Shown here in pieces: positions 1-64,000 of a stretch of 64,000 nt of DNA (position 1 is its first letter; each line of letters opens with the position of its first letter). The DNA is from Nocardioidaceae bacterium (GTDB lineage Bacteria > Actinomycetota > Actinomycetes > Propionibacteriales > Nocardioidaceae): contig CP076053.1 in assembly GCA_018672315.1 (NCBI GenBank), positions 1,475,827 through 1,539,826 of the forward strand. The letters run 5' to 3'. The translations under genes were made by a program, and so were the position numbers. Under the pieces are notes generated by a model. It saw nothing but the letters and a program-made list of their open reading frames with translations, ran no database searches and was not told the origin of the DNA.

Positions 1-1074
1 GACCGCCAGCTGCACGGTCGTGTCGACGGAGATCTTCACCCCCTGGGAGACGACGCCGAGCACGAACGACGCCACGAGCACGGCCGGGACCGTGTAGAGC
101 GCGGTCGGGAAGACGACCACGACGGTCGCCACGGCCAGCAGGCCCGCGACGTAGTCGCGGGTGCCGACGCGACCGGCCAGCACCGGGGTGAGCACCGCGG
201 CGGAGACGAAGCCGGCTCCGGAGACCAGCACCGCCACGCTCAGGGCGGCGAAGGCCTGCTCGCTCTGGTCGGGGGCGTAGAAGTAGTTGCGGTACAGAAG
301 GATCACCGCGACCGTGCTGATGCCGTAGAAGAAGCGGTGCGCACCGATGGTGGCGAGGGCGTACGCCGCGGGGCGCCGCTGGTGCAGGTGGCCCAGGGCG
401 CCGCGCAGTCCGGTGACCACGTCGACGAGCGCCGTCCGCAGGTCGGCCCGCGGCACGTCGGGGTCCGGGCCGAGACGCCTGCGTGGGAAGACCAGCGCCG
501 AGGCACCGGCGAGCACGTAGAGCACGGCCGTCGACCCCAGCACGAGCGCCTCGGAACCCGACTGCACCTGCAGCGTCGACCCGGCGGCGAGACCGGTGAG
601 GAAGGACGCGGTGCCCGCCGTGGGCACGATCGAGTTCGCCGTGACCAGCCGCTCGGGAGCGACGACCCGCGGCAGCGCCGTCGAGAGCCCCGCGAGCAGG
701 AACCGGTCGACGCTGAGCGCCAGCAGGGCGAGCAGCAGCAGCACCCCGGTGCCCCACCCGGCGTAGGTGCCGAAGGCCATGACGACCACGACCGGCACAC
801 GGGCCCAGTTGGCCCACACCAGCACCGAGCGTCGCGGCCACCGGTCGAGGAAGACACCGACGAACGGGCCCAGCACGCTGAACGGCAGCAGCACCACCGC
901 GAACGCGCCGGCGAGCGCGGCCGGCGTCGCCGCCCGCTCGGGGGAGAAGACGACGAAGGAGGCCAGCGCGGCCTGGAAGGCGCCGTCGGAGAACTGGCTG
1001 AGGCACCTGACCCCCAGCAGCTGCCGGAACCGGCGGCCGCGGAGCAGGTGCCCCAGCTCTGTTCGTACGCTCAG
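1..1074 (-). CDS. MFS transporter, C-terminus cut by window edge
   Basis: Read on the minus strand the frame is open from about 1074 to the window edge and encodes a hydrophobic major facilitator protein; about 357 residues are visible. Visible pieces include an N-terminal [19 protein letters not shown] stretch and alternating hydrophobic helices with a short R-rich loop (DRWPRRS) after the second helix, as in MFS motif A regions. Substrate is not inferable. The frame contains no ATG, GTG or TTG before the conserved start; the only candidate is a CTG at 1074-1072 that overlaps the ino1 stop as CTGA, a junction like the ATGA/GTGA couplings elsewhere in this window. The protein therefore seems translationally coupled to ino1. 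Family call is firm, start codon is not. Confidence 0.8.
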
Positions 1075-2162
1075 CTGTCGCTCTCGCCCCGGATGAACGC
1101 CTCGACGGCGGCGCGACCCTCGTCGTCGGGACGCTGCACCGGGGGGGACTTCATCAGGTAGGAGGACGCGGAGAGCACGGGGCCGCCGTGGCCGCGGTCC
1201 TTCGCGATCTTCGCGGCGCGCAGGGCGTCGATGATGATGCCGGCGGAGTTCGGGGAGTCCCAGACCTCGAGCTTGTACTCCAGGTTCAGCGGGGCGTCAC
1301 CGAAGGCGCGACCCTCGAGGCGCACGTACGCCCACTTGCGGTCGTCGAGCCAGGCGACGTAGTCCGAGGGACCGATGTGGACGTTCTTGTCATCGACCAG
1401 GCCGGCGAGGCTGCCGGTCAGGTTGGAGGTGACCGCCTGGGTCTTCGAGGTCTTCTTGGACTCCAGACGCTCGCGCTCGAGCATGTTCTTGAAGTCCATG
1501 TTGCCGCCGACGTTGAGCTGGTAGGTGCGGTCCAGCGCGACCCCGCGGTCCTCGAAGAGCTTCGCCATGACGCGGTGGGTGATGGTGGCGCCGACCTGGC
1601 TCTTGATGTCGTCGCCGACGATCGGGAGACCGGCGTCCTCGAACTTCTTGGCCCACTCGGGGTCGGAGGCGATGAAGACAGGCAGGGCGTTGACGAACGC
1701 GGCGCCGGCGTCGATCGCGCACTGCGCGTAGAACTTGTCGGCCTCCTCGCTGCCCACCGGGAGGTAGGAGACGAGCACGTCGACCTCGGCGGCCTTCAGC
1801 GTGGCGACCACGTCGACCGGCTCGGCGGCGGACTCCTCGATGGTCTGGCGGTAGTACTTGCCGAGACCGTCGAGCGTCGGGCCGCGCTGCACCTCGATGC
1901 CGAGGGTGGGGACCTCGCAGATCTGGATCGTGTTGTTCTCGCTGGCGTTGATCGCCTCCGACAGGTCCTTGCCGACCTTCTTGTCGTCGACGTCGAACGC
2001 GGCGACGAACTCCACGTCGGAGACGTGGTAGTCGCCGAAGGTGACGTGCATCAGCCCCGGGACGGTGCCCGCCGGGTCGGCGTCCCTGTAGTACTCGACT
2101 CCCTGGATCAGGGAGGTGGCGCAGTTGCCCACGCCGACGATGGCGACTCGTACCGAACCCAT
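1071..2162 (-). CDS. ino1: myo-inositol-1-phosphate synthase
   Basis: Converts glucose-6-phosphate to 1L-myo-inositol-1-phosphate using NAD, the entry step to phosphatidylinositol and mycothiol in actinobacteria; cytosolic. The 363-residue protein begins [21 protein letters not shown], an N-terminal Rossmann nucleotide-binding motif nearly identical in form to mycobacterial Ino1, and contains the [13 protein letters not shown] segment of the catalytic domain. Length matches the actinobacterial family. The ATG at 2162 is chosen because a GGAGAA ribosome-binding site precedes it; an in-frame extension upstream has no homologous look. It lies immediately downstream of a PadR regulator gene on the same strand, a common actinobacterial pairing that suggests PadR control of inositol synthesis. 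Confidence 0.96.
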
Positions 2163-2275
2163 GGGTTCTCCTTCACTTGCGTCTCCGTCCCGGTGTGACG
2201 GGACTGGTCGGGGTCTGGTGGTGCTGCGGGATGCCGCAGCCTGACTGGTGCTGGGCTGATGCCGCGTGGTGCGGG

Positions 2276-2857
2276 TCAGCCGGTCGTGGTGGCGGGGGGC
2301 TCTCCCCGCTCGCGCTGGATCAGCTCCGAGAGCCAGCGCATCTCGCGCTCGACCGACTCGGCGCCGTGGCGCTGCAGCTCGGTCGCGTAGGAGTCGACCT
2401 CGCGCTGCGTACGCTCCAGCTCGGACTGCACGCGCTGCAGCCGCTCGGACAGGCGCGCGCGGCGGCCCTCGAGGATCCGCAGGCGGATCTCCATGTCGGT
2501 GCGGCTGAAGAACGCGAAGCGGATGTCGAAGTCCTCGTCCTCCCACGCCGCGGGTCCGGCCTCGCGCATCAGGGCCGCGAACTCCTCGCGGCCCGCCGGG
2601 GTGACCTGGTAGACGATGCGCTGCCGCCGGCCCATCGCGGACGCCGCCTGGCCGGCGGCGGGGTCGGCGCTGCCGGCCTCGGCGATGTGGCCGGCCCGGA
2701 GCATCTTCTTCAGCGCCGGGTACAGCGAGCCGTAGGAGAGCACGCGGCGCCAGCCCAGCATGACGCCCAGCCGCTTGCGCAGCTCGTAGCCGTGCATCGG
2801 CTCCTCGTGGAGCAGGCCGAGCACCGCGAGCTCGAGGGAGGCCGACCGTCGTGCCAT
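2276..2857 (-). CDS. PadR family transcriptional regulator
   Basis: A 193-residue DNA-binding regulator. The N-terminal winged helix (about residues 5-85, [23 protein letters not shown]) is the PadR signature, including the MHGYEL turn; the C-terminal half (about 100-185) is a long charged coiled-coil dimerisation region (PadR_C/Vir_Act_alpha_C type) with [25 protein letters not shown] ribosome-binding site precedes the ATG. It is upstream of and co-oriented with ino1, 113 bases away, and divergent from the penicillin-binding protein gene. A perfect 15-bp inverted repeat about 70 bases upstream is a candidate autoregulatory operator. Ligand unknown. Confidence 0.92.
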
Positions 2858-2926
2858 GGCTCTGTCCTCCCCCTGGTGTTCGTGGCGCGTACCCGCTGCG
2901 GATACCCGTCGATGTAGCAGTTGAAC

Positions 2927-2941
2927 ATATCGAACCGATAT
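2927..2941. promoter_or_regulatory. Inverted repeat, candidate PadR operator
   Basis: ATATCG-AAC-CGATAT is a perfect 6+3+6 inverted repeat in the divergent promoter region between padR (start 2857) and the penicillin-binding protein gene (start 2983). It is unusually A+T rich for this genome. Its position suggests that PadR binding could affect both transcripts; this is inference from position and symmetry. Confidence 0.5.
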
Positions 2942-2982
2942 AACGAGAACTCACACGCGGGGTCACGCGAGGGAAGTCACGC

Positions 2983-5193
2983 ATGTCACCACGCGGGGGA
3001 CGCAATACTGGTCAGATGAGCAGCGCAGGGAAGACCGCCCGCACGCAGAAGGGCGGCCGCTCGACGAAGAGCGGCGGCAGGAGCCTGTGGCGTCGGATCC
3101 TCAAGGGGGTCCTGGTCACCGGTCTGCTCGGCACCGCGACGGGCATCGCGGTCTTCCTCTTCGTGTACGCCAGCACCGACGTGCCGGACCCGAACCGCGA
3201 CTTCCAGACGCAGACGACCTACGTCTACTACGCCGGCGGCAACCGCGAGATCGGTCGCTTCGAGGAGCAGCGCCGCGAGTCCGTCCCCCTCGGGGACGTG
3301 CCGCAGCACGTGCAGGACGCCGTCATCGCCGCCGAGGACCGCACCTTCTACTCCAACAAGGGCATCGACCCCCGCGGCATCGTGCGGGCGGCCTTCTCCA
3401 ACGCGCAGGGCAACGCCACCCAGGGCGCCTCGACGATCACGCAGCAGTACGTGAAGGTGCTCTACCTCAGCACCGAGCAGTCCCTGACCCGCAAGGTCAA
3501 GGAGGCGTTCGTCGCTCTGAAGATCCAGCAGCAGATGTCCAAGCGCGAGATCCTCCAGGGCTACCTGAACACCATCTACTTCGGGCGTGGGGCGTACGGC
3601 ATCGAGGCCGCGGCCCAGGCCTTCTTCGACAAGTCGGCCTCCGAGCTGACCGTCGCCGAGGGCGCGGTGCTCGCCGCCGTGCTGAACTCGCCCGGCAACC
3701 TCGACCCCAAGGCGGGCGAGGACAACCGGCAGGCGCTCCAGGAGCGCTACGACTACGTCATCCGCTCGATGGTGGAGACCGGCACCCTCGAGGCGTCCGA
3801 GGCCGCGGAGCTGACCGGCAGCCTGCCGCGGTTCCCGCAGATCAGGATCCGCAACGTCAACGGCGGTCAGCGCGGCTTCGTGCTGGACCTCGTGCGGCAG
3901 GAGCTGCTGGCCGAGGGCTTCAGCGAGCAGGAGATCGACGGTGGCGGTCTGCGCGTACGCACGAGCCTGACCCAGCCGGCGATGAACGCGGCCCGCGACG
4001 GGATGCAGGCCGTACGCCCCGACGGCTTCCCGGCCTCGGACCTCCACGTCGCCGTGGCCTCGGTGGAGCCGGGGTCGGGCGCGCTGCGCGGCTTCTACGC
4101 CGGCCAGGGCTACCTGCAGTCCCAGCTGAACTGGGCGACCACGGGCTCCTCGCCCGGGTCGACGTTCAAGGCCTTCGCGGTCGCCGCCGCGCTGCAGAAC
4201 GGGTTCAGCCTGGACGACACCTTCGACGGCAACTCGCCGCTGGTGCTGCCGGACGGCACCGACGTGGAGAACCAGGGCAACCAGTCCTACGGTTCGGCGA
4301 TCACGTTGGAGACGGCGACGGAGAACTCGGTCAACACCGCCTTCATCGACCTCACCCTCGAGCTGGGCGCCCAGAAGGTGCTCAACACCGCCACGAACAT
4401 GGGCATCCCGCAGAACGCGCCGGGGCTGGAGGCCAACACCGGCATCGCGCTGGGCTCCGCGACGATCTCGCCCATCGACATGGCGAACGCGTACGCCACC
4501 ATCGCCAACCGCGGTCAGTACACGCCGGTGCACGTGCTCGAGGAGGTCACCGATCTCGACGGGCGGGTGCTGTGGGAGCAGTTCGACGAGTCGCGCCGGG
4601 TGCTGCGCCAGGACGTCGCGGACGACGCGTCGTACGCGCTGCAGCAGGTGGTCGCGGAGGGCACCGGGTCGACGGTCCAGTCGATCGGCCGCCCGGCAGC
4701 GGGCAAGACGGGCACCGCGACCGACGGCAACGGCAACGTGTCCTCCTCGTGGTTCGTGGGCTACACGCCGCAGCTGTCGACGGCCGTCATGTATGCCCGC
4801 GGGGACGGCAACGACCCTCTCGACGGCTACCTGCCGTCGTTCTTCGGCTCCGTCTACCCCGCCCAGACCTGGGCCGCGGTCATGAGCCGGGCCCTGGAGG
4901 GCACCGACGTGGCCGAGTTCCCGCCGCCGGGCGACGTGGACGGCGACGCACGCACGGCCCCGCCGACTCCCACGTCGACGCCGGAGCCGACCTCGGCACC
5001 CAGCCCGACGTCCTCCCCGACGCCGTCGGAGTCGCCGACCCCCAGCCCGACGCCCTCGGAGTCGCCGACTCCGAGTCCGACGCCGACGCCGACGCCCACC
5101 CCGAGCCCGACGCCGTCACCGACCCCGACGCCGAGCTCCTCACCGAGCGACGAGCAGGGTCTGCTCGGCAGGATGTTCGACGAGGACGGCTGA
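2983..5193 (+). CDS. Class A penicillin-binding protein (glycosyltransferase/transpeptidase)
   Basis: Bifunctional peptidoglycan synthase of 736 residues. A basic cytoplasmic tail is followed by one membrane helix (about 39-63), a GT51 glycosyltransferase domain with EDRTFY (118-123) and GASTITQQ (148-155), and a transpeptidase domain with the three active-site motifs STFK (Ser393/Lys396), SVN (449-451) and KTGT (575-578). All catalytic motifs are intact. After about residue 650 the protein ends in a low-complexity Pro/Ser/Thr tail of PTPS repeats (about 75 residues), likely a surface-exposed flexible region in or across the wall. An alternative ATG lies at 3016; 2983 is kept because GAGGGA precedes it. 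It faces the alr-like gene with only 4 bases between stops. Confidence 0.93.
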
Positions 5194-5197
5194 GCGC

Positions 5198-6280
5198 TCA
5201 GGTCGTGAGGACCCTGTCGAAGGACGCGGTGGTGAAGCGGACGCGGACGTCCACCTCCTCGCCGACGTCGGGCAGGTGCGGCCCGTGGGGCACGAAGAGC
5301 ATCGATGCCTGCATGTGCGGCGGCTCGGCGAAGTAGCGCTGCTCACCGTCGACGGTGAACGGCGACCGCACCCACCCGGCGGCGTCCATGCCCCCCTTGG
5401 CGAGCGCGACGGCGCGGGACCGGAGACCTGAGGCACCGGTCGGGGCCTCGAGGCCGAGACCGTGCGCGGTGCCGCCCGAGACGACCATGACGACGCCGGC
5501 CCGCGGGGCGGTGCGGCCGCGGTACCCGTACGCCTGGCCGCGCTCGACGGGGTGGATGTCGAGCACCGTGGCCCGCACCGTGAGCGCGTCCCGCTCGCCG
5601 AGCCACAGCCCGGTGCCCGACCGGGTGCGCACGGTGGTGCCGGGGTGCTCGGCGCGGAGCTGAGCCACCTCGGTGGCGGTGAGGTGGGAGACCCAGACGT
5701 CGACGCCGTCCAGTCCCGCCGCGACCACGTCGAGCATGACCCGACGCGCCTCGGCGAGGTGCGCGCCGGCGAGGCCGAAGTGGGCGGAGACGCCCTCGAT
5801 GCGTACGCCACCCTCGCGGGCCACGCGACCGGCCTGTCGCAGGCCGCGGGCGTCGAGGCCGTGGCGCAGCATCGACGTGCGACGCTCTAGCAGCACCCGC
5901 GGCTCGACGTCTGGCTGCTGCCGGGCCTGCTGAGCCTGGAGGGCCTGGAGGGCTCCGAGGTCCTCGAGGCGTCCGACGGTGTGGATCACCCGGGCGGCGC
6001 GGGCGGGGTCGGACAGGTCGGCGAGCCCGACGTCGAAGGAGCGCCACGGGCTGAGCACGACGACGTCGCCGTCGAAGGCGTCGAGCAGGGCGGGGACCTC
6101 GGCGTACGTGCCGGCGGCGACCACGCCCAGGCCCAGGTCGCCGGACTGGCGGGCGAGACGCTCGCGGCCCAGGCCGTACCCGTTGCCCTTGATGACCGGC
6201 ACCGTCAGGGGCTCGGCCTCGATCACCCCGCGCAGGTGGGTCTGCCAGCGGTCGGTGTCGACGTAGAGGGTCAGCGGCAC
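5198..6280 (-). CDS. Alanine racemase-like PLP enzyme
   Basis: A 360-residue fold-type III PLP enzyme. The N-terminal barrel carries VPVIKGNGYGLG with the candidate Schiff-base lysine Lys31, and the C-terminal beta domain includes GYRGRTAPRAGVV. Canonical alanine racemases make D-alanine for peptidoglycan. The sequence is divergent from Alr in the C-terminal domain, so substrate (alanine or another amino acid) is uncertain. The GTG start at 6280 lies 13 bases after the stop of the enoyl-CoA hydratase gene, and the FemAB gene is further upstream, so the three are probably one leftward operon; two of the three have cell-wall roles, supporting a peptidoglycan-related function. Confidence 0.82.
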   Translation of the reverse strand: MPLTLYVDTDRWQTHLRGVIEAEPLTVPVIKGNGYGLGRERLARQSGDLGLGVVAAGTYAEVPALLDAFDGDVVVLSPWRSFDVGLADLSDPARAARVIHTVGRLEDLGALQALQAQQARQQPDVEPRVLLERRTSMLRHGLDARGLRQAGRVAREGGVRIEGVSAHFGLAGAHLAEARRVMLDVVAAGLDGVDVWVSHLTATEVAQLRAEHPGTTVRTRSGTGLWLGERDALTVRATVLDIHPVERGQAYGYRGRTAPRAGVVMVVSGGTAHGLGLEAPTGASGLRSRAVALAKGGMDAAGWVRSPFTVDGEQRYFAEPPHMQASMLFVPHGPHLPDVGEEVDVRVRFTTASFDRVLTT

Positions 6281-6293
6281 GCAGGCGATCCTG

Positions 6294-7070
6294 TCAGACC
6301 GCGGGGTCCGGCCGGCCGTGTCGACCGGCGCCCGCGGCGAACCGGCCTGCTCCCGCCTGCGCCTCGGCGAGCGAGACCCGGCCGTGCCGCAGCTCGACGG
6401 CGAGCGCCTCGCCCTCGGGGAGCCCCGCGGTCTCGAGCACGCTGAGCCGGTCGCGGCGCAGGCAGGTCTGCGGCAGGCCGGCGAGCTCGTGGGCGAGGGC
6501 CTCGGCGGCCTCGCGCGTACGCCCCGGCTCGACGACGCGGTTCACCAGCCCGATGCGCTCGGCCTCGTCCGCGTCGACGGCCCGCCCGGTGAGGATGAGG
6601 TCCATCGCGCGGCTCTCGCCGATCAGCCGGGGGAGTCGTACGGTGCCGCCGTCGATGAGCGGCACGCCCCAGCGACGGCAGAAGACGCCCAGCACCGCGT
6701 CGGAGGCGGCGACGCGCAGGTCGCACCAGGCGGCGAGCTCGAGGCCGCCCGCGACGGCGTACCCCTCGATGGCTGCGATGACGGGCTTGCCGAGCTGCAT
6801 GCGGCTCGGTCCCATCGGACCGTCGGCGGGCAGGTCGTCCACCCGGTTGCTGCGGTCGGTGCCGATGCCCTTGAGGTCGGCGCCGGCGCAGAACGTGCCG
6901 CCGTCACCCCACAGCACCGCGACGTGCTGCTCTGGGTCGGCGTCGAACGCACGGAAGGCGTCGGCCAGGGCAGCAGCCGTGGGCCCGTCGACGGCGTTGC
7001 GGGCCTCGGGACGGTGCAGGACGACCGTGGTCACGGGGCCGTCGCGCTCGACGCGTACGGGTGAGCTCAC
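6294..7070 (-). CDS. Enoyl-CoA hydratase/isomerase (crotonase) family protein
   Basis: A 258-residue crotonase-fold protein. VTTVVLHRPEARNAVD is the typical first strand and GGTFCAGADLKGIG the oxyanion-hole region; MQLGKPVIAAIEGYAVAGGLELAAWCDLRVA is the second CoA-binding/oxyanion segment. The second catalytic glutamate position is not obvious (the equivalent stretch is CRRWGVPLIDGGTVRLPRLIG), so the reaction may differ from hydration. The GTG start at 7070 overlaps the stop of the FemAB gene as GTGA, indicating translational coupling. Its placement between two cell-wall genes is odd for a lipid-degradation enzyme. Confidence 0.9.
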   Translation of the reverse strand: MSSPVRVERDGPVTTVVLHRPEARNAVDGPTAAALADAFRAFDADPEQHVAVLWGDGGTFCAGADLKGIGTDRSNRVDDLPADGPMGPSRMQLGKPVIAAIEGYAVAGGLELAAWCDLRVAASDAVLGVFCRRWGVPLIDGGTVRLPRLIGESRAMDLILTGRAVDADEAERIGLVNRVVEPGRTREAAEALAHELAGLPQTCLRRDRLSVLETAGLPEGEALAVELRHGRVSLAEAQAGAGRFAAGAGRHGRPDPAV

Positions 7071-8263
7071 CGGCGGCTCATGTAGAGCTCGAACGCCTTG
7101 TACGTCAGTGTCCGCAACGGCAGGTCCCACTCGCCGACGTACTCCACGGCCTGGCCTCCCGTGCCGACCTTGAAGCGGATGAGCCCGATCTCGGCGTCCT
7201 CCGCGTCGACGGTGTCGGTGATGCCGCGCAGGTCGTACACGTCGCAGCCGAGCGCGAGGGAGTCGCGCATCATCTGCCACTGCACCGCGTTGGAGGCCTG
7301 CACCTCCCGACGGACCGTCGAGGAGGCGCCGTAGGAGTACCAGGCGTGCGTCCCCACCGAGATCCAGATCGTCGCGGCGAGCAGGTCGCCCTCGTGGTGG
7401 GCGAGGTAGAGGCGGATCCGGTCCGGGTCCTCGGCGCCGAGCGCGGTGACCATCGTGTCGAAGTACGAGGCCGGTCGCGGAGTGAAGCCGTCGCGCTGCG
7501 CGGTCTCGACGTAGAGGGCGTGGAAGGCGGCGAGGTCGCCGTCAGTGGGGTCGAGGGACCCCTGGGTGACGCGTACGCCGGCCTTGTCGGCCTTGCGGAT
7601 GTTGCGGCGCCACTGCTGGTTCATGCGGGCGAGGGCTTCGTCCTCGGTGAGCGGCTCGCCGTCGGGCAGGTCGTGGCGCAGAGGCACGTGGAAGTTGAAG
7701 CGCGGCTGGCCCGCGCTGAACCCCTCGCCGAGCCCCTGCTCGACCCAGCCGGCGTCGCGCAGCTGTCCGACGACCGCGGCGCCGACCTGGTAGCGGCCGG
7801 TCGGCGGCAGGTCCGTCAGGGCCGTGGCGGACTCGTCCTTGATGCCGTCCTTGATGGCCTCGTCGTCCCACCGGCGGTGGACGACGGGGGCGCCGATGCG
7901 TACGCCGAAGGCACCCTTCTTCTTCACGTGGTCGCTCATCGGGCCGAGCCAGGACACGAGGTCGTCGCTCGCCCAGTCGATGACGGGTCCCTCGGGGAGG
8001 TAGGCGAGGTAGCGCTTCACCTTCGGCAGCTGCCGGTAGAGCACCAGCCCGACCCCGACGAGCTCGTCGTCGGCCTCGGTGGCGCCGTGGGTGAACCAGC
8101 CGATCGACTCAGCGGCCCACTCGGGCTTCACCGCCGCCCAGGCAGGCGTCTGCAGGAACGAGGCGGACCGGCAGCGGCGCAGGAACTCGGCGTGCTGCTC
8201 GCCGGAGATGGTGCGCACCTGCAGCGAGTGCTTCACGGTGTCCGGTCGTACGGGAATGCTCAC
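7067..8263 (-). CDS. FemAB-type peptidoglycan bridge aminoacyltransferase
   Basis: A 398-residue GNAT-fold protein of the FemX/FemA/MurM group, which transfers an amino acid from aminoacyl-tRNA to the lipid II stem peptide. Recognised from FLQTPAWAAVKPEWAAESIGWF near the N-terminus, RRNIRKADKAGVRV in the middle, and the conserved C-terminal block YSYGASSTVRREVQASNAVQWQM and YDLRGI. It starts the leftward operon with the crotonase and alanine-racemase-like genes. The amino acid added is not inferable from the sequence. Confidence 0.9.
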   Translation of the reverse strand: MSIPVRPDTVKHSLQVRTISGEQHAEFLRRCRSASFLQTPAWAAVKPEWAAESIGWFTHGATEADDELVGVGLVLYRQLPKVKRYLAYLPEGPVIDWASDDLVSWLGPMSDHVKKKGAFGVRIGAPVVHRRWDDEAIKDGIKDESATALTDLPPTGRYQVGAAVVGQLRDAGWVEQGLGEGFSAGQPRFNFHVPLRHDLPDGEPLTEDEALARMNQQWRRNIRKADKAGVRVTQGSLDPTDGDLAAFHALYVETAQRDGFTPRPASYFDTMVTALGAEDPDRIRLYLAHHEGDLLAATIWISVGTHAWYSYGASSTVRREVQASNAVQWQMMRDSLALGCDVYDLRGITDTVDAEDAEIGLIRFKVGTGGQAVEYVGEWDLPLRTLTYKAFELYMSRR

Positions 8264-8272
8264 CGGGCGAGG

Positions 8273-9613
8273 CTAACGGTCGTCGCCGCCGGTCGAAGAG
8301 GTGACGAACGCGCGCCGCGGGCCTCCGCCTGGTCGTTGCGTGAACGTGACGGTGCCGTCGCGTTCTCGACGATGCTCGTAGCGGCCGTCGTGGATGCGGC
8401 GGTGGTGGAACGCGCACAACGGGACCATGTCGTCCAGATCGGTGGTGCCGCCGTGGGACCAGGGTCTGCGGTGGTGCAGCTCGGTCCAGGCGTAGGGGGT
8501 CTGGCACCCGGTCGCGGCGCAGGTGGTGTGCCGGGTCGCTCCCGCGAGGCGTTGGGCCTCGGAGAACAGGCGGCGTTGCCGGCCGAGGTCCAGCGGTTGG
8601 GACTCCCCACCGAGCAAGACGGGCACGAGCCCGGAGCTGCACGCGAGCCGCCGGGTGGTCGCGGAGGAGAGCCGCTCACCGGTGTCGATCCCGGCCGCCT
8701 TCACCGCCCCCGCGAGCGTGGTGTGGTCCATCGTCACCACGAGCGTGGTCGCGGTCTTGCCGGACAGCCGGTCGGTGGGCAGGTGGGTGAGGAGGTCCGC
8801 GAACGCGACCCCACGCTCATGGGCCCAGTCCCGCCCACCGTCACCCAGCGGCTGAGCTCCTTGTGCCTGGGTGGCGCCGAGGGCGGCGCGGCGGGGTGCG
8901 GTCATCGCGGCCAGGATCTTGCGCAGCACCGACCCGGCCAGGTGGGGGACGGTGAAGTGCCCGGTCACAGTGCCATCTGCGTTGTCGTGCAGCGTCAACC
9001 GGGCCTTGGCCAGGGCCCGGGACTCCTCATCGACCAGCTGCGCGTCCTCATGGGCATCGACCACGACGGGGTCGGGTTCGACGACCTCGAGGACCCGGCG
9101 GGCGTGGCGTCGCAGCTGGGTCGGGTCCAGGGTGCGGCTGCGCTCGACGAGCCGCTGCTCGACGGTGGCCTTGTCCTGGGCGGACAGCCCGGCCGGGAGC
9201 TGGGCGGTGGCGTGTGCGATCACCGCGGCGTGCTCGCGGGAGACCAGCCCGGCGTCCAGGGCCTGCCCGGTCGCCGGGAGCCGGTCATCGAGGTCGGCAG
9301 CCAGACCCACGGTGCGGGCAGCGGCTGCACCGGTGGTGCGGGTGCGGGCCGCGAGCCAGTCGCTGGTCGTACGCACCCCCGCATCAGAGGCCACGGTCGT
9401 CTTCGCAGCCGCGGCGACCAGCCGCAGCTCGTACGCCTGCAACCGCGCCCTCGCCCGAGCAACCTCGGCGATCAACGCATCACACTCCCGCGACGACAAC
9501 CCCTCGACCGGACCCGCGGCGTCGAGGGCGTCATGAACCGAGCTGACCGTCTCCCGAGGACCCCGCTCACGCGACCGCCCAACGATCGGGGCGGGGTCCA
9601 GGAGCGAGGTCAT
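8273..9613 (-). CDS. DUF222 / 13E12-family HNH endonuclease-like protein
   Basis: A 446-residue member of the actinobacterial DUF222 (13E12 repeat) family: helical N-terminal domain (about 20-300) followed by an HNH nuclease-type domain with CAATGCQTPYAWTELHHR, HHRRPWSHGG and LCAFHHRRIHDG, which supplies the paired Cys and His residues of a zinc-stabilised HNH fold. Function is unproven; in mycobacteria several 13E12 genes are DNA-damage induced. Here the start codon sits 10 bases downstream of a perfect SOS box. It lies downstream of the endonuclease IV gene on the same strand and just before the FemAB gene. Confidence 0.9.
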   Translation of the reverse strand: MTSLLDPAPIVGRSRERGPRETVSSVHDALDAAGPVEGLSSRECDALIAEVARARARLQAYELRLVAAAAKTTVASDAGVRTTSDWLAARTRTTGAAAARTVGLAADLDDRLPATGQALDAGLVSREHAAVIAHATAQLPAGLSAQDKATVEQRLVERSRTLDPTQLRRHARRVLEVVEPDPVVVDAHEDAQLVDEESRALAKARLTLHDNADGTVTGHFTVPHLAGSVLRKILAAMTAPRRAALGATQAQGAQPLGDGGRDWAHERGVAFADLLTHLPTDRLSGKTATTLVVTMDHTTLAGAVKAAGIDTGERLSSATTRRLACSSGLVPVLLGGESQPLDLGRQRRLFSEAQRLAGATRHTTCAATGCQTPYAWTELHHRRPWSHGGTTDLDDMVPLCAFHHRRIHDGRYEHRRERDGTVTFTQRPGGGPRRAFVTSSTGGDDR

Positions 9614-9623
9614 GCCTGCATGC

Positions 9624-9645
9624 TATTCGAACATGTGTTCGAATA
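9624..9645. promoter_or_regulatory. LexA (SOS) box upstream of DUF222-HNH gene
   Basis: A palindrome with 10-base arms, TATTCGAACA-TG-TGTTCGAATA. Its core TCGAAC-N4-GTTCGA (9627-9642) is a perfect match to the mycobacterial/actinobacterial LexA consensus. It is centred about 21 bases upstream of the HNH gene start, a position where LexA would block transcription. It is AT-rich relative to its surroundings. Confidence 0.88.
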
Positions 9646-9689
9646 CAAGAGGCCCCTGCAGTTGTTCACGCAAGGACGTCGTCCGTGAC

Positions 9690-10508
9690 CTACAGCCTGG
9701 CTCGGAGCCACTCCAGGTCCTCGCGGTGCTGGTCGGCGTCGCCGGGGGTCTCGAGCAGCGCGTGCGCCCCGTGCGTACGCGCCTGTGCGATGCAGGCGGC
9801 GAGTGCATCGGGGTCCGCGTGGCCCTGGCCGAGGTTGGCGTGCCGGTCGGCACCGGAGTCGAAGTCGTCGCGGGAGTCGTTGGCGTGCACCAGGTCGAGA
9901 CGGCCGGTGATGCCGGTCATCGCCTCGACGGCCCCGGTCAGGTCGATGCCGCCGGCGTGGGCGTGGCAGGTGTCCAGGCAAACGCCGACGTGCTCGCCGC
10001 CCTCCGCCGACTGCACCGCCTCCCACAATCGACTCCAGGCATCGAGACGTCGCGCCATCGCGTGGTCACCCCCCGCGGTGTTCTCGATGAGAACCGGGGT
10101 CTTCGCGGCGTCGAGCTCGGCAGCCTCGATCGCCTTGCGCCAGTTGTCGGCACCCTTCGCGGGGTCGTCCTTCGCCGTCACGTGGCCGCCGTGCACCACC
10201 AGACCGACCGCGCCGAGCTCTGTGGCAGCAGCCAGGTGCTGGGTGAGCAGCTTGCGACTCGGCATGCGGACACGATTGTTCGTGCTCGCGACATTGATGA
10301 CGTACGGCGCGTGCACCACGATCGCGAGCCCGGCCGCCTCGGCGTCGGCCCGCAGCTGCGCGACCCCGCCGTCGCGCTCGAGCGCCGGACCCTTCCAGGA
10401 CTGCGGGTCGCCCAGGAAGATCTGCACGAGGTCGACGCCGCGGGCCTCGGCCTCGGCTACCGGGTCTCCGTGGACGTGGGCTCCCAGACGTACGGCGGTC
10501 TCACTCAT
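9690..10508 (-). CDS. nfo: Endonuclease IV (AP endonuclease, deoxyribonuclease IV)
   Basis: A 272-residue TIM-barrel AP endonuclease that nicks DNA 5' to abasic sites in base-excision repair. Typical metal-ligand segments are present: VVHAPYVINVAS, GLVVHGGHVT, PVLIENTAGG, VGVCLDTCHAHAGG and LVHANDSRDDFDSGADRHANLGQG. These provide the His, Glu and Asp ligands of the three-zinc centre. The start at MSETAVRLGAHV is preferred over one four codons upstream. Together with the SOS-controlled HNH gene directly downstream it forms a small DNA-repair neighbourhood. Confidence 0.93.
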   Translation of the reverse strand: MSETAVRLGAHVHGDPVAEAEARGVDLVQIFLGDPQSWKGPALERDGGVAQLRADAEAAGLAIVVHAPYVINVASTNNRVRMPSRKLLTQHLAAATELGAVGLVVHGGHVTAKDDPAKGADNWRKAIEAAELDAAKTPVLIENTAGGDHAMARRLDAWSRLWEAVQSAEGGEHVGVCLDTCHAHAGGIDLTGAVEAMTGITGRLDLVHANDSRDDFDSGADRHANLGQGHADPDALAACIAQARTHGAHALLETPGDADQHREDLEWLRARL

Positions 10509-10655
10509 GGGCCCGAGCATGCCTGGCGGTCACGGAACCGGTCGAACCGAACAGGTCAGATCCCCATCGTGAGATCTGAGCGTCCGACACCTCCGCGGTA
10601 GGCCGCGACCACGCAGCGTCATCGCACTCTGCGAGAGATCGGGAGGATTCGAAAG

Positions 10656-10946
10656 GTGAGGTCCCTCATCACGTGTGCGACGGCTCTACTGCTGGCCGTG
10701 CTGATGGGCTGCGCCAGCGACGAGGTCGCCCAGACGGTAGGAACCTCGACGCCACCTGGTCCCGTCGTCTCGAAGCCGATCGTGCCGACCTCGTTGACCT
10801 GCGACACCGGTTCGCGCTCGCACGGCATCTACGACCACTGGTCCGACGGGGGTGGCGCCGCGCGGATGAGCTTCGAACTTGAGTGGCTCGACGACGGCAC
10901 ATGGAGAGTTGGAAGCACGGACGCCTGCTCCAGCCCGGATCGCTGA
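10656..10946 (+). CDS. Small putative lipoprotein
   Basis: A 96-residue protein with a GTG start after a GGGAGGA ribosome-binding site. The N-terminus VRSLITCATALLLAVLMGCAS has a short positive region, a hydrophobic stretch and a lipobox (LMGC) so the mature protein should be lipidated at Cys19 and membrane-anchored. The remainder (SHGIYDHWSDGGGAARMSFELEWLDDGTWRV) is not recognised. It stands alone between endonuclease IV (divergent) and rpsF, with lower codon bias than its neighbours. Confidence 0.6.
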   Translation: MRSLITCATALLLAVLMGCASDEVAQTVGTSTPPGPVVSKPIVPTSLTCDTGSRSHGIYDHWSDGGGAARMSFELEWLDDGTWRVGSTDACSSPDR

Positions 10947-10977
10947 TTGGGCGTAGGACCCCACGCTCGGCTACTCT
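10947..10977 (+). promoter_or_regulatory. Candidate promoter of the rpsF operon
   Basis: TTGGGC at 10947-10952 and TACTCT at 10972-10977 resemble -35 and -10 elements with a 19-base spacer, ahead of the ribosomal-protein/ssb operon. The -10 fits the TANNNT pattern seen at other starts in this window; the -35 match is weak. Confidence 0.35.
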
Positions 10978-11030
10978 GGCGTGTCGCTGTCGCGTCCGAT
11001 GCGCGGCCAGCACATGCATGAGCCCTCCTG

Positions 11031-11047
11031 CCGCGGAGAGACCGCGG
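11031..11047 (+). other. Leader hairpin before rpsF
   Basis: CCGCGG-AGAGA-CCGCGG forms a 6-bp stem with a 5-base loop in the untranslated leader, 31 bases before the rpsF start codon. In many bacteria an S6:S18-binding leader RNA with CCG elements autoregulates rpsF operons; whether this hairpin is such an element is unproven. Confidence 0.3.
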
Positions 11048-11078
11048 CCGCTTCAGTCCGAAGGAGGTGGAGATCGCC

Positions 11079-11369
11079 ATGCGCAGCTACGAGCTGATGA
11101 TCATCCTGGACCCGAGCCTGGACGAGCGCACGATCGCCCCGTCACTCGAGAACTACCTCAACCTGGTCCGCAACGACGGTGGCACCGTCGAGAACGTCGA
11201 CGTCTGGGGACGTCGTCGTCTGGCGTACGAGATCCGCAAGAACGCCGAGGGCATCTACGCCGTCGTCAACCTCTCCGCGGAGCCCGCCACCGTCAAGGAG
11301 CTGGACCGCCAGCTCGGACTCAACGAGTCCGTGCTCCGCACCAAGGTCATGCGCCCCGACGCGCACTGA
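11079..11369 (+). CDS. rpsF: 30S ribosomal protein S6
   Basis: A 96-residue small-subunit protein that pairs with S18 on the 16S rRNA platform. [16 protein letters not shown], the [10 protein letters not shown] stretch and the C-terminal [10 protein letters not shown] are characteristic. The ATG at 11079 is chosen because AAGGAGGT lies at optimal spacing upstream (11061). First gene of the rpsF-ssb-rpsR-rplI operon. Confidence 0.97.
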
Positions 11370-11382
11370 TCCACAGATCAGT
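11365..11382 (+). other. Intra-operon hairpin overlapping the rpsF stop codon
   Basis: ACTGATC-CACA-GATCAGT is a perfect 7-bp stem with a 4-base loop; the rpsF TGA lies inside the first arm. There is no U-run, so it is not a classical terminator. It could act as an RNA processing or partial attenuation point that sets the ratio of S6 to the abundant SSB/S18/L9 message. Confidence 0.35.
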
Positions 11383-11474
11383 CGCTGGCCACTCGATTCT
11401 GTCGGCGTACGCAGGCAGGATCAGCCACCAGCAACCCCCTGACCCCAGACTGACCCCAGACATCGGGAGCCCCC

Positions 11475-12077
11475 ATGGCAGGCGAGACCGTCATCACCGT
11501 CGTCGGCAACCTCGTCGACGACCCGGAGCTGCGCTTCACCCCCTCGGGTGCGGCCGTGGCGAACTTCCGGATCGCCTCGACGCCGCGCACCTTCGACCGC
11601 CAGACCAACGAGTGGAAGGACGGCGAAGCGCTGTTCCTGTCCTGCTCGGTCTGGCGGCAGGCGGCCGAGAACGTCGCGGAGTCCTTGCAAAAGGGCATGC
11701 GCGTCGTCGTCCAGGGTCGCCTCAAGCAGCGGTCGTACGAGACCCGCGAGGGTGAGAAGCGCACCGTCTTCGAGCTCGAGGTCGAAGAGGTCGGTCCGTC
11801 CCTGAAGTACGCGACGGCCAAGGTCGCCCGCACCACGGGCGGCGGAGGCGGCGGCTTCGGCGGCGGCGGCGGTGGCAACCGCGGGGGCAACCCCGGCGGT
11901 GGCGGCGCCGCGCAGGACCCCTGGGGCAACCAGGGTGGTCAGGGCAACCAGGGCGGTTCCGGCGGCGGCAACTCCGGGGGCAACTCCGGTGGGGGCGGCG
12001 GCTGGGGCGTGCCCGGCCAGGGCGGCTCCGGGGGAGACCCGTGGGCCAACCAGGGCGGCGACGAGCCCCCGTTCTGA
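11475..12077 (+). CDS. ssb: Single-stranded DNA-binding protein
   Basis: A 200-residue SSB. Residues 1-115 form the OB fold ([55 protein letters not shown]). Residues about 120-190 are a Gly/Asn/Gln-rich disordered linker, longer and more Gly-rich than in E. coli, and the protein ends in the acidic DEPPF tip that recruits repair and replication partners. Located between rpsF and rpsR, the usual position. Confidence 0.97.
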
Positions 12078-12164
12078 TCCGCCGACACGGCGACTCGGAC
12101 ACAGCACCACCAACCAGACAGCCACCATTCCGGCGCGAGCCGGGCTCAGAGAAGGAGCACCACA

Positions 12165-12401
12165 ATGGCCAAGGCAGTGTTGCGCAAGCCCAAGAAGAAG
12201 GTCTGCCAGTTCTGCAAGGAGAAGGACACGGTCGTCGACTACAAGGACGCCAACCTCCTCCGCAAGTTCATCTCCGACCGCGGCAAGATCCGCGCGCGTC
12301 GGGTCACCGGCAACTGCGTGCAGCACCAGCGCGACGTCGCCATCGCGGTCAAGAACGCCCGCGAGGTCGCGCTGCTGCCCTACACGTCCACGGCTCGCTG
12401 A
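12165..12401 (+). CDS. rpsR: 30S ribosomal protein S18 (zinc-binding form)
   Basis: A 78-residue S18. The [11 protein letters not shown] motif (CxxC) together with the later Cys in [10 protein letters not shown] marks the C+ (zinc-ligating) form; actinobacteria often hold a second, cysteine-free copy induced by zinc starvation. A GAGAAGGAG ribosome-binding site precedes the ATG. Third gene of the operon. Confidence 0.96.
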
Positions 12402-12415
12402 GAGGGGCGGGAGAC

Positions 12416-12859
12416 ATGAAGCTCATCCTCACCCAGGAGGTCACCGGTCTCGGTGCCGCCGGCGACGTCGTCGAGGTCAAGGACGGCTACGGCCGCAACT
12501 ACCTCATCCCGCGGGGCCTCGGCACCCGCTGGACCCGCGGCGGTCAGAAGACCGTCGACTCCATCAAGGCCGCCCGCGCCTCGCGCGAGGTGCGTGACCT
12601 CGACCAGGCCAAGCAGATCAAGGCCGGCCTCGAGGCCAACCCCGTGCAGGTCCAGGTGCGCTCCGGTGCAGAGGGGCGCCTCTTCGGCTCCGTCAGCGTC
12701 ACCGAGATCGCCTCGGCGATCGAGGAGACCGGCGCCAAGGTCGACAAGCGCAAGATCGTGATCGACCAGCCGATCCGCAGCCTGGGCACCCACCAGGTGC
12801 TCGTCCGCGTGCACGACGAGGTCGAGGCCACCGTCACGCTGAACGTCGTCGCCGCCTGA
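12416..12859 (+). CDS. rplI: 50S ribosomal protein L9
   Basis: A 147-residue L9 with the N-terminal rRNA-binding domain ([36 protein letters not shown]), connecting helix and C-terminal domain ending [15 protein letters not shown]. The ATG at 12416 follows GGGCGGGAG, 14 bases after the rpsR stop. Last gene of the operon, followed by a strong hairpin. Confidence 0.97.
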
Positions 12860-12886
12860 TCGCAAGCACCACCGACGCGTACGCAC

Positions 12887-12920
12887 GAAGGGCCGCTCCC
12901 CGACCGGGGGGCGGCCCTTC
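12887..12920 (+). terminator. Intrinsic-type terminator after rplI
   Basis: GAAGGGCCGC pairs with GCGGCCCTTC (10 bp), extended by C/G pairs around a short loop. It is followed by GTCTGTCC rather than a long U-run, as usual for GC-rich actinobacteria. It separates rplI from the convergent secreted-protein gene and may serve both strands. Confidence 0.8.
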
Positions 12921-12937
12921 GTCTGTCCCGATGAGTC

Positions 12938-14050
12938 TCACGAGGCGAAGAACGCGTCCACCGCCACCGTCTTGTCGTCCAGCGGGACCAGACGCACCGT
13001 GCCGGCACGCCTCGTACGCCCTGGCAGGTCGAACTCGACCGTCTCGGTGCCTTGCCGAGGCTGCGCGAGGTCGATGACGCCGAGCCTCGTGCGGTTGAAC
13101 GCGACCCGCAGCCGCCCGCGGTCGCGTCCCTTCTCCACCACCACACCGATGCGTGTGGCGCGAGTGACCTTGCGACTGAGCTGAGCACGGCGCTGCTCGG
13201 TCACCAGCACGTCACCGTCGAAGGCGCCCGCGCGCGTCTCCTTCGTCCACCGTGAGCGCTCGCTCGTCGTGCCGATGCGGTTGCGCGGCACCCACCACGT
13301 GGTCGCCTCCGGCGTCGGATCGACGTTGCCGCGCGCGTCCACCGCCGCGACGGTGACGCGGTGCCGGCCGCTGCTGAGTCCGACGAGCTTCAGGTACTGC
13401 TCGTCGCAGGCGACAGGCCGCCGGTCCAGGGTGCAGACGAACCCGTCACCGGCGTCGGAGGATCCGTGCACGAACTCGGCGACGCGCGACGGCTCGTAGA
13501 ACCGCGGCCCGCTGAAGCGGAAGGTGTCCGGAGCGGTGGTGTCGACACCGAAGGACTGCACCGCCGGGGTCGCATCGGTGTTGGGTGACGGCTCCGCCGG
13601 GAAGGTGACCGCGTCGTCGGTGGCGCGCACCTCGAAGCGGTAACCGTCCGCCTCGCTGTCGCTGACGTCGTACGCGGCCCCCTCGGTGGCATCGCACGAG
13701 GACCATGCCGGCTCCTGGTCCGCGGGCCGTACGAGGCGGCACTCGAAGCTCAGCGTCGCGTCCTCGCGGTCGTCCACGGCGCTGAAGGCGAAGGAGACGC
13801 GGCCGGTGGTGACGTAGCCGTCGACCGGTGTGGGCGTGACGGTGTCGATGAGGGTCTCGGGAGCTGCGGTGTCGCAGTCGTCGATGCCCGGGAGCGGGAG
13901 ACAGGGGCCGGCGCCGAGCAGGTCGTCCAGCGGACCGGCGTGGGCGCCGGGACCGGCCAGGACGACGAGCGTGGGCGCGAGGAGGGCGACGGCCAGGCCT
14001 CGCGCCAGCGACCGGTGCAGGGCGTGCGTACGCCGTGGCGTGTGACTCAT
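12938..14050 (-). CDS. Secreted protein with Ig-like repeat domains
   Basis: A 370-residue exported protein. Residues 1-38 form a Sec signal peptide (basic start, hydrophobic LAVALLAPTLVVLAG, AHA cleavage site). The mature part contains PETLIDTVTPTPVDGYVTTGRVSFAFSAVDD, a motif typical of bacterial Ig-like modules in actinobacterial surface proteins, with paired cysteines (CRLVR...SSC, CTLDRRPVAC) likely forming disulphides. A second, similar module follows (DTTAPDTFRFSGPRFYEPSRVAEFVHGSSD). The C-terminal 100 residues are basic and unrecognised. No enzyme motif; role likely adhesive or structural. It is convergent with the ribosomal operon. Confidence 0.7.
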   Translation of the reverse strand: MSHTPRRTHALHRSLARGLAVALLAPTLVVLAGPGAHAGPLDDLLGAGPCLPLPGIDDCDTAAPETLIDTVTPTPVDGYVTTGRVSFAFSAVDDREDATLSFECRLVRPADQEPAWSSCDATEGAAYDVSDSEADGYRFEVRATDDAVTFPAEPSPNTDATPAVQSFGVDTTAPDTFRFSGPRFYEPSRVAEFVHGSSDAGDGFVCTLDRRPVACDEQYLKLVGLSSGRHRVTVAAVDARGNVDPTPEATTWWVPRNRIGTTSERSRWTKETRAGAFDGDVLVTEQRRAQLSRKVTRATRIGVVVEKGRDRGRLRVAFNRTRLGVIDLAQPRQGTETVEFDLPGRTRRAGTVRLVPLDDKTVAVDAFFAS

Positions 14051-14130
14051 GGTCGGTCTCCCTCGTCCCCCGGGCCCCGGCGGCCCCAGCTCAGGGTAGG
14101 AGGATCCGGGCCCTCACGGGCGAGGTTGCG

Positions 14131-14730
14131 TCAACCGCTCGTGCTCCGCTCGGGGGCGACGGCGCCCGGCACGTACCGGTGGAGGCGGAACAGCGTCCAG
14201 ATCAGGTAGATCAGCCCGAGGCTCACCGCGGCATCGGCCGGCAGGGCCAGCACGGTGAGACCGCCGCCGAAGATCAGGGGTGGCGCGGCCAGGGAGACCC
14301 CGAGGGCGATGGCGGTGGCCCGCAGCCCGAAGTCGGGGAAGCGGCGCCCCGGTGGCAGGTCGTCGCAGAAGCCGTTCGCGGGGGCGGCGAGGAGGGCGAG
14401 GCAGAGGAGCAGCAGCGTCAGTCCCTGCGGGAGGCTCGCGACCCATCCGAGCTCAGGGGTCAGGATCGTGACCTCCTGGACGTCGGGGAACCACAGCGGC
14501 ACCGACACCGCGAGCGACACGAGTGCTCCCGCGAGGAGCTCCTGCCGGCGTGGGAAGGCGGCCGGCAGGGCGAGCAGCCCCCAGATGACCAGGGCCCAGC
14601 CGACAGGGTTCGGGAGGCCGTCGAAGAACACGACGACCGGTCCGAAGGGGCCGGTGACCTCAGTCGGCGCGAACCTCACGGGGACGAGCAGGAAGAGAAC
14701 TCCCATGCCGAGTCTCTGCAGCGGCGTCAC
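14131..14730 (-). CDS. Multi-pass membrane protein, unknown function
   Basis: A 199-residue hydrophobic protein with about six predicted helices (MGVLFLLVPVRF, VGWALVIWGLLALPAAF, LLAGALVSLAVSVPLWF, LTLLLLCLALLAAP, ATAIALGVSLAAPPLIFGGG, AVSLGLIYLIWTLFRLHRYV). No family is recognised with confidence. The GTG at 14730 is preferred: an in-frame upstream extension to 14847 would run into a region containing a DnaA box and has no membrane or domain character. Confidence 0.6.
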   Translation of the reverse strand: MTPLQRLGMGVLFLLVPVRFAPTEVTGPFGPVVVFFDGLPNPVGWALVIWGLLALPAAFPRRQELLAGALVSLAVSVPLWFPDVQEVTILTPELGWVASLPQGLTLLLLCLALLAAPANGFCDDLPPGRRFPDFGLRATAIALGVSLAAPPLIFGGGLTVLALPADAAVSLGLIYLIWTLFRLHRYVPGAVAPERSTSG

Positions 14731-14766
14731 CCCGTCACCGTAGCCTGCGGCCTGGCTGCTCCCGAC

Positions 14767-15034
14767 TGTGGATAATGGGCCGGAGCGGGCTTGACAGCAT
14801 GACGAGAAGGTGTCTTCCACGCGGCTTCGGCGTGTCCGGCGTGTCACACCCCCGGGCTCGCGGCGTGTTGCAGAACTTTCTTGTTTACACAGCGGAACTG
14901 CGCGAAGCCGCAGGTCAGTGACGCTGTCGACGGATTCCTCGTCGTGTTGTCCACTGGTTTGTCAACATCCTGTGCACAGGGACCCCGCGTGGACCGGCGA
15001 GTTATCCACCGCTGTCCACAGATGTTGTGGATAA
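14767..15034. promoter_or_regulatory. DnaA-box cluster upstream of dnaB
   Basis: Within the gene-free stretch 14731-15247 there are five DnaA-box-like 9-mers: TTATCCACA on the minus strand at 14767-14775 and 15026-15034 (both perfect E. coli consensus), TTGTCCACT at 14947-14955, TTATCCACC at 15002-15010 and CTGTCCACA at 15012-15020 on the plus strand. Three lie within 33 bases. The remainder of the stretch carries the dnaB promoter, which I cannot place, and nothing else I recognise. The genes around it are not those of a typical actinobacterial oriC (dnaA/dnaN/rpmH), so a DnaA titration or dnaB regulatory role is more likely. Confidence 0.7.
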
Positions 15035-15247
15035 CGCGGTTGGCACACGTCCCGCGCGTCCCATACGTTCAGCGTCCGGCGTCGCCGCGAGGGGTCGGGG
15101 AAGACCCTCGCGGCCGTCGTCGCTCCCCGGGCCGGAGCACGGTGGACGTGGAGTGTCAGAGGTCGGGTGTGTGATCGGGACAAGACGTCGACCGCGGTCC
15201 GCCGGTGCGGGCCGTGGCCGAAGTGAGCAGTCGGGAGAGGGGCAGCC

Positions 15248-16657
15248 GTGAGCGTGGTCAGGCACGAGGCCGGGGTCGACGACGAGGCCGATGCCGAGGC
15301 CATGCGGTGGCTGGCCGAGTCCGACGGGCGCGGCAGCCAGGTGGGGCGTACGCCGCCGCAGGACCTCGACGCCGAGCGGTCGGTGCTCGGCGCGATGATG
15401 CTGAGCAAGGACGCGATCGCCGACTGCATCGAGACGCTGCGGGGCGCAGACTTCTACCGCCCCGCCCACGAGGCGATCTTCGACGCCGTCGTCGACCTCT
15501 ACGGGGGCAACGAGCCCGCCGACCCGATCACGGTCGCGGCCACCTTGACCCGCAAGGGCGAGCTGGCGCGGGTGGGCGGCGCGCCGTACCTGCACACCTT
15601 GACCGCGGCGGTGCCCATGGCCGCGTACGCCGCGCACTACGCCGAGATCGTCCGCGAGAAGGCGATCCTGCGGCGGCTGGTCGAGGCGGGGACGCGGATC
15701 GTGCAGATGGGCTACGCCGGCGAGGGCCAGGTCGACGACGTCGTCGACACCGCCCAGGCCGAGGTCTACCAGGTCACCGAGAAGCGGGCGAGCGAGGACT
15801 ACGCCCGGCTCTCGGAGATCATGGAGGGCGCCCTGGAGGAGATCGAGACGATCTCCAACCGCAACGGGGAGATGGTCGGGGTGCCCACCGGCTTCGCCGA
15901 CCTCGACGACCTGACCAACGGTCTCCACCCGGGCCAGATGATCGTCATCGCCGCCCGTCCCGCGATGGGCAAGTCGACCCTCGGCCTCGACTTCTGCCGC
16001 GCGGCCTCGATCCACCACAACCGCACCTCGGCGATCTTCAGCCTGGAGATGACGCGCAACGAGATCATGATGCGTCTGCTCTCGGCCGAGGCCCGCATCC
16101 CGCTCAACCACCTGCGCAACGGCAACATGACCGACGACGACTGGGCGCGCCTGGCGCGCAAGATGGGCGAGGTCAACGACGCCCCGATGTTCATCGACGA
16201 CTCCCCGAACCTGACCATGATGGAGATCCGGGCCAAGGCCCGCCGGCTCAAGCAGAAGCACGACCTGCAGCTCGTCGTCATCGACTACCTGCAGCTGATG
16301 AGCTCCGGCAAGAAGGTCGAGTCGCGGCAGCTGGAGGTCTCGGAGTTCTCCCGGCAGATCAAGCTGCTCGCCAAGGAGCTCGAGATCCCCGTCATCGCCC
16401 TGAGCCAGCTCAACCGTGGCCCCGAGCAGCGCTCCGACAAGCGCCCCATGGTCTCCGACCTGCGCGAGTCCGGCTCGATCGAGCAGGACGCCGACATGGT
16501 CATCCTGCTGCACCGCGAGGACGCGTACGACAAGGAGTCCAGCCGCCTCGGCGAGGCCGACCTCATCGTGGCGAAGCACCGCAACGGCCCGACCCGCGAC
16601 GTGACCGTCAGCTTCCAGGGCCACTACTCCCGCTTCGTCGACATGGCCCACGGCTGA
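15248..16657 (+). CDS. dnaB: Replicative DNA helicase
   Basis: A 469-residue hexameric helicase that unwinds DNA at the fork. The N-terminal domain (about 35-135, PPQDLDAERSVLGAMMLSKDAIADC) binds primase; the RecA-like domain carries Walker A ARPAMGKST, Walker B LVVIDYLQLM and the DnaB signature SQLNRGPEQR followed by DLRESGSIEQDAD. The protein is continuous, with no intein insertion at the usual Walker A site. Start is GTG after GGGAGAGGGG. The accessory segment begins within about ten bases of the stop codon. Confidence 0.97.
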   Translation: MSVVRHEAGVDDEADAEAMRWLAESDGRGSQVGRTPPQDLDAERSVLGAMMLSKDAIADCIETLRGADFYRPAHEAIFDAVVDLYGGNEPADPITVAATLTRKGELARVGGAPYLHTLTAAVPMAAYAAHYAEIVREKAILRRLVEAGTRIVQMGYAGEGQVDDVVDTAQAEVYQVTEKRASEDYARLSEIMEGALEEIETISNRNGEMVGVPTGFADLDDLTNGLHPGQMIVIAARPAMGKSTLGLDFCRAASIHHNRTSAIFSLEMTRNEIMMRLLSAEARIPLNHLRNGNMTDDDWARLARKMGEVNDAPMFIDDSPNLTMMEIRAKARRLKQKHDLQLVVIDYLQLMSSGKKVESRQLEVSEFSRQIKLLAKELEIPVIALSQLNRGPEQRSDKRPMVSDLRESGSIEQDADMVILLHREDAYDKESSRLGEADLIVAKHRNGPTRDVTVSFQGHYSRFVDMAHG

Positions 16658-16671
16658 GGCGCGACATCTAG

Positions 16672-16746
16672 ATGTCAGTGGAACGACGCCAGATGTCAGC
16701 GGACGGCGACACCGAAATGTCAGTGGAACGACAGATCGTGTCAGTG
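16672..16746 (+). repeat. Left-end repeats of the island
   Basis: ATGTCAGTGGAACGAC occurs twice exactly (16672-16687 and 16717-16732). Shorter copies TGTCAGCGGA (16694) and TGTCAGTG (16739-16746) lie in the same orientation. The outermost copy is part of a 14-bp palindrome GACATCTAGATGTC (16663-16676). Spacing and same-sense orientation suit multiple transposase-binding sites. Confidence 0.7.
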
Positions 16747-16877
16747 CCTGTTGTGGAGCAACGACATGAGACGTCAGCGCTGTCATCGTCTGTCGTTCAT
16801 CCACAGGGTGTCCGAGGAGCCAGGGACACGGCGTCACGAAGCCAGTGCTGGCAGGTCACCAAGTCGAGGACTCATTG

Positions 16878-17210
16878 ATGAGCGAAGCCGGTTATCACCG
16901 TGGACGTCACTTCACTGAATGGGTTGAAGAGGTGAAGACTTTGAGGCGGTCAGGACGAAACGAGGACGCCCTGCTCCTTCTAACGCACCTCATGGACGCC
17001 ACCGAAGCAGAGGCCGCGCACCAAGGAAAGCAGTGGGGTGTCGCTCCCTCGTACTACGAGCAGGCCGCCATCATCTACCGCAAGAACGGCGACCTGGACG
17101 CTGAAGTGGCAGTTCTCGAACGCTTCGCTGCCCAACCGCACGCTCCTGGATCTAAGCCTCCGCAACTTTCTCAACGCCTGAGCAGGGCGAAGGCGCTTCG
17201 AAGCCGCTGA
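16878..17210 (+). CDS. Small TPR-like hypothetical protein
   Basis: A 110-residue helical protein. FTEWVEEVKTLRRSGRNEDALLLLTHLMDATEAEA followed by APSYYEQAAIIYRKNGDLDAEVAVLERFAA has the spacing of two tetratricopeptide-type helical hairpins, suggesting protein-protein interaction. The start at MSEAGYHRG is preferred over one 11 codons upstream. It is the first gene of the island and ends 73 bases before the DUF6338 gene. No enzymatic motif is seen. Confidence 0.6.
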   Translation: MSEAGYHRGRHFTEWVEEVKTLRRSGRNEDALLLLTHLMDATEAEAAHQGKQWGVAPSYYEQAAIIYRKNGDLDAEVAVLERFAAQPHAPGSKPPQLSQRLSRAKALRSR

Positions 17211-17283
17211 ACGCATCCGATACGAGTAAACCGGTGGCGCTCGGCCGGAGTGACAGCAAGCCGAGACCAGCGAGGAGTAGGCG

Positions 17284-17961
17284 ATGGCACCTCAGTCCGT
17301 ACCTCAACTGCTGCTGTTCCTCACGTTCGTGGTGCCCGGCTTCGTCTATCAGTCGGTCCGAATCTCTGTTCGCGGGCGACTGCCGCTTGACGTTGAACTC
17401 TCCGCCCGCATCGTCAGAGCGGTCGTCGCGTCCGCCATATTCGGTCTGGTCTACGTCGCCATCCTGGGGCGGCATCTCGTCGACGCCGTTGAGGGGCGCG
17501 GGTTCGTCCTGGCGCATCCGCGTCTGGCTGCCCTTCTCGCGCTCGCCGGAGGGATCGTGATCCCCTCTGTCGTGGCTCTCGTGCGTCTACCGGAGTGGGA
17601 TTGGGTGACCCGACTGCGCGAATGGGCGCAAGAGCGACTGCCGGAATTCGTCACCTACGACGTCACACCGACGGCATGGGACAAGACATTCCAGTCCTCA
17701 GGTGAATGCTTCATCCGGGTATTGAACCGCGAGGGCAGATGGGCGGGCGGTTACTACGGCGCCAACTCGTACGCCACCTCCTTCCCGGAGCCCCAGCAAC
17801 TGTTCCTCGAACGTGCCTACGTGGTGTCTGAGGACGGGACATTCGAAGGAGAGGTTCCAGGCTCAGCCGGAGTACTGCTCGACTGCTCGGACCTACAGTT
17901 GCTGCAAGTCCTCCGACCCGACGAGGACGGCGCAGCCGAACAGGTAGGTGAGAAGGGATGA
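17284..17961 (+). CDS. DUF6338-like membrane-anchored protein
   Basis: A 225-residue protein: N-terminal membrane region with a helix at about 5-27 (VPQLLLFLTFVVPGFVYQSVRISVRG), one at about 44-63 and one at about 80-98, followed by a cytoplasmic domain. That domain has PTAWDKTFQSSGECFIRVLNREGRWAGGYYG and SYATSFPEPQQLFLERAYVV, which I recognise as the DUF6338 pattern. Function is unknown; such proteins occur in variable regions. AGGAG precedes the ATG. The stop overlaps the next gene start as ATGA. Confidence 0.65.
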   Translation: MAPQSVPQLLLFLTFVVPGFVYQSVRISVRGRLPLDVELSARIVRAVVASAIFGLVYVAILGRHLVDAVEGRGFVLAHPRLAALLALAGGIVIPSVVALVRLPEWDWVTRLREWAQERLPEFVTYDVTPTAWDKTFQSSGECFIRVLNREGRWAGGYYGANSYATSFPEPQQLFLERAYVVSEDGTFEGEVPGSAGVLLDCSDLQLLQVLRPDEDGAAEQVGEKG

Positions 17962-18161
17962 CGAAGTGGCTCCCCCCCGCTGGCGGCGGCTACTCCGGTG
18001 GGTCTACGTCGGCTGCCAAGGCCCCGAAGTCTTCGTCCAAGAAGGGAAGGTCGGCCGCGACTGGGGGGTCCAAGGTGTCCAAATCGAACCGGTCAGCGAA
18101 GACTGGCCGGTACGTCAAGAACCCTCCTAAAGGATCAGCAGGAGTTAGCCGTGCCAAATGA
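17958..18161 (+). CDS. Small basic protein with RSA-x-TGRYVK motif
   Basis: A 67-residue Lys/Ser/Gly-rich protein, translationally coupled (ATGA) to the DUF6338 gene. Its C-terminal half KSNRSAKTGRYVKNPPKG closely resembles GRSAVSGRFVKQSTVKRSP in the small protein encoded at 18457. The composition suggests a disordered or nucleic-acid-binding peptide. Function unknown. Confidence 0.5.
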   Translation: MTKWLPPAGGGYSGGSTSAAKAPKSSSKKGRSAATGGSKVSKSNRSAKTGRYVKNPPKGSAGVSRAK

Positions 18162-18336
18162 AAAGACCCCAAAGGGGCAGGAGCCCACCAAGCCGGGTCG
18201 GAAGTCAACTCCGTTCTCCGATTCGACGAAGAAGGGCGGTCAACGCGGTTGGAAACCCCCCGCCGGTGCCCGCCCCCCGGAGTCGGTGAAGCCGCCGTCC
18301 GGATCTGCGGGCACCTCATCTTCTGACGATGACTGA
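18151..18336 (+). CDS. Small hydrophilic hypothetical protein
   Basis: A 61-residue frame from a GTG at 18151 with AGGAG at good spacing, overlapping the previous gene by 11 bases. The product is Lys/Pro/Ser-rich (TPKGQEPTKPGRKSTPFSD) and ends in an acidic SSSDDD tail. Its placement in a tight series with the DUF6338 and small basic genes supports it being real. Not recognised. Confidence 0.45.
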   Translation: MPNEKTPKGQEPTKPGRKSTPFSDSTKKGGQRGWKPPAGARPPESVKPPSGSAGTSSSDDD

Positions 18337-18456
18337 GTGCGGGCCCTCTTGAAATCCAGGGCGCTGTCTCTGGGACCGCAGAACTGTCGGTGGTCCGCTG
18401 CACCCTTGAATCGGATGAGGGGCCAGCAGAGCCCCTCCGACACCAGGGAGGGCCCC

Positions 18457-18594
18457 ATGGCCAGCAGCAAATCCAGCAGCGGCGGCGGCAAGCGCGGGCG
18501 GAGCGCCGTGTCCGGTCGGTTCGTGAAGCAGTCCACGGTCAAGCGCAGCCCAAAGACCACGGTCAACGAGTCGGTGAAGAAGCCGAAGAAGTAG
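18457..18594 (+). CDS. Small basic protein, paralogue of the 17958 product
   Basis: A 45-residue protein, MASSKSSSGGGKRGRSAVSGRFVKQ and onward, preceded by GGGAGG. The RSA-V/K-S/T-GR-F/Y-VK core is shared with the protein at 17958. Sequences of this style (R-S-A-x-S/T-G-R-F/Y-V followed by TVxRxPxTTV) recur as short orphan proteins in actinobacterial accessory regions. Very basic; a DNA-binding or antitoxin-like role is conceivable but unproven. Confidence 0.55.
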   Translation: MASSKSSSGGGKRGRSAVSGRFVKQSTVKRSPKTTVNESVKKPKK

Positions 18595-18678
18595 CCAGTC
18601 GTTGACGACCGCCAGTCCGTGGTGGCCGTGGCTCTCAGAGCATCGGTCAGCCATAACGGGCCAGGTCGGGTGCGGGCG

Positions 18679-19062
18679 ATGCCAGACATGACCTCGCATC
18701 CGACCGGCCGCGAGTTCCTCAAGAAGGCACTCGAAGTCGCCAAGACTGCTGTGGTCGCCGAGAAAATGGAAGCCGACGGCACCCTCGACGACAACGGCGG
18801 TCATCTGCTCAACCCGCACGTCGGCGCGCTCACCCAGATCGTCAACGAGTACAAGCCCGACGGCACCCCCGTCATCGTCGACGACGTCGTCCGAGACATC
18901 GACACCATCGTCCGCCAGGTCCGCTACACCGGCTGGAACGACACCCAGGAAGGCGACCGCACCGTCCGCAAGGAACTGCGTCTCGTTCTCAACAAGTACA
19001 GACTTCCGCCCACCGGTCCGCTGTTCGACAACGCCTACGCCTATATCAGCGAGAACTACTGA
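18679..19062 (+). pseudogene. Truncated type I restriction subunit R (HsdR C-terminus)
   Basis: About 128 residues that match only the last part of HsdR: TGREFLKKALEVAKTAVVAEK, VGALTQIVNEYKPDGTPVIVDDVVRDIDTIV, RYTGWNDTQEGDRTVRKELRLVLNKYRL and LFDNAYAYISENY. In full HsdR (around 1000 residues) this helical tail contacts the methylase complex and follows the nuclease and helicase domains, which are absent here. No hsdM or hsdS is present in the window. The frame opens upstream to 18619 but that part is not HsdR-like. Probably a remnant left by deletion, or a free-standing HsdR tail; the intact stop and clean frame leave the second option open. Confidence 0.72.
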
Positions 19063-19096
19063 TCGCTCCTGCAGGTGGCTTCACCTGCATGTGGCG

Positions 19097-19375
19097 TCAC
19101 GAGGGCGTCGGCCCCAGCGGTCTGACCCCGGCGCGGGACTGCTGATGGGCCTCCGCGCGATCCAAGGCTTCTGAGTAGCCGTCCGCGTCACGACGGAGGC
19201 GAGAGAGAAAGTCCTGCACGGCGAGATCAATCGTCTCCTGATAAGACGTCGTTCCGACGAACGCGGCTGCGACCTGCAGTTCGAATCGGGTCCGTGGCGT
19301 GACCCGGTACCCGATGGGTTCACCCCGGTTCGGGTTCGGCTTCGGGCCGCGTTGCCCGCGTGCCTGCTGGGACAT
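19097..19375 (-). CDS. Putative ribbon-helix-helix-type DNA-binding protein
   Basis: A 92-residue protein. A basic N-terminus (QQARGQRGPKPNPNRGEP) is followed by IGYRVTPRTRFELQVAAAFVGTTSYQETIDLAVQDFLSRLRR, a short strand plus two helices of the size and spacing of CopG/ParD-type ribbon-helix-helix domains. It is divergent from the phosphoribosyltransferase-like gene, with an inverted repeat between them, so autoregulation of the pair is plausible. Family assignment is from pattern only. Confidence 0.45.
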   Translation of the reverse strand: MSQQARGQRGPKPNPNRGEPIGYRVTPRTRFELQVAAAFVGTTSYQETIDLAVQDFLSRLRRDADGYSEALDRAEAHQQSRAGVRPLGPTPS

Positions 19376-19391
19376 GTCAGTGGTCACCCTT

Positions 19392-19412
19392 ACTGTGAAA
19401 CTAAGTAACAGT
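19392..19412. promoter_or_regulatory. Inverted repeat in divergent promoter
   Basis: ACTGT (19392-19396) and ACAGT (19408-19412) form a 5-bp inverted repeat with an 11-base A/T-rich spacer that also contains an overlapping TTACT/AGTAA pair. It lies between the divergent genes starting at 19375 and 19438 and is a candidate operator for the ribbon-helix-helix-like protein. Confidence 0.4.
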
Positions 19413-19437
19413 GTCGCGCGTTGAACAGGAGGCGGCA

Positions 19438-19866
19438 ATGACAGTCACGATTCCAGCCGGTTCACTCATGGAGTCCGCGTTGCTCGGTGCTCACCACGCC
19501 GACGCCCTAACCGACCACGACGTGCTCACGTCGGCGGCGGCCGCGCTTCTCGACGCGGTGGCAAGTGCGGGCGACGTGGCCGTCCGGCCCGTCGGCAGAC
19601 AAGGGGCACTCATCGTGGGTGCCGCATCCGTCATGAGTAAGGGCGCGCTTCAACATGCAGCCCCTGGAACGATGCAGCAACGCCACACCAAGGTCATGGT
19701 CGTCGATGCCGTTGCTGTCGGTCATGGCGTCGTCGAGCGAGCCGTTCGCGAAGTCCGACTGGCGGGGGCCGACTGGGTCGCAGCCTGGGTATGGCGGGCA
19801 TCGCCACGTCTCAACCAGGAAGCCATTGAAGCCGACCACGTGGACGTCAACGGCCTACTTGACTGA
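19438..19866 (+). CDS. Phosphoribosyltransferase-like protein (degenerate PRPP loop)
   Basis: A 142-residue protein with AGGAGG before the ATG. The order of elements fits a type I phosphoribosyltransferase fold: an N-terminal helix (VLTSAAAALLDAVASAG), a strand-loop (DVAVRPVGRQGALIVGAA) and the segment KVMVVDAVAVGHGVVERAVREVRLAGAD. That segment aligns with the usual hVVDDxxxTGxT PRPP loop and following helix. The second acidic residue and the TGxT loop are not conserved here (DAVAVGHG), so it may bind a nucleotide-like ligand without catalysis. Its 3' end overlaps the convergent RuvC-like gene by 12 bases. Confidence 0.4.
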   Translation: MTVTIPAGSLMESALLGAHHADALTDHDVLTSAAAALLDAVASAGDVAVRPVGRQGALIVGAASVMSKGALQHAAPGTMQQRHTKVMVVDAVAVGHGVVERAVREVRLAGADWVAAWVWRASPRLNQEAIEADHVDVNGLLD

Positions 19867-20307
19867 CCGTGCCGCCAACGCCGCAGAGGCGGCGACCTTC
19901 CACTTTGCAGCCGCGATCTTCTTCGCTTGCTCTTCTGCGTCCGCCAGGCCGTTCCCGCACGCCGTCCCGACCTGTGGCCCACTGAACACACGCACATCGC
20001 TGCAGTACTGACGGGCGATGTAGATCGCCGCGCCTTCTGCACGCAATCGCAGCACCGTCGGCCCGGTCAGCCCACCGCGGGCGCCATCATCGCCCTGTCG
20101 GACCACAATTCGCTCGATTGCGCTCAGGGCGCTGAGCCTGCCATCGAGACCGTCAGAGATGGCGATGATCTTTTCGGCTACGTCGTCTGTATCCGGCGCG
20201 AGATAATCGAACGTAGCGACGTTCGTCCCGTCGAGAACTACTCCACGTAGCCGCGGCTTCCCCTGTTCGATCCGAACCGCGATCCCGACATATGCCATGA
20301 CAGGCAC
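19855..20307 (-). CDS. Putative RuvC/RNase H-fold protein
   Basis: A 150-residue protein. AYVGIAVRIEQGKPRLRGVVL, LSAIERIVVRQGDD, GPTVLRLRAEGAAIYIARQYCSDVRVFSGPQVGTACGNG and the C-terminal helix AKWKVAASAALAA follow the order of elements in RuvC-like nucleases. The candidate strand-4 glutamate is present (SAIER), but the first-strand aspartate of GIDxG is replaced (GIAV). It may therefore be an inactive or altered nuclease; the fold call is inference. Start could also be 20298. It is divergent from the kinase gene with only about 6-25 bases between start codons. Confidence 0.4.
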   Translation of the reverse strand: MPVMAYVGIAVRIEQGKPRLRGVVLDGTNVATFDYLAPDTDDVAEKIIAISDGLDGRLSALSAIERIVVRQGDDGARGGLTGPTVLRLRAEGAAIYIARQYCSDVRVFSGPQVGTACGNGLADAEEQAKKIAAAKWKVAASAALAARSVK

Positions 20308-20309
20308 CC

Positions 20310-20315
20310 TAAGAT
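20310..20315 (+). promoter_or_regulatory. -10 element of the kinase gene (leaderless)
   Basis: TAAGAT is a TANNNT -10 hexamer, with 7 bases before the ATG at 20323. This spacing is that of leaderless actinobacterial transcripts and supports 20323 (MLQSRFPT) rather than 20314 as the kinase start. Confidence 0.45.
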
Positions 20316-21390
20316 GTACCCGATGTTACAGTCGCGCTTTCCGACAGTCTCATCAGCGGTGCGCTTCCACGACCGCTACGACCTCATCGCCTACAAAGGT
20401 GGCGGTGCCTTCGGGGAGGTCTGGCTCGCCACCGACACGAATACCGGTCGCGAGATTGCGCTCAAACTTCTCGACCCGGCCTACACCACGCCCGACGACG
20501 CGTGGCGGGAGGCAACAACCTTGACCGGCCTGCGCAGCAAGTACATCGCCCAGGTTCACGGTGCCGCACTTGACGAGTTCGGTATCCCGTACATCGACAT
20601 GCAGTACCTCCCCAGAGGCAGCGTGGCCAAGGCCCTCCCGACACTGGGGACAGCCGAAGCAACAGCAGTCAGGTGGGGGCTGCGCACGGCCCGGGGTCTC
20701 CACCTGTGCCACGAGAGCGGCGTCCTCCACCGAGACGTGAAGCCAGACAACCTCCTGCTCTCTGCAACCGGAGACGTACTACTAGGTGACTTCGGGGTCG
20801 CCGCCAAGATGGCGACCGATGGCACGGCCGATCCCCACGGCGACTGCGACATCCGAGCACCAGAAACGTTCACCACCCGTTGCTCAGTGCAATCAGACGT
20901 GTACTCGCTCGGCGTCACCCTCTACGCCATGATCACCGGGCAACTACCTCACACCCTCGCGGGGAACGGGCACGACATAAGCGCCCTGGAGCACGCCGTG
21001 TCACAAGGGGTCCCCGACCCCAGAGATGAGGCCCCGCACATCACCCTCGGCCTTGCACGGGTGATCTCCACAGCCACTGCAGTCAACCCTGCCGACCGCT
21101 TTGCCACCGCGAACGATCTCGACAGCGCGCTCTCCAAACTGGCGACACCCAGCCGTGTCATCACGCGAGTGTCTCCGTGCGCGACGAGCGGCCGCTGCTG
21201 GGACGCCGTGCATCCCGCAGCAGCCAAGGGCAAGTCCATCCACGTCTGTGCCTCACCCGCTGCCGCGGCTCACCGCACTCGGATCGAGACGCGGTACCGG
21301 GGAGGGAACCGCATCACCGCCCACTGCGACGAGGTCACCAACTCGAAAGCCACAACCCGATTGAAGGCCGTTTTCCGTGCCCTCCTTTGA
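20314..21390 (+). CDS. Ser/Thr protein kinase with Cys/His-rich C-terminal tail
   Basis: A 358-residue Hanks-type kinase counted from 20314 (a start at 20323 is equally possible). All catalytic elements are present: glycine loop KGGGAFGEV (28-36), ATP lysine Lys51, HRDVKPDN (139-146) with Asp141, DFG (159-161) and APE (182-184). There is no transmembrane helix and no PASTA domain, unlike PknB-type housekeeping kinases. After the kinase domain (about residue 280) a tail of about 78 residues carries Cys289, Cys295, His300, His310, Cys312, His320, His337 and Cys338, suggesting a metal-binding or sensing module. It lies at the right end of the island, divergent from the RuvC-like gene. Confidence 0.88.
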   Translation: MYPMLQSRFPTVSSAVRFHDRYDLIAYKGGGAFGEVWLATDTNTGREIALKLLDPAYTTPDDAWREATTLTGLRSKYIAQVHGAALDEFGIPYIDMQYLPRGSVAKALPTLGTAEATAVRWGLRTARGLHLCHESGVLHRDVKPDNLLLSATGDVLLGDFGVAAKMATDGTADPHGDCDIRAPETFTTRCSVQSDVYSLGVTLYAMITGQLPHTLAGNGHDISALEHAVSQGVPDPRDEAPHITLGLARVISTATAVNPADRFATANDLDSALSKLATPSRVITRVSPCATSGRCWDAVHPAAAKGKSIHVCASPAAAAHRTRIETRYRGGNRITAHCDEVTNSKATTRLKAVFRALL

Positions 21391-21548
21391 CTTGCCGTCG
21401 CCGTAGCGGACGTACCGGGGGAGCGGCCGTCCTGACCGCGACCGCGACTGTTTCAACGGATAAGTCGGGCGGAAGTCGTCGGGCGAGCCTGTGGACAGAC
21501 GACATCCGCTGTCAGTGCTGACAGGCGGCGTCGCGCCTACTGACATCT
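21391..21548. repeat. Right end of the island with inverted TGTCAG repeats
   Basis: No gene is seen in the 280 bases after the kinase. Its distal part holds the right-end repeats: ACTGACATCT at 21539-21548 (inverted relative to the left end), a CTGTCAG-TG-CTGACAG palindrome at 21509-21524, and GGACAGACGACATCCG just inside. Beyond 21550 the sequence returns to backbone-like composition before the acidic-protein gene. Confidence 0.6.
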
Positions 21549-21673
21549 CCGTGTCGTCTAACAACGGCTGAGCGGCGCCTCACCACCGGCGCAGCGCAGT
21601 GGCGTGGCTCACCCGTGCCTGGGTAAGCGCCACCCTGAGTGTGCGAACCGGACCGTGACGAGGGAGCGTTGAG

Positions 21674-22177
21674 TTGAGCAGCGACGAGAACACCGAGGAC
21701 CCGCAGGCGGTCGACGACCTCGACGAGGCCGAGGCGGCCGAGGACCCGATCGTCAGCGGCTCCTCCGAGGCCTCCTTCGAGGAGTCCATGAAGCAGGCGC
21801 AGGAGGCGCACGACAAGGCGCGCGAGGAGATGGACTCCGTCGACCTCGGCGACCACCAGGAGGTGGCCGCCGGCGAGGTCGACGTGCCGAAGGAGGACGT
21901 GGGCAAGCCGGGCGACCCCGGCACGTTCCTGACCGAGATCGAGCCGGCAGGCGACGACACGGGAGACGCCGACCCGGGTCAGCCCGGCGGCGACATCCCC
22001 GAGGACCCCGCCGAGGCGACCAACGCGCAGAACGAGCAGCTCCGTCAGGAGCGGCTGGACCCCGCGAACCGCGCGGACGGCGCCGAGGTCAACAACGCCG
22101 ACAAGGACTACAACCCCGAGATCGCACGCTTCTCGGAGTCACCGGAGCCCGAGGAGGAGCTCGGCCCCTTCGAGTGA
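21674..22177 (+). CDS. Acidic, probably disordered hypothetical protein
   Basis: A 167-residue, strongly acidic protein rich in Asp, Glu, Pro and Gly (DDLDEAEAAEDPIVSGSSEASFEESMKQAQEAHDKAREEMDS). One short helical stretch at about 34-55 is the only ordered-looking part. Start is TTG after an AGGGAG element. Composition matches the chromosomal backbone, so it probably lies outside the island and would adjoin dnaB if the island were absent. No function recognised. Confidence 0.6.
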   Translation: MSSDENTEDPQAVDDLDEAEAAEDPIVSGSSEASFEESMKQAQEAHDKAREEMDSVDLGDHQEVAAGEVDVPKEDVGKPGDPGTFLTEIEPAGDDTGDADPGQPGGDIPEDPAEATNAQNEQLRQERLDPANRADGAEVNNADKDYNPEIARFSESPEPEEELGPFE

Positions 22178-22184
22178 GGCGGGC

Positions 22185-22514
22185 TCAGCCGGCGACGAGG
22201 TCGGCGTACGCGGCGTGCCGCTCGATCCATCCCGCCACGAAGGGGCAGACAGGCTGCACCACGAGGCCCTGACGGCGCACGTCGTCCAACGCCTCGCGCG
22301 CCAGGGCCGACCCGACGCCGTGACCTTCGGCCGCGTCGTCGACCTCGGTGTGCGGCATGACGACCACACCCGGGCCGGTGTCCGCGGGGTTGGACTCACC
22401 GCGATCGTCGGGCCGTTCGGCGACGAGGTGCCCGACCTCCCGCCCGTCGAGGTGGGCGACGTACGCCTGCCTCGACGCGTCGTACCCGACACTGACCTGC
22501 TGGCTCTCACTCAT
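22185..22514 (-). CDS. GNAT-family N-acetyltransferase (small YjdJ-like type)
   Basis: A 109-residue single-domain acetyltransferase. VVVMPHTEVDDAAEGHGVGSALAREALDDVRRQGLVVQPVCPFVAGWIERH contains the acetyl-CoA-binding loop (GHGVGSAL) and the CPF...ERH signature of the short COG2388-type GNATs. Substrate unknown. Its ATG overlaps the stop of the DUF2254 gene (ATGA), so it is the last gene of a leftward operon with DUF2254 and HAD genes. Confidence 0.88.
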   Translation of the reverse strand: MSESQQVSVGYDASRQAYVAHLDGREVGHLVAERPDDRGESNPADTGPGVVVMPHTEVDDAAEGHGVGSALAREALDDVRRQGLVVQPVCPFVAGWIERHAAYADLVAG

Positions 22515-23821
22515 GCGTCTGCGTCCTCGTCCTCGTCGACGTCCTCGGGGGCGTTGTGCGCCTCGAGCTCACGGATCCAACGTCGCACGAGCACCGCGTG
22601 TTCCGTCCGCACGGCGGGCTCGATCGACGTCAGCAGGTCGTGCAGGGAGCGCTGTACCCGGGGGCTGCTCCCGCCGTACCGGGAGATCTCGTCCACGGCC
22701 AGCGCGAGCATGCGCTCGAAGGTCCAGGGGCGGTACACCACCCGGGGGTGACCGTCGTCGTCGACGAGCACGGGAGCCGGGTCGGCGAGCGAGCCCGCGG
22801 CGCGCAGCACCGTCTCGGCGAAGTCCACCACCTGCACGGCGGTCGTCGGGTCGTTGACGCCGGGCGAGAGAGCGCGCTCGGCGATGTCGACGAGCTGGCG
22901 CAGCCCGAACATGGGGTCGTTGGTGAGCAGACGGTCGTCCTCGAGCCGCACGGCGTCGCGCAGGCCGGCGAGGTCGGTGCCGTCGAGGTCGGCCCCATCG
23001 CCTCCTCCGTCACCGGGCAGGTGCCAGACCCGGCCGAGCCGGGCGCCCGGTGCGACGTGCTGCCCGATCGCCAGCTCCAGCTCGACGACGACGCCGTGCG
23101 TGGCGGCCAGCCGCGCGAGGTCGTCAGCCCGGATCGCCACGACGTAGCCCTGCCGGTCGCCGTTGAGCAGCTCGTCGGCGCGCGCACCACCGGGTGCCGA
23201 CCAGGCCGTTCGCGGCGGGGCGTCGGCGGACTCCTCGAACCGGAGCACGACGTCGCGGGTGGCGCGGGTGAGGTCGGTGATGACCTGGGAGACCTGGACC
23301 GACCGCATGATGTAGGCGATGAACGCGATGAAGAGCGCCACGCTCACCAGCACGAACACCATCGCCACCGTCACCGACACCTGCGGCACGAAGGTGACGT
23401 CGTTGCCGTCGTTGGCGCTCTGCACCGTGCGCAGCACCGTGAGGCCGTAGACGAAGGTGCCGGTGAACACGCCCAGCGTCACCTGCACCACGCGGGCCTC
23501 GAGGAACTGCCGGAGGATCCTCGGCGTGAACTGGCTGCTGGCCTGCTGCAGCACCACCATCGTGATCGAGAAGACCAGGCCGGTCAGCGAGATCATCCCG
23601 CCGATGATCGAGGAGAGCACCGTGCGGGCCGAGTCGGCGCCACCGGAGAACACGTACGGCAGGTCCCCGGTGTCGAGGTAGGGGAGTGTGAGCCCCAGGG
23701 CCGCGCTCGCGACGATCAGCGCGGCGGGCAGCGCCCAGAACGGACGCCACAGCTGGTTCCACCACGACGTGCCGCGGTGGTGCAGACCCGGGGTCGTGGT
23801 GGGGCGTACGCCGGCGCTCAC
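22511..23821 (-). CDS. DUF2254 membrane protein
   Basis: A 436-residue protein with four N-terminal membrane helices (WALPAALIVASAALGLTLPYL; TVLSSIIGGMISLTGLVFSITMVVL; VVQVTLGVFTGTFVYGLTVL; VTVAMVFVLVSVALFIAFIAYIM) and a soluble C-terminal part (GYVVAIRADDLARLA, LGRVWHLPGDGG, RALSPGVNDPTTAVQVVDF). This arrangement and the RALSPGVNDPTTA motif are diagnostic of DUF2254, a family of unknown function. The GTG at 23821 overlaps the stop of the upstream HAD gene (GTGA). Confidence 0.9.
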   Translation of the reverse strand: MSAGVRPTTTPGLHHRGTSWWNQLWRPFWALPAALIVASAALGLTLPYLDTGDLPYVFSGGADSARTVLSSIIGGMISLTGLVFSITMVVLQQASSQFTPRILRQFLEARVVQVTLGVFTGTFVYGLTVLRTVQSANDGNDVTFVPQVSVTVAMVFVLVSVALFIAFIAYIMRSVQVSQVITDLTRATRDVVLRFEESADAPPRTAWSAPGGARADELLNGDRQGYVVAIRADDLARLAATHGVVVELELAIGQHVAPGARLGRVWHLPGDGGGDGADLDGTDLAGLRDAVRLEDDRLLTNDPMFGLRQLVDIAERALSPGVNDPTTAVQVVDFAETVLRAAGSLADPAPVLVDDDGHPRVVYRPWTFERMLALAVDEISRYGGSSPRVQRSLHDLLTSIEPAVRTEHAVLVRRWIRELEAHNAPEDVDEDEDADA

Positions 23822-24477
23822 GAGTCGCGGACGAGGCCGGCGACCGCGTCCAGACCCTCGGCACGGTGCGTCGGAGGGGTGAACGCCGAGGGCCAGGCGC
23901 GGGGGTCTCGCGTGATCCAGGCTGTGTCGAGCCCGGCGTGCGCGGCGCCGTGCAGGTCCCAGGGGTGGACCGCGACCATCAGCGCGTCGGCCGGCGACAC
24001 GTCGCAGGTGCGCAGCGCGTGGGCGTAGGCCCGCGGGTGCGGCTTCCACACCCCGACGTCGTCGACGCTGAGGACGTGGTCGACGAGGTCGCGGACGCCG
24101 GCACGTGCGAGCAGCCCCTCGGCCACGTCGGTCGACCCGTTGCTGAGCGTCACCACGGTGGTGCCCGCGTCGGAGAATGCGCGCAGACCAGGAGCGACGT
24201 CGGGGTGCAGGTCGAGCGCGGAGAAGCCGGCCAGCACGTGGTCGACGGCGTCCTCGTCGAGGTCGGGGGCGAGGTCGTGCAGCACGTCGCGGCCGAGGTC
24301 GGCGAAGCGCGAGGACGTCCCCAGCGTGGACAGCGAGAAGCCGTCGCGGAGCACCTGGGCGAACCAGGTCGCGACCAGCGTCTCGGCCAGACCGGCGTCC
24401 GCGAAGCGGTGCCGCATCGGACCGAGGTCGCTGAGGGTCTCGTTCACGTCGAGCACGACGAGTCGGGGTGGGGCCAT
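23818..24477 (-). CDS. Haloacid dehalogenase type II-like hydrolase
   Basis: A 219-residue HAD-superfamily enzyme. Motif I is VLDVNETLSD (nucleophile Asp), motif II TLSNGSTD, motif III lysine in GVWKPHPRAY, and motif IV is represented by MVAVHPWDLHGAAHAGL. The combination, including VNETL and the WD-HGA region, is that of L-2-haloacid dehalogenases/type II hydrolases; the natural substrate is uncertain. First gene of the leftward three-gene operon with DUF2254 and GNAT. Confidence 0.87.
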   Translation of the reverse strand: MAPPRLVVLDVNETLSDLGPMRHRFADAGLAETLVATWFAQVLRDGFSLSTLGTSSRFADLGRDVLHDLAPDLDEDAVDHVLAGFSALDLHPDVAPGLRAFSDAGTTVVTLSNGSTDVAEGLLARAGVRDLVDHVLSVDDVGVWKPHPRAYAHALRTCDVSPADALMVAVHPWDLHGAAHAGLDTAWITRDPRAWPSAFTPPTHRAEGLDAVAGLVRDS

Positions 24478-24523
24478 GGGACCACCGTCCCCCGCGGTGG
24501 ACCCGCGTACGCCGGACGACCCC

Positions 24524-24976
24524 TCAGGCGAGCACAGCGACGAGCGCCGCTGCTGCGCCGAGGACCGCGAACCCGCACCGCACCCTGTCCTGGACCACCA
24601 GCCGCCGTACGAGCACCTGGTCGTGCCCTTCACCCAGTCGACCGTGAACCCTCGCCGGGCCCAGGGCCGTCGTCAGCGCCGCACCCCCGGCGGCGGCGAC
24701 CGCGACGAGCGCAGCGACTCGGGCGAACCCGTCGGATCCGTCGGCGATCAGGCCGACCTGGGTCAGCAGCACGGCGGCACAGACCAGGGCGAGCGGCACG
24801 TACACCAGCCCGACGACCGGCGCGATGCGCCGCGAGTGGCGGGCATGGGCGGACGACCACTGCGCGGCAGGCACGTCCGCCAGCGCGGGGTAGACGACCA
24901 ACGTCACCGTCAGCTGGAAGCCCGCGTGGAGGACGGAGGCCGCCAGCAGCAGGTCGAGGAGCACTCCCACACCCAC
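24524..24976 (-). CDS. Four-helix membrane protein (DUF1772-like)
   Basis: A 150-residue protein with four predicted membrane helices (LLDLLLAASVLHAGFQLTVTLVVYP, IAPVVGLVYVPLALVCAAVLL, VAALVAVAAAGGAALTTALG, CGFAVLGAAAALVAVLA). The loop YPALADVPAAQWSSAHARHSRRI between helices 1 and 2 resembles DUF1772/anthrone-oxygenase-like proteins. The GTG at 24976 is inferred as start from where the hydrophobic protein begins. It is divergent from the MerR-type gene at 25070, so it may be that regulator's target. Confidence 0.6.
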   Translation of the reverse strand: MGVGVLLDLLLAASVLHAGFQLTVTLVVYPALADVPAAQWSSAHARHSRRIAPVVGLVYVPLALVCAAVLLTQVGLIADGSDGFARVAALVAVAAAGGAALTTALGPARVHGRLGEGHDQVLVRRLVVQDRVRCGFAVLGAAAALVAVLA

Positions 24977-25069
24977 TAGGCTGACCCGGAGCAAGGGCCG
25001 CAAACGGTTGTCCCACCCCTCCGCGCGGCTCTTCAGCATGCTGCTGAGCAGAGCCGTCGGAGGATCCGC

Positions 25070-25963
25070 ATGTTGACCGTCAAGCAGGCCGCCCAGCGCG
25101 CCGGCATCTCGCCGACCACGCTGCGCGCCTGGGAGCGGCGGTACGACGTGCTCGAGCCCGGGCGTACGCCTGCCGGCTACCGCATCTACGACGAGGCCGC
25201 GCTCGATCGGCTGCGCACGATGGCGGCTCTGGTGCACGCCGGGTGGTCCCCCTCGAAGGCGGCCGACCACATCCGCGAGCAGGAGGGTGCCGTCGACCGG
25301 CGCACCACCCCTCGCCGGCGCCCCGACGGCTCCGTGCCCGACCCGGCCTACCTGCAGCTCGCCGAGGTCGCCGAGGCACTGGACAGCCAGGAGATGGAGC
25401 GGCTTCTCGACACGATGTTCGCCCGTGAGGATCTCGAGGAGATGCTCGTGGACTGGCTGATCCCCTCCATGGCCGAGGTCGGTCTCGCCTGGGCCGAGCA
25501 GGAGATCAGCGTCGCCGGCGAGCACGTGGTGTCCTCCGCCGTGCTCGGACGTCTCTCGACGCGGTTGCAGCAGACCCGCTCCGATGCGGACGCCCCCCGG
25601 GTCATGGTCGGTCTCCCCGAGGGTGCCCGCCACGAGCTGGGCGCGATGACGCTCGCGCTGCTGCTGCAGCGTCGCGGCCTGCAGGTGCAGTACCTCGCCT
25701 CCGACCTGCCCGCCGAGGAGTGGGTGCGGGGAGCCTCCGGCGGGGGTGCCGCGGCGGCCGTGGTGGTCGTCCCGCTGGCCGAGGACGCCGGCAAGGCCAC
25801 CCAGGCGCTCCACGCCCTGCACGTGCACGGGCCGAGGCTGCGGCTCTACGTCGGGGGACCCGGCGCGGAGGCCGTCGAGTTCACCCGGGCGCACGTGCTC
25901 GGTGCCGACCTGCGCGAGAGCGCCGACCTGATCACCCGACAGCTCAGGGCGCAGCGCAATTGA
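25070..25963 (+). CDS. MerR-family regulator with B12-binding domain (CarH/LitR-like)
   Basis: A 297-residue regulator. Residues 1-70 are a MerR helix-turn-helix (MLTVKQAAQRAGISPTTLRAWERRY, GYRIYDEAALDRL). Residues about 95-170 form a helical bundle with the Wx9EH motif (Trp141, Glu151-His152) that caps adenosylcobalamin in CarH. Residues 177-290 form a B12-binding Rossmann domain with RHELGAM, whose His188 is the candidate cobalt ligand. Proteins of this class repress carotenoid or oxidative-stress genes in the dark and release DNA on illumination. It precedes a flavin monooxygenase gene by 23 bases and is divergent from a small membrane protein gene. Confidence 0.85.
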   Translation: MLTVKQAAQRAGISPTTLRAWERRYDVLEPGRTPAGYRIYDEAALDRLRTMAALVHAGWSPSKAADHIREQEGAVDRRTTPRRRPDGSVPDPAYLQLAEVAEALDSQEMERLLDTMFAREDLEEMLVDWLIPSMAEVGLAWAEQEISVAGEHVVSSAVLGRLSTRLQQTRSDADAPRVMVGLPEGARHELGAMTLALLLQRRGLQVQYLASDLPAEEWVRGASGGGAAAAVVVVPLAEDAGKATQALHALHVHGPRLRLYVGGPGAEAVEFTRAHVLGADLRESADLITRQLRAQRN

Positions 25964-25974
25964 ACGTCGTCCGG

Positions 25975-25980
25975 TAAGGT
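25975..25980 (+). promoter_or_regulatory. -10 element of the monooxygenase gene (leaderless)
   Basis: TAAGGT fits TANNNT, with 6 bases to the ATG at 25987 and no ribosome-binding site between. This suggests that the monooxygenase also has its own leaderless transcript despite the short distance to the regulator gene. Confidence 0.5.
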
Positions 25981-25986
25981 CCCCGC

Positions 25987-27495
25987 ATGACGATCCCGGC
26001 TGCCGCTCCGTTCCTGCCCGACCACGTGTCCGTCGTCGTCGTCGGCGCCGGACTGTCCGGCATCGGCGCCGGCTACCGGCTGCAGACCGAGTGCCCCGAC
26101 CGCGACTACCTGATCCTGGAGTCGCGCGAGGCCATGGGCGGCACCTGGGACCTGTTCCGCTACCCCGGCATCCGCTCGGACTCCGACATGTACACGCTCG
26201 GGTACCCGTTCAAGCCGTGGACGGACCGGCAGTCCATCGCCGACGGCGGCAGCATCCTCGACTACATCCAGGAGACCGCCGCCGAGTTCGGCATCGACGA
26301 GAAGATCCGGTACGGCGTGCAGGTCACGGGCGCGGACTACTCGACCGCCGACGCGCGATGGACCCTGAGCCTGCGTACGCCCACGGGTGAGCGCACCATC
26401 ACCTGCGACTTCGTCTACTCCTGCGCGGGCTACTACGACTACGAGCAGCCCCACGACCCCGAGCTGGTCGGGCTCGACGACTTCGGCGGGCAGGTCGTGC
26501 ACCCGCAGTTCTGGCCCGAGGACCTCGACGTCGCGGGCAAGAAGGTCGTCGTCATCGGGTCCGGCGCCACCGCCGTCACGCTCGTCCCCAGCCTCGCCGC
26601 GCTCGGCACCGAGCACGTCACGATGCTGCAGCGCACCCCGTCGTGGATCGCCGCGGTGCCGGCCCAGGACAAGCTGGCCAACACCCTGATGTCCAAGCTC
26701 CCCGAGAAGCTGGCCTACCGCATCGTGCGCAGCAAGAACATCGCGTTCTCGATCGGCTTCTACCAGTTCTGCCAGACCCGGCCCGCAGCCGCCCGCAAGC
26801 TGCTGCACGCCCAGCTGCGCAAGATCCTCGGCGACCAGAAGATGATCGACGAGCACTTCACCCCGCCGTACGACCCCTGGGACCAGCGCCTGTGCGCCGT
26901 GCCGAGCGCCGACCTGTTCAAGGCGCTGAAGAAGGGCAGCGCCTCGATCGTCACCGACCACATCGACACCTTCACCGAGACCGGAGTCGACCTCGTCTCG
27001 GGCGAGAGCATCGAGGCCGACATCGTGGTGACCGCGACCGGGCTGAAGCTGAAGATGTTCGGCGGCATGGCCCCGAGCGTCGACGGCGAGGAGGTCGACC
27101 TCTCCGAGCAGTTCATCTGGAACGGCGCCATGATCACGGGCGTCCCGAACTTCGCCGTCTGCATCGGCTACACCAACGCCTCCTGGACACTGCGCGCCGA
27201 CCTGACCTCGCGCCTGGTGGCCAAGGTCCTGAACTTCATGTCCGACCGCGACTACGCGGCCGTGGTGCCCGAGACCGACGGCGACATGGAGGAGCGGCCC
27301 CTGCTGGAGCTCTCCTCGGGATACGTGCAACGCTCCATCGGGGCGTTCCCGAAGCAGGGGGACTCCGGCCCCTGGCAGGTGCGCCAGAACTACATCCTCG
27401 ACGCCGCCACCACGATGCGCACCGACCTCACCGAGCACCTCGCGGCGACGCCGCGGTCGACCGGGCGTCAGCCCCAGGCGCGTCAGGCGAGCTGA
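25987..27495 (+). CDS. FAD-dependent monooxygenase (Baeyer-Villiger/FMO type)
   Basis: A 502-residue flavoprotein. An N-terminal FAD Rossmann motif (VVVVGAGLSGIGAGYRL) is followed by ESREAMGGTWDLFRYPGIRSDSDMYT, where GGTWxxxRYPGxRSD is typical of this class, and a second dinucleotide motif (KKVVVIGSGATAVTLVPSLA) for NADPH. TATGLKLKMFGG is the C-terminal ATG motif. Closest in style to mycobacterial EthA-like monooxygenases, which oxidise ketones or sulphur compounds; substrate unknown. It lies downstream of the B12-type regulator, and its 3' end overlaps the convergent DUF2079 gene by 68 bases. Confidence 0.92.
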   Translation: MTIPAAAPFLPDHVSVVVVGAGLSGIGAGYRLQTECPDRDYLILESREAMGGTWDLFRYPGIRSDSDMYTLGYPFKPWTDRQSIADGGSILDYIQETAAEFGIDEKIRYGVQVTGADYSTADARWTLSLRTPTGERTITCDFVYSCAGYYDYEQPHDPELVGLDDFGGQVVHPQFWPEDLDVAGKKVVVIGSGATAVTLVPSLAALGTEHVTMLQRTPSWIAAVPAQDKLANTLMSKLPEKLAYRIVRSKNIAFSIGFYQFCQTRPAAARKLLHAQLRKILGDQKMIDEHFTPPYDPWDQRLCAVPSADLFKALKKGSASIVTDHIDTFTETGVDLVSGESIEADIVVTATGLKLKMFGGMAPSVDGEEVDLSEQFIWNGAMITGVPNFAVCIGYTNASWTLRADLTSRLVAKVLNFMSDRDYAAVVPETDGDMEERPLLELSSGYVQRSIGAFPKQGDSGPWQVRQNYILDAATTMRTDLTEHLAATPRSTGRQPQARQAS

Positions 27496-28888
27496 CGCGC
27501 CGGGCGACGGCGAAGTCACCCGCCCGGAGCAGCAGGTCGTACGCGGTGCCGGCGTGCTTCTCCTCGGCGAACGCCACGGGATCGACCGGCCCGGACCAGC
27601 CGCCGTACACCTGGTCCACGACCACGTAGTCGGGATCAAGCCCGGCCGGGGCGGTGCCCACCCACCAGGTCCGGTGGTCGGCGACCAACCGGGTGATGAG
27701 GCCGATGTCGCTCTCCACGACGCTGCCGCGGGGCAGCGTCGCCTGCACGGTCCGGGCGTCGGCCGTGCGCGCCGTGGTGGCGTACGAGCCGGGGTCGAGG
27801 AGGGTCGCGTACGGACCGCCCCAGGCCAGCCCGAGGGTGGCGCCGACCGCGGCCAGGGGGGCGACGCGCGCCGCTGCGGCCGCCGGACCACGGGGGCGCC
27901 CGCGCCCACGCAGCCGCTCGAGCGCGTCGACGGCGGCGACGGCGAGCACGGGGGCGAGCACCAGCGAGTAGTGCCAGTCCGTGCCCCAGTAGGTCGCGTT
28001 GTCACCGGCGAAGCGCCAGGCCAGCGTCGGGAGCAGCAGCAGCGCCCAGGGCGAGAGCAGCGCGAGGAACGCGACGGACCCCAGTGTCACCAGCAGCGTC
28101 GTCAGCTTGGTGCCCCACCCCGCCGTGAGCCCGTCGAGGCCGACGGCGCCCGAGGTCGTCGAGGCCGAACCCTCGAAGCCGGCGAGGTAGTCGTAGCCGC
28201 CCTGCCCGAGCGCCGGCACGACCACGAGCACGGTCAGCGCGGCGGCGACCAGGCCGCCGACCAGCAGCGCGGTGCCCGCGCGGGGGTGGCGCCGACGACG
28301 GTCCAGCAGCAGCACCAGACCCACGGCCGCGACCGTGGCTCCCAGGTCCTCCTTGACGAGCAGCAACGGCAGCGACCAGCCGATCACGGCGCGGATGTCG
28401 TCGCGCAGCCAGGCCGCACCGGCCAGGGCGAGCAGCGGGACCGCGAGCGTGACCTCGTGGAAGTCCACGGCCACCGCGGCGGCGATCGCGAACGAGCCCG
28501 CGTACGCGACGCTCATCGCCAGCCCCGGGACTGCACCGAGCCGCTGCACCGCGGCCCGCCCGATCACGACCATGGAGAACGCCAGCAGGACGGCCTGCGC
28601 GAGCAGCAGCACGCGGCCGTCCGGCCACGCCCACCACAACGGCGTCAGCACCGCGACCGCGGGGGAGAAGTGGTCGCCGAGCAGGGCGAAGCCCGGCCCC
28701 TTGATGGTCGCCGTCGGCAGCTCACCGGAGGCGTAGGAGATCAGGGCCTGGCTGAAGATCGCGTTGTCCCACGAGGGGGTGAGCACCTGCCGCCACCGCA
28801 GCAGCGGGACGGCCGCGTACGCCGTGCCGGCCACGGCCGCGAGCAACCCGAGGAGCGCGTACGCCCACCGCCGGGCGGCACCGCTCAC
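27428..28888 (-). CDS. DUF2079 multi-pass membrane protein
   Basis: A 486-residue polytopic protein with roughly ten membrane helices and the hallmarks of DUF2079: SWDNAIFSQALISYASGELP near the N-terminus, LLGDHFSPAVAVLTPLWW, AVDFHEVTLAVPLLALA and LVKEDLG. The fold resembles GT-C glycosyltransferases (conserved Asp/His in extracytoplasmic loops), so a polyprenyl-sugar transferase role is possible. The GTG at 28888 avoids overlap with the neighbouring gene; an ATG at 28939 exists. The C-terminus runs 68 bases into the convergent monooxygenase gene. Confidence 0.85.
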   Translation of the reverse strand: MSGAARRWAYALLGLLAAVAGTAYAAVPLLRWRQVLTPSWDNAIFSQALISYASGELPTATIKGPGFALLGDHFSPAVAVLTPLWWAWPDGRVLLLAQAVLLAFSMVVIGRAAVQRLGAVPGLAMSVAYAGSFAIAAAVAVDFHEVTLAVPLLALAGAAWLRDDIRAVIGWSLPLLLVKEDLGATVAAVGLVLLLDRRRRHPRAGTALLVGGLVAAALTVLVVVPALGQGGYDYLAGFEGSASTTSGAVGLDGLTAGWGTKLTTLLVTLGSVAFLALLSPWALLLLPTLAWRFAGDNATYWGTDWHYSLVLAPVLAVAAVDALERLRGRGRPRGPAAAAARVAPLAAVGATLGLAWGGPYATLLDPGSYATTARTADARTVQATLPRGSVVESDIGLITRLVADHRTWWVGTAPAGLDPDYVVVDQVYGGWSGPVDPVAFAEEKHAGTAYDLLLRAGDFAVARRVSSPDAPGADARSTAASPRGAR

Positions 28889-28904
28889 GGTCGTCGGGGG
28901 CCGC

Positions 28905-29228
28905 TCAGCCGCGGCGGTCGTGCACGACGTGCGCCACACCGGCGGCGCAGGCGGTGACGGTCAGCACCGAGGGCCACGCCCCCAGCTTCCTGGCCAGCGG
29001 GTGCGACAGGCCGAAGCCGGCGACGTAGGTCGTCAGCAGACCGGTGGCCACCACGCCACCGTGCGTCCGGTGCCACTCACGCCAGGCGACCCCGCCGGCG
29101 ACGGCGAGCACGGCGCCGCCTGCCGGGCGTACGCCGGAGTAGCGCGCGACGCTGTAGCCGCCGAGCAGCCCGGCGGCGACGACGGGTGCGGTCGGGACTC
29201 CGGCCGCTCGGGCTGCAGAGGCACTCAT
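28905..29228 (-). CDS. Small membrane protein, unknown
   Basis: A 107-residue protein with about three hydrophobic segments (VPTAPVVAAGLLGGYSVARYSG, GGAVLAVAGGVAWREW, GVVATGLLTTYVAGFGLSHPL) and a fourth near the C-terminus (VLTVTACAAGVAHVV). No family recognised. It lies 16 bases upstream of DUF2079 on the same strand and may be co-transcribed. Confidence 0.6.
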   Translation of the reverse strand: MSASAARAAGVPTAPVVAAGLLGGYSVARYSGVRPAGGAVLAVAGGVAWREWHRTHGGVVATGLLTTYVAGFGLSHPLARKLGAWPSVLTVTACAAGVAHVVHDRRG

Positions 29229-29270
29229 GCGGCGAGCGTACGCACCCGCGGCACGGGGCACACGGGACCC

Positions 29271-29549
29271 ATGGCGAGCGACAACACCCCCGACCACGGC
29301 CCGAGCGTCAAGGACGACGAGTTCTACGAGGAGCTCCGTGAGGAGGGCAAGAGCAAGTCGACGGCTGCGGCGATCGCGAACGCGGCGGCGGACGAGTCCC
29401 GCGAGGAGGTGGGCCGCCGCGGCGGCAAGCAGCCGGCGTACGAGGAGTGGAGCAAGGACGAGCTCTACGAGCGCGCCCAGGAGCTCGACGTCGACGGCCG
29501 CTCCGACATGAGCAAGGACGAGCTCATCGAGGCGCTCCGGGACCAGTGA
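29271..29549 (+). CDS. Small protein with Rho-N/SAP-like C-terminus (DUF7218-like)
   Basis: A 92-residue charged protein. The N-terminal half (SVKDDEFYEELREEGKSKSTAAAIANAAADESREEVGRRGG) is a conserved actinobacterial pattern; the C-terminal half (WSKDELYERAQELDVDGRSDMSKDELIEALRDQ) is a helix-turn-helix pair like the Rho N-terminal/SAP-type nucleic-acid-binding module. Probably nucleoid- or RNA-associated; function unknown. Ends before a strong bidirectional hairpin. Confidence 0.7.
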   Translation: MASDNTPDHGPSVKDDEFYEELREEGKSKSTAAAIANAAADESREEVGRRGGKQPAYEEWSKDELYERAQELDVDGRSDMSKDELIEALRDQ

Positions 29550-29556
29550 ACGCGGC

Positions 29557-29587
29557 GACGGCGGCGCCCGAGGGGGGCGCCGCCGTC
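29557..29587. terminator. Bidirectional terminator hairpin
   Basis: GACGGCGGCGCCC (29557-29569) pairs perfectly with GGGCGCCGCCGTC (29575-29587). It lies between the convergent genes ending at 29549 and 29599 and can serve both. Confidence 0.75.
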
Positions 29588-29598
29588 CCTCGCACCGC

Positions 29599-30108
29599 TC
29601 AGAGGTCGACGGTGTCGTTCTCCCCACCGTCGGGGCGGTCGCCGGTGACCTTGGCCTTCAGCCGGCCCAGGATCGTCGACGGGGTCGAGGGCGTGTCCCA
29701 GTACTCCACGGTGTCGGGCACGACCTTGATCAGCACCACCGAGTCGTCGGTCGGCTCGGCCTGCAGCCAGGCGGCGGCCTGGTCGTTCCACAGGTCCTTC
29801 TTCTTCGCGTCGTCGCGCACGATCTCGGCGTGACCCGACATCGAGACGTACGCCGACTCGCTGTAGGCGGCGTTGACGTGCGGGTTCGCCTCGATCTCCG
29901 CGACCTTCGGCTGGTCGGCCTTCGCGAAGAACCAGGCGGCGCCGTCGAACTCGATCTGCTGGGTCGACATCGGGCGGGAGACGAGCATGTCGTCGGCGTT
30001 GATCGTGGTGAGCATGCAGATCTTCGCGTCCTTCACCAGGTCGCGGATCTTCGCGACGTCCTCCTCGGTGGCGGTGGACGTGTCCTGGTCGTCGTGCAGG
30101 TGCGACAT
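29599..30108 (-). CDS. Pyridoxamine 5'-phosphate oxidase-fold protein (general stress type)
   Basis: A 169-residue split-barrel flavin-binding protein. ICMLTTINADDMLVSRPMSTQQIEFDGAAWFFAKADQPKVAEIEANPHVNAAYSE follows the COG3871 (general stress protein 26) pattern of FMN or F420 binding. Enzymatic substrate not inferable. GGAGAGGCC ribosome-binding site upstream. Convergent with the Rho-N-like gene. Confidence 0.88.
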   Translation of the reverse strand: MSHLHDDQDTSTATEEDVAKIRDLVKDAKICMLTTINADDMLVSRPMSTQQIEFDGAAWFFAKADQPKVAEIEANPHVNAAYSESAYVSMSGHAEIVRDDAKKKDLWNDQAAAWLQAEPTDDSVVLIKVVPDTVEYWDTPSTPSTILGRLKAKVTGDRPDGGENDTVDL

Positions 30109-30210
30109 GGGTGGGCCTCTCCTCGGGGTGCGGGTTCACTGTGGTGACTACCCGGGGCGGGGCTGCGCAGACCAGGTGCAGACCAGGTGCAGATCACGTC
30201 GTGACGTGAC

Positions 30211-30246
30211 GAAGGCCCGCCTCCCGTGGTGCGGGGGCGGGCCTTC
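30211..30246 (-). terminator. Terminator downstream of the subtilase gene
   Basis: GAAGGCCCGC (30211-30220) and GCGGGCCTTC (30237-30246) form a 10-bp perfect stem with additional pairing in the loop. It follows the stop of the leftward subtilase gene. An 11-base tandem repeat (GACCAGGTGCA twice) lies just beyond it near 30170-30192. Confidence 0.72.
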
Positions 30247-30291
30247 GAGGTGCCGGGACGCGTCAGGGTGTCCGCGCGTCGCGGCCGCGGC

Positions 30292-32589
30292 TCACTTCAG
30301 CGCTGCGAACAGCGCCATGTGTGCCTCGTTGCCGAAGTCAAGCACGGCCTGGGTGAAGCCCGTCCCGGGGTCTCCCGCCGCGCCCTTCGGTGCCGCGAAG
30401 GTCACCGTGTACGACCCGGTCGCACCGGCATCGAGCCGATCGGGACCGGTCACGGAGTAGAAGCCGCCGTCGTCGCCGGTGACGACCGGCTTGGTGAGCA
30501 GACCGGAGTCGCTGATGTTGGTCACCCGCACGGTCTCCCGCAGCGTCTTCCCGCTGCCCGACGGGGTCGCGCCGAAGGAGATGCTGGGCCGGTCGAGGGC
30601 CAGCGTGGAGTCGACAGCGGCGTCGAGCTGGGCGAGGCCGGAGCCGACCTTCTGCACGTCGGTCACGGCCGTGCCGTCGGTGTCGGTGACACCCGTGCGG
30701 TCAGCGGTGTTGACGATCGCCGAGCGCACGGCGTACGCGTCGAGCCCGGGACGGTCCGCGAGGACGACCGCGGCCATGCCCGCGAGGTGCGGCGTGGCCA
30801 TGGAGGTGCCGGAGAAGAAGGCCCAGCACCCGATGCTCGGGTCGAAGTCTCCCGAGTCCGAGCACTCGCCTGCCGGCACGCTGGAGAGCACGTTGGCGCC
30901 CGGAGCGGTCACGTCGGGCTTGATGCGGTAGCCCACGCGGGTCGGTCCCCAGCTCGAGAAGCTCGCGAGCTGGTCGTCGTTGCCGGTGCGCACGTAGCTG
31001 AAGCCGTCGATGGTGAGCTCCTCGCCGTCGGTCGCCACCAGGGCGTCCCTGGCGTCGAGCGGGGCCATCACCGCGAAGACCTGCGGCTCGGGGGCGAGGC
31101 CGTCGCCACCCATCGCAATGGGGTCCCCCGGGGCGTTGTTCACCACGACGGCGGCCTCGTACCCCGCGGCCTCGACCACGCGCAGCTTGTCGGCGAAGGC
31201 GCAGGTGCCGCGGCTGATGAGGGCGACCGCGTCGCCCTCGGGCGCCGCGGGCACGCTGGTGCAGGCCTCGCTCAGGCCGGTGGCGGCGTTGGAGCCGGTC
31301 AGCGCGACGGCGGTGCCGGTGAAGGAGTCCTCGGGCACCGGGAAGTCGCCCGCGGCGGCGACGGCGAGGCGCTCGCCGTCGGCGTCGCGCAGCGGCACGC
31401 CGAGGATGTGGCCCACCGAGCTGGCGGCGGCGGTCAGGGCCCGTTCCGCGTTGCCCGGCGAGCCGCCGGTGAAGTAGCCCGGGCCGTCGTTGCCGTTCGC
31501 GACGGCGACGACGATGCCGGCGCGGTCGAGGTTGTCCACGGCGGTGGTCAGCAGGTCCTGGCGGCCGGAGTAGCCGCCGCCCAGGCTCATGTTGAGCACG
31601 TCCATGCCGTCTGCGGCGGCGGCGTCCAACGCGTTCAGGATGTCCTCGGAACGGGCGCTCGCGACCGCACCCGGGAAGACGTTGTAGTTGCCGAGCAGCG
31701 CGCCGGGGGCGACGCCGGAGGGGTCGTACGGGATCTCGACGCCCTCGACCTCGGCAGGGGTCAGCAGGTTGCAGGCGACCGTGCCGGCGACGTGCGTGCC
31801 GTGGGAGTCCACGGCCTCGGCGTCCAGCCCGAGGTTGCGCGCCTTGTTGTTGAAGACCTTCGCGACGACGACCTTGTTGTTCGTGTACGCCTTCTCGCCC
31901 AGCTGCTGGGTCTGTGCGAAGCCGGTGTCGTCGAAGCAGGGGTGGGTGACGTCGATGCCGGAGTCGATGATGCCGACGCGGACGCCGGCGCCGGCCCACG
32001 TGCTGGGGGCGGTCGTGTCGTCGGCCGAGGCGCCGGTGGCGGTCCAGCCCTCGGGAGCGTCGACGAGGTCGAGGTCCGGGTCGTCCGCGACCGTGTAGCG
32101 GCTCGGCGCGGCCTCGGCGAGCGGCGCGTACGTCTGCTGCTGCGTCACCGAGACGACGCCGGGGGCGTCGGCGACCGTGGCGGACGGGGTGCCGTTCAGC
32201 TCGAGGGCGACGCCGTTGAGGGCGAAGTCGAACTGGCCGGTGATCGTCACCGACGGGGCGTTCTGCTTCAGCCACCGGCGCAGCTCGTTGCGCTGCTGTG
32301 CGAGCTGGGCACGGGCGTTCCTGGTCTTCTGGGCGCCCTGGGCGACCTCGCCGTCGCGGCCGCGCGCGACGGCCTTGCTGGTGGCCAGGGGGGCGAGCGA
32401 GAGCTGTGCGACGACGGCGCCGTCCGCCTGCTTCGCGAGCCGACCGGGGGCGTCGGAGTTCTCCGACGGCGCCGCGGTCGCGGTGACGGGACCGGTGACG
32501 GCCAGTCCGGTGACGGCCAGCGCGAGGCCGGCGGTGGCCGCGAGGGCCCGCGTGGGGCGGGCGCCGCGGCGACGGGTGGTGCGTGACAA
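30292..32589 (-). CDS. Secreted subtilisin-like serine protease with PA domain
   Basis: A 765-residue S8 protease. Signal peptide at 1-40 (ALAATAGLALAVTGLAVTGPVTATAA), inhibitor-type propeptide (about 45-160), catalytic domain with Asp209 (GIIDSGIDVTHP), His263 (DSHGTHVAGT) and Ser596 (FFSGTSMATPHLAG). A PA (protease-associated) insert precedes the serine (CTSVPAAPEGDAVALISRGTCAFADKLRVVEAAGYEAAVVVNN). The C-terminus ends with a partial fibronectin-like domain (SFGATPSGSGKTLRETVRVTN). Start is TTG, chosen for the GGAGG about 10 bases upstream and for the signal peptide. All catalytic residues are intact; substrate unknown. Confidence 0.92.
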   Translation of the reverse strand: MSRTTRRRGARPTRALAATAGLALAVTGLAVTGPVTATAAPSENSDAPGRLAKQADGAVVAQLSLAPLATSKAVARGRDGEVAQGAQKTRNARAQLAQQRNELRRWLKQNAPSVTITGQFDFALNGVALELNGTPSATVADAPGVVSVTQQQTYAPLAEAAPSRYTVADDPDLDLVDAPEGWTATGASADDTTAPSTWAGAGVRVGIIDSGIDVTHPCFDDTGFAQTQQLGEKAYTNNKVVVAKVFNNKARNLGLDAEAVDSHGTHVAGTVACNLLTPAEVEGVEIPYDPSGVAPGALLGNYNVFPGAVASARSEDILNALDAAAADGMDVLNMSLGGGYSGRQDLLTTAVDNLDRAGIVVAVANGNDGPGYFTGGSPGNAERALTAAASSVGHILGVPLRDADGERLAVAAAGDFPVPEDSFTGTAVALTGSNAATGLSEACTSVPAAPEGDAVALISRGTCAFADKLRVVEAAGYEAAVVVNNAPGDPIAMGGDGLAPEPQVFAVMAPLDARDALVATDGEELTIDGFSYVRTGNDDQLASFSSWGPTRVGYRIKPDVTAPGANVLSSVPAGECSDSGDFDPSIGCWAFFSGTSMATPHLAGMAAVVLADRPGLDAYAVRSAIVNTADRTGVTDTDGTAVTDVQKVGSGLAQLDAAVDSTLALDRPSISFGATPSGSGKTLRETVRVTNISDSGLLTKPVVTGDDGGFYSVTGPDRLDAGATGSYTVTFAAPKGAAGDPGTGFTQAVLDFGNEAHMALFAALK

Positions 32590-32815
32590 GGCAGGACCTC
32601 CGGGTGCGGGGGGTGGTGGCGGGAGCCCCATGGACGGTCGTCCGGTGTGGCCTGGACCTCCCGTTGCAGGCAGCAACGTACGAAAACTCCTTGACGTCCA
32701 CAACACCTCGCGGTGACGGCCGTGTTGCGGACCGGACCGCGGAATACGGGCAGGGGTATGTAGGCTTCACCCAATGTCCGTACATTCGAGACGCACCCAG
32801 CCACGAGGAGCACCC
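32590..32815. promoter_or_regulatory. Divergent promoter region of protease and persulfide dioxygenase genes
   Basis: A gap of 226 bases between divergent genes. Two inverted repeats are visible: CAACAC (32701-32706) with GTGTTG (32722-32727), and AATGT-CCGT-ACATT (32773-32786), the latter 30 bases before the persulfide dioxygenase start and shaped like an ArsR-type (BigR-like) sulphur-sensor site. No gene seen. Confidence 0.4.
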
Positions 32816-34183
32816 ATGCCACACCCCGCCGTCGTCACCATCGAGACCTCCGGTCTCGGCGACCGCAGCTACCTCGCCCACGACGGCGAGGTCGCCCTGG
32901 TCGTCGACCCGCAGCGCGACATCGACCGCGTGCTCGAGCTCGCGGCCGAGCACGGCGTACGCATCACCCACGTCTTCGAGACCCACATCCACAACGACTA
33001 CGTCTCCGGCGGCCTCGCGCTGGCCCGCGAGACCGGCGCGGCCTACCACGTGAACGCCGACGACGACGTCGACTTCGACCGGGTCGGGGTGCGCGACGGC
33101 GACCGCGTACGCGTCTCCGAGGCCATGGGCGTCCGCGTCGTCGCGACCCCGGGCCACACCCACACCCACCTCTCGTTCGTGCTGGAAGGCCCCGACGGTG
33201 TGTCGGGCGCCTTCACCGGTGGATCGCTGCTGATCGGCGCGACCGGTCGTCCCGACCTGCTCGGGCCGGACCACACCCAGCAGCTCGTCCGCGACCAGTG
33301 GAGCTCGGCACGACGCCTGGCCGACGCCCTGCCCGACGAGACGCCGGTGCTGCCGACCCACGGGTTCGGCTCGTTCTGCTCGGCGAACCCCTCCGACGCC
33401 GACTCCTCCACCATCGGCCGGGAGAAGCAGGTCAACCCGGTGCTGCTGAAGCAGCAGGAGGACTACGTCGCCGAGCTGCTCGCCGGTCTCGAGGCCTACC
33501 CCGCCTACTACGCCCACATGGGCCCGGCCAACGCCGCGGGCCCCGGGGCGCCCGACCTCTCCGCGCCCGCCGCCGCGGACGTCGCGGCGATCCGGCGCGC
33601 CATCGACGCGGGCGAGTGGGTGGTGGACCTGCGTACGCGCTCCGCCTTCGCCGCGGGCCACGTGCCGGGCACGCTCAACTTCGGCACCGACGGGCCGTTC
33701 GTGACCTACCTCGGCTGGCTGATCCCGTGGGGCACGCCGCTCACGCTGCTGGGTGAGAGCGCCGAGCAGGTCGCCGAGGCCCAGCGCGAGCTCGTACGCA
33801 TCGGCATCGACCGTCCTGCCGCGTACGCCACCGGTGGGCCCGAGGAGTGGACCGACGGCGACCTCGCCTCCTTCGAGAGGTCGGACTTCGCCGGTCTCGC
33901 CGCGGCCCTGCGCGCCGGGGAGGACCTGGTCGTGCTCGACGTACGCCGCGCCAAGGAGCACGCCGGCGACCACATCGAGGGCTCGCTGAACGTGCCGATC
34001 CACCACGTGCTCGCCCACCTCGACGACATCCCCCGCGAGCGCCTGTGGGTGCACTGCGCCGGCGGCTACCGCGCCTCGGTCGTGGCCGGGATCCTCGCCG
34101 CGCACGGGCACGACGTCGTCGCGGTCGACGACCCGTACACCTCGGTCGCGGACACCGACCTGCCCACCCGCTCGGCCGCCTGA
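32816..34183 (+). CDS. Persulfide dioxygenase-like MBL protein with two rhodanese domains
   Basis: A 455-residue fusion. Residues 1-235 form a metallo-beta-lactamase fold of the ETHE1/persulfide dioxygenase group (ETHIHNDYVSGG, ATPGHTHTHLSF, LPTHGFGSFC). They are followed by a rhodanese-like domain without an obvious active-site Cys (about 260-345) and a second rhodanese (about 365-450) with active-site loop HCAGGYRAS. These proteins oxidise glutathione- or thiol-persulfide to sulfite and pass sulfane sulphur. A GAGGAG site precedes the ATG. The downstream gene, 43 bases away, encodes another rhodanese, indicating a sulfide/persulfide detoxification unit. Confidence 0.9.
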   Translation: MPHPAVVTIETSGLGDRSYLAHDGEVALVVDPQRDIDRVLELAAEHGVRITHVFETHIHNDYVSGGLALARETGAAYHVNADDDVDFDRVGVRDGDRVRVSEAMGVRVVATPGHTHTHLSFVLEGPDGVSGAFTGGSLLIGATGRPDLLGPDHTQQLVRDQWSSARRLADALPDETPVLPTHGFGSFCSANPSDADSSTIGREKQVNPVLLKQQEDYVAELLAGLEAYPAYYAHMGPANAAGPGAPDLSAPAAADVAAIRRAIDAGEWVVDLRTRSAFAAGHVPGTLNFGTDGPFVTYLGWLIPWGTPLTLLGESAEQVAEAQRELVRIGIDRPAAYATGGPEEWTDGDLASFERSDFAGLAAALRAGEDLVVLDVRRAKEHAGDHIEGSLNVPIHHVLAHLDDIPRERLWVHCAGGYRASVVAGILAAHGHDVVAVDDPYTSVADTDLPTRSAA

Positions 34184-34226
34184 GACCGGCCGAGCGACAC
34201 CCCTCGCAACAGGAGACACAGGACCC

Positions 34227-34823
34227 ATGACCGACACCACCAGCCCCAGCAGCCCCGCTCGTACGCTCGACGCCGCCGGCCTCGCCGAGGCCATGGCCTC
34301 GGACCACCCGCCGCGGCTGCTGGACGTCCGCACCCCCGCCGAGTTCGAGAACGCCCACATCCCCGGTTCGTGGCTCGTCCCGCTCGACACCCTCCAGGAG
34401 CACCGCGACGACCTCGCGCGGCACCTCGAGGAGGAGACGGTGATCATCTGCCGCTCCGGCAACCGGGCCGGTCAGGCCGAGCGGGCCCTGGCCGGCAGCG
34501 GCCTGCGGGTGCGCGTGCTCAGCGGCGGGATGCTCGCCTGGGAGTCCCTCGACGGCGCCGAGGTCCGACGCGGTCGTGAGACCTGGGAGCTCGAGCGCCA
34601 GGTGCGCCTGGTGGCCGGCACCCTCGTGGCGATCGGCGCCCTCGGCAGCCTGCTCGTGCCGGGCCTGGTGTTCCTCGCCGCGTTCGTCGGCCTGGGACTG
34701 ACGTTCGCCGCGCTGACGAACACGTGCGCCATGGGCATGGTGCTCGCACGGATGCCGTGGAACCGCGGTGCCGAGGAGCCGGACATCGCGCAGGTGCTCG
34801 AGGAGCTCGCCAGCAGCCGCTGA
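34227..34823 (+). CDS. Membrane-anchored rhodanese (DUF2892-type C-terminus)
   Basis: A 198-residue protein: rhodanese domain (about 15-110, RLLDVRTPAEFENAHIPGSWLVPLD) with active-site loop ICRSGNRAGQ carrying the catalytic Cys, then a C-terminal pair of membrane helices (VAGTLVAIGALGSLLVPGLVFLAAFVGLGLTFAALTNTC) of the DUF2892 kind. Probably transfers sulphur at the membrane together with the upstream persulfide dioxygenase, with which it should be co-transcribed. Confidence 0.9.
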   Translation: MTDTTSPSSPARTLDAAGLAEAMASDHPPRLLDVRTPAEFENAHIPGSWLVPLDTLQEHRDDLARHLEEETVIICRSGNRAGQAERALAGSGLRVRVLSGGMLAWESLDGAEVRRGRETWELERQVRLVAGTLVAIGALGSLLVPGLVFLAAFVGLGLTFAALTNTCAMGMVLARMPWNRGAEEPDIAQVLEELASSR

Positions 34824-34824
34824 G

Positions 34825-36090
34825 TCAGGCCAGCGCCTCCACCACGGCCGCGCCGGCGCGCTCCCCGGCGACCAAGGCTCCCTGGATGGAGGCGGAGTCG
34901 GTGTGGTCGCCCGCGACCCAGACGGCCTCGCCGACCCGCTGCTCGCGCGCGATGCGCAGCGGCGGCAGCTGCGCGGGCAGTGCCGGGGCGACCTCGTGGT
35001 GCACGAGCAGTTCCCAGCCACGGGTGGAGACGCCGTAGATGCCCGCCAGGTGTGCCCGCACGGCCGACTCCGTGCCACCACCCTCGACCCGGTCGGGCAG
35101 CACGGTGGCCTGCACGAGGTGGCGTCCGGGCGGGGCGTACGACGGCGCCGCGTTGCTGACCACGGCGGCGTGCTGCACCGGCCCGCCGGGCGGGCGCACC
35201 GCACGACCGTCCAGCACCAGCAGGTCGGAGTCGTGCGGCAGGGCGTCGGCCTCGAACCACCAGGTGTGCAGCGAGTTCGTCGGGATCTCGCGGTGGTCGG
35301 GCAGCAGGCCGGGCACCTTCTCGGGGCCCACCGCGACCACGCAGGCACGCGCCGTCACGGCGCCGCCGTCGGTGGCGACGCGGACGCCCCCGTCCCGTTC
35401 CTCGACACCGGTCACCGGGGTCTCGAGGGACACGGGCGTACGCAGCCGGGAGGCCAGCTGCTCGGGGAAGGCCTGCATCCCGCCCCGGGGGAGCCCCGGG
35501 GTGCCGAGGACAAAGCTGCGCAGCAGCAGGCTCACGAACGCGGCCGAGGTGTCGCCCCGGGAGGTCGACAGGGTGCCGCCGAGGAACGGCTCGAGCACCT
35601 CGCGGCGCAGCGGCCCGGTGATGCCGAGGCGCTGCCAGGTGTCGTACAGGCCTCCCTCGGGCCCGGCGTCCCGGTCGGCCACGGCCTGGGGGCGTGCCAG
35701 TGCCGGGGCGATCCAGCGTGCGATCCCGATGAGTTCGCGCGGGGAGATCAGGCCGGACCGCAGGGTCGAGAGCAGGTGCTGCGGCGCCCGGCGGGGGTCG
35801 CCGAGGGCGTGGAGACCGTCGTCGCGGCGTACGAGAACCCCGGCGCCGAACTGCTGCAGCCCCAGTGCCGCTATGTCGACAAAGCGCTTCACGGCCGGGT
35901 AGGCCGGGTTGAGCAGCTGGAACCCGCGGTCGCACCGGAAGCCCTCGACCACGTCGGTGACGATGCGCCCCCCGACCCGGTGCGAGGCCTCGAGCACCCG
36001 CACCTCGAGACCGGCCTCCTCGGCAGCCAGGGCCGTCCTGACACCGGCCAGGCCGGCCCCCACCACGACGAGGTCGACATCGGTCTCCAT
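34825..36090 (-). CDS. FAD-dependent amine/phytoene oxidoreductase-like protein
   Basis: A 421-residue flavoprotein. The N-terminal FAD motif is VDLVVVGAGLAGVRTALAAEEAGLEVRVLEASHRVGGR, followed by GFRCDRGFQLLNPAYPAVKRF, typical of the protoporphyrinogen oxidase/phytoene desaturase superfamily; the C-terminal FAD segment is VWVAGDHTDSASIQGALVAGERAGAAV. Likely desaturates or oxidises a hydrophobic substrate; the specific reaction is unknown. Its stop is 1 base from the stop of the convergent membrane-rhodanese gene. Confidence 0.88.
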   Translation of the reverse strand: METDVDLVVVGAGLAGVRTALAAEEAGLEVRVLEASHRVGGRIVTDVVEGFRCDRGFQLLNPAYPAVKRFVDIAALGLQQFGAGVLVRRDDGLHALGDPRRAPQHLLSTLRSGLISPRELIGIARWIAPALARPQAVADRDAGPEGGLYDTWQRLGITGPLRREVLEPFLGGTLSTSRGDTSAAFVSLLLRSFVLGTPGLPRGGMQAFPEQLASRLRTPVSLETPVTGVEERDGGVRVATDGGAVTARACVVAVGPEKVPGLLPDHREIPTNSLHTWWFEADALPHDSDLLVLDGRAVRPPGGPVQHAAVVSNAAPSYAPPGRHLVQATVLPDRVEGGGTESAVRAHLAGIYGVSTRGWELLVHHEVAPALPAQLPPLRIAREQRVGEAVWVAGDHTDSASIQGALVAGERAGAAVVEALA

Positions 36091-36122
36091 GCAGGTGAGG
36101 TTGCCCGTGCCACGATCACGTC

Positions 36123-36593
36123 ATGCCGAGCAGCCAGGGGCGACCAGCAGGGACCGACCGACCCACGCCCGACCTCGACGCGCGCTACGTGGAGCGGCGC
36201 ACCCGGCGTACGCCTGCCGCCCCCGACGCGGCGTGGGCCGCCGTCCGGCGCACCGCCGGGGAGGGCACGGGCCTGACGGCGTACGCGTGGGCCGCCCGCA
36301 ACCTCGCCGACCGGCTCGTCGGCGGCGAGGGACGGGCGTGGCGCGTGGTCGCGGAGGAGGCGCCGCGTCGCATCGCCCTCGAGGCCGTCGCCCGCCTGCC
36401 CGGCCGGGCCACCCTCGAGCTGACCGTCGAGCCGGACCCCGACCGCGGCACCGGCAGCCTGGTCCACCAGGTCAACACCTTCGCGCCCGACGGGCCGCTG
36501 GGGCGGGCGTACTGGCACGCCCTCGGCCCGGCGCACCGCCTCGTCTTCGCGCGCATGCTGGGCGACACCGCCCGCGCCGCCGCGCGGCGCTGA
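36123..36593 (+). CDS. DUF2867-like SRPBCC-fold protein
   Basis: A 156-residue protein with RNLADRLVGGEGRAWRVVAEEAPRRIALEAVARLPGRATLELTVEPD, LVHQVNTFAPDGPLGRAYWHALGPAHRLVF, the typical order of the DUF2867 lipid-binding-like fold. No catalytic residue is evident. It is divergent from the amine oxidase-like gene and upstream of glutathione peroxidase. Confidence 0.75.
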   Translation: MPSSQGRPAGTDRPTPDLDARYVERRTRRTPAAPDAAWAAVRRTAGEGTGLTAYAWAARNLADRLVGGEGRAWRVVAEEAPRRIALEAVARLPGRATLELTVEPDPDRGTGSLVHQVNTFAPDGPLGRAYWHALGPAHRLVFARMLGDTARAAARR

Positions 36594-36641
36594 CCCGTCC
36601 CGCCGACCCATCTCGTGAGGCGCAGGGCACGAACCAGGCAC

Positions 36642-37118
36642 ATGACGACGCTCCAGGACTTCCAGGCACCCACCACCTCCGGGAAGCAGCAGAGCCTCGC
36701 CGACTACGAGGGCAAGGTCGTGCTCGTGGTGAACACCGCGAGCCAGTGCGGGTTCACACCGCAGCTGGAGGGGCTCCAGGAGCTGTACGCCACCTACCGC
36801 GACCAGGGCCTGGTCGTGCTCGGCTTCCCCTGCAACCAGTTCGGCGGGCAGGCCCCCGGCACCGGTGCGGAGGAGGGCGAGTTCTGCCAGCGCAACTACG
36901 GGGTCGAGTTCCCGGTCTTCGACAGGGTCGACGTCAACGGCGAGCACGAGCACCCGCTGTTCACCTGGCTCAAGGACGAGCAGGGTGGGCTGATGGGGTC
37001 GAAGATCAAGTGGAACTTCACCAAGTTCCTGATCGGCCGAGACGGTCGCGTCGTCGACCGGTTCGGCTCGACCACGAAGCCGGAGAAGATCGCGAAGGCG
37101 GTGCAGGCGCAGCTCTGA
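36642..37118 (+). CDS. Glutathione peroxidase family protein (thioredoxin-type)
   Basis: A 158-residue thiol peroxidase. NTASQCGFTPQLEGLQELY contains the peroxidatic Cys, FPCNQFGGQAPG the second family motif with its Gln/Cys, and KWNFTKFLIGRDG the Trp-Asn-Phe catalytic signature. The cysteine (not selenocysteine) form in bacteria normally uses thioredoxin or mycothiol-type reductants. Start at ATG 36642. Confidence 0.93.
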   Translation: MTTLQDFQAPTTSGKQQSLADYEGKVVLVVNTASQCGFTPQLEGLQELYATYRDQGLVVLGFPCNQFGGQAPGTGAEEGEFCQRNYGVEFPVFDRVDVNGEHEHPLFTWLKDEQGGLMGSKIKWNFTKFLIGRDGRVVDRFGSTTKPEKIAKAVQAQL

Positions 37119-37145
37119 GGTGTGCCCGGGTGAGAGACTGGGCGC

Positions 37146-37811
37146 ATGGCTGCTGAGACGTCGTCCTCGCGTACGCAGGGCGGATCTCGTCCCCGCCGCC
37201 GTGGCCCGGTCGCGGTGCTCACCGAGACCGCGGTGCTCGTCGTCATCGCGGTCGTGCTGGCCGCGCTGATCAAGGCGTTCCTGGTGCAGGCGTTCTACGT
37301 GCCCAGCCAGTCGATGGCGCCGACGCTGGCACCGAACGACCGGATCCTGGTGGAGAAGCCGAGCTACTGGGCCGGGGACCCCGACCACGGCGACATCGTG
37401 GTCTTCGCCGACCCGGGCGGGTGGCTGGGTCAGCTGCCCGAGCAGACGACGGCGCAGAAGGCGCTGAGCGCGATCGGTCTGCTGCCGACCGGCGGCCACC
37501 TGGTCAAGCGGGTCATCGCGACCGGTGGCGAGACCATCGCGTGCTGCGATCCCGACGGGCGGCTGCTGCGTGACGGCGTGCCGGTCGACGAGCCGTACCT
37601 GCCCGCCGGCACGCGTCCCTCGGCGATCGAGTTCCGCGCCACGGTGCCCGAGGGCTACCTGTGGGTCATGGGCGACAACCGCAGCGACTCCGAGGACTCC
37701 CGGTTCCACCAGGACGACCCCGGCCAGGGCTTCGTGCCCGTCGACAGCGTGGTGGGCAACACCTTCGTCATCGTGTGGCCCGTGAAGCGGTGGGACTGGC
37801 TCGGCTTCTGA
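37146..37811 (+). CDS. lepB: Signal peptidase I
   Basis: A 221-residue membrane serine protease that removes Sec/Tat signal peptides. One N-terminal helix (VAVLTETAVLVVIAVVLAALIKAFLVQAFY) precedes the catalytic motif VPSQSMAPTL with Ser56; the Lys general base is in HLVKRVIATGG (Lys118). GYLWVMGDNRSDSEDSR is the box D/E region. The domain is complete. An unusual CC pair (TIACCDPDG) follows the lysine. Confidence 0.95.
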   Translation: MAAETSSSRTQGGSRPRRRGPVAVLTETAVLVVIAVVLAALIKAFLVQAFYVPSQSMAPTLAPNDRILVEKPSYWAGDPDHGDIVVFADPGGWLGQLPEQTTAQKALSAIGLLPTGGHLVKRVIATGGETIACCDPDGRLLRDGVPVDEPYLPAGTRPSAIEFRATVPEGYLWVMGDNRSDSEDSRFHQDDPGQGFVPVDSVVGNTFVIVWPVKRWDWLGF

Positions 37812-37838
37812 GCCCCTGTCGGCCGGTCGGTGGACGGG

Positions 37839-38066
37839 TCAGGTGTTGAAGGCCCGCAGCGCCAGGCCGGCGATCGCGAACACGAACCAGCCTGCGCCCA
37901 GGATCAGCGCGTTCGTGGGTCGGTCGGTCGGCAGCGGGCTCGGGGTGTCCATCGTGCCGTCGTCGTCGCGCTGCCGCATGCCCCACCGCAGGAACAGCAC
38001 GAGCCCGGCGATGCCGAAGGCGAGGCTCGTCAGCGTGAGCAGGTTCGCGAGGGCGTTCAGGGACAC
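37839..38066 (-). CDS. Small two-helix membrane protein
   Basis: A 75-residue protein with helices at about 8-28 (LLTLTSLAFGIAGLVLFLRWG) and 52-70 (LILGAGWFVFAIAGLALRAF), joined by an acidic loop. Not recognised. Convergent with lepB, 27 bases away. Confidence 0.55.
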   Translation of the reverse strand: MSLNALANLLTLTSLAFGIAGLVLFLRWGMRQRDDDGTMDTPSPLPTDRPTNALILGAGWFVFAIAGLALRAFNT

Positions 38067-38110
38067 CGTCCGAACCTAGCCCGCGGCGCCACCGGTGCCG
38101 CGCCACGCCG

Positions 38111-38155
38111 GGCGGGGAGGCTTGCCGGGGCGGGGAGGCTTGCCGGGGCGGGAGG
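38111..38155 (+). repeat. 18-bp tandem repeat upstream of the DUF427 gene
   Basis: GGCGGGGAGGCTTGCCGG is repeated exactly at 38111-38128 and 38129-38146 and begins a third time (GGCGGGAGG). It occupies the leader just before the start codon at 38164, and its last GGGAGG copy may be the ribosome-binding site. Confidence 0.7.
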
Positions 38156-38163
38156 ATCGCGGC

Positions 38164-38682
38164 ATGAGCCTGCGCCCCCCGAAGCCCGTGAAGCCCGGTC
38201 CCGGTCAGGAGTCGGTGTGGGACTACCCGCGCCCGCCGGCGCTGGTGCCGTTCCGCGGGAGCGTACGCATCGTGCACGGCGGCGTCGTCGTCGCCGAGTC
38301 GACGACGGCGTACCGGGTGCTCGAGACGTCCCACCCGCCGACCTACTACGTCCCGGGCTCGGCCTTCGTCGACGGCGTGCTGCGTCCGGTCGAGGGCGGC
38401 AGCTACTGCGAGTGGAAGGGGCGGGCGGCGTACGCGGACATCGTCAGTGCCGCCGCCGGGGGTGACGGGGCGGTGGCCCCGCGGGCCGCGTGGACCTACC
38501 CCGACCCCACGCCCGGCTTCACCGATCTCGTCGACCACTGGTCGGTGATGCCGCTCAGCGTCGAGGCGATCTACGTCGACGACGAGCGCGTACGCCCCCA
38601 GGAGGGTGGCTTCTACGGCGGCTGGGTCACCGACGACGTGGTCGGGCCGTTCAAGGGCACGCCGGGCTCCTGGGGCTGGTGA
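38164..38682 (+). CDS. DUF427 domain protein
   Basis: A 172-residue protein. ESVWDYPRPPALVPFRGSVRIVHGGVVVAESTTAYRVLETSHPPTYYVP, EGGSYCEWKGRAAYADI, AWTYPDPTPGFTDLVDH and FYGGWVTDDVVGPFKGTPG are the DUF427 landmarks, including the final GGW...GPFKG. The family is a small beta-barrel of unknown activity. Start at ATG 38164, directly after the 18-bp repeats. Confidence 0.9.
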   Translation: MSLRPPKPVKPGPGQESVWDYPRPPALVPFRGSVRIVHGGVVVAESTTAYRVLETSHPPTYYVPGSAFVDGVLRPVEGGSYCEWKGRAAYADIVSAAAGGDGAVAPRAAWTYPDPTPGFTDLVDHWSVMPLSVEAIYVDDERVRPQEGGFYGGWVTDDVVGPFKGTPGSWGW

Positions 38683-38742
38683 GGGTGGACGACCTCGCCC
38701 CGGAGGGTGGGCAGGACGCCCCTTCTCTGTGATGATCGCCGC

Positions 38743-38946
38743 ATGCGCGCACTCGGGTACCCGGCCCTGCTCCTCCTCGCCGCGGCGCTCGCCGTGCTCG
38801 GTGTCGTCGCCGCGGTCATCCGGGTGAGCCAGGGGGAGTACGCGTACGCCCTCTCCAACGGTCTCGTGCCGCTGCTGCTGGCAGCCGGCTGCTACGCCGG
38901 CGCGCGCAAGCTGGGCAAGCCCGAGCAGGGCGCGCACCAGGGCTGA
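38743..38946 (+). CDS. Small two-helix membrane protein
   Basis: A 67-residue protein with helices ALGYPALLLLAAALAVLGVVAAVIR and ALSNGLVPLLLAAGCYAGARKL. GATGAT sits 6 bases before the ATG, a weaker form of the leaderless promoter pattern in this window. No family recognised. Convergent with the DUF2177 gene, 6 bases between stops. Confidence 0.55.
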   Translation: MRALGYPALLLLAAALAVLGVVAAVIRVSQGEYAYALSNGLVPLLLAAGCYAGARKLGKPEQGAHQG

Positions 38947-38952
38947 GGCCAG

Positions 38953-39384
38953 TCAGGAGGGCTGCGTACGCCGGCCGCCGCCGGCACGCCGGGCGACCAC
39001 CCACGCGGCGCCCGCGACGACCGCCGTCAGCACCGTGCCCCACGCCAGATCGATCGGCACGAGCACCAGGGGGAAGTCCTCGATGACGGCGGCGTTGGTG
39101 AGGTCCCACGCGGCGTAGGAGACGAGTCCCAGCACGGCACCGTCGCGCAGCACGGGGCGTACGGACCCCGAGGCCAGGTGCGGCCGCACGATCAGGTGCA
39201 CCACGCCGCCCAGGTAGAGCAGGTAGAAGATCGCCGCCGCCCAGAGGTTGGCCTCCTCGGCGCGCAGGTCGCTGAGCTGCTCGCGGTAGAACGGGCCGCC
39301 GATGAAGGCCAGCCAGACGCCGTCGACGACGACGAAGGCGACGAGCGCGGCGGCGTACGCGACCCCGAAGGTGCGGGCGCTCAC
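38953..39384 (-). CDS. DUF2177 membrane protein
   Basis: A 143-residue protein with four membrane helices. [36 protein letters not shown] (helix 1 with the DxxWL and FYR elements) and [18 protein letters not shown] are typical of DUF2177. Function unknown. The GTG at 39384 overlaps the arcA stop as GTGA, implying translational coupling to arginine deiminase. Confidence 0.87.
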
Positions 39385-40646
39385 GCCGACGCCCCGGCTG
39401 TGACCTCGACCGGGTCCCGGTCGATCGGGCACGACATGCACCGCGGTCCGCCGCGGCCCGAGCCGAGCTCGGACCCGGAGATCGCGACGACCTCGATCCC
39501 CTCGGCCTCCAGGCGGGCGTTGGTGCGGGTGTTGCGCTCGTACGCCACCGCCACCCGCGGGCTGATCGCGAGCGTGTTGTTGCCGTCGTCCCACTGCTCA
39601 CGCTCGGCGGTGACGGGGTCGAGGCCGGTGTCGATCTGACGCACCTGGTCCACGCCGATCGCTCGGGCGGCCGCCTCGAGGAACGGGGCAGCCTCGGCGA
39701 CCGCCAGGCGCAGACCGTGCGCGTCGCGCTCGCCGGGGGTGACGGCGTACGCGGTGAGCGCATCGGCGACGTTCGGGTACATCACGACCGCGTCGACGTC
39801 GACCATCGTGCAGATCGTGTCGAGGTGCATCGTGGCGCGCTCCTGCGCGATCGGCACCGCGAGCACGGTGTGGGCGAGGTCGGCCTCGAAGACCTCACGA
39901 GCCAGGCGCTCGACGCCGGCGGGGGTCGTACGCTCCCCGACACCCACGGCGATCACGCCCGGCGCCATCAGCAGCACGTCGCCGCCCTCGACGTGCTCGG
40001 CGTGCCAGCCGTGCAGCGTGCGCGTGCCCGCGAAGCGCGGGTGGTGGGTGTAGATGAGCTCGGTCAGCTGCGTCTCGCGGTCACGCGCGGGCATCGTGAG
40101 GGAGGTGATGGCGACCCGGTCGCCGATCCACACCGAGGAGTCGCGGGTGAAGAGCAGGTTCGGCAGCGGGTCGATGAGGAAGTCGTCGTGCGCCATCATG
40201 CTCGTGACGAGCCCGCGGCCACCCGCGCCGGCGTCCAGCTCGTCGTTGCGCAGGCCCGCGGTCAGCACGAGCGCGAGCTCCTCGGGCGAGTGCTCGGCCA
40301 GCGCCGAGGAGAGGTAGCGCCGCAGCGTCGCGCCGAGCCGCAGGTCCTCGGTGACGCCGGCGATGGCGACGGCGCGGGCCTCGGCCGCCTCCAGCGTGCT
40401 CTCCAGGAGGTCGGTCAGGTAGAGGACCTCGACGTCGCGGTCGCGCAGCGCCTGGGCGAACGCGTCGTGCTCGTCCTGGGCCTTGCCGACCCACGGGATC
40501 GCGTCGAAGAGGAGCCGGTCGTTGTTGCGGGGTGTCAGCCGGGTCAGCTCCGGTCCGGGACGGTGCAGCATCACCGTGCGCAACCGGCCGACCTCGCTGC
40601 GTACGCCCCGCCCGGACGGACCTGCCGCTGCGTGCTCGCTGCTCAT
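39381..40646 (-). CDS. arcA: Arginine deiminase
   Basis: A 421-residue guanidino-group-modifying enzyme converting L-arginine to citrulline and ammonia. Landmarks are [81 protein letters not shown] and the C-terminal [17 protein letters not shown] carrying the nucleophilic Cys. No ornithine carbamoyltransferase or carbamate kinase lies nearby, so it is not a standard ADI energy operon. Divergent from pheA. Confidence 0.94.
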
Positions 40647-40695
40647 GGCCGGACCCTAGCCGCCCCGCAGAGCCCCCGCGGGGTCGCGGTCGGCC

Positions 40696-40701
40696 TAGTC
40701 T
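40696..40701 (+). promoter_or_regulatory. -10 element of pheA (leaderless)
   Basis: TAGTCT (TANNNT) followed by 7 bases and the GTG start at 40709, with no ribosome-binding site in between. Confidence 0.55.
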
Positions 40702-40708
40702 GGCGCCC

Positions 40709-41692
40709 GTGACCTCCGCATCGCCCCGCGTGAGCCGCCTGGCCTACCTCGGCCCGTCGGGCACCTTCACCGAGCAGGCGCTGCTGGCCCGCCCCGAGGC
40801 CGTCGGCGCCGAGCTCGTGGCGTGCCCGACCGTGCCCGCTGCGCTGGACCTCGTCCGCGAGGGCACCGCCGACGCCGCCATGGTCGCGATCGAGAGCTCC
40901 GTGGAGGGCGGGGTCTCGGTCACCCTCGACGAGCTCGCCACCGGCACGCCCCTGGTCATCGTGGGCGAGGTCGAGGTGCCGGTGACCTTCTGCCTGGTCG
41001 CACCGGAGGGCGTGGGGCCCGAGCAGGTGCGTACGGTCGGCGCCCACCCCCACGCCGCCGCCCAGGTGCGGCGCTGGGTGGCCGCGAACCTGCCCGACGC
41101 CACCGTCGTCGACGCGCCGTCCAACGCGGCGTCGGCCTCGGCGCTGGTCGACGGCACGGCCACCTGGGACGCGGGCATCGCGGCCCCGTTGGCCGCCGAG
41201 CGCTACGAGCTGACGGTGCTCGCCGCCGGCATCGCCGACACCGCGGGCGCGGTGACGCGGTTCGTGCTGGTCGCGCCGCCGGGGTCGGCGACCGTGCCCG
41301 CACGGACCGGCGCCGACAAGACCTCGCTGGTCGTGTTCCCCGGGGAGGACCGCCCGGGTCTGCTGCTGGAGATCCTGGAGTCCTTCGCCCTGCGCGGGGT
41401 CAACATGGTGCGGATCGAGTCGCGCCCCACCGGTGAGGGGCTCGGCAACTACTGCTTCTCCATCGACGCCGAGGGGCACCTCGAGGACGCCCGGGTGGCC
41501 GAGACCCTGATGAGCCTGCACCGCACCTCGGCCGAGGTGCGCTTCCTCGGGTCCTACCCGCGGGCCGCCGGCGGTGCTGCGGGTCCCGGGAGCCCCGGCA
41601 GTCCTGCGCCGACGTCCGTACCCCCTGGACACGCCGACGAGGACTTCGCCGCCGCCCGCGCGTGGCTGGACGGTTTGCGGCCCTCGCGCTGA
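40709..41692 (+). CDS. pheA: Prephenate dehydratase
   Basis: A 327-residue enzyme converting prephenate to phenylpyruvate in phenylalanine synthesis. The catalytic domain has LAYLGPSGTFTEQAL, DAAMVAIESSVEGGVS, DAPSNAASASALVDG and the dehydratase TRF motif (AVTRFVLV). An ACT regulatory domain (DRPGLLLEILESFALRGVNMVRIESRPTGEGLGNYCF) binds phenylalanine. There is no chorismate mutase domain. The GTG start is favoured because of the leaderless -10 spacing. Confidence 0.95.
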   Translation: MTSASPRVSRLAYLGPSGTFTEQALLARPEAVGAELVACPTVPAALDLVREGTADAAMVAIESSVEGGVSVTLDELATGTPLVIVGEVEVPVTFCLVAPEGVGPEQVRTVGAHPHAAAQVRRWVAANLPDATVVDAPSNAASASALVDGTATWDAGIAAPLAAERYELTVLAAGIADTAGAVTRFVLVAPPGSATVPARTGADKTSLVVFPGEDRPGLLLEILESFALRGVNMVRIESRPTGEGLGNYCFSIDAEGHLEDARVAETLMSLHRTSAEVRFLGSYPRAAGGAAGPGSPGSPAPTSVPPGHADEDFAAARAWLDGLRPSR

Positions 41693-41693
41693 C

Positions 41694-41699
41694 TACGAT
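41694..41699 (+). promoter_or_regulatory. -10 element of the DUF4446 gene (leaderless)
   Basis: TACGAT followed by 6 bases and the ATG at 41706; it starts 1 base after the pheA stop codon, so DUF4446 probably has its own leaderless transcript. Confidence 0.5.
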
Positions 41700-41705
41700 C
41701 CGACC

Positions 41706-42113
41706 ATGGCAGAGGTCCTCGTGGTCGTGCTCGCGCTGGTCGGGGCCGTCACCGGCGTCATCGCGCTCTTCGTCGCCCTGACGGCGGCCCGCCGCGGACG
41801 CGGGTGGCGCGCCGGTGAGTCCGAGGGCATCGACCTGGAGGGCATGCGCCTGGAGCTCGCGCACGTCAAGGCCGACGTCGCCGAGAGCCTCCGACAGCTC
41901 GCGGTGGTGCGCTACGACGCGTTCGGCGACACCGGCGGCGCACTGTCGTGGAGCCTCGCACTGCTCGACGACCGTGGCGACGGTGTCGTGCTGACCTCCA
42001 TCCACGGGCGCCAGGAGGTGCGGTCGTACGCCAAGTCGGTCACCGCCTGGGCCTCCGAGCAGCCCCTGTCGCCCGAGGAGACCGAGGCGATCGGCCTGGC
42101 GCGGCAGGAGTAG
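41706..42113 (+). CDS. DUF4446 membrane-anchored protein
   Basis: A 135-residue protein: one N-terminal helix (VLVVVLALVGAVTGVIALFVAL) and a cytoplasmic domain with VRYDAFGDTGGALSWSLALLDDRGDGVVLTSIHGRQEVRSYAKSV, which is the DUF4446 signature. Function unknown. It is often found near pheA and serS in actinobacteria, as here. Confidence 0.88.
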   Translation: MAEVLVVVLALVGAVTGVIALFVALTAARRGRGWRAGESEGIDLEGMRLELAHVKADVAESLRQLAVVRYDAFGDTGGALSWSLALLDDRGDGVVLTSIHGRQEVRSYAKSVTAWASEQPLSPEETEAIGLARQE

Positions 42114-42119
42114 GCGTCC

Positions 42120-42596
42120 GTGGCCGGCTCCGAGCCGGTACGGCGGCTCGCCCGCCGCTCGTGGGCGCGGCGTCTCGCCGTCGGCCTCGGACCGCTCGAC
42201 CGGCGGCTGGTGCGCGCCAGTCGCGGCCGTGTCTCCGTCGTGGAGCTCGCGGGACTCCCGCTGCTGCGGCTCCGGGTGCCGCGCCGTCGTGGTGGCGACG
42301 TCGAGGCGGTCGTGGTCGGGTGCCGCTACGGCGAGCAGTGGTTGATCGCCGGGGGCGACGACGGCCGACCGGTCGACCACCATCCCGTACGCCCGGCCTG
42401 GACGACCGCGCTGCGCTCCACCGACACGGCGTGCCTGGTGGTGCGGGGGCGCGAGGTGCCGGTGAGGGTGCAGCACGCGGACCCGGAGGAGCGGGAGCGC
42501 TGGTGGCCGCTGCTGGTGCGGGCGTGGCCGGCGTACGAGGACTGTGACCGCGAGGCCGCCGAGCAGTGGGACGTGTGGCTGCTGACGCCCCTCTGA
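42120..42596 (+). CDS. Deazaflavin (F420)-dependent nitroreductase-family protein
   Basis: A 158-residue split-barrel protein of the Ddn-like family. VSVVELAGLPLLRLRVPRRRGGDVEAVVVGCRYGEQWLIAGG, HHPVRPAWTTALRSTDTACLVVRGREVPVRVQHADPEERERWWPLLVRAWPAYEDC follows the family order (substrate-side strand, then the WPLL...YE segment). F420 dependence is from family knowledge only. The typical GRKSG motif is not conserved, so activity may be altered. Start is GTG. The 17-bp repeat arrays begin 12 bases after the stop. Confidence 0.7.
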   Translation: MAGSEPVRRLARRSWARRLAVGLGPLDRRLVRASRGRVSVVELAGLPLLRLRVPRRRGGDVEAVVVGCRYGEQWLIAGGDDGRPVDHHPVRPAWTTALRSTDTACLVVRGREVPVRVQHADPEERERWWPLLVRAWPAYEDCDREAAEQWDVWLLTPL

Positions 42597-42607
42597 CCCC
42601 AGTGGTC

Positions 42608-42692
42608 CCTCCCCTGAGGGGCCACTTTTCGCGAGGGGTCAGTTCTCGCGAGGGGTCAGTTCTCGCGAGGGGTCAGTTTCGGCGAGAGGTCG
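42608..42692 (-). repeat. 17-bp tandem repeat array, left (5 units)
   Basis: Five consecutive 17-base units (starting 42608, 42625, 42642, 42659, 42676). Read on the minus strand the unit is TGACCCCTCGCGAGAAC with variants; the two central copies are identical and the outermost is the most diverged. The unit is the same as in the right array but in opposite orientation. The period is not a multiple of three, arguing against coding. Confidence 0.9.
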
Positions 42693-42797
42693 ATGAGCGC
42701 GGGTGCTGTCCGCGGGGCGCTGACACCCGCGTACGCGTCGGCCTGCTCTTCGTCGATGGACTGGCATGGGTCGAGCGCCGCTGGGGTCCGTGGGAAG
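42693..42797. other. Spacer between opposing 17-bp arrays
   Basis: A non-repetitive stretch of 105 bases between the two arrays. No convincing gene or promoter is seen. In RNA form it would be the loop of a giant hairpin formed by the two arrays. Bases 42597-42934 are otherwise gene-free. Confidence 0.6.
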
Positions 42798-42933
42798 TGA
42801 CCTCTCACGAGAAACGACCTCTCGCCGGAAGTGACCTCTCGCCGGAAGTGACCTCTCGCGGAAAGTGACCTCTCGCGGAAAGTGACCTCTCGCGGAAAGT
42901 GACCCCTCGCGGGAAGTGACCTCTCGCGGGTCT
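42798..42933 (+). repeat. 17-bp tandem repeat array, right (8 units)
   Basis: Eight consecutive 17-base units starting every 17 bases from 42798 to 42917. Consensus is TGACCTCTCGCGGAAAG, with three exact neighbouring copies in the middle and drift (CCGG, ACGAG) toward the left. The array stops one base before the stop codon of the convergent PAP2-DagK gene. Units lack spacers, so this is not a CRISPR. Confidence 0.92.
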
Positions 42934-42934
42934 G

Positions 42935-44521
42935 TCAGCGGGGTGAGCGCACCAGCAGGCGTCCGTGCTCGACATCGGCGCGCAGCTCGCGTCCGGGGCC
43001 GATGGAGTCCCCGTCGAGCTGTCGCGGCGTCTCCGTCGAGGCGGTGACGACCACCGACCGGCAGGTGAAGCGGTTGACGACGTCGTCGGTGCGTTTGCCG
43101 CGGGTGAGCACCCGCCACACCACCCGCAGCCACGACAGGAACCGTCGGGGGTTGATGAGCACCACGTCGATCGTGCCGTCGTCGATCGCCGCGTCGGGCA
43201 GCAGCGGCATGCCGGCCTGCAGGTAGCCGACGTTCCCGATCACGACGGTGCGCGCCCGGTGCACGGTGGGCTGGCCGTCGTCGAGCGTGATCTCGAGGCG
43301 CACCGCGGGGAACATCAGGCTCTTCAGCCCCGACAGGATGTACGCGACCCAGCCGACCTTCGCCTTCACCTTCTCGTTGACGCCGTCCATCAGCTGGGCG
43401 TCCATACCCATACCGGCCATGACGAGGAAGTGCTGGCCGTCCTCGATGCCGTCCCCGCCGATGCGGACGAGGTCGATGGCGCGGTCCTGCCCGTGCAGGG
43501 CGACGTCGACCGCCGAGGGCAGAAACAGCGGCAGGTCGAGGTTGCGTGCCAGCAGGTTGCCGGTGCCGGCGGGCACGATGCCGACGGGCACACCGGTGCC
43601 GGCGAGCTCGGAGCACACGGCGCGTACGGTCCCGTCCCCGCCGCACACGATGACCAGCTCGGCGCCGTCCAGGGCGGCCTGCTCGGCCATCGACGCGCCG
43701 GGGTCCTCGACGGTCGTCTCGTACCACCGCGGCTCGTCCCAGCCGCCCTTGGCCGCCGCCCGGATCACCTCGCGCTTGAACTGCGAGACGGACTCGACCT
43801 TGATCGGGTTGAGCACCACCGCGAGCCGACGTCCCTGCAGGGGACCGCTCGGCGGCGCCTGGCGCTCGGTGGCCTGCGGCGCCGGGTCGTACGCCAGCAG
43901 CGCCGCCAGCACGATCGCGGACGCCAGCGCCCACCCGGCGACGACGTCGGAGATGACGTGAACACCGAGCAGCAGACGGTCCAGCCCCACCACGACCGCG
44001 ACCCCGAGCCACAGCGCGGTCAGCGCGCGACGCAACCCGCGACGGCGTACGAAGATCATCGTCAGCACGATCGCGACGCCGGCCCCGGCGCCCGTGCCGG
44101 TGGCGTGGCCCGAGGGGAAGGCGTTGCTCTCCAGCACCGTGATCGGGTCCGGGAACTCCGGGCGCTGCCGCGCGAACGCGAACTTCAGCGCGCTGACCGA
44201 GATCCAGGTCGCCGTCATCACCGCGGCCGTCCACCACGCCGCCCGGCGGTGGCCACGCGTCCACAGGGCGACGCTGGTGACGGTGGTCATCGCCGTCAGT
44301 CCGATGGTGCCGAAGACGGCTGAGACCACCAGCGCGGCGACGCGCAGCGAGTCGTGCTCGCGCGTCAGCTCGTACGGCAGCTCGCCGACGGCCTCGTCGA
44401 CCCGCGCCAGCGCCGCGACGTCGAGGAGCACCAGGGCGCCCAGCCCGACGAACACGGCGACCGCGGCCACCAACCAGAGCCCGAGTCTCGCCGTCGCGGA
44501 GGTCTGCCTCGGCTCGCTCAC
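42935..44521 (-). CDS. PAP2 phosphatase - diacylglycerol kinase fusion
   Basis: A 528-residue lipid-metabolism fusion. Residues 1-215 form a PAP2 membrane phosphatase with five or six helices and the three catalytic motifs K113...R120-P121 (KFAFARQRP), PSGHATG (136-142) and R182...H188...D192 ([12 protein letters not shown]). Residues 230-528 form a DagK/lipid-kinase catalytic domain with [20 protein letters not shown] (294-300) and [15 protein letters not shown]. One half could dephosphorylate what the other makes, such as phosphatidate, diacylglycerol or a polyprenyl phosphate. The GTG start at 44521 gives the natural N-terminus. Confidence 0.92.
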
Positions 44522-44581
44522 GGGGGCGAGTATGCCCGCCGGGTGGCGGGCGGTGTCACAGGCGCTGTCACCGGTGGCCTC

Positions 44582-44587
44582 TAGGCT
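44582..44587 (+). promoter_or_regulatory. -10 element of serS (leaderless)
   Basis: TAGGCT (TANNNT) is followed by 7 bases and then the GTG start at 44595; there is no ribosome-binding site. Confidence 0.55.
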
Positions 44588-44594
44588 GCCCGGT

Positions 44595-45875
44595 GTGATC
44601 GACCCCCAGCTGCTCCGCACCGATCCCGACCGCGTCCGCGCCGGCCAGCACAGGCGGGGGCTCTCCGACGACGTGGTCGACGCCGCGCTGGCCGCGGATT
44701 CCGAGCGTCGCACCGCCATCAGCGACTTCGAGCGGCTCCGCGCCGAGCAGAAGAGCCTCGGCAAGCAGATCCCGCAGGCCTCGGGCGAGGAGAAGCAGCA
44801 GCTGCTGGGGCGTACGAAGGAGCTCGCCGAGCAGGTCAAGACCGCACAGGCCGCGCAGACCCGCGCCGAGCAGGCGTGGCAGGCGGCGCTGGTGTCGATC
44901 CCCAACGTCGCCGACGAGGCACCGGCCGGCGGCGAGGAGGACTTCGTGGTGCTCGAGCACGTCGGGCAGCCGCGCGACTTCGAGGCCGAGGGCTTCACCC
45001 CGCGCGACCACGTCGAGCTCGGCCGCATGCTCGGCGCCATCGACCTCGAGCGCGGCGCGAAGGTGTCGGGCTCACGCTTCTACTACCTCACCGGCGTCGG
45101 CGCCGAGCTGGAGCTGGCGCTGGTGAACCTGGCGATGGCGCAGGCGCGCGAGTCCGGGTTCACCGCGATGATGACCCCTGCGCTGGTCAAGCCCCGCGCG
45201 ATGGAGGGCACCGGGTTCCTCGGCCAGGCGGCCGACGACGTCTACCGCATCGAGGGCGAGGACCTCTACCTCGTCGGCACCTCGGAGGTGCCGCTCGCCG
45301 CGTACCACTCCGACGAGATCCTCGACGTCGGCACGCTGCCGCGGCGCTACGCGGCGTTCAGCCCCTGCTTCCGCAAGGAGGCCGGGTCGCACGGCAAGGA
45401 CACCCGCGGCATCATCCGGGTGCACTGGTTCGACAAGGTCGAGATGTTCACCTACACCACCCTCGAGGAGGCGGACGCCGAGCACGAGCGCCTGTTGGGG
45501 TGGGAGAAGGAGTTCCTCGACAAGCTCGAGCTGGCCTACCGCGTCATCGACGTCGCCGCCGGCGACCTCGGGCTCTCGGCCAGGCGCAAGTTCGACTGCG
45601 AGGCGTGGATCCCCACCCAGGGCAGCTACCGCGAGCTCACCTCGACCTCGAACTGCACCGACTTCCAGGCCCGTCGCCTCGACGTGCGCGCGCGACCGAC
45701 CGGGGGTGGGGCGACCGCCCCGGTCGCAACGTTGAACGGCACGCTGTGCGCCATGACCCGCACCATCGTGGCGATCCTGGAGACCCATCAGCAGGCCGAC
45801 GGGTCCGTCCGGGTCCCGCAGGCGCTGCGCCCCTACCTGGGCGGGCGCGAGGTGCTGGAGCCGATCGGTGACTGA
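44595..45875 (+). CDS. serS: Seryl-tRNA synthetase
   Basis: A 426-residue class II synthetase charging tRNA-Ser. The N-terminal coiled-coil arm (about 30-110, [40 protein letters not shown]) contacts the long variable arm of the tRNA; the catalytic core has motif 2 [29 protein letters not shown] and motif 3 [17 protein letters not shown]. The TSEVPL serine-binding loop is present. Two tRNA-Ser genes lie about 6-8 kb downstream. Start is GTG with leaderless spacing. Confidence 0.97.
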
Positions 45876-46692
45876 CTGGAGCCCGCAGCTCGTCGTCTGC
45901 GACATCGACGGCACGCTGCTGCGGTGGACCGCTGATCCCGCGGACGCCGACGAGCAGGTGACGCCCCGCGTACGCGCCGCGCTCGACGCCGTCCGCGCCG
46001 CTGGGGTGCCCATCGTGCTGGCCTCGGGGCGCGCGGCGTACTCGATGGCGCAGATCGCTGACGACGCCGGTCTCACCGAGCAGCTCGACGAGCCGCTGTG
46101 GATGGTGGCGTCCAACGGTGCCGTCGTGTTCCGCCACCCGCCGGTGGAGGTGGTGCAGGAGGCCACGTTCGACGCCCGCGACGCGGTCGCCGAGGTCCTC
46201 CGGGAGCTGCCCGACGCGCTGGTCGCGGTCGAGGAGCACGGGGTGGGCTACCGGGTGAACAAGCCGTTCCCGGCCGGGGAGCTGAGCGGCGAGGAGATCG
46301 TCACCGACCTCGACGACATGGTCGCCGACGAGGTCAGCCGCGTGATCATCCGCGACCCGCAGTCCACGCCGGAGGTCTTCGCCGAGCTCGCCGACCGGTT
46401 GGGCCTGCAGGGCACCAACTACTTCATCGGGTGGACCGCCTGGCTCGACCTCGCCCCGGTGGGGGTCGACAAGTCCACCGCCCTGCAGCACGTGTGCGAC
46501 CAGCTCGGCGTCGACGCCTCCGACGTGCTCGCGCTCGGTGACGGCCGCAACGACCTGGAGATGCTGCGCTGGGCCGGCCGGGGTGTCGCGATGGGCCAGG
46601 CCGTCGACCTCGTGCACCAGGCCGCCGACTCGACCACCGCCACCGTCGACGAGGACGGCGCCGCGCACGAGCTCGAGCGCTGGTTCGGCTGA
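45868..46692 (+). CDS. HAD-superfamily (Cof-type) phosphatase
   Basis: A 274-residue HAD type IIB hydrolase: motif [10 protein letters not shown], motif II VLASGR, cap domain (about 85-190), the Lys of GVDKSTAL and motif [18 protein letters not shown]. Such enzymes dephosphorylate sugar phosphates or flavin intermediates. The GTG start overlaps the serS stop by 8 bases, so it is translated from the serS message. A second, related HAD gene follows immediately, suggesting tandem duplication and divergence. Confidence 0.92.
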
Positions 46693-46728
46693 TTCTCAGG
46701 TGAAGGTCGCCACACCGCCGGGTACGTC

Positions 46729-47556
46729 ATGGTGGTGAACGCCCTGCCAGACACCTCCCGCGTCCGGCTGGTCGCCACCGATCTCGACGGCACCCTGCTC
46801 GACGGCGACGGGCTGATCAGCCCACGCACGGCGCGCGCGCTGCTCGATGCCGAGGCCGCCGGCATCACCGTGGTCTTCGTGACCGGCCGTCCGCTGCGCT
46901 GGATGGACGAGCTCTGGACCCACGTCGGTGACCACGGTCTCGCGATCTGCTCCAACGGCGGCGTGGTGTACGACGCCGCCGCCCACCGCGTCGTGCGGGC
47001 CCGACCGATCTCGACCTCGACCGTGCTCGACGTCGCCGCGCGCATCAGCGAGGTGGCGCCGGGCACGGCATACGCGCTGGAGAAGCTGCGCGGCGGCTAC
47101 GTCGAGCCGGGCTTCGCGCCCGGACGTCCCAAGCCCCCCGACGTACGCGTCGCCCCGCTGCGCGACCTGCTCGACGAGCCGCAGGGCGTGGTCGTGAAGC
47201 TGCTCGCCCTGGACGAGGGACGCGAGCCGGAGGAGTACTGGCGACTCGTGGAGGACGCCGTCGGCGACCGCGTGACGACGACGTGGTCCGCCTTCGGTCC
47301 CCTGGTCGAGATGAGCGGGGTCGGGGTCTCCAAGGCCAGCACGCTGGAACGGCTGTGCGCCTCACGCGGTATCGGCGCCTCGGAGGTGCTCGCGCTCGGG
47401 GACATGCCCAACGACCTGCCGATGCTCTCGTGGGCGGGGGTCTCCTACGCCATGGGCAACGCGCACCCCTCGGTGCGCGCGATGGCGGACCACGTCGCGC
47501 CGCACCACGCCCAGCACGGGGTGGCGCAGGTCATCGAGGAGCTGCTGGCGCGATGA
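46729..47556 (+). CDS. HAD-superfamily (Cof-type) phosphatase, second copy
   Basis: A 275-residue paralogue of the preceding gene: motif I VATDLDGTLLDGDG, motif II VFVTGRP, GVSKASTLERL and motif IV ALGDMPNDLPMLSWAG. It lies 36 bases downstream, and its stop overlaps the next start as ATGA. Cap-domain sequences differ, so substrates probably differ. Confidence 0.92.
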   Translation: MVVNALPDTSRVRLVATDLDGTLLDGDGLISPRTARALLDAEAAGITVVFVTGRPLRWMDELWTHVGDHGLAICSNGGVVYDAAAHRVVRARPISTSTVLDVAARISEVAPGTAYALEKLRGGYVEPGFAPGRPKPPDVRVAPLRDLLDEPQGVVVKLLALDEGREPEEYWRLVEDAVGDRVTTTWSAFGPLVEMSGVGVSKASTLERLCASRGIGASEVLALGDMPNDLPMLSWAGVSYAMGNAHPSVRAMADHVAPHHAQHGVAQVIEELLAR

Positions 47557-48182
47557 GCCGGTGGCTCGTGGGGCCGGCGGCGGTCACGCTGCTGCTCACG
47601 GCGTGCACGGCGTGCACGGCGTCCACAGGGGACAGGCCCGGGGAGCCGGCTGCGTCGACACCGGTCCCGTCGTCATCGGCACCCTCGACAGCTGCGTCGG
47701 CGCCGACGAGTCCGTCGCCGACCTCCGCGACGGGCGACGGTGGGGATCGGTCAGATGTCCTCCGGGTCTCCTTCGTCGGCGCGGAGCCGATCGGCCCGCA
47801 GGACGCAGCCGCGGTGGCCGCCGGCGAGGTGCCCGCAGCGCTGCGTGTGCTCGACGAGGACAGCGAGCCGGTGCTGCGGACGACACCGGACTGCCGGGCC
47901 GGCGCGCTGCGCACCGTCGAGGTGCCCGTACGCCGCAACGGGCTGCTGCGGCTGCGGGCGACGGCCCGGGTGGTCGCCACGCTCGCTGCGCGCGTCGGTG
48001 ACCAGGCGGCGGCGGCGGGTCCGCGCGACGTGGGGGTGCTGGCCCCGCGTACGGACCTCGCGGTGCTGCTCGTGCGGGACGCCGAGGGCGCGGTGCTCGC
48101 GCGCACGTCCGCCGAGCAGATCGACGAGCGCTGGTTCGTCGACGAGGTCGAGGTCTGTCAGCCGCGGAACAGCGACTCCTGA
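47553..48182 (+). CDS. Putative lipoprotein
   Basis: A 209-residue protein with a lipoprotein signal (MSRWLVGPAAVTLLLTACTAC, lipobox LLTAC with Cys18), a Ser/Thr/Pro-rich linker (about 25-65) and a C-terminal globular part (VLRVSFVGAEPIGPQDAAAV..., with TTPDCRAGALRTVEVPVRR and VEVCQPRNSDS, whose cysteines may pair). No family recognised. Translationally coupled to the second HAD gene, which implies a serS-HAD-HAD-lipoprotein operon. Confidence 0.75.
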   Translation: MSRWLVGPAAVTLLLTACTACTASTGDRPGEPAASTPVPSSSAPSTAASAPTSPSPTSATGDGGDRSDVLRVSFVGAEPIGPQDAAAVAAGEVPAALRVLDEDSEPVLRTTPDCRAGALRTVEVPVRRNGLLRLRATARVVATLAARVGDQAAAAGPRDVGVLAPRTDLAVLLVRDAEGAVLARTSAEQIDERWFVDEVEVCQPRNSDS

Positions 48183-48189
48183 GCGCTGC

Positions 48190-48795
48190 TCAGAGGTACA
48201 TCCCGCCGCCCTGGCCGTCGTCGTTCACGCCGCGGCCGGGCTGCTGCGGTCCGCCCATGCCGGGCATGCCCTGACCCGGCCCACCGGGGGCACCGGGGGC
48301 ACCGGGTCCTCCGCTGCCTCCGGGCAGGGCTCGGCGCATCTGCTCGAGCTGGGCGCGGGCGGCCATCTGCTGGGCGTACACCGCGGTCTGGATGCCGTGG
48401 AAGAGCCCCTCCAGCCATCCGACCAGCTGGGCCTGGGCGATGCGCAGCTCGGCGTCGCTTGGCGCGGAGGCCTCGGAGAACGGCGAGCTCATGCGTCGCA
48501 GCTCCTCGACCAGCTCGGGTGCCAGGCCGGCCTCGAGCTCCTCGATGGCGCTGTTGTGCACCTCGGCCAGTCGGGCCCTCGACGGCTCGTCGAGCGGCGC
48601 GGACTTCACCTCTTCCAGCAGCGTGCGGATCATCGACCCGATGCGCATGACCTTCGCCGGCTGCTCGACGAGGTCGGTGAGGTTCTTCTCGCCGTCCTCG
48701 CTGTCGTCGTCGCCGCCGGCGCGTCCCATCGACATCGTCGAGGGGTCGAGCACGACCACCTCGGGAGAGTCCTGCTGTTCGCTGTCCTCAGTCAC
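48190..48795 (-). CDS. bpa: Bacterial proteasome activator (Bpa/PafE)
   Basis: A 201-residue ATP-independent ring-forming activator that opens the actinobacterial 20S proteasome. The helical core (about 37-150: NLTDLVEQPAKVMRIGSMIRTLLEEVKSAPLDEPSRARLAEVHNSAIEELEAGL) matches the family and is followed by a Gly/Pro-rich tail ending GGGMYL. In mycobacteria the last residues GQYL dock into the proteasome; here the penultimate Tyr-Leu are kept. Its presence implies prcA/prcB elsewhere in the genome. Confidence 0.92.
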   Translation of the reverse strand: MTEDSEQQDSPEVVVLDPSTMSMGRAGGDDDSEDGEKNLTDLVEQPAKVMRIGSMIRTLLEEVKSAPLDEPSRARLAEVHNSAIEELEAGLAPELVEELRRMSSPFSEASAPSDAELRIAQAQLVGWLEGLFHGIQTAVYAQQMAARAQLEQMRRALPGGSGGPGAPGAPGGPGQGMPGMGGPQQPGRGVNDDGQGGGMYL

Positions 48796-48853
48796 CCCTC
48801 AAACCTAGGGGAGCAGTGATGACGACCGTCCGGGGCTGCGGCCCGGCCTTCCC

Positions 48854-48947
48854 GAACGCCCGCGTACGCGGGCATTCCGGTACTCCCGCGGGTCTGTGAG
48901 CCCGCGCAAGTCCTCGAACGCCCGCGTACGCGGGCGTTCAGGGGGAC
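48854..48947 (-). repeat. Two-hairpin dispersed repeat, copy A
   Basis: Hairpin 1 at 48854-48877 (ACGCCCGCG arms around TA, one mismatch) and hairpin 2 at 48916-48939, a perfect 24-bp palindrome, are separated by GAGCCCGCGCAAG (48898-48910); hairpin 2 is followed by AGGGGG. The same layout recurs at 59355-59448 with different but compensating stem bases. It lies in the 165-base gap between bpa and the quinone oxidoreductase gene, downstream of the latter. Confidence 0.8.
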
Positions 48948-48960
48948 GGAGCCCGAGGGC

Positions 48961-49938
48961 TCAGGGCTGCAGCAGCACCTTGCCGATGTGGCTGGACTCC
49001 TCGAGGATCTCGTGGGCTCGCGCGGCCTGGTCGAGCCCGAGGCGCTCGTGCACGTGCACGCGTACGGCGCCCGAGGTGATCATCGGCCAGACGTGCTCGA
49101 CGACCTGGGCGCAGATCTCGGCCTTCTCCGCCACCGGCCGGGCCCGCAGCGAGGTGGCGGCGACCGACGCGCGCTTGGTGAGCAGCGCCGCGAGGTTGAG
49201 CTCGGCCTTGGTCCCTCCCTGCATCCCGATGACCACCAGCCGGCCGCCGGTGGCCAGCGCCTTGACGTTGCGCTCGAGGTAGGAGGCCCCCATGACGTCG
49301 AGGACGACGTCGGCCCCGCGGCCGTCGGTGGCCTCCTTGACCTCCGCGACGAAGTCGGCGTCGCGGTAGTTGACGGCGACGTCGGCGCCGAGGTCGCGGC
49401 AGGTCTGACACTTCTCGGCCGACCCGCTGGTGGTGATGACGCGTACGCCGAGCGCCTTCGCCACCTGGATCGCCATGACACCGATGCCGCCGGTGCCGCC
49501 GTGCACGAGCAGCGTCTCACCCTCGCTGAGTCCCGCGACCATGACGAGGTTCGACCAGACCGTGCAGGCCACCTCGGGCACGGCGCCGGCGTCGGCGAGG
49601 TCGAGACCGTCCGGCACGGGCATGACCTGCTCGACCGGCACGGCGACCTTCTCGGCGTACCCGCCGCCGGCCAGCAGGGCGCAGACCTCGTCGCCCACGG
49701 CGTACGCGTCGACTCCCTCGCCGAGGGCGGCGACACGTCCGGAGCACTCCAGGCCCAGCACGTGGCTCGCGCCCGGGGGCGGCGGGTAGTTGCCCTGTCG
49801 CTGCAACAGGTCTGCACGGTTCACCGCGGTCGCGGTGACGTCGATGACGACCTCGCCGGGTCCGGCGACCGGGTCGTCGTGGTCGGACAGGACGAGGGCG
49901 TCGAGCCCTCCGGGCTCGGGGGCGGTGACTGCGCGCAT
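48961..49938 (-). CDS. NAD(P)H:quinone oxidoreductase (zinc-free MDR family)
   Basis: A 325-residue medium-chain reductase. MRAVTAPEPGGLDALVL is the standard N-terminus, VNRADLLQRQGNYPPPPGASHVLGLECSGRVAALGEGV identifies the quinone oxidoreductase (PIG3-like) branch, and LLVHGGTGGIGVMAIQVAKALGVRVI is the NADPH-binding site. No catalytic zinc ligands are present. A GTG three codons upstream (49947) is an alternative start. Confidence 0.92.
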   Translation of the reverse strand: MRAVTAPEPGGLDALVLSDHDDPVAGPGEVVIDVTATAVNRADLLQRQGNYPPPPGASHVLGLECSGRVAALGEGVDAYAVGDEVCALLAGGGYAEKVAVPVEQVMPVPDGLDLADAGAVPEVACTVWSNLVMVAGLSEGETLLVHGGTGGIGVMAIQVAKALGVRVITTSGSAEKCQTCRDLGADVAVNYRDADFVAEVKEATDGRGADVVLDVMGASYLERNVKALATGGRLVVIGMQGGTKAELNLAALLTKRASVAATSLRARPVAEKAEICAQVVEHVWPMITSGAVRVHVHERLGLDQAARAHEILEESSHIGKVLLQP

Positions 49939-49968
49939 GCCGGTCACTCTGCCACCGGCGGAGGCTGG

Positions 49969-50181
49969 TCAGTCCTGGTCGGGCTCGCCAGGCCGGTCGG
50001 GCTCGGCGGTCGGCTGCTGCGGCTCGGTCCCCGTACGCCCCGGCCGGCCGCTCGTGGGCTTCTGGTAGCCCTCCCACGGTTTGGAGGGACTCGACCCGAC
50101 CGAGCGGACAGCGGCGACGGCGGCCAGGCCGATGCCCGCGACGATGGCGAGCACGACGACGAGCGCGAGGATCGATCCCAT
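49969..50181 (-). CDS. Small membrane protein with hydrophilic tail
   Basis: A 70-residue protein: N-terminal helix (ILALVVVLAIVAGIGLAAVAAV) and a Pro/Gly/Gln-rich cytoplasmic tail containing SKPWEGYQKP. GGGAGCC precedes the ATG. Unrecognised. Confidence 0.6.
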   Translation of the reverse strand: MGSILALVVVLAIVAGIGLAAVAAVRSVGSSPSKPWEGYQKPTSGRPGRTGTEPQQPTAEPDRPGEPDQD

Positions 50182-50222
50182 GACGGCTCCCTCTTCTGCG
50201 GTCCGGCTGGACCGTGCTCAGG

Positions 50223-50828
50223 TTAGTGCAGGCGGGCGAGGTCCTCGGGCGTGTCGATGTCGGTGCTCTCCTCGGCCTGGGCGGGCACGTCCACGAGCGT
50301 CAGGTCGTCGAGGAGCCCACCCATCGACAGCCCCGCCGGGTCGCTCGGTCGCGTGAGCTGCTCGGCCGCGGCGGCCCCGAGCAGGAGGCACAGCTGGCGG
50401 CGCCCCGCGTCGTCGACGAGCGCGGCCCCGTCCGCCTGACCGTCCGCCTGACCGTCCGGCGCGCCGTCACGCATCGCTGCGGCCAGACGGGAGGCGGTGC
50501 CGGCGTCGACGTACGCCATGTCGACGGCCACGACCAGCACCGGCAACCCGTCGCCGCCCGGGGCCAGGGCGCGGAGCCCGGCGACGAGCCCGGCCGCGGG
50601 TCCACCTCCCGCCGGGTCCTCCCGCGCCCAGGCGACGTCGCGGTCGCCGTCACGGCGCGGGCCGACCACCACCACGTCGCGGGCGTGGTCCAGCTCGGCG
50701 AGCAACCGGTCCAGGAGCGTACGACCGTCCCGCTCGAGCAGCGCCTTGTCGCGGCCCCCGAGGCGTTCACCGCCGCCGCCGGCGAGCACGACCAGGTCGT
50801 ACGCGCTCTCGCTCGTCTCGTGTCCCAT
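50223..50828 (-). CDS. MobA-like nucleotidyltransferase
   Basis: A 201-residue NTP-transferase (molybdenum cofactor guanylyltransferase-like). YDLVVLAGGGGERLGGRDKALL is the nucleotide-binding signature, AGGGPAAGLVAGL the second motif and VLVVAVDMAYVD the metal-binding acidic motif. The C-terminal half contains a short DGQADGQADG repeat from a 12-base DNA duplication. GTP use for molybdopterin is likely but unproven, as no other moa/mob gene is in the window. Divergent from the nitrilase gene. Confidence 0.85.
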   Translation of the reverse strand: MGHETSESAYDLVVLAGGGGERLGGRDKALLERDGRTLLDRLLAELDHARDVVVVGPRRDGDRDVAWAREDPAGGGPAAGLVAGLRALAPGGDGLPVLVVAVDMAYVDAGTASRLAAAMRDGAPDGQADGQADGAALVDDAGRRQLCLLLGAAAAEQLTRPSDPAGLSMGGLLDDLTLVDVPAQAEESTDIDTPEDLARLH

Positions 50829-50872
50829 GCACGGCACGGTTCCCTGCGCGGAGACGTGGCACGCTGGCCGGT

Positions 50873-51685
50873 ATGCCAGAGCACCCCGCCGACCTGCGCG
50901 TGACCGTGCTGCAGTGGGCAGCCAGCACCGATCCCGGCGCCAACCGGTCGCGGCTCGCGGAGCTCCAGGCGCTCGCGGCCGACACCGACCTGATCGTGCT
51001 CCCCGAGGTCTTCGCCCGCGACTTCGGATCGCCGGGTGATCCGCTGGGTCCGCACGCGGAGCCGCTCGACGGGCCCTTCGTCACGGCCCTGCGGGAGCTG
51101 GCCGCCGCGGGCGAGGTGACCATCGTCGCCGGCATGCTCGAGGTCTCCGAGGACCCCGAGCGCCCCTGGAACACCCTCGCCTGCGTCCACCCCGACGGCT
51201 CCCTGGACACCTACCGCAAGGTGCACCTCTACGACTCCTTCGGCTTCAAGGAGTCCGAGGTGATGGGGGCTGGGGAGGTGCTCCCGAGCGTGGTCGACGT
51301 ACGAGGCGTCCCGGTCGGCCTCATGACCTGCTACGACCTGCGCTTCCCCGAGATGGGTCGCGCGCTCGTCGACGCGGGCGCCGAGGTGCTGGTCGCCCCC
51401 GCCGCCTGGGTCGCCGGCGAGCACAAGCCCCACCACTGGCGCACGCTGCTGACCGCCCGGGCGATCGAGGACGTGTGCTGGGTCGTGGGCGCCGGGCAGC
51501 CGGAGCCGCGCTACACCGGGCGGTCGCTGGTGGTGGACCCCTGGGGGAGGGCTGTGGCCGAGGCCGGTCCGGACGAGGAGGTGCTCCGCGCCGTGATCAG
51601 CCCCGGGGCGGTGGCGGAGGCCCGGCGTACGAACCCCTCGCTCGCGAACCGCCGCATGGGCTGGATGGCGCTCACGCAGGCCTGA
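50873..51685 (+). CDS. Carbon-nitrogen hydrolase (nitrilase superfamily)
   Basis: A 270-residue amidase with the Glu-Lys-Cys triad: Glu45 (IVLPEVF), Lys116 (YRKVHLYD) and Cys153 (MTCYDLRFPE). The DSFGFKESEV and CYDLRFPEMGR segments place it in the branch containing deaminated-glutathione amidase and omega-amidase. Substrate is inference. Complete. Confidence 0.9.
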   Translation: MPEHPADLRVTVLQWAASTDPGANRSRLAELQALAADTDLIVLPEVFARDFGSPGDPLGPHAEPLDGPFVTALRELAAAGEVTIVAGMLEVSEDPERPWNTLACVHPDGSLDTYRKVHLYDSFGFKESEVMGAGEVLPSVVDVRGVPVGLMTCYDLRFPEMGRALVDAGAEVLVAPAAWVAGEHKPHHWRTLLTARAIEDVCWVVGAGQPEPRYTGRSLVVDPWGRAVAEAGPDEEVLRAVISPGAVAEARRTNPSLANRRMGWMALTQA

Positions 51686-51758
51686 GTCGGCACTGCGTGG
51701 ACCCTGGCAGGGCACTGCGTAGGATCGGCCTCCGGCCGCGCCGCGAGGCGTACGCCGA

Positions 51759-51843
51759 GGAGGGGTGCCGGAGTGGCCTATCGGAACCGCCTTGAAAGCG
51801 GTCGTGGGGAGACCCACCGCGGGTTCGAATCCCGCCCCCTCTG
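51759..51843 (+). tRNA. tRNA-Ser (anticodon TGA)
   Basis: Cloverleaf can be folded by eye: acceptor GGAGGGG/CCCCTCT (first pair G-U), D arm CCG...CGG, anticodon stem ACCGC/GCGGT around loop CTTGAAA giving anticodon TGA (UCA codons), a long class II variable arm, and T arm GCGGG-TTCGAAT-CCCGC. Discriminator G at 51843; the CCA is not encoded (CCG follows). Confidence 0.95.
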
Positions 51844-51901
51844 CCGAGAACTCACCGGAGACCTCCGCCCGAGCCGCCGACCGCACCAGGAGCCCTGAGC
51901 C

Positions 51902-52357
51902 GTGGCCACGCCTGACCCCGACCGGGTCCACGACTACTCCTTCGACCCGGTGCTCGCCGCCCGGTTCGTCAACCGGCTGGCCGTCGGGCTGGGGCTGGTG
52001 CTGCTCGTGGTCGTGGCGCTCACGGTGGTGCTCGACATCGGCCCGGCGCTGGTCAGCGCAGTGGCGCTGTTCGTCGGGGTCGGCACGGTGACGGGCAGTC
52101 ACCTGGTGCGCCGCCGACCGTGGGTCGTGCGGGTCGACGACCGCGGCTACCAGGTGCGGTTCGTACGCTCCGCCGGTGTCAAGGTCGCGCCGTGGCGAGA
52201 CGTCGCCGACGTGGGGGTGCAGCGCATCCAGGGTGAGCCGTGCGTGGTGCTCGGACTGCGCGACGGCCGCCGCACGATCATCCCGGCTGCGCTCCTCTCA
52301 CCCGGTCCGGAGACGCTGCTGGCCGACATCGAGGACCGGCTGGTCGACCGTCGCTGA
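51902..52357 (+). CDS. PH-domain-like membrane protein
   Basis: A 151-residue protein with two N-terminal helices (RLAVGLGLVLLVVVALTVVLDI, ALVSAVALFVGVGTVTGSHLV) followed by a small beta-rich domain (PWVVRVDDRGYQVRFVRSAGVKVAPWRDVADVGVQRIQGEPCVVLGLRDGRRTIIPAALL) of bacterial PH type. GTG start. It sits between the two tRNA-Ser genes. Confidence 0.65.
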   Translation: MATPDPDRVHDYSFDPVLAARFVNRLAVGLGLVLLVVVALTVVLDIGPALVSAVALFVGVGTVTGSHLVRRRPWVVRVDDRGYQVRFVRSAGVKVAPWRDVADVGVQRIQGEPCVVLGLRDGRRTIIPAALLSPGPETLLADIEDRLVDRR

Positions 52358-52384
52358 GCAGCAGGTATCGTGCGACTCGGTCTT

Positions 52385-52478
52385 GGAGGTGTCGCCTAGT
52401 CCGGTCTATGGCGCCCGCCTGCTAAGCGGGTTTGGGGCTACAACCCCATCGAGGGTTCAAATCCCTCCACCTCCGCCA
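52385..52478 (+). tRNA. tRNA-Ser (anticodon GCT)
   Basis: Acceptor GGAGGTG/CACCTCC, anticodon loop CTGCTAA giving GCT (AGC/AGU codons), long variable arm, T arm GAGGG-TTCAAAT-CCCTC, discriminator G, and an encoded CCA at 52476-52478. The CCA is present here but absent in the other tRNA-Ser. Confidence 0.95.
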
Positions 52479-52598
52479 CCACCGCCCCCGGGTCGTCGAT
52501 CCGGGGGCGGTTCTGCGTCTGCGGCCCGCGCGCCCGTTTCGTCCCCCGCAGGACGGAGATAATTGAACGCACAATCATCCGCGACCACAGGAGCACCC

Positions 52599-53519
52599 GT
52601 GCGCACTGCCCGTCCCCTGACCGTCCTCGGATCCCTCGCCGCCGCAGCGGTCACAGCGGCCGCGGTAACCGCCGCGCCGGCGTCCGCCGGACCGCCGTCG
52701 GCGCCGGAGACCATCGCGCTGCCCGACGGCTTCCAGCCCGAGGGGATCGAGAGCGTCGGCAAGACCGCGTACGTCGGCTCGCTCGCCGACGGCGACATCG
52801 TCACCGTCGACCTGCGCACCGGCACCGTGAAGCCGTTCTACGAGGGTGACGGCACCCCGACCGTGGGCCTGGAGGTGCAGGGCCGCTACATCTTCGGCGC
52901 CGGCAACACCGACGGCGACCTGATCGTCGTGGACCGCCGCACCGGCGACCTGCTCGCCGAGTACCAGCTCGGCGACCCCGCCGCCGGCACCTTCACCAAC
53001 GACGTCGTCGTGCTCGACGGCGCGGCGTACGTGACCGACTCCCAGCAGGCCGTGCTCTACCGCCTTCCGCTGGAGGGTGGCCTGCCCGACGCCGACGAGG
53101 TCGAGACGCTGCCGCTGACCGGGGAGTGGGTGCAGGGCACGGGCTTCGGCGCGAACGGCATCGAGACCACGCCCGACGGCTCCGCCCTGCTGGTCATCAA
53201 CTCCGGCCAGGCGCAGCTCTACCGTGTCGACCCCGCCACCGGCGACGCCACCGAGGTCGAGGGTGGCGACGGCCTCAGCAACGGTGACGGGCTGCTTCTG
53301 CGCGGCACCACCCTGTACGTGGTGCAGAACAGCGACAACCAGGTCGCCGTGCTCGAGGTCGCGAGCGACGGCACCTCGGCCGACCAGGTCGACACCGTGA
53401 CCGACCCGGACTTCGACGTGCCGACGACGGTCACCACGTGGGCCGGCGACCTCTACCTGCCGAACGCGAAGTTCGGCCAGGTGACGGACGACTACGAGGT
53501 CGTGAAGGCCGAGCGCTGA
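52599..53519 (+). CDS. Secreted beta-propeller protein (SMP-30/YncE-like)
   Basis: A 306-residue exported protein. Signal peptide at 1-31 (VRTARPLTVLGSLAAAAVTAAAVTAAPASAG, ASA cleavage). The mature part consists of propeller blades (GFQPEGIESVGKTAYVGSLADGDIVTVDLRTG; IFGAGNTDGDLIVVDRRTGDLL; TNDVVVLDGAAYVTDSQQAVLYRL; GIETTPDGSALLVINSGQAQLYRVDPATG). No catalytic site assigned. GTG start; an in-frame TTG lies at 52563. Confidence 0.8.
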   Translation: MRTARPLTVLGSLAAAAVTAAAVTAAPASAGPPSAPETIALPDGFQPEGIESVGKTAYVGSLADGDIVTVDLRTGTVKPFYEGDGTPTVGLEVQGRYIFGAGNTDGDLIVVDRRTGDLLAEYQLGDPAAGTFTNDVVVLDGAAYVTDSQQAVLYRLPLEGGLPDADEVETLPLTGEWVQGTGFGANGIETTPDGSALLVINSGQAQLYRVDPATGDATEVEGGDGLSNGDGLLLRGTTLYVVQNSDNQVAVLEVASDGTSADQVDTVTDPDFDVPTTVTTWAGDLYLPNAKFGQVTDDYEVVKAER

Positions 53520-53570
53520 CCCCGTCGGCTCGGACCCGAGGCGGAGTCCGCAGACACGGAGTCCGTAGAA

Positions 53571-53625
53571 CGTGCACAACCCGCCCTGCTGCTCGCGAAG
53601 GAGCGCTCAGGGCGGGTTGTGCACG
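53571..53625. terminator. Strong bidirectional terminator
   Basis: Arms 53571-53588 and 53608-53625 form a perfect 18-bp stem (CGTGCACAACCCGCCCTG and its complement) around a 19-base loop. It lies between convergent genes: the propeller gene and pckG. Confidence 0.85.
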
Positions 53626-53639
53626 TCGGTCCGACCAGG

Positions 53640-55463
53640 TCACATGCCGAGTCGGGCCTTGAGTGCGTCGAGCTCGGTCCACATGGTCGCCGGCAGGTCC
53701 TCGCCGAACTTCTCGAACCACTCGGTGATCTGCGGGATCTCGGCCTTCCACTCCTCGACGTCCACGGCGAGGGCGGCCTCGAGGGCCTCGTCGGTCATGT
53801 CCAGGCCAGAGGTGTCGAGGGACTCCGGCGTCGGCACGTGACCGATCGGGGTCTCCACGGCCGCGGCCTGGCCGTCGATGCGCTCGACGATCCACTTCAG
53901 CACGCGGGAGTTCTCACCGAACCCGGGCCACAGGAAGCCGCCGTCCTCGTCGCGGCGGAACCAGTTGACGTAGAAGATCTTCGGCATCTTCGAGGCGTCG
54001 TTGTCCTTGCCCATGTTGACCCAGTGGCCGAAGTAGTCACCGGCGTTGTAGCCGATGAAGGGCAGCATGGCCATGGGGTCGCGACGGACCACGCCGACGG
54101 CGCCGGTCGCGGCGGCGGTGGTCTCCGAGGAGAGCGTCGCGCCCTGGAAGGTGCCGTGGATCCAGTCCCGCGCCTCGGAGACCAGCGGGATCGTGGTCTT
54201 GCGGCGACCGCCGAAGAGGATCGCGTCGATCGGGACGCCGTTCGGGTCGTCGTACTCGTCGGCGAGGATCGGGCACTGCTTGATCGGCGTGCAGTAGCGG
54301 GAGTTCGGGTGGCTCGAGAGCACGTCGCTCTCGGGGGTCCACTCCTCGCCCTTCCAGGAGGTCGCCTGCGCGGGCGGGTTCTCCAGGCCCTCCCACCACA
54401 CGTCACCGTCGGGGGTGAGCGCGACGTTGGTGAAGACCGAGTTGCCCTTCTCGATGGTGCGCATCGCGTTGGGATTGGTCAGCTCGTTCGTGCCGGGGGC
54501 GACGCCGAAGAGGCCGAACTCGGGGTTCACGGCGTACAGGCGGCCGTCGTCTCCGATGCGCATCCAGGCGATGTCGTCGCCCAGCGTCTCGACCTCCCAG
54601 CCGGGGATGGTCGGCTCGAGCATCGCGAGGTTGGTCTTGCCGCAGGCGCTCGGGAACGCGGCGGCGATGTACTTCTTGACACCCTCGGGGCTGGTCAGCT
54701 TCAGGATCAGCATGTGCTCGGCCATCCAGCCGTTGTCGCGCGCCATCACCGAGGCGATGCGCAGCGCATAGCACTTCTTGCCGAGCAGGGCGTTGCCGCC
54801 GTAGCCGGAGCCGAAGGACCAGATCGCGCGCTCCTCGGGGAACTGCACGATGTACTTCGTGTCGTTGCAGGGCCACGCCACGTCGCTCTGGCCCGGCTCG
54901 AGCGGCATGCCCACCGAGTGCAGGGCGGGCACGTACGCGGCGTCGAGCTCCTCCATGCGGCGCAGCACGTGCGTGCCCATGCGGGCCATGACGCGCATCG
55001 AGGCCACGACGTACGCCGAGTCGGTGATCTCGACGCCGAACATCGGCTCGGCCGCGTCGAGGTGCCCCATGACGAACGGGACGACGTACATCGTGCGGCC
55101 CTTCATGCAGCCGGCGTAGAGCCCGCGCATGATCTCCTTCATCTCGCCCGGGTCCATCCAGTTGTTCGTCGGACCGGCGTCGCGCTCCTCGACGGAGCAG
55201 ATGTAGGTGCGGTCCTCGACCCGGGCCACGTCGGAGGGGTCCGAGGCGCAGTGGAAGGAGTTCGGCTTGATGTCGGGGTTCAGCCGGGTGAACGTGCCGG
55301 TCTCCACGAGCGAGTCCGTGAGCTGCGTCCACTCCTCGTCGGAGCCGGTGACCCAGTGGATCGAGTCCGGCGTGGTCAGCTCGGCGATCTCGGCGACCCA
55401 GGCGGCGATGCCCTGGTGGCTGGTCGGCGCGTTGCTGCTGCTGGTGGTGGTCTCGGCAGTCAT
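53640..55463 (-). CDS. pckG: Phosphoenolpyruvate carboxykinase (GTP)
   Basis: A 607-residue GTP-type PEPCK that interconverts oxaloacetate and PEP in gluconeogenesis and anaplerosis. Key parts are the P-loop [15 protein letters not shown] (with the active-site Cys), [12 protein letters not shown] (metal-binding acidic pair), [22 protein letters not shown] and the C-terminal [17 protein letters not shown]. Length is standard for actinobacteria. It is followed downstream by a strong hairpin. Confidence 0.97.
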
Positions 55464-55740
55464 GGGGGGTTCGATCGACCTCTCGCGGGGCGGCGTACGC
55501 CGATGACCTCGGCGTTTGTCTGATGACCTCCCCGCCGAGGGAGCGTCGTGACGCCGGCGACGTGGAGAGTGGTGGGCCGCTGCGGGTGAGCGCGGCGCCA
55601 GCCGATTCGCGCACGATACTCACGACACGCGGTGCGAATCACCTTGGAACGATCCAGAGCGCCGGTGTCCCGCGTCACGTGAGCCGGGAGGCACACCCCG
55701 GCCCGGGGTGCCACCCCCGCGCCGGGGGTATAGGAACGCC

Positions 55741-56832
55741 ATGGCTCCCAGCGCTGCCCCGCACCCGCGCCGCATCGTCGTGACGGGAGCCCGCGGCTAC
55801 ATCGGGTCCCGCCTGGTGCCGGCCCTCCTCGAGCGCGGGCACACCGTGGTCGCCACTGCCTCGAGCGAGCCGAGCGACCCGCCGTACGCCTGGTCGGACG
55901 ACGTCGAGTGGGTCGTGATGGACGCGCTGGACTCCGACCAGGTCGGCAAGGCCATCGCGGGGGCCGACGCGGTCGCGTACCTCGTGCACGCGCTGAACCG
56001 CAAGGACTTCGTCGACGTCGACCGCTTCGCCGCCCAGATCATGTGCCGGCAGCTGAGCGAGCAGGGCGTCGGCCGCTGCGTCTACCTCTCCGGCCTCGTG
56101 CCCGACCTCCCGCACGACGAGCTGAGCCCCCACCTGTCCTCGCGCCTGGAGGTCGAGGAGGTGCTGCTGGGCGCCGACGCCTCGGTCGCCTCGCTGCGAG
56201 CCGGCGTCGTGCTCGGCGCCGGCTCCACCTCCTACGAGATCATCCGGCAGATCGCCTCGACGATGGTCGTGCAGCCGGTGCCGACCTGGCTGCGGTCACG
56301 GATCCAGCCCATCGGTGTCGCCGACGCGATCACGATGCTGGTGCACGCCCTGGAGAACGACGACGTCGAGGGCAGCCTCGACATCGGCTGCTCGCAGGTC
56401 GTGCCGTACCCCAAGCTGCTCGCCACCTTCAGTCGCCGCGCCAGGCTACTGCGAGCCCGCGTGCCGGTGCCCCTGGTGCCCGTACGCGCCGTGTCGACGT
56501 TCGCGCCGCTCTTCTGCAGCGCGCCGGCCCACACCGTCGAGGCGCTCGTCGCCTCGCTGAAGCACGAGATGGTCTGCCGCCCCGACCACCACCTCACCCT
56601 CGACGGGGTCGACACCTCGATCGCGGACGCGATCGACGCCTCGCTGGCGCGTACGCCCGTCCCGGGCCTGGAGTCCCACCAGCCGCAGCCGGGCGACGCC
56701 GCCTGGACGCGGTCGCAGCTGTGGCCTGAGCGACTCACCGGCATCTCGGCGCCGCTGCCCGCCTCCGTACGCACGGTCGCCGCCAACGCCGAGACCCGCG
56801 GTCGCGACTTCCTCGGCTCGCTGCTGGGCTGA
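55741..56832 (+). CDS. NAD(P)-binding epimerase/reductase-like protein
   Basis: A 363-residue protein. The N-terminal Rossmann motif RIVVTGARGYIGSRLVPALLERGHTVVATAS, DADAVAYLVHAL and CVYLSGLVP follow the atypical short-chain reductase/NmrA-like pattern (no clear YxxxK pair), typical of regulatory or quinone-reductase-like members. The C-terminal 150 residues (LDIGCSQVVPYPKLLATFSRRARLLRARVPVPLVPVRAVSTFAPLF) resemble the extended region of DUF2867/NAD-epimerase fusion proteins. Role uncertain. The 277 bases upstream, to pckG, contain no gene I can see. Confidence 0.8.
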   Translation: MAPSAAPHPRRIVVTGARGYIGSRLVPALLERGHTVVATASSEPSDPPYAWSDDVEWVVMDALDSDQVGKAIAGADAVAYLVHALNRKDFVDVDRFAAQIMCRQLSEQGVGRCVYLSGLVPDLPHDELSPHLSSRLEVEEVLLGADASVASLRAGVVLGAGSTSYEIIRQIASTMVVQPVPTWLRSRIQPIGVADAITMLVHALENDDVEGSLDIGCSQVVPYPKLLATFSRRARLLRARVPVPLVPVRAVSTFAPLFCSAPAHTVEALVASLKHEMVCRPDHHLTLDGVDTSIADAIDASLARTPVPGLESHQPQPGDAAWTRSQLWPERLTGISAPLPASVRTVAANAETRGRDFLGSLLG

Positions 56833-56869
56833 GCGAGGTGGCCCGCCGACCACGACCGTGACAGATTAG

Positions 56870-56882
56870 GTGTCAACGACAC
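56870..56882. promoter_or_regulatory. Inverted repeat upstream of the acyl-CoA dehydrogenases
   Basis: GTGTC-AAC-GACAC is a perfect 5+3+5 inverted repeat 70 bases before the first acyl-CoA dehydrogenase gene; a further GGTGTCACC lies about 10 bases on. A fatty-acid-responsive TetR-type operator is plausible, but no consensus is matched. Confidence 0.35.
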
Positions 56883-56952
56883 ACGCTTACGCGGTGTCAC
56901 CACAGCCGTGAAGTCACCACGAGCACACGTCAGATCGAGCACAGGAGTCCGC

Positions 56953-58131
56953 ATGAGGCTGGAGCTGTCCGAGGACGAGGTCGCATTCCGTCAGGAGATG
57001 CGCGAGTTCTTCACCACCAAGGTGCCGGAGTCGATCCGCGACACCGTCAAGGGTCGCCACGAGCTCACCAAGGAGCAGATCGTGGAGTCCCAGCAGATCC
57101 TCAACGACGCCGGGCTCGCGGTGCCGAGCTGGCCCGAGGAGTGGGGCGGCCGCGACTGGTCGAACCTGCAGAAGCACATCTGGTACCAGGAGATGGACCG
57201 CGCCGGCGTGCCGCACCCGCTGGCCTTCAACGCCTCCATGGTGGGCCCGGTGATCGCCGCGTTCGGCTCCCAGGAGATCAAGGAGCGGTTCCTCCCCAAG
57301 ACCGCGAGCCTCGACATCTGGTGGAGCCAGGGCTTCTCCGAGCCCGACGCGGGCTCAGACCTCGCCTCGCTGCGTACGACGGCCGTGCGTGACGGCGACG
57401 ACTTCATCGTCAACGGCCAGAAGACCTGGACCACGCTGGGTCAGTACGGCGACTGGATCTTCTGCCTCGTGCGCACCGACCCCGAGGCGAAGAAGCAGGC
57501 CGGCATCTCCTTCCTGCTCATCGACATGAAGTCCGAGGGCCTCGAGGTGCGCCCCATCGAGCTGATCGACGGCGGCCACGAGGTCAACGAGGTCTGGTTC
57601 TCCGACGTGCGCGTGCCGGCCGAGAACCTCGTCGGCGAGCTCAACAAGGGCTGGGACTACGCGAAGTTCCTGCTCGGCAACGAGCGTGCCGGCGTCGCCC
57701 CCGTGGGCCAGGTCAAGCGCACGCTGGCCTCGGCCAAGGAGTGGGCGAAGACCGCCGACCGCGGCGGCTCGCTGCTCGAGGACCCGCTGACGGCCGCCCA
57801 GGTCGTCGAGCTCGAGAACGAACTGCTCGCCCTCGAGCTGACCGCGCTGCGCGTCGTCGCGAACTCCGCCGACGGCAAGCCGCACCCGGCGTCCTCGGTG
57901 CTGAAGCTCAAGGGCACCGAGCTGCAGCAGGCCGTCTCCGAGCTGGTCGTCGACCTCGCCGGGCCCGCGTCGCTGGCGTCCGGCTCGAACGAGAACGGCA
58001 CCGAGTCCGCGCTCGCCGACTGGACCGCGCAGGCCTCGCAGGTCTACCTCAACCACCGCAAGGCGTCGATCTACGGCGGGTCCAACGAGATCCAGCGCCA
58101 GATCATCGCCAAGACCATCCTCGGCCTCTGA
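56953..58131 (+). CDS. Acyl-CoA dehydrogenase (large subunit type)
   Basis: A 392-residue FAD enzyme. GFSEPDAGSDLASLRTTAVRDGDDFIVNGQKTWTT is the acyl-CoA dehydrogenase signature 1, and the C-terminal IYGGSNEIQRQIIAKTILGL is signature 2. In place of the classical catalytic Glu near the C-terminus there is GGSNEIQ, as in actinobacterial FadE-type heterodimer partners. It is followed 39 bases later by a second, shorter dehydrogenase gene; in actinobacteria such adjacent FadE pairs form alpha2beta2 complexes acting on steroid or branched acyl-CoAs. Confidence 0.93.
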   Translation: MRLELSEDEVAFRQEMREFFTTKVPESIRDTVKGRHELTKEQIVESQQILNDAGLAVPSWPEEWGGRDWSNLQKHIWYQEMDRAGVPHPLAFNASMVGPVIAAFGSQEIKERFLPKTASLDIWWSQGFSEPDAGSDLASLRTTAVRDGDDFIVNGQKTWTTLGQYGDWIFCLVRTDPEAKKQAGISFLLIDMKSEGLEVRPIELIDGGHEVNEVWFSDVRVPAENLVGELNKGWDYAKFLLGNERAGVAPVGQVKRTLASAKEWAKTADRGGSLLEDPLTAAQVVELENELLALELTALRVVANSADGKPHPASSVLKLKGTELQQAVSELVVDLAGPASLASGSNENGTESALADWTAQASQVYLNHRKASIYGGSNEIQRQIIAKTILGL

Positions 58132-58170
58132 GCCGCGAGACCCGCAGACCAGGCTGAGCAGGAGAGACAC

Positions 58171-59325
58171 ATGGATTTCGAGTACGACGACGAGCAGAGG
58201 GCGCTTCGCGAGGCGGTGCGCGACCTGCTGAACGACGCCTACGGCGACTGGGAGAAGCGGCGCGACGCGAGCCGTACGGACGAGGGCTACTCCACCAAGA
58301 CCTGGCAGCAGCTCGCCGAGATGGGCGTGCTGGGCCTGCCGTTCACCGAGGAGGACGGCGGCGTCGGCGCCGGCACCGTCGAGATCGGCCTCGTCGCCGA
58401 GGAGATGGGCCGGGTGCTCGCACCCGAGCCGTTCATCCCCGCGGTGGTGCTGGCCGGAGGCGCGGTGGCCGCGGCCGGATCCGACGAGCAGCGTCAGGCG
58501 CACCTGCCGTCGCTCGCCGACGGCTCCGCGTTGCTGGCATGGGCCCACCTCGAGCCCGGCGGCCGCGCGGACGCGCACGCCGTGGACGTGAAGGCCTCGG
58601 GCTCCGGTGACTCCGTGACGCTGTCGGGCACCAAGGAGCCGGTGCTCTTCGCCGGGGGTGCGGCGGCGTACGTGGTCACCGCCGCGCTCGAGGACGGTGG
58701 CACCGGGCTGTTCCTGGTCGACGCCTCAGCCGACGGGGTGAGCGCCTCGGCGTACGCCACGCACGAGGGCGGTCGTGCCTCGAAGGTCGTCTTCGACGGC
58801 GTCGCGGCCCAGCCGCTGGGCCAGGGCGGGGACGCGACCGAGGTCGTGGCCCGCCTGCTCGACATCGCCCGGGTGGTCGCCGCGCACGAGGCGATGGGCG
58901 CGATGGCGATGGCGCTGGAGTCGACGACGGACTACCTGAAGTCGCGCAAGCAGTTCGGCGTCACGCTGAACAACTTCCAGGCGCTCGTCTTCAGGGCGGC
59001 CGACATGTACGTGCAGCTCGAGCTGACCCGCTCGCTGGTGCTGTGGGCCACGATGGTGCTCGACGCGGCGCGGGAGTCCGGTGACTCCTCGGACGTGGCC
59101 GACGCCGCCGCCCGCGCGTCGCTACAGGTCGCGACGGCCGGCCGGCACATCGGTCAGGAGGCGATCCAGCTGCACGGCGGCATCGCGATGACCGCGGAGT
59201 ACCGCGTCGGTCACGTGCTGAGCCGTCTCACCGCGCTGGAGCACGTCTTCGGTGACAAGCGCGTGCACGTGGCTGCGCTGAGCAAGGGCCTCGAGGAGTA
59301 CGGGGAGTACGACCCGCTGCCGTGA
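58171..59325 (+). CDS. Acyl-CoA dehydrogenase (partner subunit)
   Basis: A 384-residue acyl-CoA dehydrogenase-fold protein. MDFEYDDEQRALREAVRDLLNDAYGDWEKR is a typical N-terminus, EMGVLGLPFTEEDGGVGAGTVEIGLVAEEMGRVLAPEPFIPAVVLA identifies the family, and SRKQFGVTLNNFQALVFRAADMYVQLE and QLHGGIAMTAEYRVGHVLSRL the C-terminal domain. The middle domain lacks the SEPxAGSD motif of its neighbour, consistent with a FadE partner subunit that shares one FAD per heterodimer. AGGAGAGAC ribosome-binding site. Confidence 0.93.
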   Translation: MDFEYDDEQRALREAVRDLLNDAYGDWEKRRDASRTDEGYSTKTWQQLAEMGVLGLPFTEEDGGVGAGTVEIGLVAEEMGRVLAPEPFIPAVVLAGGAVAAAGSDEQRQAHLPSLADGSALLAWAHLEPGGRADAHAVDVKASGSGDSVTLSGTKEPVLFAGGAAAYVVTAALEDGGTGLFLVDASADGVSASAYATHEGGRASKVVFDGVAAQPLGQGGDATEVVARLLDIARVVAAHEAMGAMAMALESTTDYLKSRKQFGVTLNNFQALVFRAADMYVQLELTRSLVLWATMVLDAARESGDSSDVADAAARASLQVATAGRHIGQEAIQLHGGIAMTAEYRVGHVLSRLTALEHVFGDKRVHVAALSKGLEEYGEYDPLP

Positions 59326-59354
59326 TCCCCTGAGTCGCCCGCCCGTCCCACACC

Positions 59355-59448
59355 CTGGACGCCCGCACATGCGGGCGTCCAGGTGCATGTGCGGGGTTGC
59401 AAGCCCGCGCAAGCACGGGAACACCCGCACCTGCGGGCGTTCAGGGGG
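59355..59448 (-). repeat. Two-hairpin dispersed repeat, copy B
   Basis: Hairpin 1 has 13-bp perfect arms CTGGACGCCCGCA (59355-59367) and TGCGGGCGTCCAG (59370-59382); the linker contains AAGCCCGCGCAAG (59401-59413); hairpin 2 (59419-59442) is a near-palindrome ending GCGGGCGTTC and is followed by AGGGGG. Copy A at 48854 has the same architecture and shared linker/3' blocks. It lies between the convergent acyl-CoA dehydrogenase and csoR genes, where it may also terminate transcription. Confidence 0.82.
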
Positions 59449-59477
59449 CGGTGGCCGGGGGCGTACGGGCCGGGCGG

Positions 59478-59764
59478 TCAGGTGCGGACGAGCCGAGCGA
59501 TGGCCTGGGAGGCCTCGAGCACCTTGGCCTCCCGCTCGTCCTCGCTCGCGTGGAGCAGGCAGTGGCCGAGGTGGTCGTCCAGCAGCTTGAGCGCCACGGC
59601 CTGCAGGGCCTTCGTGGTCGCGCCGACCTGGGTGAGCACGTCGATGCAGTACGTCTCGTCCTCGATCTGCCGCTGCAGGCCGCGCACCTGCCCCTCGATG
59701 CGGCGCAGCCGCGCGAGCAGCGCCGCCTTGTCGCTGATGTAGCCGGGAGCGGCTGTGTCGTCGG

Positions 59765-59768
<4 letters not shown>
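59478..59768 (-). CDS. csoR: Copper-sensing repressor CsoR
   Basis: A 96-residue helical copper sensor. The Cu(I) ligand set is present: Cys41 ([10 protein letters not shown]), His66 and Cys70 ([11 protein letters not shown]). [20 protein letters not shown] is the helix 1 signature. The ATG overlaps the copA stop as ATGA, so sensor and pump are co-translated. It should repress the upstream promoter at 62063 and release on Cu(I) binding. Confidence 0.95.
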
Positions 59769-62047
<2,279 letters not shown>

Positions 62048-62062
62048 GACACCACTGTACGG

Positions 62063-62079
62063 GTACCCCCCGGGGGTAC
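62063..62079. promoter_or_regulatory. CsoR operator upstream of copA
   Basis: GTACCCCC-C-GGGGGTAC is a perfect inverted repeat with 8-base arms and a 1-base centre, the classical G-tract pseudo-palindrome of CsoR sites. It ends 15 bases before the copA start codon. It strongly predicts copper-inducible expression of copA-csoR. Confidence 0.88.
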
Positions 62080-62110
62080 TCAAGCGACGGACGACGAGCG
62101 GCGGTCGATG

Positions 62111-62269
62111 TCAGCCGAGCAGGAGCAGCGCCAGCAGGATCAGCCCCAGCATCACGGCGACGACCCAGCCGAGGCGTACGCCCGTGGACCGGAACCCGGG
62201 GTGGCTCAGCGGGAAGTCCGCTCCGGTGCCGCCGGGGCGCTCGGGCTCGTCCTGTCCTGCGCGGCGCAT
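62111..62269 (-). CDS. Very small membrane protein (52 aa)
   Basis: A 52-residue protein read on the minus strand: hydrophilic MRRAGQDEPERPGGTGADFP, then LSHPGFRSTGVRLGWVVAVM and a hydrophobic tail LGLILLALLLLG. It fits the gap between the MFS exporter and copA genes, starting 15 bases downstream of the exporter stop, with which it may be co-transcribed. Single-pass membrane peptide; function unknown. Confidence 0.6.
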   Translation of the reverse strand: MRRAGQDEPERPGGTGADFPLSHPGFRSTGVRLGWVVAVMLGLILLALLLLG

Positions 62270-62283
62270 GTCATCTCGATGGT

Positions 62284-63888
62284 TCACACCGGTTCGGATA
62301 CCCGATCACCGTCGCCGGCACCGTCGTCAGCACCGCGGTCGTCTCGCTCGGCGTCCTGACCGACCTCGAAGTCCTCGGCCCGGATCAGCCAGAAGCAGAG
62401 CAGCCCGGCGACGAGCGCGAGGCCGGCGGCGATCCAGGTGATGGTGTCGAGCGCGTTCACGAACGCGGCGGTGGCCACGTCGGTGATGCGCTCGGCGACC
62501 TGGGTGGGCACGTTCATCAGGGCCTGGTCGAGCTGACCGGCGCGGGTGGCCTCGCTGATCTGCTCGGCGCGGTCGGAGGCCGGCGTGTTCTGCAGGGCCG
62601 CGGCGATGTCGCGACTGGTCTGCTGGCTGAAGATCGAGCCCAGCGCGGCGATGCCTGTGGCGATGCCGACCTGACGGAAGGTCGAGTTCACGCCAGAGGC
62701 CATGCCGGACTTGTCGGGAGTCACGACGCCGACGGCCGTCGAGGCCAGCGGGACGTTGATGAAGCCGATCCCGATGCCCGCGACGACGAGGCCCGGGATG
62801 ATCGCGGTCCAGGAGGTGTCGGGCCCGATCAGCGTCAGCAGCGCGAGGCCCACCGACGTGACCAGGAAGCCCGGCGCGATGAGCCACTTCGTCGGGACCG
62901 TGTTGGTCAGGCGGCCCGCCGCTGCGGAGGCGAAGAACGCGAGACCGGAGAGGAAGAGCAGCCGCCAGCCGGCACCGAGCGCGGAGTAGCCGAGCACGTT
63001 CTGCAGGTAGATCGTGAGGTAGGTCAGCAGGGAGAAGATCGAGCCCGAGACCGCGAAGGCCGCGATCAGGCCGCCCACGAAGGACGGCTTGCGCAGCAGC
63101 GCGAGGTCGAACATGGGGTCCGTACGCCGCCGCTGGGACACCACGAAGAAGAGCAGCAGGCCGGCCGCGATCGCCGCCGGGACGGTGACGAGCGTGGAGG
63201 TGAAGGACCGCTCGCCGGCCTCGATCAGCGCGAAGACCAGCAGGCCCAGCGCGAGCGAGAAGCTGGCGAAGCCGACGTAGTCGGGCCGTCCGGCGTGCGG
63301 GTCCTTGGACTCGGTGACGTACCGCTTGCTGACCGCGAGCGCGAAGAGCGCGACGGGGATGTTGACGAAGAAGATCCAACGCCACGACAGGCCGGTCGTG
63401 AGCACGCCGCCGAGCACCGGGCCGACCGCGACCGCGACACCCGTGGTGGCGCCGAACAGGCCGAACGCCGTGCCGCGCTCCTTGCCCGAGAAGGTCGAGG
63501 ACAGGATCGCGAGACCCGTGGCGAAGACGGCGGCCCCGCCGATGCCCTGGAACGCGCGGGCTGCGCCGAGGGTGACGATGTCGGGGGCGAACCCGCACAG
63601 GGCGGAGCCGAGCGTGAACAGCGCGAGGCCGATCATGAAGACGCGCTTGCGGCCGTAGAGGTCGGCCAGCGACCCCGCGGTGAGCAGAAGGGCGGCGAGA
63701 CTGAGGGCGTACGCGTCGATCACCCACTGCAGGCCGGCCAGGGAGGTGTCGAGCTCGGACTGGATGTCGGGGAGGGCGACGTTCACGATCGTGATGTCGA
63801 GCAGCAGCATGAAGATGCCGAGGCACACCGCGCCGAGGGTCCACCAACGACCGTCGTGTGCGGCAGCCGTGGGAGAACTGGTTGCCAT
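62284..63888 (-). CDS. MFS multidrug exporter, DHA2 (14-TM) family
   Basis: A 534-residue transporter. WWTLGAVCLGIFMLLLDITIVNVALPDIQSEL is the first helix with the DHA2 signature (LDxTIVNVALP), followed by WVIDAYALSLAALLLTAGSLADLYGRKRVFMIG containing motif A; a further conserved stretch is FGLFGATTGVAVAVGPVLGGVL (motif C, antiporter). Length and hydrophobicity give 14 helices. Likely a proton-coupled drug or metabolite exporter. The ATG at 63888 lies in the centre of an 18-bp palindrome, suggesting repression by a MarR/TetR-type protein. Confidence 0.93.
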   Translation of the reverse strand: MATSSPTAAAHDGRWWTLGAVCLGIFMLLLDITIVNVALPDIQSELDTSLAGLQWVIDAYALSLAALLLTAGSLADLYGRKRVFMIGLALFTLGSALCGFAPDIVTLGAARAFQGIGGAAVFATGLAILSSTFSGKERGTAFGLFGATTGVAVAVGPVLGGVLTTGLSWRWIFFVNIPVALFALAVSKRYVTESKDPHAGRPDYVGFASFSLALGLLVFALIEAGERSFTSTLVTVPAAIAAGLLLFFVVSQRRRTDPMFDLALLRKPSFVGGLIAAFAVSGSIFSLLTYLTIYLQNVLGYSALGAGWRLLFLSGLAFFASAAAGRLTNTVPTKWLIAPGFLVTSVGLALLTLIGPDTSWTAIIPGLVVAGIGIGFINVPLASTAVGVVTPDKSGMASGVNSTFRQVGIATGIAALGSIFSQQTSRDIAAALQNTPASDRAEQISEATRAGQLDQALMNVPTQVAERITDVATAAFVNALDTITWIAAGLALVAGLLCFWLIRAEDFEVGQDAERDDRGADDGAGDGDRVSEPV

Positions 63889-63896
63889 GGCAACCA
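63879..63896. promoter_or_regulatory. 18-bp palindrome over the exporter start codon
   Basis: TGGTTGCCATGGCAACCA is a perfect palindrome centred on the ATG of the exporter. The TTGCC...GGCAA core is the shape of MarR-family operators. A further CCCGTACGGG palindrome lies at 63901-63910. Confidence 0.6.
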
Positions 63897-63910
63897 ACTA
63901 CCCGTACGGG

Positions 63911-64000
63911 GGAGTCGTCGCACGTGGCACGGCCCGGTTTCCGACCCGGGAGCAGGTCGGTTAGAGTGAGCGTCGGCTCGCAGCGATGCGTGCCAGTGTG
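63911..64000. other. Right window edge, no assignable gene
   Basis: The last 90 bases show no complete frame. A GTG at 63967 opens a short plus-strand frame to the edge, which could be the start of a divergent regulator of the exporter, but too little is visible to say. Confidence 0.2.

Follow-up and report, generated by a model that had tools for sequence, protein, structure and literature searches.

Defence kinases of the PD-T4-6 and Stk2 type are single stand-alone genes. Kinases also occur in small modules of mobile elements, such as the kinase-kinase-phosphatase (KKP) module of Pf prophages, which is reported to have roles in both lysogeny control and defence (PMC11341870), and they can be paired, as in HipAB-like toxin-antitoxin systems and DefensePredictor DS-6, with a partner that possibly binds DNA and represses (PMC13092281). 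Two further protein families are relevant here, namely RuvC resolvases, which have four active-site acids, and type I phosphoribosyltransferases (PRTases such as OPRTase, APRT, PyrR and PurR), which carry an acidic pair in the PRPP motif. Finally, bidirectional promoters have, by definition, divergent starts 7–25 bp apart, with a usual spacing of 18 bp (PMC10268837). The cassette analysed below touches on each of these, but no system of its composition was found in four family libraries or in the open-licence literature searched, in line with the earlier statement that no named defence or conflict system is known to be so composed.

The window (the whole stretch analysed, 64,000 nucleotides of contig CP076053.1 from a Nocardioidaceae bacterium) contains the genes of a soluble Ser/Thr kinase (K), a RuvC-fold protein (R) and a PRTase-fold protein (P), beside a small gene that a sequence-only reading had called ribbon-helix-helix (RHH)-like (Table 1). 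That reading described four genes on alternating strands, a 3′ overlap of the RuvC-like and PRTase-like genes and an adjacent restriction-enzyme remnant. All four reading frames are present, the overlap is confirmed by the ORF coordinates, and the remnant matches the C terminus of HsdR, with 44.7% identity to that of an Arthrobacter plasmid HsdR.

Table 1. Features of the cassette and its borders, in window coordinates
Feature	Position	Strand	Basis or remark
HsdR C-terminal remnant (type I restriction)	18619..19062	+	adjoins the cassette, outside it
Small putative DNA-binding gene (92 aa), divergent from P	19097..19375	-	
Weak inverted repeat ACTGT-N11-ACAGT	19392..19412		between the putative DNA-binding gene and P; 5-bp arms, possibly chance
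AGGAGG ahead of P	19427..19432		
P, PRTase-fold protein gene	19438..19866	+	AlphaFold2 model, profile match, degenerate PRPP motif
Convergent 3′ overlap of R and P, 12 bp	19855..19866		ORF coordinates
R, RuvC-fold protein gene	19855..20298	-	AlphaFold2 model and structure match
Symmetric -10-like element ACCCTAAGAT (AnnnTAnnnT)	20306..20315	both	consensus match
K, soluble Ser/Thr kinase gene	20323..21390	+	alternative start ATG 20314

K and P adjoin R in 14/14 loci having a strong R match, equivalent to 12 distinct cassettes, and the hosts belong to Nocardioidaceae, Kribbella, the genus that includes Mycolicibacterium and one further family. The three proteins diverge in parallel, their identity matrices being correlated (Mantel r 0.90–0.94) and none of 2000 permutations being as high in any comparison. 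In one kinase subgroup, homology at the DNA level is limited to K-R-P. Purifying selection acts on K, R and P, as orthologue dN/dS ratios of 0.12–0.22 in two pairs of other genomes indicate, and the three are thus real genes. The co-occurrence proposed earlier for four genes holds for K, R and P but not for the RHH-like gene, which was not found elsewhere. Since the three genes co-occur in every such locus and the RuvC-like and PRTase-like folds are recovered (see below), the core of the sequence-only reading is upheld. Weaker matches did not extend the set. R matches L027 and L028 were shadow ORFs, and these, like L045–L048, L083 and L084, were dropped because K and P did not adjoin; around L034–L039, L041 and L072–L076 no R, P or K was seen at E 1e-3 within ~1.5 kb on each side, and weak P matches L009, L010 and L012–L023 had no K or R within ~1.5 kb on each side.

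The kinase described earlier as intact and soluble is indeed so by its sequence. Its catalytic domain (residues ~26–259), followed by a C-terminal region of ~75 aa common to the family, matches Pfam PF00069 (E 8.8e-34) and also PF07714, and K48, E63, H136, D138, K140, N143 and D156 are invariant in 12/12 kinases, so that the active site is intact and K is apparently a working kinase. The PADLOC models of PD-T4-6 (8.6e-47) and MAD6 (5.2e-45) are its best matches, within a generic set of 33 matching models; the score against NCBIfam NF047741 (MADS, MAD6) is 118 bits, under the cut-off of 460 bits. Whereas PD-T4-6 and Stk2 kinases, likewise soluble Ser/Thr kinases, stand alone, K is accompanied by R and P in every locus and the cassette kinases form a single clade (support 100/100) in a tree with 11 other kinases. 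An exact match of three kinase subgroups to three gene orders was not borne out by this tree. HipAB has a HipA-type kinase, in contrast to K, which has no HipA family among its Pfam matches, and the cassette DNA-binding gene adjoins P, not K. KKP (PMC11341870), likewise a small module that belongs to a mobile element and centres on a kinase, consists of two kinases and a phosphatase, whereas the K-R-P core has a single kinase and, instead, two predicted pseudoenzymes; no kinase or phosphatase family was detected among window neighbours P0002–P0009, the other loci being read by eye. Kinase matches occurred in 741 plasmid records, and R and P were absent from all 8 of the regions inspected among them. 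Searches with a stretch of K in viral contigs, and with the window R in phages, plasmids and viral contigs, gave no match within their reach, which covers near relatives.

For R, the AlphaFold2 model (pLDDT 93.1, pTM 0.88) agrees with the RNase H/RuvC-like fold proposed earlier, matching Deinococcus radiodurans RuvC over the whole protein (Z 16.2, rmsd 2.7 Å, 139 aligned residues; Foldseek E 4.8e-6). By sequence, the window R matched no Pfam family at E up to 1, thus not reaching the cut-off of PF02075, and no PDB entry at E up to 10, while 2/12 R members matched Pfam RuvC (PF02075; best E 0.0052). The alignment of R with RuvC shows vestiges of sequence similarity but is loose (hhalign probability 12% over 67 columns). 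The RuvC assignment is therefore based on predicted structure, complemented by these two weak Pfam matches and the loose alignment, and single acid columns are uncertain. With the genome's own RuvC as reference, the window R has 0/4 active-site acids at the aligned positions. The four acids of RuvC (Asp, Glu, Asp, Asp) are together in none of the 12 members: the first Asp is retained in one (L080), the Glu column holds Glu in none and has it one residue later in four, the third position is acidic in three and the fourth in eight. As modelled, R has the RuvC fold, but its nuclease site is incomplete.

The phosphoribosyltransferase-like fold attributed to P was likewise recovered, from a weaker model (pLDDT 76.3, pTM 0.73). 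The best structure match is an OPRTase (Z 11.4, rmsd 3.4, 127 aligned), the best Foldseek E is 0.017, and 46 of the 50 structure matches listed have PRTase-family titles (including PurR, PyrR and UMP/OMP synthase), the other four titles being uninformative. A profile of P also matches PRPP enzymes (E 0.0013) in the PRPP-loop region. In contrast to type I PRTases, no P protein has both acids of the PRPP motif; the second is absent in 12/12 and the first is kept in 6/12, including the window (DA). By its model, P is a PRTase-like fold without the PRPP-motif acidic pair. Since acids are partly kept (by position in 1/12, 3/12 and 8/12 R members; the first acid in 6/12 P proteins), residual activity is possible in some members, and the loss of acids in R and P does not itself show that binding of anything is retained.

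The start codons of K and R had been placed at most about 25 bases apart, and they lie 15 nt (ATG 20314) or 24 nt (ATG 20323) from each other, counted from the R start at 20298; promoter geometry favours 20323. Between them, the symmetric element of Table 1 reads TAAGAT-N7-ATG towards K on the + strand and TAGGGT-N7-ATG towards R on the - strand. A symmetric -10 with each start codon 6–7 nt downstream occurs in 10/12 distinct cassettes, the full geometry being missing in L026 and L062, and a scan of 254,010 bases (11 sequences) gave 9 matches, one in each of the nine sequences whose junction carries it. R and K are thus predicted to be leaderless genes transcribed from one symmetric bidirectional -10 in these 10 cassettes. 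A -10 shared by both strands is likewise found in the symmetric bidirectional promoters described in PMC10268837. In the cassettes the predicted starts are 23–25 bp apart, within the defining 7–25 bp but with a spacing other than the usual 18 bp; both genes are predicted to be leaderless, and more than one family has this arrangement. This element and the degenerate active sites of R and P are new relative to the sequence-only reading. An addiction module resembling a toxin-antitoxin pair, with a toxic K acting on the host and a co-expressed R as its direct inhibitor, would account for the invariable R-K pairing, for the predicted promoter element common to both genes and for the two cassette copies found in one genome, but three conserved components, with P away from the R-K promoter, exceed what an addiction pair needs, and such a module appears unlikely. 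A common -10 need not mean joint expression of R and K, since in E. coli bidirectional promoters basal transcription one way barely affects the other and strong activation can repress the opposite direction (PMC12825309).

The third small gene fared differently. Profile searches gave no significant match for the RHH-like fold ascribed to the 92-aa product, and in the 11 other distinct cassettes its slot is occupied by winged-helix-like genes (4), by HTH genes (4) or by no recognised DNA-binding gene (3, namely L043, L044 and L078). On gene content, the RHH-like gene is not core to the cassette. The operator-like site supposed to be common to it and P corresponds to the inverted repeat of Table 1, with arms of 5 bp and none of at least 6 bp at that place. 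Candidate inverted repeats with 8–12 bp arms and one mismatch, which may be due to chance, separate P from the DNA-binding gene in L024, L062, L082, L042, L080 and L081, and none was seen in the window or L026; in L025 the best candidate (11 bp) may fall within the winged-helix gene. The winged-helix-like gene of L082 weakly resembles PF24409 (wHTH-PRTase_assc; E 0.16), a family that goes with a reverse transcriptase in retrons with a PRTase effector. In L086, the sole strong PF24409 locus, a canonical PRTase and a reverse transcriptase were recognised by eye; a cassette-type R, P or K was seen in none of the 17 PF24409 loci within the DNA examined.

These partner genes bear on a different explanation, in which K-R-P would not be a defence but a switch that regulates a mobile element after its integration, K phosphorylating the neighbouring DNA-binding protein or R and P and, like KKP in prophages, controlling excision, transfer or dormancy. 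Such a switch would fit the HTH_17-type partner genes of 4 distinct cassettes (3 exceeding the Pfam cut-off), the integrase and transposase families present in a pooled scan of 59 neighbour proteins and a truncated integrase-like ORF, read by eye, adjoining L043. Against it, three cassettes have no recognised DNA-binding gene, DNA homology between L044 and L078 is limited to K-R-P, so that the core seems not to need such a gene, and an unsystematic reading noticed no recombinase common to the loci. On these grounds the switch is a rather improbable alternative.

Two Aeromicrobium genomes share a 7.2-kb block that is 99.8% identical, the next shared stretches on one side being 88–90% identical, which points to mobility, and strong matches are patchy (at least 1/38 in Kribbella, at least 3/198 in the genus of G498 and at least 5/214 in Nocardioides). 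The window has a block of lower GC (0.62–0.66 versus 0.68–0.74), and this difference in GC suggests that the cassette was inserted at this site. The reading of K-R-P as a mobile module of three genes, in most cases with a DNA-binding gene next to P that can be exchanged, is well supported. The patchy occurrence, the near-identical block and the lower GC argue against a cassette for housekeeping or stress signalling that has no link to mobile elements and whose PRTase- and RuvC-derived subunits would sense nucleotide pools and DNA damage; both folds do originate in nucleotide metabolism and recombination repair, and even so this explanation is highly improbable. As a raw tally, 30 of the 59 neighbour proteins, scanned singly, gave defence-type genes at most 9 kb away in several loci, and in 5/11 loci outside the window no neighbour match could be placed. 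The 59 proteins also included matches to a CBASS-type cyclase and to a 2TM effector; follow-up scans placed neither in a locus, and neither is counted as evidence here.

What we infer for the function of K-R-P is a mobile conflict module in which the kinase is gated by two pseudoenzymes, a tentative proposal that we give somewhat less than an even chance. As pseudoenzymes, R and P would serve K as sensors or adaptors, holding or guiding it; R may retain the RuvC dimer and an affinity for branched DNA, and P may bind a nucleotide or PRPP-like ligand. Replication of a phage or mobile element would alter the state of R and P and free K, which would then phosphorylate host targets, leading to growth arrest or to a block of the invader, while the DNA-binding gene, where present, would repress itself and P. 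A more specific version is doubtful, namely an immune or dormancy module of a new kind in which RuvC, a Holliday junction resolvase, and a PRTase, both of them housekeeping enzymes, have turned into non-catalytic sensors, the former for branched replication DNA and the latter for nucleotide or PRPP pools. The two would gate the kinase, and a single symmetric leaderless promoter would tie this kinase to the DNA sensor.

To our knowledge, few examples of kinase-based phage defence have been described, and their trigger is mostly not known. K-R-P offers a kinase module with three defined partners, two of which have ancestral ligands that can be recognised (branched DNA for one, PRPP or nucleotides for the other), and this makes the signal sensed by K directly testable. 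If the promoter prediction is true, one and the same gene pair carries a symmetric bidirectional promoter in several families, a case that would bear on why promoters of this kind persist.

The cassette in the window is formed by a soluble Ser/Thr kinase (K), a RuvC-fold protein (R) and a phosphoribosyltransferase (PRTase)-fold protein (P). Together with a 92-aa gene beside P, which the sequence-only reading had called ribbon-helix-helix-like, these genes are present as ORFs at 19097–21390 in the alternating orientation then described. The 3′-end overlap claimed for P and R is there and amounts to 12 bp, and the restriction-enzyme remnant said to stand next to the cassette is a C-terminal HsdR fragment, likely the remnant of a lost type I restriction system. 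The cassette lies in a block of lower GC content (0.62–0.66 in 1-kb windows from 16000 to 21499, versus 0.68–0.74 in flanking windows), shortly after an ORF that reads as DnaB-like. Two consecutive small Lys/Ser-rich proteins of the window have in common a motif like SAxxGR(F/Y)VK; searches of Pfam, PADLOC, NCBIfam and PHROGs gave no significant family for either.

Features of the window (plain coordinates) and of other loci (L-numbers, loci from genomic records; G-numbers, genomes, with G000 that of the window)
Feature	Coordinates	Strand	Basis
Putative DnaB-like gene	15248-16657		our reading
DUF6338 gene	17284-17961		Pfam, above cut-off
Lys/Ser-rich proteins	17958-18161; 18337-18594		
HsdR C-terminal fragment, directly adjoining cassette	18619-19062		
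92-aa gene	19097-19375	-	ORF reading
P	19438-19866	+	ORF reading
R	19855-20298	-	ORF reading
K	end 21390; candidate starts 20314 / 20323	+	ORF reading
Second cassette	G000:C1:1715581-1718231 (L026:7582-10232)		
R with FGID	L080:9453-9923		
ComF-like proteins	L082:3830-4603; 6421-7233		
PRTase-wHTH protein	L086 (G241:C1:8480524)		PF24409, strong match
Block with cassette, two Aeromicrobium genomes	L025:3799-10956; L066:1-7150		

Searches with R, counting a match as strong when any one of them gave it E below 1e-8, yielded 13 loci; two belong to the genome of the window and the others to 11 single-locus genomes (G142, G055, G498, G336, G275, G672, G1094, G1181, G1054, G1146 and G1152). A 14th, in Aeromicrobium flavum, was found via the kinase stretch, R being detected there by profile. 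Because two pairs are near copies (L025/L066, and L078/L079 with 99.99% over 15.5 kb), the 14 loci represent 12 distinct cassettes; named carriers are Kribbella rubisoli, Mycolicibacterium sphagni, an uncultured Nocardioides and A. flavum. K and P adjoin R in all 14 loci, so that the expected co-occurrence elsewhere holds for these three genes and fails for the 92-aa gene, whose place is taken by a winged-helix-like gene, a helix-turn-helix (HTH) gene or no recognisable gene. The system is rare: in genome sets that overlap one another, strong R matches occur in 3/147 relatives (two weak matches dropped), 5/394 genomes of the class (six more with weak matches dropped), 3/198 of the genus of G498, 2/346 of the phylum, 5/214 Nocardioides (two weak dropped), 1/160 of the family of G275 (three weak dropped) and 1/38 Kribbella, counts that are lower bounds since scoring was confined to the best candidates from a loose first look.

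Every one of the 12 distinct cassettes has R and K in divergent orientation. P and R converge in eight (window, L024, L025, L062, L082, L043, L044 and L078), with overlap in six. In L026 (the second, diverged cassette of the window's genome), L042, L080 and L081, an HTH gene lies between R and P, convergent with the former and divergent from the latter; it is HTH_17, above cut-off in three and just under it in L026. The gene beside P in L024, L062, L025 and L082 was read from its sequence as winged-helix-like (weak Pfam matches, for L025 and L082 only), and no DNA-binding gene was recognised beside P in L043, L044 and L078. Since DNA homology between L044 and L078 (79%) extends from the K stop codon to just past the P start, and since the gene beside P varies, K-R-P is the core and the DNA-binding gene an exchangeable accessory.

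In a maximum-likelihood tree that sets the 12 cassette kinases against 11 others from actinobacteria, the former all fall on one side of a branch with support 100/100. Subgroups unite the window with L024, L062, L025 and L082 (84/89), L042 with L080 and L081 (98/97), and L043 with L044 and L078 (100/99). Gene order thus follows the tree, the L026 kinase being placed ambiguously between the last two groups. Correlations between the identity matrices of the three proteins are 0.90–0.94 (0 of 2000 permutations as high), near relatives contributing to these values. For L080/L081 and L044/L078, dN/dS is 0.12–0.13 in R, 0.17–0.22 in P and 0.12–0.14 in K; for L043/L044 it is 0.38 in R and 0.32 in P at dS 1.5–1.7, and for the partner gene 0.14 (L080/L081) and 0.13 (L024/L062) at dS above 2, all remaining pairs being saturated.

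Leaderless genes are common in actinobacteria. The R and K start codons are 22–24 nt apart in 10 of the 12 cassettes, and these gaps follow the pattern N6-7-AnnnTAnnnT-N6-7, i.e. TAnnnT on both strands with a start codon 6–7 nt downstream each way and the central TA common to both. With start codons so near the -10 element there is no space for a leader, so R and K would both be leaderless, and the element is probably a symmetric, leaderless promoter. Across 254,010 bases, from the window plus ten loci, the geometry has nine occurrences, one for each of the nine sequences whose junction carries it; it is absent throughout the L026 and L062 sequences, and shuffled gaps reproduce it in 0.03–1.6% of cases. 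On our reading, the R side alone fits in L062 and the element is degraded in L026, which lacks the full geometry. In two cassettes, those of the window and of L025, the K start was picked with the geometry in view, the window also having an upstream ATG (20314). PMC10268837 defines bidirectional promoters as divergent starts 7–25 bp apart, usually 18 bp, with a common -10 element. According to PMC12825309, at such promoters basal transcription in one direction barely affects the other, strong activation in one direction can repress the opposite one, and interference reduces noise; on these data the shared element links the two promoters and is by itself no proof of joint expression. Adjacency in every locus and the usually single promoter element suggest that R and K act together; a rival reading, that of an addiction pair, is quite unlikely.

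Of the three small-protein folds proposed from raw sequence, two, RuvC-like R and PRTase-like P, were recovered in predicted structures. The R model (mean pLDDT 93, pTM 0.88) was built from only five sequences; resolvases, either RuvC or the chloroplast RuvC type, fill its top 15 Foldseek rows, VIA-align to RuvC gives Z 16.2 over 139 residues, and the first non-resolvase rows are bridge-RNA recombinases such as IS621 (Z 11.8 or less). The P model is weaker (pLDDT 76, pTM 0.73, last 16 residues under 50), and no Foldseek match reached E 0.001. Of the 50 rows that were realigned, 46 bear PRTase-family titles (best Z 11.4). A profile search at the sequence level, independent of the model, also hits enzymes that bind PRPP (E 0.0013), the alignment covering the PRPP loop.

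In an alignment to the RuvC of the window's genome, the 12 R proteins keep its sequence frame (GI-x for GID; PDRVAIRRAD in L080 for PDVVAVERMF; GNG-LADAE in the window for GNGRADKK) and appear to lack its full active site. The first Asp is kept in one of 12 and the Glu column holds Glu in none, L024, L025, L062 and L082 carrying Glu one residue later; the two C-terminal Asp columns have an acid in 3/12 and 8/12, and R of the window has none of the four acids. The sole R with the first aspartate, in L080 (FGID), is perhaps closest to an active ancestor. Invariant positions include R84, E88 and G89, in a helix that is part of the dimer interface in RuvC. The PRPP motif of P lacks the second acid in 12/12 and the first in 6/12. 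Near the cassette of L082 (uncultured Nocardioides), two ComF-like proteins have PRPP motifs of canonical form (IIDDTWTGG, LVDDTWTSG) and may be active relatives of P. PF24409 had a single strong match, in a locus that reads as retron-like: a PRTase-wHTH protein beside an apparent reverse transcriptase. Kinase residues K48, E63, H136, D138, K140, N143 and D156 are kept in all 12 cassette kinases, and a C-terminal region with two cysteines is common to most.

Among the predicted proteins in and around the cassette (P0001–P0009), just two exceed a Pfam cut-off, the kinase and the DUF6338 protein. For R, P and the 92-aa protein, none of Pfam, PADLOC, NCBIfam and PHROGs gave a meaningful match. 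K is matched by 33 PADLOC models (best, PD-T4-6 and MAD6) and is far below the NCBIfam cut-offs for PknB and MAD6. No description of the K-R-P composition was found in these four libraries or the literature searched, relative to which it is new; the module is real and, as had been proposed, matched by no system described there. Kinase-centred accessory or conflict modules as a kind are already known.

For 11 cassettes, 59 larger ORFs of 96 were scanned in the surrounding regions, which reached up to 19 kb; 30 of the 59 were also scanned singly. PADLOC placed an HsdR of full length in L044 (3.5 kb from the cassette), PDC-M02A/B in L078 (immediately next to it), a GmrSD-like HEC-05 protein in L024 (2.3 kb off) and SoFic in L025 (6.6 kb off); L026 has a PDC-S60 match that is partial, and L080 a type III match that is weak. 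No match was placed in L042, L043, L062, L081 or L082 in the neighbour scan with its 30 single ORFs. These defence-type neighbours are context, not enrichment, and integrase and transposase families are also among the neighbours scanned. Two Aeromicrobium genomes carry the cassette in a common 7.2-kb block of 99.8% identity that runs on the left to the sequence edge; to the right, the next common stretches are 88–90% identical, a difference that indicates recent transfer at the same locus. A rival reading, K-R-P as a switch of the carrying element, is rather unlikely.

The pairing of R with K, taken with the roles read for R, P and K, leads us to favour, tentatively and short of an even chance, a gated kinase answering foreign replication. 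R, as a RuvC without the full active site, would be a natural reader of branched DNA, and P, as a PRTase in a similar state, a reader of a nucleotide-like ligand. The alternating, partly overlapping transcripts may allow P and R to regulate each other by antisense. K, the member that is clearly an enzyme, would be gated and react to foreign replication, the output being growth arrest or a blocked invader.
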